26,561 bases of DNA from a virus. Positions 1 through 26,561 of the stretch are shown here, piece by piece. Position numbers and translations under genes: made by a program. Within the stretch, counting starts at the first letter, position 1; each line of letters starts with the position of its first letter. The stretch lies in IMG/VR virus record IMGVR_UViG_3300027759_000369, positions 1 through 26,561 of that record; one strand, written 5' to 3'. The notes under the pieces were generated by a model. It was not told where the DNA came from. It saw only the letters and a list, made by a program, of their open reading frames with translations, and made no database searches.

Positions 1-69
1 ATTTCTCACGCATCTCCGAAGTTGGGATGTTTTTGTAAAACAAAAAAGCAAATCAGATAAGATGGTTTT
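1..69. other. left edge, end of an upstream gene not assignable
   Basis: All three forward frames are open at the edge and close at different places: stops end at 60, 73 and 38. The frame ending at 73 would overlap the ATG at 70 as ATGA, a junction used repeatedly in this genome, so it is the most tempting tail of an upstream gene. The fragment is too short to identify. No convincing promoter or strong ribosome binding site is seen before 70. Confidence 0.3.
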
Positions 70-564
70 ATGAATGACTTGCGTATTGTGAAAGTTAAAA
101 TCAGTTCACTTCAATCTGATCCTGATAATGCACGCAAACATAGCGATAAGAACATTGATGCGATTGTTGGTTCTTTGAAAAGGTTTGGTCAAAGGAAACC
201 GATTGTGGTTACTGGTGTAAATATTGTCATTGCTGGTAACGGAACTTTGTTGGCTGCTAAGAAACTTGGTTGGTCTGAGATTGTTGTTGCTTACACTCCG
301 AGTGATTGGACCTTTGAACACGCTCGCGCTTATGCTTTGGCTGATAATAGAACTTCTGAATTAGGTGAGTGGGATAACGACAAACTTGCTATGCAACTGA
401 TTGAATTAGATTCTGTTGGTTGGGAATTGGATGATGTTGGGTTTGAGAAACTTGAACCGCCAGCAGGTGAGTTGAAAGACAAGAAATCCAACTGGGTTGA
501 TTGTGATGATTGTGGTCGAAAGGTTTTAAGTAAAGACAATGAGCAATCCACCGAAACCGATTGA
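70..564 (+). CDS. ParB-like N-terminal (ParB/sulfiredoxin fold) domain protein
   Basis: 164 aa. The N-terminal half reads as a ParB-type domain: an SLQSDPDNARKHSDKN opening, a helix followed by FGQRKPIVV, then IAGNGTLLAAKKLGW, which corresponds to the AGHGR-type box of the family, and the ALADNRTSE stretch common in phage versions. The usual arginine of the box is threonine here. The C-terminus carries a CDDC motif (residues about 144-147) that might bind metal. Such proteins often sit just before phage terminase genes, and the next gene here is the small terminase (26-nt overlap). A DNA-binding, nuclease or CTPase role in packaging or DNA modification is inferred; the fold call is fairly safe, the activity is not. 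Confidence 0.75.
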   Translation: MNDLRIVKVKISSLQSDPDNARKHSDKNIDAIVGSLKRFGQRKPIVVTGVNIVIAGNGTLLAAKKLGWSEIVVAYTPSDWTFEHARAYALADNRTSELGEWDNDKLAMQLIELDSVGWELDDVGFEKLEPPAGELKDKKSNWVDCDDCGRKVLSKDNEQSTETD

Positions 565-985
565 GTTAAAAAGAAAACTTGGTAATCCTGGTAAGCAGGC
601 TTTGCCTAATGAGAATGATGTGATTTTGATTCCTGCTGTTACTAATATTCCTGAGCCGTCTCGTCAATTGTTTGATGCTGGTTTGGAGTTGTGGAATCGG
701 ACTTGGAGAATGGGACAACTTTGGATTTCACCGAATACTGATATTGAACTTTTGTTGATGACTTGTGAAATGTTGGATGAGCGTGTGAGGTTGAGAACTT
801 TTGTTTGGAATACTCCTGATGCTTGGCGTGAACGTAAAGCGTTGAGAGAATTGGAAAAGAATATTACTAATAGTTTGTCTTTACTTGGTTTCACTCCGAC
901 TGATCGTTCACGTCTTGGTGTTGCTGAGGTTAAAGCGAAATCTAAGTTAGAGGAGTTGCGTGCCAAACGTGATAACAGAAACTAA
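539..985 (+). CDS. terS: terminase small subunit, P27 family
   Basis: 148 aa, a normal length for the family. Two signature stretches are visible: LKRKLGNPGKQAL near the N-terminus and LGFTPTDRSRLGV near the C-terminus, both characteristic of P27-like small terminases. The protein should recognise the packaging site on the phage DNA and hand it to the large subunit. It overlaps the preceding ParB-like gene by 26 nt and the large terminase gene by 26 nt, so translation is probably coupled. The ATG at 539 has only a weak purine-rich stretch upstream, which agrees with coupling. Confidence 0.88.
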   Translation: MSNPPKPIELKRKLGNPGKQALPNENDVILIPAVTNIPEPSRQLFDAGLELWNRTWRMGQLWISPNTDIELLLMTCEMLDERVRLRTFVWNTPDAWRERKALRELEKNITNSLSLLGFTPTDRSRLGVAEVKAKSKLEELRAKRDNRN

Positions 986-2486
986 AACTTGGCCGCCTCG
1001 TTGGCTTACTTCTGTTTCTGATTCTGAGTTATCTCAATCGCGTGGTTGGGAAGTTTCAGATTTTATTAACTCTATGTGTATACAAACTAAGGACACGGTT
1101 GCTGGTCGTTCTGGTCAGCAGATTGTTCTGCGTGATTGGCAATTAAAACTTTTAGATAATCTTTTTGCTGTTCGTGAGGATGGTCGTTTTAAGAACCGTA
1201 CTGCTTTGATTGGTATGCCTCGTAAAAACGGTAAGTCTGCTTTGTCATCTGGTATTGCTTTGTGGGGTTTGTTTATGGGTGAGCAGGGTGGGGAAATTTA
1301 TTCTTGTGCTGCTGATCGTGATCAGGCGCGAATTGTTTTTGGTGATGCTAAGAAAATGATTGAGGCTGAACCTGAGTTGTTGGCTCAAGCAAAGTTGTAT
1401 CGTGATGCGATTGAGATTCCGTCTACTGGTTCTATTTACCGTGTGCTTTCTTCTGAGGCTTACACAAAAGAGGGTTTGTCACCAACACTTGTAATTATGG
1501 ATGAGTTGCACGCTTTACCCAATCGTGAATTGTTTGACGTTATGACTCTTGGTATGGGTGCTAGGCGTGAACCAATGTTGATGGCTATTACTACTGCTGG
1601 TGTTAAAACTGATCAGACTGGTCAAGATTCAATTGCTTACAATTTGTACCAGTATGGACAAAAAGTTATTCGTGGCGAATATGATGATCCATCTTTTTTT
1701 ATGGCTTGGTGGGAAGCGTCTATTGAATCTGATCACCGTGATCCTGAGACGTGGAAAGTTGCTAATCCTGCTTATGGTGATTTGAACTCTGTTGAGGATT
1801 TTGAGTCTGCTGTTAAAAGAACTCCTGAAGCAGAGTTTAGAACTAAGAGAACTAATGCGTGGGTTTCATCTCAAACAGCGTGGTTGCCTAATGGTGTTTG
1901 GGAATCAAGAATTGTCAAGAAAGAAATTGATAATGATGTTCCAATAGTTCTTGGTTTTGACGGTTCTTTTTCTGGTGATGCTTCTGTAATTATGGGAGTG
2001 ACTATTGAAGATGAGCCACACGTTTTTATGGTTCAGGCTTGGGAGAAGCAAACGACTGATACAGACGATTGGCGGGTAGATTCTTTAGAAGTGGAAGATA
2101 CAATTATTCAATTTTGTAAAAACCATAATGTTAAAGAAATTGCTTGTGATCCTTTTCGTTGGCAACGAACTATGCAAGTTTTACAAGATTCTGGTTTACC
2201 CATTGTTGAGTGGCCATCAACTTCTGCTTCAAGAATGATTCCTGCTTGTGCCAAGTTTTATGATGCTGTTGTTTCAGAAAAACTGACTCAGGATGGCAAT
2301 GCTTTGTTGGCTCGTCATATATCTAACGCCGTTGTTAAAGTTGATAGACTTGGACCAAGGATTGTTAAGGAACACCGCGGCTCGCCTAGAAAGATAGATG
2401 CCGCAGTTGCTAGTATCATTGCATTTGATAGGGCAACAGTTTCTCGAAACGAACCTGAGCCTTTGATTCCACAGTTTTTTGTATAA
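960..2486 (+). CDS. terL: terminase large subunit (packaging ATPase and nuclease)
   Basis: 508 aa, GTG start preceded by GAGGAG at 950-955. ATPase domain: Walker A GMPRKNGKS (residues 85-93), Walker B LVIMDE (D181, E182) and the TTAG coupling motif (211-214). Nuclease domain with RNase H/RuvC-like fold: acidic residues D334 in FDGSFSGD, D397 in ACDPFRW and D480 in RKIDAAVA. The enzyme drives DNA into the procapsid and cuts the concatemer. The protein looks complete and all key residues are present. It belongs to the Terminase_1-type group common in siphophages of actinobacteria; the packaging strategy (cos or headful) cannot be decided from this window. Confidence 0.96.
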   Translation: MPNVITETKTWPPRWLTSVSDSELSQSRGWEVSDFINSMCIQTKDTVAGRSGQQIVLRDWQLKLLDNLFAVREDGRFKNRTALIGMPRKNGKSALSSGIALWGLFMGEQGGEIYSCAADRDQARIVFGDAKKMIEAEPELLAQAKLYRDAIEIPSTGSIYRVLSSEAYTKEGLSPTLVIMDELHALPNRELFDVMTLGMGARREPMLMAITTAGVKTDQTGQDSIAYNLYQYGQKVIRGEYDDPSFFMAWWEASIESDHRDPETWKVANPAYGDLNSVEDFESAVKRTPEAEFRTKRTNAWVSSQTAWLPNGVWESRIVKKEIDNDVPIVLGFDGSFSGDASVIMGVTIEDEPHVFMVQAWEKQTTDTDDWRVDSLEVEDTIIQFCKNHNVKEIACDPFRWQRTMQVLQDSGLPIVEWPSTSASRMIPACAKFYDAVVSEKLTQDGNALLARHISNAVVKVDRLGPRIVKEHRGSPRKIDAAVASIIAFDRATVSRNEPEPLIPQFFV

Positions 2487-2494
2487 GGAGTATT

Positions 2495-2632
2495 TTGCTT
2501 CCATCCATTATTCAAGCAATCGGTTTAGTAACAATTTCAATCGGATTAGGTTTAGTTTTCATTCCAGCAGGCGTAACCGCTTTGGGTATCTCTTTGCTGC
2601 TAGTTGGCATATCTCTTGAAAGAAGTAAGTAA
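2495..2632 (+). CDS. small hydrophobic membrane protein between terminase and portal
   Basis: 45 aa. TTG start at 2495 with a strong AAGGAG at 2485-2490; the TAA stop overlaps the portal ATG as TAATG. Almost the whole chain is hydrophobic, with two possible membrane segments (residues about 5-22 and 25-41) split by FIPAG, and a charged ERSK end. Small membrane proteins with a central PAG turn at this position occur in other actinobacterial phages, as I recall; no function is known to me. The good ribosome binding site, coding frame and tight junctions support it as a real gene. Confidence 0.7.
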   Translation: MLPSIIQAIGLVTISIGLGLVFIPAGVTALGISLLLVGISLERSK

Positions 2633-4161
2633 TGTTAAATAATTTATTTGGTTTCGATAAGAGAGCAATCTCTTTCCAATCCATTTGGGGTTCTGGAGAT
2701 TCTTACGCTTTCACAACTGACTCTGGTGCTGTGGTTGATGAAAATACGTCAATGAAGATTACACCGTTTTATGCTTGTGTGCTTTTAATTTCTGACACCA
2801 TTTCTACTTTGCCTGTTGATGCTTTCATTCGTAGAGACGGCAACCGTGTTCCTTACAGACCAAGACCAGCCTGGGTACAAAAACCTGATGTTGATTTAAT
2901 GAGAACAGAACATTATCAACAAGTTCTTGTTTCTTTACTTCTTGATGGCAACGCCTTTATCCGTATCTATCGTGATAACCGTGGGGATGTTGCAAATTTA
3001 GTTTGTCTTGATCCACAGCGTGTAATGGTTCAAAGAAACTCTGTCACTCGTGAAATGGAATACGTCATTGACGGTTCTGAATCAAGCGTGGTATCAGCAA
3101 AAGAAATGTTGCATATTACTGAGATTCGTAAACCTGGTGCTTTAAGAGGTTTATCAAGAGTTAATGAATTAAAAGAAAACCTTGGACTTGCTTCATCTAT
3201 GCAATCTTTCGCTGCACGTTTCTTTGGTCAAGGTGCAACAACTTCAGGTGTTATCGAATACCCAGGTAACTTAACAACTGAACAAGCCAAGTCTTTGCAA
3301 AACAGTTTTGATTCAACACATAGAGGTTTTAGAAAAGCACACAAAACAGGAATTTTATCTGGTGGTGCAAAGTTTACTAAAACTGGTGTGAATCCTGACG
3401 AAGCACAAATGTTGGAATCACAAAAGTTCCAAGTTGAATCTATTGCTCGCTTGTTCCGTGTTCCACCTCATATGATCGGTGTAACAACTCCTGGCGCACA
3501 ATCTTACGCTTCGATTGAACAAAATAATATCAACTTTGTTGTTCACACTCTTAGACCATATATTGAAAAACTTGAAGAAGCCTATTCAACTTTACTTCCA
3601 GCAGAAGCGTTCTTAAAGTTTAACGTTGATGGTTTACTTCGTGGAGATTTCACAACAAGAATTTCTGGTTACTCAATTGGTTTACAAGCAGGTTTTTATT
3701 CTGTGAATGATGTTAGACGTTTTGAGGACTTACGACCTGTTGATGCAGGTGATCAATTCCGTGTGCCTTTGGCAAATATCAACTTAGTTGAGGCTGGCGT
3801 TGTTGAACAAGATAAACGTGTATCTATGGCAACCAGACTTGTGCAAACAGGTTTTGATCCATCAAGTGTTCTTTCTGCTCTAGGACTCCCAGCAATCGCA
3901 CACACAGGAGTTCCATCAACACAATTACAACAAGTTGCACAAATTGATCCACAAGATCCAACTGCTGTTTATGATGTAACTCGTTCAAGTGAAATCAATG
4001 TGCAAATACCTGAAACAGTTGTAAATGTTCCACCAGCAATTATCAATGTTCAACCACCAACAGTAAATATCAACACACCTGATCCTAAGCCTTTGATCAG
4101 AACTGTTGAACGTGATGAGAACAATCACATTGTTAGAATTATAGAAACAAGTGGAGAGTAA
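2632..4161 (+). CDS. portal protein, HK97 family
   Basis: 509 aa. Forms the dodecameric ring at the capsid vertex through which DNA passes and to which the tail connector binds. Visible family features: SMKITPFYACVLLISDTIS near the N-terminus, LLLDGNAFIRI, the RGLSRV stretch, and FRVPPHMIGVTTPGAQSYAS, a signature of phage_portal (PF04860) members. The C-terminal ~70 residues are a Pro/Asn/Val-rich extension (repeats of NVPPAIINVQPPTVNI type) ending in a charged segment with RTVERDENNHIV; similar tails occur on other phage portals and may face the capsid lumen or the connector. It follows the terminase, as usual for this group. Confidence 0.94.
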   Translation: MLNNLFGFDKRAISFQSIWGSGDSYAFTTDSGAVVDENTSMKITPFYACVLLISDTISTLPVDAFIRRDGNRVPYRPRPAWVQKPDVDLMRTEHYQQVLVSLLLDGNAFIRIYRDNRGDVANLVCLDPQRVMVQRNSVTREMEYVIDGSESSVVSAKEMLHITEIRKPGALRGLSRVNELKENLGLASSMQSFAARFFGQGATTSGVIEYPGNLTTEQAKSLQNSFDSTHRGFRKAHKTGILSGGAKFTKTGVNPDEAQMLESQKFQVESIARLFRVPPHMIGVTTPGAQSYASIEQNNINFVVHTLRPYIEKLEEAYSTLLPAEAFLKFNVDGLLRGDFTTRISGYSIGLQAGFYSVNDVRRFEDLRPVDAGDQFRVPLANINLVEAGVVEQDKRVSMATRLVQTGFDPSSVLSALGLPAIAHTGVPSTQLQQVAQIDPQDPTAVYDVTRSSEINVQIPETVVNVPPAIINVQPPTVNINTPDPKPLIRTVERDENNHIVRIIETSGE

Positions 4162-4545
4162 ATGGCAACAGGTTTAAGCGCATATTTGGCTAATAGTTTT
4201 TTGAACGCATTAGGTAACGCAACAGCATATTCTGTTGCAACACCATATATTAAGTTACACGTTGGCGATCCTGGTGTTAATGGCACAACTAATCCCGCTG
4301 TTGAAACAACACGCAAATCTGTTTCTTTTGCTGCTGCTAATGCTGGCGCTATTGCTTCAGATGCTGACATTACTTGGACTAACATTGCTGGCTCAGAGGA
4401 TGCAACACATTTTACTGCTTGGGATAATTTGACTGCTGGAAATTTTTTGTTTTCAGGAACAATTACTGGCAATCCTTATACTGCTGGCGATACTTACACT
4501 ATTGCTTCAGGTTCTTTAACTGCTTCACTAACAGTCGCAAGTTAG
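4162..4545 (+). CDS. putative virion protein, phage tail-fibre-like/accessory head family
   Basis: 127 aa, starts directly after the portal stop. The chain has the pattern AYLANSFLNALG, then IKLHVGDPGVNGTTNPA, then alternating Thr/Ala/Ser strands, seen in a widespread phage family whose members begin with a helix, give a LHxxDPG motif and end in beta-rich sequence. Those proteins are usually annotated as tail-fibre-like or as hypothetical virion proteins. Its place between portal and capsid protease suggests an accessory head protein rather than a tail tip component. No catalytic motif is visible. Confidence 0.6.
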   Translation: MATGLSAYLANSFLNALGNATAYSVATPYIKLHVGDPGVNGTTNPAVETTRKSVSFAAANAGAIASDADITWTNIAGSEDATHFTAWDNLTAGNFLFSGTITGNPYTAGDTYTIASGSLTASLTVAS

Positions 4546-4549
4546 TTAA

Positions 4550-5356
4550 ATGTCAGTCAAGCGTTTTATTCTTGACTCTGGGCTTTTAGACCAAGACAGA
4601 ATAATTGGTACAGGCACAGTTGTTCTTGATACTCGTGCTGTTCTTGATTCAAATATTATTGCTGGAAATGGCTATGATGTTTCTTTGGGTTACAACAGCA
4701 ACATAAATCTTTATGACGGCTCAAATCTTGTTTACGATTTTGCAGATGCACCTTTGGGTGGAATGTCTGCCACAGTTCAATCAATACCAACAGTAAAAGT
4801 TATTGTCACAGCAGAATTAGGTGCTATCAGTTCGATAGCGCAAACAGGCGTAGCACATTCAGTCCAAGGTGCTGCGAATTTTGGTTTGCTTACCGCTAAC
4901 GCAAATACTTTGCCAACAATCCTGCCTATATTAAATGCAACATTAGATGGTTTGAGTTCATCAGCCACAGCGGTTGTTGAAAAAGTGGCTCAAGCGCAAT
5001 CTTTACTTGGATCACTAAATTCAACAATTAGTGCAATACCTGAAGTTGAAGTAGTAGCAGTTTCAGAAATGGGTTCTTTAGTTGCCAACGCTGATGCCGT
5101 TATTCCTAATCCACCTGAACCAGAGCAGCATTATGGTTCAAGATATGGCTACTACCAGGTTCAAAATAAAAAGAAACCTGAACCAGTTGAAATTAAACCA
5201 ACAATTATTAACTATGACTTTGAGCCTCTTGAGCCTTTAATTAAAACAATTTTTGCAAGCAGTCAAAGCAACCTTTTTGGTTTAAGCAGTATGGCGCAAA
5301 GTCGGATAGACTTTTCTTCAGAGCAAGATGACCTTGACTTGCTTATGATTCTTTAG
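4550..5356 (+). CDS. repeat-containing putative virion protein, unrecognised
   Basis: 268 aa; I do not recognise the family with confidence. The N-terminus has a duplicated segment of type LDxxxLDxxxIIxGxG (residues 8-22 and 27-42). Residues 69-194 form six degenerate repeats with an exact 21-residue period, each opening with a hydrophobic residue, then usually Gly and a second hydrophobic residue. A Pro-rich linker (about 185-215) leads to an acidic C-terminus ending DDLDLLMIL. The repeats are Ala/Ser/Thr/Val-rich and look like beta or fibrous structure. Position among head genes suggests a head accessory protein or fibre. No signal peptide or catalytic motif. Confidence 0.7.
   Translation: MSVKRFILDSGLLDQDRIIGTGTVVLDTRAVLDSNIIAGNGYDVSLGYNSNINLYDGSNLVYDFADAPLGGMSATVQSIPTVKVIVTAELGAISSIAQTGVAHSVQGAANFGLLTANANTLPTILPILNATLDGLSSSATAVVEKVAQAQSLLGSLNSTISAIPEVEVVAVSEMGSLVANADAVIPNPPEPEQHYGSRYGYYQVQNKKKPEPVEIKPTIINYDFEPLEPLIKTIFASSQSNLFGLSSMAQSRIDFSSEQDDLDLLMIL
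4754..5131 (+). repeat. six tandem degenerate 63-bp/21-aa coding repeats
   Basis: The repeat units begin at residues 69, 90, 111, 132, 153 and 174 of the protein encoded at 4550-5356. Their opening motifs are LGGMSA, LGAISS, FGLLTA, LDGLSS, LGSLNS and MGSLVA. The spacing is exactly 21 residues each time. The repeat is conserved as protein pattern, not as DNA, so it is old and held by selection on structure. Confidence 0.8.
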
Positions 5357-5365
5357 GATGGGTTA

Positions 5366-5629
5366 ATGCCTTTATCAACTTCTCAAGTTACTGTCACAAC
5401 TTCCCCAACTTTGTTGGTCGCTGGTGAGACTAACCCAATTTTGGTTCATTTACATTTACACGACAACACAGACAATGTTTACATAGGTAACTCAACTGTG
5501 ACAACCTCAACAGGTTTAAGACTAATTAAGCAAGACTCTTTTGAAATCAATTTAGCGCCAGGAAATGCTTTGTATGGAATCATCACAACTTCCACAGCAA
5601 CAGTTTCCATTATGAAGCAGGTTTTGTAA
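5366..5629 (+). CDS. small beta-rich putative virion protein
   Basis: 87 aa. Thr/Val-rich alternating sequence with VYIGNSTVTTSTGLRL and NLAPGNALYGI, a pattern seen in small phage proteins of about 90-110 residues that lie in head or tail gene clusters and are usually annotated as hypothetical or as head accessory proteins. A beta-sandwich fold is likely from the strand pattern. Its TAA overlaps the ATG of the capsid protease gene (TAATG), so it is expressed with the head genes. A decoration or portal-associated role is possible but not shown. Confidence 0.6.
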   Translation: MPLSTSQVTVTTSPTLLVAGETNPILVHLHLHDNTDNVYIGNSTVTTSTGLRLIKQDSFEINLAPGNALYGIITTSTATVSIMKQVL

Positions 5630-7569
5630 TGCCATATTTTATTACTGACTCATCACCTGACTGTTCTGGTTGGGCAACTATTAAAGAAGATGGCGAAGTT
5701 GTTGGTTGCCATCAAAACAAACAAGATGCTATTGATCAGATGGTTGCTATTTCTTTATCTGAAGAATTAGAACCTGGTGGCGAAAGAGCAGAACCAGACG
5801 GTTTAATCGTAAATGATTTTGTTTCTTGGAATACTTCTGGCGGTAGAGCAAGAGGGCAAATTGAAAGAATTGTTCGAGATGGTTCAATAAATGTTCCAAA
5901 TTCTTCCTTTACGATAACTGGCACTCCTGACGATCCTGCTGCTTTAATTGTTGTATTTAGAGAAACCTCAGATGGTTACGAAAGCACAAATGTTAAAGTT
6001 GCACATAAATTTTCAACTTTGACAAAGATAAATGATTTGAGAAGTATCCGTTTGGATTCAGGACCACAAGCGGTAATTGTTGATATTGATGGAACTCTTA
6101 TTGGTTCTGGTGGGAGAAATGAAAAGGTTTACAACTTTCTTGACGATATGACTGACACAGAAATTTTTATTGTCACAGGTCGTAACGTGGATGACCGTGA
6201 ATCAACAATCAAACAATTAGATGATTTAAGTATTGACTATGACAGACTATTTATGAATCCTGGCTCAACTGCTGATACAGCAGATTTTAAGAGAGTCACA
6301 GCAGAAAATTTGTTGAAAGAATACAATGTGATTCTTGCAATTGATAACAATCCGACAATGAGAAAAGTTTATAGGGATTTAGGTATCACCGCTTTGGATG
6401 TTCCTGATGTGCCAGATGTTCCTAGTGATGAAAATGATCCTGATGAAGAACGTGCAGTTAATTTAGAAGCACCAGCATATATGCGTGCTGCTGCTCGCAG
6501 AGGTTTAGAACTAAACAGCCAAGGTTTTGGTGGTAATGGTTTAACAGATAAAACTAAACAAGAAGCCCGCGATATGGCTGAGGGTCGTGTCTCTGAAGAT
6601 AAGTGGCGCAGGATTGCTCCTTGGATTGCTCGACACCTTGTTGATTTAGATGCACCAAGTAATTCTGATTCAAGTGATTCAGGTTTCCCTGGTGCGGGAC
6701 TTGTCGCACATTTACTTTGGGGAAGCGGACCAAGTAAGCGTGCTGCTGAAAGAACACAGAGTTATGCCCAAAGCATTGTTGATCAGTTAGATGCTGAACA
6801 AAATATGCAACGTTGGGCAACAATCAATGTAAAATCAAATAAGAGCGAAAAGGAAAATACTGTGAACAAAGTTGAACGCCGCATTAAAACAGATGTTGAT
6901 TTTGAATTAAGAGTTACTACAACCGAATCTGATGGTATGAGATTTACTGGTTATGCCGCTGTATTCAATAGTGATTCTGAACCATTACCATTCATTGAAA
7001 GAATTATGCCTGGTGCTTTTCAACGTTCACTCAAGGCAAGAAATGAAGTTAAACTTTTTAAGAATCACAATATGGATGAAGTGTTGGCTTCTACTCGTTC
7101 AAAAACTTTAAGACTTTCTGAAGATTCAAAAGGTTTATTGGCTGAAGCAACTTTGCCTGACACAACTGCTGGTCGTGATTTGGCTGTGCTTATGAAACGT
7201 GGAGATGTTCACGCAATGTCTTTTGGTTTCTCTGTTCCAGCAAGAGGCGATTCTTGGTCTGATGATGGTATGACTAGACAATTGAAAGAGATTCGTTTAC
7301 ACGAAGTTTCTATTGTTACTGGTTTTCCAGCATACGAAGCAACTACTGCTTCTGTTAGATCGTTAGATATTTTGGCTTCTAGAACAAATGTTGATGCTGA
7401 TGCTTTGGCTGATGCGTTGAACAAGTTGGAATCTGGAGATAAGTTGCCTAATGTTCAAGCGGACTTGTTACAAGAAGTGGTTACTAAGTTAAGAGAAAAC
7501 ACTCCATCTGCTGATGAGTTGCTGGAACTTAAACGTAAACAACTTGACCTACTATTCAAGGCGGTATAA
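5629..7569 (+). CDS. multidomain capsid maturation protease (TUDOR-like, HAD phosphatase, HK97 prohead protease)
   Basis: 646 aa, about three times a plain prohead protease. Domains: residues 1-53, a CSGWATIKEDGE/QDAIDQMVAIS module known from phage head proteins; 57-133, a TUDOR-like segment (VNDFVSWNTSGGRARG, then GTPDDPAALIVV and AHKFSTLTK) resembling the HVA1 family; 148-256, a HAD domain with DIDGT (D152, D154), VTGR (T183) and AIDNNPTMRK (D239), closest in look to polynucleotide 3'-phosphatases; 262-266, a DVP-type repeat linker; 280-370, YMRAAARRGLELNSQG and VAHLLWG module; 415-580, HK97-type protease with H480 (KNHNMD), S531 (HAMSFGF) and E559 (LHEVSIV). The protease should cleave the capsid delta domain. 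The N-terminal part could be released by self-cleavage. An ATG/GTG start inside for a short protease form is possible but no strong site was seen. Confidence 0.88.
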   Translation: MPYFITDSSPDCSGWATIKEDGEVVGCHQNKQDAIDQMVAISLSEELEPGGERAEPDGLIVNDFVSWNTSGGRARGQIERIVRDGSINVPNSSFTITGTPDDPAALIVVFRETSDGYESTNVKVAHKFSTLTKINDLRSIRLDSGPQAVIVDIDGTLIGSGGRNEKVYNFLDDMTDTEIFIVTGRNVDDRESTIKQLDDLSIDYDRLFMNPGSTADTADFKRVTAENLLKEYNVILAIDNNPTMRKVYRDLGITALDVPDVPDVPSDENDPDEERAVNLEAPAYMRAAARRGLELNSQGFGGNGLTDKTKQEARDMAEGRVSEDKWRRIAPWIARHLVDLDAPSNSDSSDSGFPGAGLVAHLLWGSGPSKRAAERTQSYAQSIVDQLDAEQNMQRWATINVKSNKSEKENTVNKVERRIKTDVDFELRVTTTESDGMRFTGYAAVFNSDSEPLPFIERIMPGAFQRSLKARNEVKLFKNHNMDEVLASTRSKTLRLSEDSKGLLAEATLPDTTAGRDLAVLMKRGDVHAMSFGFSVPARGDSWSDDGMTRQLKEIRLHEVSIVTGFPAYEATTASVRSLDILASRTNVDADALADALNKLESGDKLPNVQADLLQEVVTKLRENTPSADELLELKRKQLDLLFKAV

Positions 7570-7571
7570 CA

Positions 7572-7754
7572 ATGGACAAACAACAAATTAAAGAAGCAAT
7601 CTTAAAGGCTGCTGGCAATCCTGAGTCAGGCGTAATTGCTGAGTTTGCTGATGCTATGGCTGAGGCTGTTGCAAATCTTGACAAACCTATTGAAACTAAA
7701 AAGTTTAATCCTATTGCAGAAACAAGAATTACAGAAATTTCTGAGACACGTTAA
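7572..7754 (+). CDS. small head-cluster protein of unknown function
   Basis: 60 aa, hydrophilic, acidic N-terminal helix (QQIKEAILKAAGNPESGVIAE) and a C-terminus ending in TRITEISETR. It lies two bases after the protease stop and ends about 100 bases before the capsid gene. Small proteins with a similar ETR-rich end occur between protease and capsid genes in related phages. It is too short to be a normal scaffold, and the capsid protein carries its own delta domain. Function unknown. Confidence 0.6.
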   Translation: MDKQQIKEAILKAAGNPESGVIAEFADAMAEAVANLDKPIETKKFNPIAETRITEISETR

Positions 7755-7769
7755 ATCTTTGTTAGACTG

Positions 7770-7797
7770 ATGGTGGTTGCGTGGATGCCACCACCAT
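7770..7797 (+). promoter_or_regulatory. stem-loop upstream of the capsid gene
   Basis: Perfect 8-bp stem ATGGTGGT/ACCACCAT with a 12-nt loop, in the 106-base gap before the capsid gene. It is not followed by a run of T, so it is not a standard intrinsic terminator. A weak 4-bp stem (CGAG/CTCG, 7807-7819) follows. The capsid gene has a strong AAGGAG at 7848-7853. It could slow RNA decay, mark a processing site or be a leaky terminator. Confidence 0.45.
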
Positions 7798-7860
7798 ATT
7801 TACTGTCGAGTGAGCCTCGCAGACGCATAAACACAAATCAATTCTATAAGGAGATTCAGA

Positions 7861-9045
7861 ATGTCTGAATACATTAAGCAACAACACGAAGCACGTCAGA
7901 ACGCTTGGGCAGAAGCCAAAGCACTTCTTGACGGTGCAGCAGCAGAAAAAAGAGATTTATCTGCTGAGGAAAATGCAAAATACGAACGTATTTCTGCTGA
8001 CCTAGATACAAGAGCAAAAGTAATCGAAACACTTAAAGCAGATGCAGATCGCGAATTGCGTGCAGCAGAAGCAATGCGTGGATTAGAAAACCAAGCACGT
8101 CCAGTTGCAGAAGTTGCATCACAAAATGATGACGCAGAAGCAATCCGTGCAATGGCAAGAGGTGAAGTTCGTTCACATACTTTTGAAAAAAGAGATGTCG
8201 TAAAAACTTCAACTGGCGCACCTGTTCCAACAAATTTTTACAACCAAGTTATCTTGCTTGCAAGACAATCTGGTCCAATGTTGGAGACTTCAACAATAAT
8301 CAATACAGCAGGTGGCGAGAACTTACAAATGCCATCAATCGGTACATACTCATCTGGCACAATTGCTGGAGAAGGTACTGCTATCGGAGAATCTGATCCA
8401 GTATTCAACAGTTTCATTACGCTGTCTGCTTACAAATACAGTTTCTTAACACAAGTATCACGCGAACTTATTGAAGATAGCGGAGTGGATATTTTGTCAT
8501 TCCTCGCTTCACAAGTAGGCCAATCACTCGGCTATTCCGTGAATACCGCGCTGACAACAGGCACAGGAACAATTGAACCTAACGGTTTAGTTACTCGTGC
8601 AGGTTCAGCACTTGTAGGAACTTCATTAAATCCAACAGCAGATAACCTAATTGATTTAGTTTACTCAGTTGATGCTTCAGGTCGCAGACTTGCTGGCACA
8701 GGATTCCAAATGAATGGTACATCAATTGCAAACGTGCGTAAATTGAAAGATACTGCGGGACAATATTTGTTCCAACCATCTCTTTCAGCAGAAGCACGCG
8801 ACTTGCTACTTGGATACCCAATTTACGAAAACCCAGCAATGGCAACAGCAGCATCTGCTGTTAGACCAGTCATATTTGGTAACTTACCTAGTTACTATGT
8901 AAGACAAGTTGGCGGAATTAAATTGGATCGTTCTGACGATTTTGCTTTCAATACTGATCTTGTGACATTCCGTGCCACATTCCGTGTTGATGGTAACTTG
9001 GTTCAAACAAGCCACGTTAAATACTTTAAGTCAAGCAACTCCTAA
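7861..9045 (+). CDS. major capsid protein, HK97 fold
   Basis: 394 aa, standard length. The first ~100 residues are a charged, Ala/Glu-rich, helix-forming delta domain (with RQNAWAEAKALLDGAAAEKR), which acts as internal scaffold and should be removed by the upstream protease. The mature part begins about residue 105-120 and shows the phage_capsid (PF05065) pattern: PTNFYNQVILLARQSGPMLE, the E-loop region, then SRELIEDSGVDILSFLA, a MNGTSIANVRKLKD stretch and a C-terminal beta-rich P domain. Strong AAGGAG site 7 nt before ATG. Third codon positions lean to A (GCA, ACA, CAA) more than in the terminase genes. Stem-loops flank the gene on both sides. Confidence 0.96.
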   Translation: MSEYIKQQHEARQNAWAEAKALLDGAAAEKRDLSAEENAKYERISADLDTRAKVIETLKADADRELRAAEAMRGLENQARPVAEVASQNDDAEAIRAMARGEVRSHTFEKRDVVKTSTGAPVPTNFYNQVILLARQSGPMLETSTIINTAGGENLQMPSIGTYSSGTIAGEGTAIGESDPVFNSFITLSAYKYSFLTQVSRELIEDSGVDILSFLASQVGQSLGYSVNTALTTGTGTIEPNGLVTRAGSALVGTSLNPTADNLIDLVYSVDASGRRLAGTGFQMNGTSIANVRKLKDTAGQYLFQPSLSAEARDLLLGYPIYENPAMATAASAVRPVIFGNLPSYYVRQVGGIKLDRSDDFAFNTDLVTFRATFRVDGNLVQTSHVKYFKSSNS

Positions 9046-9068
9046 ACCGAGTCTTACTTAAAAAAAGT

Positions 9069-9100
9069 TCTGGGACACGGAGCGCAGGCCGTGTCCTAGA
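9069..9100 (+). promoter_or_regulatory. first stem-loop after the capsid gene
   Basis: A 12-bp stem (9069-9080 with 9089-9100; one G.T pair) around an 8-nt loop, core GGACACGG/CCGTGTCC. It starts 23 bases after the capsid stop. A run of seven A lies just before it, so the reverse strand would read stem then T-run, but no - strand genes are present to need a terminator. On the + strand there is no T-run, so an RNA stability or processing element, or a weak terminator, is more likely. Confidence 0.6.
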
Positions 9101-9107
9101 CATAACT

Positions 9108-9137
9108 TGTCCCTCATCTGTAATAAGGTGGGGGACA
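9108..9137 (+). promoter_or_regulatory. second stem-loop after the capsid gene
   Basis: An 11-bp stem (9108-9118 with 9127-9137, two G.T pairs) around the 8-nt loop TGTAATAA. It repeats the TGTCC/GGACA theme of the first stem-loop eight bases upstream, so the two could also pair with each other in alternative folds. It ends 25 bases before the GTG of the glycosyltransferase gene. Confidence 0.6.
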
Positions 9138-9162
9138 CCCTGCGTATATATGGAGACTCTGC

Positions 9163-10452
9163 GTGAACCGTGAACAAAAAAGATTATTAGCAAAACAAAA
9201 TAAAAATCAAAACGTACAAAATGTCGTACAACACCCAAGACGTATTCTTTGGGTTTCTAATGCACCTTGGGCTTCAACTGGTTATGGCCAACAAACAGCA
9301 CAAGTAATTCCAAGATTAAAAAAAGATAACAATGATGTTGCCATTGTGGCAAATTATGGTTTAGAAGCATCCACAACAACTTGGAACACTCCTACTGGTC
9401 CTGTTCCTATTTATCCTCGCGGTATGGAGCAATGGTCTAATGATGTTATTCCTGCACATATGCACGACTGGACTATAAGAGATAAAGATGCAGAAAATTT
9501 GTTGATAACTTTATTTGATGTTTGGGTATTTAAGGGCGAGAAGTGGGCTGAGTGGCCTGTTGCTTCTTGGACTCCAGTTGATCACGTTCCAGCACCACCA
9601 GATGTTTCTGCTTGGTGCAGACTTCCAAATGTTTATCCTATTGCTATGAGCAAGTTTGGTAAATCAATGTTTGAGAATGTTGGTATCGAATCTTGGTATG
9701 TGCCTCACGCTATTGAAAAAGTTTTTAAGCCAACAGAAAAAATTGTTGTTGCTGATGGTGAAGCAATTGATCCTAAAACTTTTATGAGATTACCTAAAGA
9801 CCGTTTTGTTGTTGGTATGAACGCGGCAAATAAAGGTGTAATGCCTAATCGTAAAGCGTTTGGTGAAAACTTGTTAGCATTTTCAATGTTTGCAAAACAA
9901 TATGATGACGCAATTCTTTATATTCATACTGACGCATCAGGTTCTATGGGTGGAATCAGGTTGATGGAGTTAATTATCTCTGTTGGTATTCCTGTTGAAA
10001 AGGTTGTGTTTGCTGATCCTTATTTGTTGCGTACAGGTTTGAGTCAGGAAACTATGGCAGCAATTTATTCTCAAATGGATGTGCTTCTTGCAACTTCTTA
10101 TGGTGAGGGTTTTGGTGTTCCAACTGTTGAAGCCCAAGCGTGTGGCGTTCCTGTAATTGTGTCGGATTTTGCCGCAAGCGCAGAGTTATGCGGAGATGGC
10201 TGGAAAATCGGTGGGCAACCTCTTTGGGATGCACCACAAAAATCTTTCTTCCATATTCCTAATGTTCCAGAAATTGTTGAAGCACTCACACAGGCGTATA
10301 ACAGAACTCGTGGCCCATCTCAAAAAGCAATTGATTTTGCTAAACAATATGATGCTGATTCAGTTTATGAAACTCAATGGAAACCAACTTTAGACAGCAT
10401 ATTTTCAAGAGTCGCTTCAGATAGGCTTAAAAAGCCCACAGAAGCAAAATAA
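9163..10452 (+). CDS. glycosyltransferase, GT4-like (GT-B fold)
   Basis: 429 aa, GTG start with TGGAGA at 9150-9155. An Arg/Lys/Gln-rich leader of ~25 residues precedes the first Rossmann strand RILWVSNAPWASTGYG. The C-terminal half has MDVLLATSYGEGFGVPTVE and AQACGVPVI, with the E-x7-E motif (E about 315 and 323) that binds the nucleotide-sugar donor in GT4 and related families. A retaining transferase using a nucleotide sugar is expected; donor and acceptor are unknown. It leads a four-gene glycan cassette lying within the structural genes, so its target may be a virion protein or a host surface glycan. No membrane segment is seen. Confidence 0.85.
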   Translation: MNREQKRLLAKQNKNQNVQNVVQHPRRILWVSNAPWASTGYGQQTAQVIPRLKKDNNDVAIVANYGLEASTTTWNTPTGPVPIYPRGMEQWSNDVIPAHMHDWTIRDKDAENLLITLFDVWVFKGEKWAEWPVASWTPVDHVPAPPDVSAWCRLPNVYPIAMSKFGKSMFENVGIESWYVPHAIEKVFKPTEKIVVADGEAIDPKTFMRLPKDRFVVGMNAANKGVMPNRKAFGENLLAFSMFAKQYDDAILYIHTDASGSMGGIRLMELIISVGIPVEKVVFADPYLLRTGLSQETMAAIYSQMDVLLATSYGEGFGVPTVEAQACGVPVIVSDFAASAELCGDGWKIGGQPLWDAPQKSFFHIPNVPEIVEALTQAYNRTRGPSQKAIDFAKQYDADSVYETQWKPTLDSIFSRVASDRLKKPTEAK

Positions 10453-10494
10453 CAGGGTTTTAACCTTAAAGGGTAGGCAGATTGTGGGTAAAAG

Positions 10495-11499
10495 TTGAAA
10501 GTTGTTATTACAGGCGTTGGTGGCTTTCTAGGAAGCCATCTAGCGGACACCTTTATTGACGCTGGTTGGCAAGTAACAGGAATAGACAACTTTCTAGGCG
10601 GCTACAAAGATAACGTTTCAGATCAAGTTGATTTATTTGAATTAGATTTACTTGATTTAGATTCACTAAAAGAACCTTTTGCAAACGCTGACCTTGTTAT
10701 ACACGCTGCTTGCACAGCATATGAGGGTTTATCCGTATTCAGCCCAAGTCTGGTTGTTGCTAACACAATTCAAGCAACCACAAATGCTTTAACAGCATCA
10801 ATTCAAAACAATGTTAAAAAGTTTGTTTACCTTTCATCAATGGCACGTTACGGTGATAAAAAAGGTGAATTGTTTACAGAAGATATGACTCCTAACCCAC
10901 AAGACCCTTACGGAATTGCTAAGTTTGGTTCAGAACTTCTTGTAAAAAACTTATGTGAAACTCACGGACTTGATTGGGTAATTCTTGTTCCACATAACAT
11001 TATTGGCCCACGACAAAAATATGATGATCCTTACAGAAACGTTGCATCAATTTTTATCAACAGAATGTTGCAAGGTAAACAACCAATCATTTATGGTCAA
11101 GGCAAATCAATGCGCTGTTTCTCTTTTATCCAAGATGTAATCAATCCTCTGATGGTTGCTTGTGAATCACCTGATGCAGTTGGTCAAATTATTAACATTG
11201 GACCTGATGAGGAACACATAACTATTTATGATTTGGCAATTAATATTGCTGAGATTCTTGAATTTGATCTTGACCCAATTTTTATGCCAGGCAGACCTCA
11301 AGAAGTTTTGATTGCTTTGTGTAGTTCTGATAAAGCAAGAAATATTTTAGGTTACAAGACTGGCACAGATTTAACTGAGGGTTTGAAGCAACTTGTTGAA
11401 TACATTAAAACTCGTGGTGTAAAACCTTTCGAATATCATTTGCCTTTGGAGATTGTGTCGGACAAGACACCTAAAACTTGGTCTCAGAGGTTGATGTGA
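10495..11499 (+). CDS. NAD-dependent nucleotide-sugar epimerase/dehydratase (extended SDR)
   Basis: 334 aa. The NAD-binding GxxGxxG is at residues 7-13 (VVITGVGGFLG), the SDR active-site Tyr and Lys are Y139 and K143 (DPYGIAKFG), preceded by a YLSSM serine strand. IIGPRQKYDDPYRNV and the FSFIQDV stretch match sugar-nucleotide epimerase/dehydratase families such as UDP-glucose 4-epimerase; the exact substrate cannot be read. The TTG start is forced: an in-frame TAA lies at 10489-10491 and the Rossmann motif begins at residue 2. The ribosome binding site is weak. It probably makes the activated sugar used by the flanking glycosyltransferases. Confidence 0.87.
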   Translation: MKVVITGVGGFLGSHLADTFIDAGWQVTGIDNFLGGYKDNVSDQVDLFELDLLDLDSLKEPFANADLVIHAACTAYEGLSVFSPSLVVANTIQATTNALTASIQNNVKKFVYLSSMARYGDKKGELFTEDMTPNPQDPYGIAKFGSELLVKNLCETHGLDWVILVPHNIIGPRQKYDDPYRNVASIFINRMLQGKQPIIYGQGKSMRCFSFIQDVINPLMVACESPDAVGQIINIGPDEEHITIYDLAINIAEILEFDLDPIFMPGRPQEVLIALCSSDKARNILGYKTGTDLTEGLKQLVEYIKTRGVKPFEYHLPLEIVSDKTPKTWSQRLM

Positions 11500-12047
11500 A
11501 AACTTTGCAAGAGATTTATCCTAACTTTCAGGATGCTGATGGTTCGGGTGATAAAGGTACAGCCCATTCTTATATTGATGTTTATGCTGAGCATTTAACT
11601 AAAAGGTTTGGTGTGAACTTTTTGGAGATCGGTGTTCAACTTGGTCATTCAATTGCTATGTGGCAGGACTATTTTATGGAGTCACAAGTTTACGGAATTG
11701 ATGTGACTTTATCTAATGTCATTTTTGATAATTTAGAGAACGTTTATGTTTGTAACGCAACTGTTCAAGAGCAGGTTGATTCTTGCTTTGAGGGCAAATC
11801 TTTTGATTACATTATTGATGATGGCAGTCATTTATCAGTTGAACAGATCAAGAGTTTGGAAATCTTTTATCCATACTTAAAAGAGAACGGCAAATACTTT
11901 ATTGAGGATGTTAATGGGGATAACAGTTTGAATACAATCAAGAATTATTTAATCAAGCACAATATGAATTTTCAAATTTATGATCTACGAGATATAAAGA
12001 AACGCTATGACGACATTTTGATTGTGATAACTAAGGAGACCAAATGA
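11496..12047 (+). CDS. class I SAM-dependent methyltransferase, probably sugar or glycan methylation
   Basis: 183 aa from GTG 11496, which overlaps the epimerase stop as GTGA and is preceded by CAGAGG at 11485-11490; a TTG at 11478 is less likely. Motif I is FLEIGVQLGHSIAMW, followed by VYGIDV (acidic end of strand 2) and the active-site-like DYIIDDGSH. This layout matches the MycE/methyltransferase-24-type group that includes methylases of macrolide sugars and many glycan-cluster enzymes. SAM-dependent methylation of a sugar is inferred from the family and from its place between a sugar epimerase and a glycosyltransferase. Its stop overlaps the next ATG as ATGA. Confidence 0.82.
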   Translation: MKTLQEIYPNFQDADGSGDKGTAHSYIDVYAEHLTKRFGVNFLEIGVQLGHSIAMWQDYFMESQVYGIDVTLSNVIFDNLENVYVCNATVQEQVDSCFEGKSFDYIIDDGSHLSVEQIKSLEIFYPYLKENGKYFIEDVNGDNSLNTIKNYLIKHNMNFQIYDLRDIKKRYDDILIVITKETK

Positions 12048-12694
12048 TTCCAGCAATGGTTGTGCCAATAATCAACGGCTACCAATATCTTGACAGGATG
12101 ATGGAAACCATAAATTACCCAATCCAAAATTTAGTAATTGTTGATAATGGTGCTTCAAAGAATGATTGGACACCAACTTGGAATCAATGGGTTTCAAAAG
12201 TTTGGCATCTAAAGTTTCCCTCAAATCTGGGTGTTCCTGGTTCTTGGAATCTTGGTATCAAATCTTTACCTATGTCGGATTATTGGTTGATTGCTAATGC
12301 AGATGTTGAGTGGGCTGAGGATTCTTTGAAACTGTTTGCTGAGGAATCTGATCCAAACAAAATTGTTTTATCTAACGCTGGGGCTGCGTGGTGTGCTTTC
12401 ACTATCGGTTGGAAAGTTGTTGAAAAGGTTGGGCTGTTTGATGAAAACTTTTACCCAATATATTTTGAGGATAATGACTACCAGCACAGGGCTGAGTTAC
12501 AGAACATAGAAATTGTTAATTCGTTTATTCCTGTTGCTCACGTCAATTCTGTTTCAATCAAAAATGGGTATGCTGAACGAAACAATGTGACTTTTCCTGA
12601 TAATCAAGAATATTGGAATCACAAAAAGTCCAACAATATTACGACTGAAACCCCTTGGAATATTCGTAGGATCAGACGCAACTCCTGGGATTAA
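12044..12694 (+). CDS. glycosyltransferase, GT2-like (GT-A fold)
   Basis: 216 aa. Opens with AMVVPIINGYQYL and a nucleotide-binding NLVIVDNGAS, then NLGVPGSWNLGI, the metal-binding NADVEW (in place of DxD), a FDENFYPIYFEDNDYQHRAE segment typical of GT2 rhamnosyl/galactofuranosyl-type transferases, and ends with a basic tail. Inverting transfer from a nucleotide sugar is expected. It is shorter than many GT2 enzymes but complete in its core. Last gene of the glycan cassette; 37 bases separate it from the head-tail connector gene. Confidence 0.82.
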   Translation: MIPAMVVPIINGYQYLDRMMETINYPIQNLVIVDNGASKNDWTPTWNQWVSKVWHLKFPSNLGVPGSWNLGIKSLPMSDYWLIANADVEWAEDSLKLFAEESDPNKIVLSNAGAAWCAFTIGWKVVEKVGLFDENFYPIYFEDNDYQHRAELQNIEIVNSFIPVAHVNSVSIKNGYAERNNVTFPDNQEYWNHKKSNNITTETPWNIRRIRRNSWD

Positions 12695-12731
12695 ATTGCA
12701 ATAGACTAAGGGCTAAGACTTAGGAGTTATT

Positions 12732-13337
12732 TTGGCTATCACAAATGGTTACGCAACACTTGCAGAAGTGAAAGCGGCCTTACGCATTACCGACTCAGTT
12801 GATGACTCGTTGCTGGATATGGCAGTTGAATCTGCTTCCAGACTTATAGACGGTTACGCTGGGCGACAATTTTATTCATCAGGTACAGCAACAAGATATT
12901 TTGTGGCATTGGATGATTTCAACGTTGAAGTTGATGATCTTGCAAACGGAACTGTAACTGTAACAACAGCACAAGATGCTGACGGTGTTTTTGACACAGT
13001 TTGGAAAACAACTGATTATCAACTTGAACCACTTAACGGTGTGCTTGATGGTATTGCTTGGCCTTATACAAATTTAAGAGCAGTTGGCGACTACTTGTGG
13101 CCTATAACTGGTGGTGAGGCTTTAATTAAGATTCAAGGAACTTTTGGTTGGCCTGCTACACCTATTGCAATTAAACAGGCTTGCATTATTCAAGCATCAA
13201 GAATTTTTAAGCGTTTAGATTCTCCTCTTGGCGTTGCAGGATTTGGCGACCTCGGTGCAATTCGAGTGTCTAGCCAACTCGATCCAGACGTTGCACAACT
13301 TGTAATGCCGTACAGACGAATGAGGAACATTCTTTAA
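12732..13337 (+). CDS. head-tail connector protein (gp6/Phage_connect-like)
   Basis: 201 aa, TTG start with TAGGAG at 12721-12726. Begins NGYATLAEVKAALRITDSVDDSLLDMAVESA, the helical start typical of gp6/YqbG-like adaptor proteins, followed by SASRLIDGYAGRQF and a beta-rich insert, then QACIIQASRIFKRLDSPLGVAGFG and ending MPYRRMRNIL. The protein should dock under the portal ring. A 5-bp stem (12706-12710/12719-12723) partly covers the ribosome binding site; it is weak. The stop overlaps the next gene (TAATG). Confidence 0.87.
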   Translation: MAITNGYATLAEVKAALRITDSVDDSLLDMAVESASRLIDGYAGRQFYSSGTATRYFVALDDFNVEVDDLANGTVTVTTAQDADGVFDTVWKTTDYQLEPLNGVLDGIAWPYTNLRAVGDYLWPITGGEALIKIQGTFGWPATPIAIKQACIIQASRIFKRLDSPLGVAGFGDLGAIRVSSQLDPDVAQLVMPYRRMRNIL

Positions 13338-13744
13338 TGGCATCAATCTCATCAATTAGAAACGGCCTTGCAACAAGACTTGGAACAATTGCAGGATTAA
13401 GAACTTCAGCATTTATGCCTGATAACCCAAATCCACCTATCGCAATTGTTATGCCATCAACTGTTTCTTATGACGATACTTTTCATAGAGGTATGCAAAC
13501 TTATGTTTTTAATGTTTTGGTCATTGTTGGCCGCGTTGATGAAAGAACAGCACAATCAAATCTTGATGGATATGTGTCTAGCACAGGTTCATCTAGCATC
13601 AAGTTAGCAATTGAGGGAGACAAAACTCTTGGCGGAGTTGTGTTCGATACAAGAGTTACTGAGATGAGAAACTACGGCCAATTGCCTGTTTCTGAGATAG
13701 TATATTTAACAGCAGAGTTTACGATTCTTTGCTACGCAGACTAG
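13337..13744 (+). CDS. putative tail terminator / tail completion protein
   Basis: 135 aa. Short alpha/beta protein: SSIRNGLATRLGTIAGLRTS opening helix, NPPIAIVMPSTVSYDDTFHRGMQ, VFNVLVIVGRVDERTAQSNLD, then a C-terminal strand VYLTAEFTILCYAD. This pattern (helix, strand, DERTAQxxLD) matches neck/tail-completion proteins of siphophages. It lies between the connector and the tube protein, the normal place for a terminator. I see no separate head-closure gene between connector and this one, so it may be missing, diverged or served by another gene. Confidence 0.7.
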   Translation: MASISSIRNGLATRLGTIAGLRTSAFMPDNPNPPIAIVMPSTVSYDDTFHRGMQTYVFNVLVIVGRVDERTAQSNLDGYVSSTGSSSIKLAIEGDKTLGGVVFDTRVTEMRNYGQLPVSEIVYLTAEFTILCYAD

Positions 13745-13756
13745 GAGTAATAACAA

Positions 13757-14164
13757 ATGGCAAAATTTGCAGCAACCGACCATAAGATTACTATTGGAAC
13801 AGTAGATTTCTCTACTTCTCTTAATAGTGTTGAATTGTCACAAGAGGCTGACGACATTGAGACTACCGCTTTTGGTTCTTCTTGGAGAACTAGAATTGGT
13901 GGCTTGAAACAAGCATCATTAACACTTAACTTTATGCAAGATTTTGCAGCAGGTTCAGTTGATGCAACACTTAACCCATTGCTAGGCTCAATCGCAACTG
14001 TTGTGATTGTTCCTACAAGTGGAACTGTAACCGCAACAAACCCAAGTTACACAATGACAGCATTAGTAACCCAATACTCACCATTCGCATCAAGCGTTGG
14101 CGATATTGCTACTCTTTCTGTTACCTGGCCTGTAACTGGATCAGTAACTAGAGCAACCGCTTAA
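13757..14164 (+). CDS. major tail tube protein
   Basis: 135 aa, GGAG at 13744-13747 upstream. Beta-rich sequence: DHKITIGTVDFSTSLNSVELSQEADDIETTAFGSSW, then TRIGGLKQASLTLNFMQDF and a C-terminal strand with ATLSVTWPVTGSVTR. The ETTAFG and GLKQASLTLNF stretches are typical of siphophage tube proteins of actinobacterial phages. Hexamers stack to make the tube around the tape measure. It is compact (no Ig-like C-terminal domain). Followed by the tail assembly chaperone genes, as expected. Confidence 0.88.
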   Translation: MAKFAATDHKITIGTVDFSTSLNSVELSQEADDIETTAFGSSWRTRIGGLKQASLTLNFMQDFAAGSVDATLNPLLGSIATVVIVPTSGTVTATNPSYTMTALVTQYSPFASSVGDIATLSVTWPVTGSVTRATA

Positions 14165-14179
14165 CTTAAAAGGAAACAA

Positions 14180-14431
14180 ATGAAAATTAACCTGCGCGTG
14201 AATTACAATGATGGTAATTCAAAAGAAGTCGTTTGTTCAGCAAGAGACCTAGTTGCGTTCGAAGAAAAGTTCAGCAGATCAGTAGCAAAACTCGAAGCCG
14301 AGTTCAAACTTACTGACCTGCTTTTTCTTGCGTGGCATAGTGAAAAAAGAACTAACTCAACCAAAAAAGAATTTGATAATTGGTTAGACGAAGTTGATGA
14401 GATTGGTGTAAGCGAAAACGACCCAAAATAA
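14180..14431 (+). CDS. tail assembly chaperone, short form (gpG-like)
   Basis: 83 aa, ATG with AAAAGGAA at 14168-14175. Charged alpha-helical protein (LRVNYNDGNSKEVVCSARD, then FEEKFSRSVAKLE, LLFLAWHSEKR) ending in ENDPK, directly before a TAA at 14429-14431. Short tail chaperones bind the tape measure and recruit tube protein, and are not part of the virion. The last two sense codons form a slippery site, so a share of ribosomes should continue in the -1 frame to make the longer form. Confidence 0.88.
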   Translation: MKINLRVNYNDGNSKEVVCSARDLVAFEEKFSRSVAKLEAEFKLTDLLFLAWHSEKRTNSTKKEFDNWLDEVDEIGVSENDPK

Positions 14432-14586
14432 AACCGCTCGGAGATTCCTCTGAGCATTGGTATATCGCTTATTTGTCTTGTGAAACTGGTATTGCTCCCT
14501 CTTTGCTTTTACAAGAGTCTGACCGTATGCTTTTCACATTAGGAATGTATCTGCGTTGGAAAGCATCCGAACAAAATAAGAGGTAA
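14180..14586 (+). CDS. tail assembly chaperone, frameshifted long form (gpGT-like)
   Basis: Join of 14180-14428 and 14428-14586, about 135 aa. After the slippery CCCAAAA the -1 frame continues without a stop for 52 residues: IKPLGDSSEHWYIAYLSC, ETGIAPSLLLQESDRML, then FTLGMYLRWKASEQNKR and TAA at 14584-14586. The ETGIAPSLLLQES...ML...YLRW pattern is characteristic of the T part of these fusions in siphophages of actinobacteria. No start codon or ribosome binding site is needed for the second part, which explains the otherwise empty 157 bases between chaperone and next gene. Confidence 0.88.
14422..14455 (+). promoter_or_regulatory. -1 programmed ribosomal frameshift signal
   Basis: Slippery heptamer CCCAAAA at 14422-14428 (zero-frame C CCA AAA), followed at once by the zero-frame TAA. 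Seven bases downstream is a stem-loop: GCTCGGAG (14436-14443), loop ATTC, CTCTGAGC (14448-14455), 8 bp with one G.T pair. Heptamer, spacing and stem fit the classical -1 model. Confidence 0.9.
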
Positions 14587-14588
14587 TT

Positions 14589-15167
14589 GTGGCTGTTGGA
14601 CTGGATACTCAAGTTCGCGGTCTCCGTGAAACTCTAATTGAATTACGAAATTTAGATAAAACTTTATACACGCAATTAAATTCTGATATTAAAAATGCTG
14701 CTTTACCTTTTGCTAAAAGTATTGAACTTGCTTTACCTAAATCTGCACCTTTATCTGACGCAAGTGGTAAATCTGGTTTTACCCATAATGGTGCAACCGC
14801 TTTCAAAGTTTCTGATAACAAAACTTCTGTAAAAACTAGCACTAAAAGACCAAGAGGTAATGAAAAAGTATCATTGCTAAAAGTTATTGTTAAAGGTCGT
14901 GGTTTAGCAATTGCCGATATGGCTGGTCGTAGAAAAACTACAGGTCGTTCATCTGGTCGTTCTAGACCGTCTGCTGGCAGACCAACTGGATATAGATTGA
15001 ATGGTCAAGGCACAGCACTTATTAGAAACTTAAACCGTGTTCACGGTGCTTCACGTTTTGTTTGGCCTGCCGCTTTGAAAAATCAGAATTTGATTGATAA
15101 TAGTATTGAACGTTCTTTACAAGAAGCATCCGCAAGAGTAAACAGAAACTTATTGGTGGTTAAGTAA
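14589..15167 (+). CDS. HK97 gp10-like / minor tail or head-tail joining protein
   Basis: 192 aa, GTG start with AAGAGG at 14578-14583. N-terminus GLRETLIELRNLDKTLYTQL resembles HK97 gp10-like proteins. The middle is unusually basic and Ser/Arg-rich (GRRKTTGRSSGRSRPSAGR, residues about 115-133). The C-terminus has an RFVWPAAL motif followed by a helix, as in other members. The gene sits between the chaperone pair and the tape measure, not next to the connector where gp10-like genes are often placed. It may act at the tail end of the neck or with the tape measure; the role is inferred from resemblance only. Confidence 0.6.
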   Translation: MAVGLDTQVRGLRETLIELRNLDKTLYTQLNSDIKNAALPFAKSIELALPKSAPLSDASGKSGFTHNGATAFKVSDNKTSVKTSTKRPRGNEKVSLLKVIVKGRGLAIADMAGRRKTTGRSSGRSRPSAGRPTGYRLNGQGTALIRNLNRVHGASRFVWPAALKNQNLIDNSIERSLQEASARVNRNLLVVK

Positions 15168-17587
15168 TGGCAATTATTGTACCAATTCTCACGCAATTTG
15201 ATGATAGAGGTATCAAAAAAGCGGTTAGAGAATTTGAAAGAGCCAAAGGTGCTTTTGATAAAACAGGTGTTGTTGTTAATTATGCAGCCGATTCGGCCAT
15301 TAGATTAGGATCAACTCTTACTAGAACTTTAACACCAGCCATTTTAGGTTTAGGTGCAGCAGCATATAAAGCAACCCAATTAGCATCTGATTTAGCGGAA
15401 ACGCAATCTAAAGTTGGCGTAATTTTTGGTAATACAGCAAATGATATTAGAGAATTTGGTAAGGCTGCTGCTCGAAATATTGGTATGTCACAACAGGAAG
15501 CACTTGATGCTGCTTCAACTTTTGCTTTATTTGCTAAACAAGCAGGAAAATCTGGAACAGAATTAAATACATTTTCTAAAGACTTTGTAACATTGGCCGC
15601 AGATTTTGCGTCTTTCTATAACACAAGCCCACAAGATGCAATCGTTGCAATTGGTGCTGCACTTCGTGGTGAATCTGAACCAATCAGACGTTTTAACATT
15701 TTACTTGATGAACAAACAATCAAAACCAGAGCCTTAAAACTTGGCATCATTGATAACATAAACCAGGCTTTAACACCTCAACAAAAAGTTTTGGCAAGAA
15801 GTGCTGAAATATTTGCACAATCAATTGTTGCTCAAGGCGATTTCCAAAGAACTTCTGCGGGGCTTGCAAACCAGCAAAGAATATTAAAAGCAGAATTAAC
15901 TAACGTAACAACAGAACTTGGTAGAGCATTTATGCCAATTATGTTACAAGTTGTTGGAGTTATCAGAGATCAAGTCATTCCAAGACTTCAAGGTTTTACT
16001 CAAGCATTTCAAAAACTGCGCCCCGAAACAGTTAATACAATTACAAAATTAGGTTTATTTTTAGTTATTCTTGGCCCACTTTTAATTGGAATTGGTTATT
16101 TAGCAAAAGCAATTTTAACCTTATCTAGAGTTTTTGTAATTTTGCAAACAAGTATTTTAAGAATCCCATTGGCTATTGCCTTACTCATAGGTTTATTTGC
16201 TGTCCAATCTGATGCTCAATACAAACTTGCTAAAGAAACAGGTGACTCCTGGGGTCAAATTACAAGAATTGTTGTTGTTGGTATTAAAACAATGCTGTTC
16301 GCAATTGATCGGGTTATAGATGGATTCAAATTTATAGGTTTTGTTTTAGATTACGCTTCTGCTCGTTTTGATAATTTCATAAATATCATAACTGGCAAGG
16401 GTGGCAAGTCTATGATGTCATTTGAACAGCAATTGTCATCATTTAAGTTTTCTAATCTTGCTGGCGGTTTAGATAGTGCTGTTGCCGCTTTTAGTGAATT
16501 TAATGCTGAAGTGGCTGGTGCTGCTAAAGAATCAAAAATTATGGCTGCGGAAGCCCAAGCACTTGCTTTGGAAACTCAAGGATTGACTGAGGATTTGAAT
16601 AATGAAACAAAAGCCATTGGAAAAACTACCGAAGCGTTAAAGAAAGCAAAACAAGCAGCAAAAGAAGTTGCTCAAGCAATTGTTGATAATCTTGAGGATT
16701 CTTTGCGTAGGGCAGAATCTGCTTTGGATGATGTTAAAGGTAAATTTGTTGATTTTAAAAACGCCATAGGTAACACTATTACTGGAATATTAAATTTTGG
16801 TAAGGCTGCTGAGTCTGAAGATTTCCTTAAAGGTTTGGCTGATCAAGCAACTCAAGCAACTGAATTTGCTGACAAAGTTAAAAAACTTGTTGTTCTTGGT
16901 TTGAATGAACGCGCTATACGCCAAGTATTAGATGCAGGTTTTGATGCTGGTTCAAAGATTGCTGACAGTATTATTATTGGTGGTTCAACTGTTGTTCAAC
17001 AAATAAATACTCTTGTTGATTCAGTATTTAGTGTGGCGGATCAAGTTGGTGAATTTGGTGCTATTGCTTTCTATGATGCTGGTGTTAAACAAGCAGAGGC
17101 AATGGTTGCTGGTATTAAATCTGCTTTAGATTTAGCACGCGCTGAATTAAAATCTCTTGTTGAAGAATTGCCTGCTGCTGCATCTGTTCCATCTGGCACT
17201 CCTGCTGCGACTGGTGGAAAGTTACCAGATGTTCCTAAAGCAGATATTCGTAAACCACTTCTTAGTGTTAGTCAAATTGCAAACATTTCAAAACTTTCTG
17301 ATCCCGCATCACGTTCTTACACAGCATTGGCCACAGCATTAAAAAATAAAACTATTCGTATGGCTCGTGGGGGAATAGTTACTGGCGCTACAAACGCTTT
17401 AATCGGAGAAGCAGGACCTGAAGCAGTTATTCCTTTAACTGGAAGCAAATCTGGAATGATGGGTTCAAATTACAGCATCACAGTAAATGCTGGTATTGGT
17501 ACTGATGGAAATGTTGTTGGTCGTCAAATTGTTGATGCAATCAGAAAATATGAACGTACTTCTGGTCAAGTATTTGCGAGAGTATAA
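15167..17587 (+). CDS. tape measure protein
   Basis: 806 aa, longest gene of the window; ATG overlaps the preceding stop (TAATG). Helical protein: residues 1-60 with FERAKGAFDKTG; an Ala-rich segment 95-180; hydrophobic segments at about 294-318 (LFLVILGPLLIGIGYL) and 330-347 (LRIPLAIALLIGLFAV) that could cross the host membrane during DNA entry; a charged coiled-coil-like part about 470-530; and the typical end ARGGIVTGATNALIGEAGPEAVIPL-type motif at about 731-757. It sets tail length: at about 0.15 nm per residue this is near 120 nm (estimate). No peptidase domain is seen inside, unlike many tape measures; lytic enzymes lie elsewhere. Confidence 0.93.
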   Translation: MAIIVPILTQFDDRGIKKAVREFERAKGAFDKTGVVVNYAADSAIRLGSTLTRTLTPAILGLGAAAYKATQLASDLAETQSKVGVIFGNTANDIREFGKAAARNIGMSQQEALDAASTFALFAKQAGKSGTELNTFSKDFVTLAADFASFYNTSPQDAIVAIGAALRGESEPIRRFNILLDEQTIKTRALKLGIIDNINQALTPQQKVLARSAEIFAQSIVAQGDFQRTSAGLANQQRILKAELTNVTTELGRAFMPIMLQVVGVIRDQVIPRLQGFTQAFQKLRPETVNTITKLGLFLVILGPLLIGIGYLAKAILTLSRVFVILQTSILRIPLAIALLIGLFAVQSDAQYKLAKETGDSWGQITRIVVVGIKTMLFAIDRVIDGFKFIGFVLDYASARFDNFINIITGKGGKSMMSFEQQLSSFKFSNLAGGLDSAVAAFSEFNAEVAGAAKESKIMAAEAQALALETQGLTEDLNNETKAIGKTTEALKKAKQAAKEVAQAIVDNLEDSLRRAESALDDVKGKFVDFKNAIGNTITGILNFGKAAESEDFLKGLADQATQATEFADKVKKLVVLGLNERAIRQVLDAGFDAGSKIADSIIIGGSTVVQQINTLVDSVFSVADQVGEFGAIAFYDAGVKQAEAMVAGIKSALDLARAELKSLVEELPAAASVPSGTPAATGGKLPDVPKADIRKPLLSVSQIANISKLSDPASRSYTALATALKNKTIRMARGGIVTGATNALIGEAGPEAVIPLTGSKSGMMGSNYSITVNAGIGTDGNVVGRQIVDAIRKYERTSGQVFARV

Positions 17588-18892
17588 ATGGCGTTACCAA
17601 CAAAAACGGTTGAAATAGGTTTTGATTTATCTGGTGCTGGTGCACCTTTTTTTACGTTAGATGACCCTACTGCTGGTCTTTTAGACAACACAGAGTTTAC
17701 TCTTGGTGGAACACTTTTTTATGATGTTACAGATTATGTAGCAACTATTAGTAGTAATCGTGGTAGGTCTCGTGAATTAGACAAATATAATGCTGGTTCT
17801 CTAGAAGTTGTTTTTGATAACACAACAAGAGTTTTTGATCCAGAATACACAAGTTCACCTTTTTATGGGCAAATTATTCCTCACCGTGAAATCCGTGTTA
17901 AATCAAACGGCACAGCAGTTTTTTATGGGCTTATTGATGATTGGAATCTTACTTACAATCCAAGTGGTGACAATACTGCTTCAGCGATTGCTTCAGATGG
18001 TTTTACTCTTTTAGCGCAACAAACTTTGTCTGCACATACCGCAACACCTGAATTGACTGGTGCAAGGATTGAAGCAATTTTGGATAGACCTGAAGTTAAT
18101 TGGCCTGTTGATTATCGAAATATTGATTTAGGTCAAGTTGATTTGCAGGGTGACACCGTTTCTGATGGAACTGGTGCTTTAACTTATTTGCAAATTGTTG
18201 AACAAACTGAACCTGGTTCTTTGTTTATTTCTAAGAATGGTTATGTAACTTTTCAAGATTCTTTAACTGGGCCGTCTAGTTCTACTTCTGTTGATTTAAC
18301 TGATGATGGTTCTGGTATTCCGTTTTCTGGGATCAACGTTATTTACGGATCAGAACTTTTGTATAACCGTGTTGTGGTTACAAGGGTTGGTGGTGATCCA
18401 CAGGTTTCTGAGGATATTGATTCGCAGAACGCTTATGGTATTTCTTCTTTGAACTTGGATAATTTGTTGTTCACTAATGATGGTGACGCTTTGGCTTTAG
18501 CACAATTTTTGGTGCAGCAGTATTCTGAGCCTGAGTACCGTTTTGATTCTTTAACTGTTCAAATGTCTGAACTTACTTTGGCCCAGCAAAATGCTTTGCT
18601 TCTTCTGGAATTGACTGATCAGGTTCGTGTGAAGTTCACACCTAACGGTATTGGTGATCCGATTATCAAATATGCGGGTATCACAGGCATTGAGCATAGA
18701 ATTGGTATTTTTGTTCACGAACTTACTTTCAGGTTTGAAACCTTGGATTATGCAGCGTTTGTTCTTGATGATCCTACTTTTGGTGTGTTGGCTGGTGTTA
18801 CAACTTATGATTTGAGCAGCGTGACATATAGTAGTTCCGCGATAAACTATGATGGTAATGACTTAGGTTTCTCTAACAGGTTGGGCGCATAG
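17588..18892 (+). CDS. minor tail protein, tail tip (Dit/Tal-like region)
   Basis: 434 aa, starts right after the tape measure. Beta-rich. Residues 45-135 (VTDYVATISSNRGRSRELDKYNAGSLEV and VFDNTTRVFDP) match siphophage minor tail proteins that form the tail-tip hub. A curious point is the motif FTLDDPTAGLLD at 22-33, with a related FVLDDPTFGVLAG at 391-403. Such F-x-LDDP motifs occur at the ends of other actinophage tail proteins. Middle part (residues 150-380) resembles baseplate hub structure. Role in the tip that contacts the host is inferred from position and family look. Confidence 0.75.
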   Translation: MALPTKTVEIGFDLSGAGAPFFTLDDPTAGLLDNTEFTLGGTLFYDVTDYVATISSNRGRSRELDKYNAGSLEVVFDNTTRVFDPEYTSSPFYGQIIPHREIRVKSNGTAVFYGLIDDWNLTYNPSGDNTASAIASDGFTLLAQQTLSAHTATPELTGARIEAILDRPEVNWPVDYRNIDLGQVDLQGDTVSDGTGALTYLQIVEQTEPGSLFISKNGYVTFQDSLTGPSSSTSVDLTDDGSGIPFSGINVIYGSELLYNRVVVTRVGGDPQVSEDIDSQNAYGISSLNLDNLLFTNDGDALALAQFLVQQYSEPEYRFDSLTVQMSELTLAQQNALLLLELTDQVRVKFTPNGIGDPIIKYAGITGIEHRIGIFVHELTFRFETLDYAAFVLDDPTFGVLAGVTTYDLSSVTYSSSAINYDGNDLGFSNRLGA

Positions 18893-19578
18893 TGGCAATA
18901 AGTTTTCCTACAAGTTTAGATAATTTTACTAATCCGTCATCTGGTAATACTTTGGATTCACCATCTCATTCTTTGCAACATTCGGACATAAATGATGCTG
19001 TTGAGGCTATGCAACGCAAAGTAGGTGTTGGTACTGCTGTTGCTGGTTCTGCTTCTGCTGGTCAGGTTTTAACTATTAGTGCAGCAGGAACTTCAACTTG
19101 GAGTCCTGTTTCGGCTTTAACAACAACTCAATTTTTACATATTCGTGATGAAAAGGCTGCAACCAATCAAGGTGGTACTTTTACTAATGGTGCTTGGCGA
19201 ACAAGAGACCTAAATACTATTAAAACAAACACTATTACTGGTGCTTCATTAGCCTCTAATCAAATTACTTTACCTGCTGGAACATATTTTATTCAAGGAT
19301 ATCCAGTATCGTTTCGCGCAGAGGGAAACATTTCAAGAATTTACAATATAACTGATTCTTCTCAAGTTTCTTTAGGTATAAACAATCATTCAGGTAGTTC
19401 AACAACAGGTTCACAAGGTACTTCAACTGTTAGTTGTATTGTTACAATAACAGGAACAAAAGTTTTTGAATTACAACACTATTCTCAATCAACTGTTGCA
19501 AGTGTTGGTTTTGGTATTAGAAACGAAACAGGCGTTGGCGAAGTTTATTCAGAAATTTTGATTTGGAAAATAGGTTGA
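18892..19578 (+). CDS. tail fibre protein with C1q-like C-terminal domain
   Basis: 228 aa, GTG start overlapping the preceding stop by one base. N-terminal segment SHSLQHSDINDAVEAMQRKVGVG is a known attachment motif of phage fibres. A Ser/Ala linker leads to ~110 C-terminal residues with jelly-roll character: ITLPAGTYFIQGYPVSFRAEGN, then HYSQSTVASVGFGI and ending EILIWKIG, like C1q/TNF-type trimeric heads found in fibre tips. It could contact the host surface. The fold assignment is by pattern only. Confidence 0.7.
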   Translation: MAISFPTSLDNFTNPSSGNTLDSPSHSLQHSDINDAVEAMQRKVGVGTAVAGSASAGQVLTISAAGTSTWSPVSALTTTQFLHIRDEKAATNQGGTFTNGAWRTRDLNTIKTNTITGASLASNQITLPAGTYFIQGYPVSFRAEGNISRIYNITDSSQVSLGINNHSGSSTTGSQGTSTVSCIVTITGTKVFELQHYSQSTVASVGFGIRNETGVGEVYSEILIWKIG

Positions 19579-19580
19579 TT

Positions 19581-19769
19581 ATGGATGTAGCATTAGGTAT
19601 AGAAGCATTATTAGAAAAAGCCGAATATTTTGGTTCAACAACTGCAAATACTCAAGAATGTTATGACGCACTTAATTGGTTAGATGTAAGACCAAAACCT
19701 ACTTGGAAGCAAGTTTGTGATGCTTATGACGCTTTACCAGAAAACATTAAAAACCCTAATCTGGGTTAG
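19581..19769 (+). CDS. small tail-associated protein, XkdW-like
   Basis: 62 aa from ATG 19581, two bases after the fibre stop, with AGG at 19572-19574. Acidic, helical, with the motif DALNWLDVRPKPTWKQVCDAY, which is common in short tail-fibre-associated or XkdW-like phage proteins. A longer start (TTG 19563 or 19575) inside the preceding gene is less likely. It may help fibre assembly or be a fibre-linked component. Confidence 0.6.
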   Translation: MDVALGIEALLEKAEYFGSTTANTQECYDALNWLDVRPKPTWKQVCDAYDALPENIKNPNLG

Positions 19770-19795
19770 AATAAGAAACAACCTAGGAGACAATA

Positions 19796-20419
19796 ATGGC
19801 AGGCGCAGGATTTAGAACATTCGCAGCAGGAGAAGTCCTGAGTGCAGCAAACGTAAACACTTATTTAATGCAACAAGCGATTGCTACCTTTGCAGGAACA
19901 GCCGCACGCTCCTCAGCCATAACCTCACCATCCGAGGGACAATTTGCTTACCTAGCAGACACCGATCAACTTTCCTACTACACAGGTTCAGCCTGGGTCA
20001 ATGCTCCAGGAAAAAACCCAATACTTTACGCACCAGAAGAAGTAGTTAATACTTCCGCTTCAACAGCCACAGGAACTGTAACAATTAACTCAAACACAGA
20101 TTCTGTTACTTATTACACGGCTAACGCAGCAGCAAACTTTATTATCAATTTGCGTGGTAATGCTTCTGTGACTATGAATAATCAACTTCAAACAGGTGAA
20201 GCGATCACTTCAGTATTTATGAACACCAATGGAACAACCGCTTATTACCCAACTGCTGTTTGGGTTGATGGTGGTACAGCAGGTGTTTCAACTAAGTGGC
20301 AGGGTGGTGCTGCACCGACAGCAGGTAATGCTTCTTCTATTGATTCTTATTCGTTTACTGTTATTAAGACTGCTGGTTCTGCGTTTACTGTTTTGGCTTC
20401 GCAAACCCAGTTCAAATAA
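19796..20419 (+). CDS. minor tail protein / tail fibre
   Basis: 207 aa, TAGGAGA at 19782-19788 upstream. N-terminus AGFRTFAAGEVLSAANVNTYLMQQA is a well-known opening of actinophage tail proteins, followed by AFAxTAARSSAITSPSEGQFAYL and LSYYTGSAWVNA. The C-terminal ~100 residues (NTNGTTAYYPTAVWVDG, KWQGGAAPTAGNASSIDSY, FTVIKTAGSAFTVLASQTQF) also match a recurrent fibre module. Codon use changes inside the gene: the first half ends codons mostly in A or C, the second half mostly in T, with the change near 20100-20160, as if two modules were joined. Confidence 0.78.
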   Translation: MAGAGFRTFAAGEVLSAANVNTYLMQQAIATFAGTAARSSAITSPSEGQFAYLADTDQLSYYTGSAWVNAPGKNPILYAPEEVVNTSASTATGTVTINSNTDSVTYYTANAAANFIINLRGNASVTMNNQLQTGEAITSVFMNTNGTTAYYPTAVWVDGGTAGVSTKWQGGAAPTAGNASSIDSYSFTVIKTAGSAFTVLASQTQFK

Positions 20420-20432
20420 AAGGGATTCTTAG

Positions 20433-21341
20433 ATGCCGATTCGTGGTTCTTTTGCTGGTGCTTCAGCACGTGCCTATGGTTTAGGTGCTGCTCAAAAATT
20501 TTCTGCAACTGGCGGAACAATTACAACTGATGGTGCTTTCACAATTCATACTTTTCTCTCAGACGGAAATTTTGTTGTTACTGGTTCAAAAAGTGTTGAT
20601 TATCTAGTTGTTGCTGGTGGAGGTGGCGGTGGATCAAGAGGCGCAGGTGGTGGTGGTGCAGGTGGTGTGCGTTGCACAGTTACTGCAACAGGTGGTGGCG
20701 GTTCACTTGAATCACAAATTGTTGCATCTTCTGGAACTTATGCAATAACAGTAGGTGGCGGTGGTGCAGGTGGCGCAAGAAATACTAATGCTGCTAATGG
20801 TAATAATTCTATTTTTGGTTCTGTAACTTCAACTGGTGGTGGTGGTGGTGGTTCTGCTGCCGCAACAACAACAGGTCGCTCAGGTGGTTCTGGCGGTGGT
20901 GGTGCAAATGGTGGAAATGGTGGTTCAGGAACTTCGGGACAAGGTTTTGCGGGTGGTAATTCAAATACAACTTCTTATGATGGTTCTGGTGGTGGTGGCG
21001 CAGGAGTAGTAGGTGGTAATGCAAGCACTTCTGGTATCGGTGGTGGCGCTGGTAACGGTGGAAACGGTATTTCAACTTCTATCAATGGAACTTCAACAGC
21101 ATTTGGTGGCGGTGGCGGTGGCGGTTCATTCTTACAATTGACACAAGGTAGTGGTGGTACTGGTGGTGGTGGAAATGGTGGAAATATTAGCAATGGACAA
21201 GGTGGTACAACACCTGCTGCTGCTGGTACTGCAAATCGTGGCGGTGGTGGTGGTGCAGCAGGTAATTATGATGATTCACAGCCAACACCAGCAGGCGCTT
21301 CTGGTGGTTCAGGGATTGTAATAGTTAGGTACTTAACATAA
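20433..21341 (+). CDS. glycine-rich tail protein, adhesin candidate
   Basis: 302 aa. N-terminal ~60 residues form a short attachment segment ending VDYLVVAGGGGGG. Residues about 65-280 are Gly/Ser/Thr/Asn-rich with many GGGG runs (more than a dozen clusters), and the chain ends SGGSGIVIVRYLT. Phage proteins of this type are thought to form polyglycine-II sheets, as described for the gp38 adhesin of phage S16, and carry variable host-binding loops between glycine segments. The tail-tip position fits host recognition. The 5' part of the last codons overlaps the next ATG. Confidence 0.75.
   Translation: MPIRGSFAGASARAYGLGAAQKFSATGGTITTDGAFTIHTFLSDGNFVVTGSKSVDYLVVAGGGGGGSRGAGGGGAGGVRCTVTATGGGGSLESQIVASSGTYAITVGGGGAGGARNTNAANGNNSIFGSVTSTGGGGGGSAAATTTGRSGGSGGGGANGGNGGSGTSGQGFAGGNSNTTSYDGSGGGGAGVVGGNASTSGIGGGAGNGGNGISTSINGTSTAFGGGGGGGSFLQLTQGSGGTGGGGNGGNISNGQGGTTPAAAGTANRGGGGGAAGNYDDSQPTPAGASGGSGIVIVRYLT
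20616..21265 (+). repeat. GGT/GGC-rich low-complexity coding repeat
   Basis: Clusters of GGT/GGC codons encode polyglycine in the preceding protein. The DNA is locally GC-rich and repetitive in an otherwise AT-rich genome, so it can recombine or slip easily. It also creates long false open frames on the - strand. Confidence 0.75.
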
Positions 21342-21718
21342 TGGCACATTTTGCAAAAGTAGTAGACGGAATTGTTACACAAGTAAATGTTGTAGATGAA
21401 GATTATTTTAACGAGAATCGTGAAACACGATACACAGGAACTTGGGTACAAACCTCATACAACACAAGAGGCGGAGTTCACTACAACCCTGAAACAAACG
21501 AACCATCTTTAGACCAAACTAAAGCATTGCGTAAAAATTATGCTGGTGTTGGTTATCTTTATGATGAAACAAAAGATGCTTTTTATGCACCACAACCTTT
21601 TTTATCTTGGACATTAGATGAAGATACTTGTTACTGGGAATCACCAATACCTTATCCAAGTGACGGCAAAAGATATGAATGGAATGAAACTACTCAAGAA
21701 TGGACAGAAATAAACTAA
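21341..21718 (+). CDS. tail-tip region protein, aquatic phage family of unknown function
   Basis: 125 aa. MAHFAKVVDGIVTQVNVVD, a middle TRGGVHYNP and KALRKNYAGVGYLYDE, then FLSWTLDEDTCYWESPIPYP and a closing DGKRYEWNETTQEW. This family is very common in marine and freshwater phage genomes (for example cyanophages), often after fibre genes, and is usually left as hypothetical. It has no catalytic motif that I can name. Position suggests an accessory tail or fibre component. Its TAA overlaps the next ATG (TAATG). Confidence 0.65.
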   Translation: MAHFAKVVDGIVTQVNVVDEDYFNENRETRYTGTWVQTSYNTRGGVHYNPETNEPSLDQTKALRKNYAGVGYLYDETKDAFYAPQPFLSWTLDEDTCYWESPIPYPSDGKRYEWNETTQEWTEIN

Positions 21719-21972
21719 TGAAACTATCAATCGTAAAAGACGTGCTTTTTAGATCTATTGCTTTATTTATGACTATGGCACTTCCTGCTATTGGTGCTGG
21801 TGCTTTTGCTGGTGTTGAACCAGTCCAATCAGCGTTAATTGCTGGAGCACTTGGTGTATCTAAGGTTCTTACAGATTTGGCTAAAGCCTTTTTAGATGAC
21901 GGTCAATTAACTCAAGAAGAAGTTGATGGTGTGTTTAAGCGTGCCAACAAAAAAGGTGAGGGTGGCAAGTAA
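21718..21972 (+). CDS. small membrane protein, holin candidate
   Basis: 84 aa from ATG 21718, which overlaps the previous stop as TAATG; an in-frame ATG at 21700 would add six residues. After a short basic N-terminus, residues 12-33 (SIALFMTMALPAIGAGAFAGV) are a likely membrane segment; a second, weaker Ala-rich segment follows (ALIAGALGVSKV). The C-terminus is charged (DDGQLTQEEVDGVFKRANKKG). It lies two bases before a peptidoglycan endopeptidase gene, which fits a holin or holin partner. Other small membrane proteins nearby are rivals for the holin role. Confidence 0.55.
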   Translation: MKLSIVKDVLFRSIALFMTMALPAIGAGAFAGVEPVQSALIAGALGVSKVLTDLAKAFLDDGQLTQEEVDGVFKRANKKGEGGK

Positions 21973-21974
21973 GA

Positions 21975-22373
21975 ATGGGTTTACCAATTAAAGATGGAAA
22001 AATCACAACACCTTACGGCAAACCAGGCAAGATGTGGAAAAATGGTCATACTGGCGTTGATTTTTCTGTTCCTCAAGGGACTGATGTTTTGGCTGCTGTT
22101 GCTGGTGTTGTTGCACCATCAAATTGGGGCAAGGCATACGGAAACCAATTGGTTATCAAATCTAAGTTTAATGACAAAGATATTTGGATAATGTATGCAC
22201 ATTTATCAAAACTTTTAGTTAAAGTTGGGGATTCAGTTGTTGCTGGCCAACACATTGCTGAGTCTGGCAATACTGGTAATTCTTCTGGCCCACATTTACA
22301 TTTTGAAGTTCGTGATGGCGCTCGTTGGTCTACTTCTAAAGCACAAGACCCGAAAGAAGTTCTGGAAGCATAA
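21975..22373 (+). CDS. M23 (LytM) family peptidoglycan endopeptidase, endolysin candidate
   Basis: 132 aa, essentially one catalytic domain. Zinc ligands are visible: H25 and D29 in HTGVDF, and H109 in the HLH motif (H107, H109) with catalytic histidines at H76 (YAHLS) and H107; GNTGNSSGPHLHFEVR is a hallmark. It should cut peptide crosslinks in the host cell wall. There is no signal peptide and no cell-wall-binding domain, so export must depend on a holin or on another partner, or the enzyme may be a tail-associated lysin. A small membrane protein precedes it. Confidence 0.88.
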   Translation: MGLPIKDGKITTPYGKPGKMWKNGHTGVDFSVPQGTDVLAAVAGVVAPSNWGKAYGNQLVIKSKFNDKDIWIMYAHLSKLLVKVGDSVVAGQHIAESGNTGNSSGPHLHFEVRDGARWSTSKAQDPKEVLEA

Positions 22374-23411
22374 TTGAATAAGCGCACCAAACTGCGCTTA
22401 ATCCTTTCTTTACTCTTATTTGGCTTTGTTATGTCCCCAGCGTTTGCTGATGAGACAACAATCATTCTTAATGACTCAACACCTTATGTTGATATTCCTA
22501 TTGAGGCTACTGAACCAACAACAATAACTATTCAAACAATTACTGGTACACCACAAAACAATCCTGGTTTTGTTGATTCTTGGATTGAACTTTGGCAAGA
22601 CACAACAAGAATTGCTCAAGATGATGACAGCGCATATACGCCAACAAACATTTTGGCTTCAATTATTACCAGACCTATTGAAACAGGTTTGTATTTTATT
22701 CGTGCTACTTCTTTTGCTGCTGCTGTAAACAATTACAACATAAGACCAAATGGAACTTATGTTTTAACTTGGAACGGTGTTACAACCATCCCAACAGCCA
22801 CGCCATCAATAACACCAAGCCCACTCCCGACAGCAGAGCCGACTCCCACAAGTGATCCAACTCCCACTTCAACACCCGAACCAACACCAACACAAGTTTC
22901 ACCTACACCAACCCCAACACAAGAACCAACGCCATTACCAACCCAAGAAACAGCAACAGATAACTCAAATGACGCAGAGATTTTTGTTGAGGTAATTCCA
23001 ACGACATTACCAACGCCAGAGCCGACACAGATAGCAACGCTAGAACCAGAGATAGTTGAGCAAATATTTGAACCAGAAACAATTGAAACTCCCATCATTG
23101 AACCTGAGTTAAGTGTAGAGGAACTTGAAGAACAAATACAAGAACAAATAAACTTGGAATATATTGCTGAAAATACAATAGAATTAGAGTTACCAACTGC
23201 GCTTGCAGAAATACCTGGAATTGCTGAAGTTTTTGCGGCAACTGAAGCGATATTAAATGTTGGATCAGATATGACTCAGGAACAACGCGAGGAATCACAG
23301 TCTGTTATTGTTGGCGCAATTGTTGTCACCCAGATTGCTTCTATGGCTTCTGCTGCATCCATTCAAGGTTCAAGTAAACGTAATGAAACGAAAAGGATTA
23401 AACGCAAATGA
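22374..23411 (+). CDS. secreted, PT-rich, possibly membrane-anchored surface protein with PPC-like domain
   Basis: 345 aa, TTG start directly after the lysin stop. A clear signal peptide: basic MNKRTK, hydrophobic LILSLLLFGFVM, cleavage site AFA|DE at residue 25. Residues 27-135 resemble a bacterial pre-peptidase C-terminal domain (WIELWQDTTRIAQDDDSAY, GLYFIRATSF, GTYVLTWNG). Residues 143-192 are a Pro/Thr linker (TPEPTPTQ-type), then an acidic Glu-rich part (225-275), and a hydrophobic segment at 311-330 followed by a basic tail SSKRNETKRIKRK. This order looks like an exported protein spanning the wall with a C-terminal anchor. Role unknown: lysis aid, adhesion, or superinfection exclusion are all possible. 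Confidence 0.7.
   Translation: MNKRTKLRLILSLLLFGFVMSPAFADETTIILNDSTPYVDIPIEATEPTTITIQTITGTPQNNPGFVDSWIELWQDTTRIAQDDDSAYTPTNILASIITRPIETGLYFIRATSFAAAVNNYNIRPNGTYVLTWNGVTTIPTATPSITPSPLPTAEPTPTSDPTPTSTPEPTPTQVSPTPTPTQEPTPLPTQETATDNSNDAEIFVEVIPTTLPTPEPTQIATLEPEIVEQIFEPETIETPIIEPELSVEELEEQIQEQINLEYIAENTIELELPTALAEIPGIAEVFAATEAILNVGSDMTQEQREESQSVIVGAIVVTQIASMASAASIQGSSKRNETKRIKRK
22790..22950 (+). repeat. Pro/Thr-encoding low-complexity repeat (CCAACA/CCACT type)
   Basis: CA-rich imperfect repeats encode the PT linker of the secreted protein. The region is prone to length change. It produces a Val/Gly-rich false frame on the - strand. Confidence 0.7.
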
Positions 23412-23587
23412 TGAATTGGATTAGAAAATATGCTGTTGCTATGTCAGGTGATATTTGGACTTATGTGGGTTTGCTTATTGCTTATTTCACTTTGGATGGG
23501 TCAGCGAAGAAGATAACTGGGATTCTTATCCTTGGTGGACTGTTAATATGGCTAGTAACTTTGCCTATTAGGGATACTGATGACTAA
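23408..23587 (+). CDS. small membrane protein with two possible membrane segments
   Basis: 59 aa. ATG at 23408 overlaps the previous stop as ATGATGA (a second ATG follows at 23411). Segments YVGLLIAYFTLDG (about 19-31) and ITGILILGGLLIWLVTLP (36-53) are hydrophobic and separated by a short charged SAKK loop; the end is acidic (RDTDD). It overlaps the next gene by 8 nt. Size and topology fit a holin or accessory lysis protein, but other roles are open. Below most length cut-offs, hence easily missed. Confidence 0.65.
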   Translation: MMNWIRKYAVAMSGDIWTYVGLLIAYFTLDGSAKKITGILILGGLLIWLVTLPIRDTDD

Positions 23588-23846
23588 CGGAATAATTATG
23601 GCTGGTCAGTTGGCTGGCGCACTTTCTGCTATTGGTGCAGTTGTTTTTGTTATTGTTAAGTACGTTGTTGTTACACCTATCCAGAATTACATTGACCTGC
23701 GCACTCATCAAATTCAGCCAAATGTGAACGGTGGCCGCTCATTGTCAGATGTAGCCCTTGGTATTCAAAGGGTTGAAAGAAAAATTGAATCCCTCAATAA
23801 ACGAGTGGATACTTTAGAAAACACGCTCAAAATCCCCCAAATCTAG
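23580..23846 (+). CDS. membrane protein with coiled coil, DUF2746/holin-like
   Basis: 88 aa. One N-terminal membrane segment (about 8-31: AGQLAGALSAIGAVVFVIVKYVV-type), then TPIQNYIDLRTHQIQPNVNGGRSLSDV and a C-terminal coiled coil (VERKIESLNKRVDTLENTLK). The YID...IQPN.NGGRSL.DV pattern is characteristic of a DUF2746-like family that lies next to lysis genes in actinobacteriophages and is often annotated as holin. It overlaps the preceding membrane gene by 8 nt, so the two are likely made together. The function as holin is family-based. Confidence 0.72.
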   Translation: MTNGIIMAGQLAGALSAIGAVVFVIVKYVVVTPIQNYIDLRTHQIQPNVNGGRSLSDVALGIQRVERKIESLNKRVDTLENTLKIPQI

Positions 23847-23849
23847 GAA

Positions 23850-23890
23850 TTGTCAGACTAACCTTGTAAGGTCTGTTATACAGGCTTTAG
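23850..23890 (+). promoter_or_regulatory. possible promoter with stem-loop in the gap before the non-structural genes
   Basis: The gap holds TTGTCA (23850-23855) and an extended -10-like TGTTATACA (23874-23882); spacing of 21 is long for a -35/-10 pair, so the extended -10 would have to act mostly alone. A 5-bp stem CAGAC/GTCTG (23854-23858/23871-23875) lies between. No T-run for a terminator. The change from tail/lysis genes to other functions makes a promoter here reasonable. Confidence 0.3.
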
Positions 23891-23902
23891 AGAGGACACA
23901 AA

Positions 23903-24046
23903 TTGCCTAATATTACTGATCCCCAAATATGGGACAACTTATCTATTCAAGCGAAAACTAAATGGTTGGCCTGGCAAGCAGATATGGCTGAGGCCAGATG
24001 CACTACTTGCTATAACTACATTTGCACCTGCGGAGAGGATTACTGA
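23903..24046 (+). CDS. cysteine-containing microprotein
   Basis: 47 aa. TTG start with AGAGAGGA at 23889-23896; its TGA overlaps the next ATG as TGATG. The first 30 residues are a soluble Trp/Ala-rich helix (IQAKTKWLAWQADMAEA); the end is CTTCYNYICTCGEDY, with four cysteines in a C-x2-C-x4-C-x-C arrangement that may bind zinc or iron. I do not know the family. The good ribosome binding site and coupled junction support it as real. Confidence 0.65.
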   Translation: MPNITDPQIWDNLSIQAKTKWLAWQADMAEARCTTCYNYICTCGEDY

Positions 24047-24684
24047 TGGCTTGGGATTTATCAAATTATGAAACTGTGGATTCACGGATTCACAAATTCT
24101 GGGAGTTATTCAATAATGGCAGGCTTGAAACAGAACTCATTGCTTACTCAGATAAGCAATACATTGTCAAAGCATCTGTTTGGAAAGATATGAATGATCC
24201 ATTCCCATCTGCTGTTGATTATGCAGAAGAAACTATTGGTTCAAATCCAGTCAATCGAACAAGTGCTTTAGAAAATTGTGCTACTTCTGCAATCGGTAGA
24301 GTTTTGAGTGACATTGGGTTATCAAAAGTTGGAAACCGACCATCTGCAACTGAGATGAATAAAGCAGAACGTGTTGGTGAACCAATAAACGTTTCTGGCG
24401 GTCCAATGGCTAGAGCGAAAGCAACAGAGAAACAAATAGGTTTTGCAATCTCAATGCTGAAAGAAATCGCACAACGATTGGAGTTCAGCAACGAGGATGT
24501 AATGAAATGGGCGTGTGAGGAATACAAGTGCCAAACACTTGAAGATTTCTCTATGAAACAAATTTCACATTTCATTGCAGATTTGCAAAAAACAAAGCAA
24601 CAAGGTGAGTCATCTGTGTTCTATAACTTGGTGAGAGCCAAAAAAGGTGCAGATTATGATCCTTGGGCTACGCCTAAGAACTAA
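24046..24684 (+). CDS. putative single-strand annealing / ERF-like recombination protein
   Basis: 212 aa from ATG 24046. Residues 30-100 have YIVKASVWKDMNDPFPSAVDYAEE and TSALENCATSAIGRVLSDIGL. The TSALENC-TSAIGR motif recurs in phage proteins that are related by profile to ERF/Rad52-like annealing proteins (Sak3-type). The C-terminal part (ATEKQIGFAISMLKEIAQRL, then MKQISHFIADLQKTK) is a helical module often attached to phage recombination proteins. The protein ends with a DYDPWATP tail, like the acidic tail of single-strand DNA-binding proteins. A role in phage recombination is likely, but the assignment is by motif recall and should be tested. Confidence 0.5.
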   Translation: MAWDLSNYETVDSRIHKFWELFNNGRLETELIAYSDKQYIVKASVWKDMNDPFPSAVDYAEETIGSNPVNRTSALENCATSAIGRVLSDIGLSKVGNRPSATEMNKAERVGEPINVSGGPMARAKATEKQIGFAISMLKEIAQRLEFSNEDVMKWACEEYKCQTLEDFSMKQISHFIADLQKTKQQGESSVFYNLVRAKKGADYDPWATPKN

Positions 24685-24696
24685 CAAAGGAAACGA

Positions 24697-25062
24697 TTGC
24701 TAATAACTATCCTTGCAATGCTTGCGCCAACTTATGTTGATCAAGATTCAAGAATGGAAATAACAGCAGTTAGAAGTTATGTTCAAGAGCAATACTCGAA
24801 GCGACAATGGGCTTGTATAGACGAGTTGTGGCAGAGAGAAAGTTCTTGGGCTACAAGTCGTTATCCTTGGCTTGCTGAAAATGCAAGGAGTGGTGCTTAC
24901 GGAATTGTGCAAGCACTTCCTGCTCGCAAGATGCGAAGTCACGGTGACGATTACAGAACTAATCCTTACACCCAAGTAAAATGGGGAATTTTCTATATCG
25001 AAACGCGGTACGGAAGTCCGTGTGACGCTTTAGAATTTCACAACAGAAAAGGTTGGTACTAA
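24697..25062 (+). CDS. lytic transglycosylase-like cell-wall hydrolase (actinobacterial type)
   Basis: 121 aa, TTG start with AAAGGA at 24686-24691. A short hydrophobic N-terminus (LITILAMLAPTYV) may be a weak signal or anchor. The rest matches the compact domain of actinobacterial transglycosylase/aggregation-promoting-factor proteins: WACIDELWQRESSW (catalytic Glu in RESSW), SGAYGIVQALPARKM, DDYRTNPYTQVKWGIFYIETRYGSPC, and ending HNRKGWY. It should cleave the glycan strand of peptidoglycan. It lies 2.3 kb from the M23 enzyme, so the phage has two wall hydrolases of different bond specificity. Confidence 0.85.
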   Translation: MLITILAMLAPTYVDQDSRMEITAVRSYVQEQYSKRQWACIDELWQRESSWATSRYPWLAENARSGAYGIVQALPARKMRSHGDDYRTNPYTQVKWGIFYIETRYGSPCDALEFHNRKGWY

Positions 25063-25065
25063 AAG

Positions 25066-25185
25066 GTGAATCCTGCGCTCATCTTCCAAGCAATACTTTT
25101 ATTTATTCTTGGACTCGCTGGTTTTGTCACATTAGTTTCTAATTTGAAGCGCTATTGTGATTTAACTGAGAAAGAGGACAAATGA
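25066..25185 (+). CDS. small single-pass membrane protein
   Basis: 39 aa. GTG start three bases after the transglycosylase stop; TGA overlaps the next ATG (ATGA). Residues 4-25 (ALIFQAILLFILGLAGFVTL) are a membrane segment, followed by a charged tail (NLKRYCDLTEKEDK). The purine run AAAAGG sits against the start, too close to act normally, so translation may depend on coupling. It could be a holin partner or spanin-like piece beside the transglycosylase; unproven. Confidence 0.5.
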   Translation: MNPALIFQAILLFILGLAGFVTLVSNLKRYCDLTEKEDK

Positions 25186-26534
25186 AAGAAGTACGCCCTT
25201 ACGGCACAGTTGAGAAACGTGCAAACAATCGTTACCGAGTAAGAATTGGTAAGAAGCACGGACACACAACTCTTGGCACTTTTGATTCCAAGATTGAGGC
25301 TGAAGAAGCCCTAGCAGGTTTTATTCGAGAAGAACAAATACAAGAAGAAAAATACAAAAACGTTCCAACCAATACAGCGACAAAACCATATGCTGAAATT
25401 GGGCTTGATGGCGGTGAAATTGCAACTGGTGTTTTGACTGAACCTATTGGTGATGATTGGTCTGTTGTTCTTAAATCTTTTGGCCTTGATCCAAATGTTT
25501 TTGAAGTTGTTGGTGACAAAGTTCGAATGTCAAAGTGGATGTCTAGCAAGCGTTTAGAAAATGGAGATAGAGATTCCATTTGGTTATATTCGTATAGAGC
25601 CACTTTTGCTCGCAAAATTTCACCAACCATAGATGATAGCGATATAAATCAAATTCGTGCCAATATTAGGGCTTTTAAGCCGTTTAAGGGCAATGCTACA
25701 AAGACTATTCAAGACCCATCAACTTTTGTTTATTTGGCTGCTGATTGGCAACTTGGTAAATCTGCTTCAGGTGGTGTTGATGCAACAACAAAACGTGTTC
25801 TGGATTCTTTTGAGAAAACTGTTAAAAGGATTGAGGAATTACAAAAAACTGGTCGCAACATTGAGCAGATTGCTTTTGTGAATATGGGTGATCCAATTGA
25901 GGGTTGTTCAGAGTTTTATTCAAGTCAAACTTTCTCAGTTCAATTAACTCAACGTGAACAATTGTTGTTGGCTTTGGATTTGTGGACAACAGGTGTGACA
26001 ATGTTGTCAGGTCTTGCACCAAAAATGAAATTTATTTCTACATTGTCAAATCACGGAGAATGGACTCGTAAAGGTGGCAAAGCAATAACAACTGATTCTG
26101 ATTCCGCTGATGGTTTCTTATCTGATACTTTGCAGCGGATTCTTGGTGGGAACAAAATTGTTGATGAATGGGTTATTCCACACGATCAAATGTCTGTGAC
26201 AAGTGATTTATCTGGAATGGAATGCGCGTTTACTCACGGACACAAAATTCGTGGCAGAGAATTTGAATGGTTGCGCGGACAATCTTTAAGGCTACTTAGA
26301 GATAATGGCAAAGAACCAAGAATATGGTTCGGGGCACATAAACACCATTTTAGAACACACGATTACGGACCATTCACATTTTTTCAATGTCCGTCACTTG
26401 ATAGTAGTTTTACAGATACTGATGCAAGTAAATGGTTTACAGATTCTAGCGGTCAATGGAGTTCTCCAGGAACTTGCACTTTGTTAGTTGGTAAGCACGA
26501 TAAACGTGGCTGGTCAGACTTGGCTGTTTTATGA
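25182..26534 (+). CDS. metallophosphoesterase with N-terminal Arm/AP2-like DNA-binding domain
   Basis: 450 aa. Residues 5-50 (PYGTVEKRANNRYRVRIG, TTLGTFDSKIEAEEAL) look like the AP2/integrase Arm-type three-stranded DNA-binding domain. Residues 90-145 (DDWSVVLKSFGLDP, then DSIWLYSYRATF) form a helper segment found in phage phosphoesterases. The catalytic domain has ADWQLGK (D188; Q190 in place of the usual His), MGDPIE (G236-D237), SNHGEW (N290-H291), FTHGHKIRG (H352, H354) and FGAHKHHF (H386, H388). That is a calcineurin-like two-metal site. DNA or nucleotide phosphodiester cleavage is inferred. It overlaps the preceding membrane gene and the following gene by 4 nt (ATGA) each. Confidence 0.85.
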   Translation: MKEVRPYGTVEKRANNRYRVRIGKKHGHTTLGTFDSKIEAEEALAGFIREEQIQEEKYKNVPTNTATKPYAEIGLDGGEIATGVLTEPIGDDWSVVLKSFGLDPNVFEVVGDKVRMSKWMSSKRLENGDRDSIWLYSYRATFARKISPTIDDSDINQIRANIRAFKPFKGNATKTIQDPSTFVYLAADWQLGKSASGGVDATTKRVLDSFEKTVKRIEELQKTGRNIEQIAFVNMGDPIEGCSEFYSSQTFSVQLTQREQLLLALDLWTTGVTMLSGLAPKMKFISTLSNHGEWTRKGGKAITTDSDSADGFLSDTLQRILGGNKIVDEWVIPHDQMSVTSDLSGMECAFTHGHKIRGREFEWLRGQSLRLLRDNGKEPRIWFGAHKHHFRTHDYGPFTFFQCPSLDSSFTDTDASKWFTDSSGQWSSPGTCTLLVGKHDKRGWSDLAVL

Positions 26535-26561
26535 CAAGTGAGCAACTAGCAAAAGCGATCA
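26531..26561 (+). CDS. start of the next gene (partial)
   Basis: ATG at 26531 overlaps the phosphoesterase stop as ATGA. Only about ten residues (TSEQLAKAI) are in the window. The ATGA junction and open frame suggest a real gene, but nothing can be said of its function. Confidence 0.5.
   Translation, partial: MTSEQLAKAI

Follow-up and report, generated by a model that had tools for sequence, protein, structure and literature searches.

The 646-aa protein encoded between the portal and capsid genes of the window (the whole 26,561-nt stretch that was analysed, IMG/VR record IMGVR_UViG_3300027759_000369) is probably a phage-type polyvalent polyprotein, in which a C-terminal prohead protease would cut packaged modules apart and a nested product would supply the plain protease. 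A TUDOR-like domain, a HAD phosphatase domain and an S78 protease share this single open reading frame (ORF), and related proteins have shuffled architectures with 22 orders of their middle modules, as befits a polyvalent protein. The lines of evidence that make this reading a probable one are the constant ends of the family, the number of orders, the Arg residues at the joints, the likeness of these joints to the E-x-R of the capsid protein, the low dN/dS, the nested start, a natural split between modules and protease and a published precedent.

The ORF (5629-7569, + strand) is open and intact, and relatives at 93-100% identity share the same fused frame, which rules out a frameshift or two-gene artefact, the caveat attached to the initial annotation of this DNA. 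It is preceded by genes for a ParB-like protein, the small and large terminase subunits, the portal, a Gp80-like head protein and two small proteins, and it is followed by a 60-aa ORF, an HK97-type capsid gene and then glycosyltransferase and sugar genes (Table 1). The 60-aa ORF, of which 119 distinct copies were found in related loci, ends in xETRIxExxETR, the ETR end being common to the copies listed, and its product may be a substrate or a regulator of the protease. Glycosyltransferases, an NAD-dependent epimerase and a methyltransferase occupy positions 9163-12694, after the capsid gene, and possibly form a sugar-modifying cluster; glycosyltransferases and a methyltransferase likewise lie 3′ of the capsid gene in Pontimonas phage phiPsal1. 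No spare copies of the modules were found elsewhere in the 26.6-kb window.

Table 1. Features of the 646-aa gene and of its 3′ neighbours, in window coordinates
Feature	Position	Strand	Evidence
Constant first module N (aa 1-53)	5629..5787	+	First in 168/168 listed relatives
Joint Arg R53, end of N	codon 5785-5787	+	Arg before TUD 94/94
TUDOR-like module, Hva1_TUDOR/DUF2945 (aa 54-141)	5788..6051	+	Pfam E 4e-5; exchangeable, 94 copies
Joint Arg R141, end of TUDOR-like module	codon 6049-6051	+	Arg before HAD 42/42
PNKP-type HAD phosphatase module (aa 142-275)	6052..6453	+	Pfam HAD_PNKP E 4e-7; Foldseek 5uj0 E 1e-5; catalytic residues conserved
Joint Arg R275, end of HAD module	codon 6451-6453	+	Arg before LWG 168/168
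Constant helical LWG module and linker (aa 276-411)	6454..6861	+	In 168/168 listed relatives; model pLDDT 88
Predicted internal start GTG (V412), purine-rich stretch upstream	6862..6864	+	Start codon in 151/151 scored relatives
S78 prohead protease (Pfam 427-578) and helical C-terminal tail	6862..7569	+	Pfam E 7e-43; H480, S531, E559
60-aa ORF ending in ETR	7572..7754	+	Conserved between protease and capsid genes
HK97-type major capsid protein	7861..9045	+	Pfam Phage_capsid E 8e-56
Predicted delta-domain cut after R111 of capsid protein	codon 8191-8193	+	E-x-R followed by D/A

The protease was recognised by the Pfam profile Peptidase_S78 at residues 427-578 (E 7e-43), and its residues H480, S531 and E559 are invariant in all 46 aligned sequences. 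The AlphaFold model matched the T4 gp21 protease (5jbl) in a Foldseek search (E 1.4e-3). Membership of S78 is indicated by the profile, by the presence of the His-Ser-Glu catalytic residues and by the position of the gene beside that of an HK97-fold capsid protein, which has a delta domain at its N-terminus. For the phosphatase, the profile HAD_PNKP matched residues 146-258 (E 4e-7; 30.7 bits against a cut-off of 27.6), and the predicted structure matched the 3′-phosphatase of T4 Pnkp (5uj0; E 1e-5, TM-score by target 0.63 in Foldseek). The HAD motifs are represented by D152-I-D154-G-T, T183 and R185 (VTGR), K221 and D239-N240; all 51 HAD copies have D152, D154, R185 and K221, and 50 of them have D239. 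The second residue of motif IV is Asn240 where T4 Pnkp has a second Asp. A D-N pair at this motif is the normal state in SCP/FCP1 phosphatases. The place of Arg176 of T4 Pnkp is filled by R163 in the window protein, and because Arg is not conserved there across the family, the substrate of the HAD module may differ from that of T4 Pnkp. By profile, fold and active-site motifs, the module is a PNKP-type phosphatase that is presumably active. A TUDOR-like domain was matched at residues 63-107 by Hva1_TUDOR (DUF2945; E 4e-5) with 24.0 bits, 0.1 bit under the curated cut-off of 24.1. Thus, the initial annotation was right in describing a complete HK97-type protease with H480, S531 and E559, a TUDOR-like domain and, at 148-256, a HAD domain with DIDGT and VTGR.

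The confidence of the AlphaFold model drops at residues 41-60 (block means 60 and 68) and is below 50 at 139-143, 265-276 and 395-435, and these stretches coincide with the module joints, that is, with linkers. The LWG module gave no fold or profile relatives in the PDB by sequence-profile and fold searches, and among annotated phages it has close relatives in phiPsal1 only.

A scan of IMG/VR yielded more than 590 related stretches, of which 80 per scan were taken, and the 168 distinct proteins listed with both the first module and the protease were annotated with module profiles built for the analysis. Among annotated phages only Pontimonas phage phiPsal1 (MG835450) is close, and the GTDB genomes contributed one truncated relative, in a MAG. 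In the 168 listed proteins, N is always first and LWG, S78 and the tail are always last. The region between them displays 22 orders of five module types (doubled DUF3721 hits taken as one, truncated tails ignored and the arrangement lacking any middle included), with 94 copies of the TUDOR-like module, 84 of a HiPIP-like module, 42 of HAD and 33 of DUF5824, and with DUF3721 in 8 proteins. A middle module is absent from contig L079 and three others, and no unassigned stretch of 45 residues or more is left in the listed proteins. Because HAD occurs in 42 of the 168 and some proteins carry no middle module, none of the middle modules is essential. The TUD-HAD order of the window is present in 13 of the 168. 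The full module order, which the initial annotation had singled out as the unusual feature, is therefore one of 22 and not special in itself; what is special is the swappable cassette slot. The annotation's interpretation stands for the PNKP-type phosphatase, the TUDOR-like domain and the protease; it does not stand for the order, and it had overlooked the nested protease start.

Exchange of the middle modules is recent, as judged from the sequences. On a FastTree phylogeny of the constant half (163 rows), the middle changed at least 72 times and the presence of HAD at least 21 times, counts that recombination inside the constant half could inflate. Different middles were found between genes whose constant halves are 98-100% identical; between L208 and L217, a replacement of TUD/HAD is flanked on one side by 3217 nt of 99.3% identity and on the other by 123 nt of 100% identity. 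Despite this swapping, the HAD module is constrained much like the protease (median dN/dS of 0.096 and 0.079, respectively). A DUF5824 module 64% identical to that of the family is present in an unrelated 129-kb phage, Actinomycetia phage DSL-LC01 (L272, 7596-8639), two genes after the portal, which shows that modules travel between phage lineages. The HiPIP-like module, absent from the window protein and present in phiPsal1 (L082) and many other relatives, carries four invariant Cys (CGNC ... C ... YCNAW) and looks like a high-potential iron-sulfur protein, with weak matches to Pfam HIPIP (E 0.014 in phiPsal1) and, in a PDB profile search, to 1hpi (E 0.4). It would be unusual for a phage head protein to contain an Fe-S cluster.

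The joints between modules have a residue in common. Arg precedes the exchangeable modules and LWG at 416 of 421 joints, across five unrelated modules (TUD 94/94, HIP 84/84, LWG 168/168, HAD 42/42 and DUF5824 28/33; DUF3721 joints were too rare to be scored). In the ten residues preceding it, Arg reaches 0-11% at any position and Asp plus Glu account for 38%. An acidic residue at P2-P4 is found in 163/168 LWG, 81/94 TUD, 32/42 HAD and 25/28 DUF5824 joints and in 48/84 HIP joints, which are less acidic than the others. The joint Arg is encoded by all six Arg codons, within many different 9-mers, and selection therefore acts at the protein level. The capsid protein has a conserved N-terminal region ending in E-x-R, and across 163 aligned capsid sequences almost every intact row has a delta domain that ends in E-x-R followed by D or A, the cut site being predicted from its position ahead of the conserved start of the mature capsid domain. 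Apparent exceptions at P1 (K, S, Q) were explained by a shift in the alignment or by truncation of the row, and those that are intact have E-x-R. The joint Arg thus resembles a protease site, and we infer that a single protease acts on the capsid delta domain as well as on the joints. The suggestion in the initial annotation that the phosphatase is carried into the procapsid and may be cut off fits the conserved Arg junctions, with cleavage and packaging as its presumed steps.

All 151 scored genes have a start codon directly 5′ of the VERR (or LETR) motif with which the protease begins, in most cases at a distance of three or four residues, although in a few rows the sole start codon is elsewhere in the scored stretch; 17 genes were left out of the scoring, their motif being mostly METR with its own ATG. 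The codon is ATG, TTG or, wherever the residue is Val, GTG; GTG represents 24% of the Val codons in the family genes, yet it is always the Val codon at this place. With the best candidate chosen per gene, pairing with the anti-Shine-Dalgarno sequence is about as strong at the nested start (-5.2 kcal/mol) as at the annotated start (-5.2 kcal/mol) and stronger than at other in-frame start codons (-3.6 kcal/mol). The nested start of the window is GTG412 (6862-6864), behind AAGAGCGAAAAGGAAAATACT, and that of phiPsal1 is a TTG behind GGAGAAGCG. These sequence features strongly indicate that an internal start before the protease gives rise to a second, shorter product, the plain protease (aa 412-646, 26 kDa).

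The modules also occur apart from the protease. A separate protein carries the N-HAD-LWG string in L092/L273, L093 and L122/L274, where the string is followed not by the protease but by a HLPGGHDQLTHG tag and an ART-like domain (weak match to ART-PolyVal, E 0.063). The next two genes have the same kind of tag, one with a HEWGH motif and the other encoding a zeta-toxin-family kinase. L274 has in addition a stand-alone S78 protease (E 4e-87) that reads MKTIERR, its first in-frame Met being at the nested-start place of the fused genes. String and protease are separable units, since they are split in these contigs and the protease stands alone in L274. Judged by sequence, the domains found alongside the string are of types already described in polyvalent proteins. 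As a separate observation, an RHLPGxH(D/N)Q tag is common to three consecutive head-region genes of L092 (2845-6366), L093, L122, L273 and L274, where it precedes the ART-like domain, the HExxH-type protein and the zeta-toxin-family kinase, and Arg stands directly before the HLPGxHDQ tag in every copy seen, in three separate genes. The tagged proteins are likely a family of packaged effectors with a common tag. No further relatives of the ART-like C-terminus were found beyond contigs L092/L273, L093 and L122/L274.

The polyprotein would work as follows. The long form would enter the procapsid through its protease and tail part, as a minority of the protease molecules. At the onset of maturation, the protease would cut after E-x-R-like sites, in the delta domain of the capsid protein as well as between the modules, and these cuts would free N (5.8 kDa), TUDOR (9.6 kDa), HAD (14.9 kDa) and LWG as separate small proteins. 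Some of the freed modules would remain with the DNA and pass into the next host, where HAD would dephosphorylate the 3′ ends of nucleic acids or a comparable substrate, probably to counter host defence or damage. Cleavage at Arg, packaging, delivery and phosphatase activity are steps that we infer from the comparison of genes. Fast swapping of the modules fits an arms race, and since the conserved joint Arg resembles the cutting site of the enzyme itself, the gene reads like a self-cutting delivery cassette. Extended to the family, the model describes a widespread phage group that has made its prohead protease the C-terminal motor of a plug-in cargo polyprotein, with cassettes swapped between Arg cleavage sites, a nested start that sets the cargo-bearing share, and shell maturation as the very step by which enzymes aimed at the host, such as a nucleic-acid 3′-phosphatase, are loaded and set free; we regard this wider picture as having an even chance of being correct.

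The main rival reading is that the N-terminal modules are parts of a propeptide or internal scaffold, which aid assembly or keep the protease inactive, are cut at the Arg and exit the prohead without being delivered to a host. The acidic linkers agree with it, and so does the general expectation for tailed phages that a propeptide, once cut by the prohead protease, departs from the head (PMC10052503), which also counts against packaged modules. A pure scaffold, however, needs neither conserved phosphatase residues nor four invariant Cys, its parts would hardly be exchanged so freely or be missing, and the string is joined to an ART-like domain where there is no protease, so that we consider this reading rather unlikely, if the most serious competitor. 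The polyprotein reading is further weakened by the absence of HAD from most relatives, the D-N of motif IV, the unconserved Arg at the R176 place, the predicted nature of the capsid cut site and the less acidic HIP joints, and with these points weighed it is still the explanation that we hold to be the probable one.

Very frequent exchange, with breakpoints near the joints, could also mean that the Arg and the boundaries are traces of recombination sites for cassette exchange, the protein staying uncut and its modules acting as tethered binding domains. No DNA motif is conserved, because all six Arg codons and many 9-mers are used, and this codon diversity disfavours such a meaning of the joint Arg; in addition, three separate genes for other proteins have an Arg ahead of their HLPGxHDQ tag, and a site of this kind recurs in the capsid protein, which leaves this explanation improbable. 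Ordinary mosaicism, with the modules as neutral or degenerate passengers on the protease gene and functionless in the particle, agrees with the presence of HAD in only 42 of the 168 listed relatives and with the frequent mosaicism of phage head genes, but it is at odds with the fixed ends, the conserved joints, the conserved catalytic residues and the low dN/dS, and we give it very little credence.

If the polyprotein reading is correct, the maturation of the phage capsid also serves to release cargo, and predicted cutting sites could be deduced from the sequences of hundreds of uncultured phages. The exchangeable modules of this family, which spans a large group of bacterial viruses from the environment, would then be a natural list of candidate injected proteins, and the reading would also suggest a natural tag-and-cut route for loading proteins into capsids.

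The arrangement can be compared with several known systems. As with the HK97 gp4 protease and gp5 capsid protein, an S78-type protease would remove an N-terminal delta scaffold domain in the window. The HK97 protease is not known to carry a cassette string. The prohead protease of phiPsal1 (MG835450) has the same N, LWG, S78 and tail and a TTG internal start before SQLETR, whereas its middle is a single HiPIP-like module, without TUDOR or HAD. The HAD module shares the HAD fold and the DxDGT and T/SGR motifs with the 3′-phosphatase domain of T4 Pnkp (5uj0), from which it differs in lacking a kinase domain, in having D-N instead of D-D at motif IV and in being fused to a prohead protease. In SPN3US, head proteins are processed within the prohead by the prohead protease gp245, and some of them probably reach the host; these substrates are encoded by separate genes and have propeptides that are cut after a Glu-type motif (E-124 in gp54) (PMC10052503). 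In contrast, the cargo is here fused to the protease and the predicted site follows Arg. No report of a prohead protease fused to polynucleotide kinase or HiPIP, or of domain shuffling in one, turned up in the literature searched. Phage polyvalent proteins, whose assemblin-like peptidases, when present, are always C-terminal and are the probable agents of processing (Iyer et al., 2017; PMC5512222), resemble the 646-aa protein: one polypeptide, encoded by a late gene close to the portal, combines several unrelated domains, has a C-terminal peptidase and undergoes frequent domain exchange. Their repertoire includes zeta-toxin and ART domains, and a zeta-toxin-family kinase and an ART-like domain accompany the split N-HAD-LWG strings; PNKP, phosphatase and TUDOR were not found in the main text of that study (PMC5512222). 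Unlike in those proteins, the peptidase is here the prohead protease of the phage itself, encoded next to the capsid gene and with a nested start, and the modules are short and joined at a conserved Arg. Thus, a C-terminal peptidase in polyvalent proteins was already published, whereas a prohead protease as that peptidase, the Arg-joint cassettes and the nested start are new.
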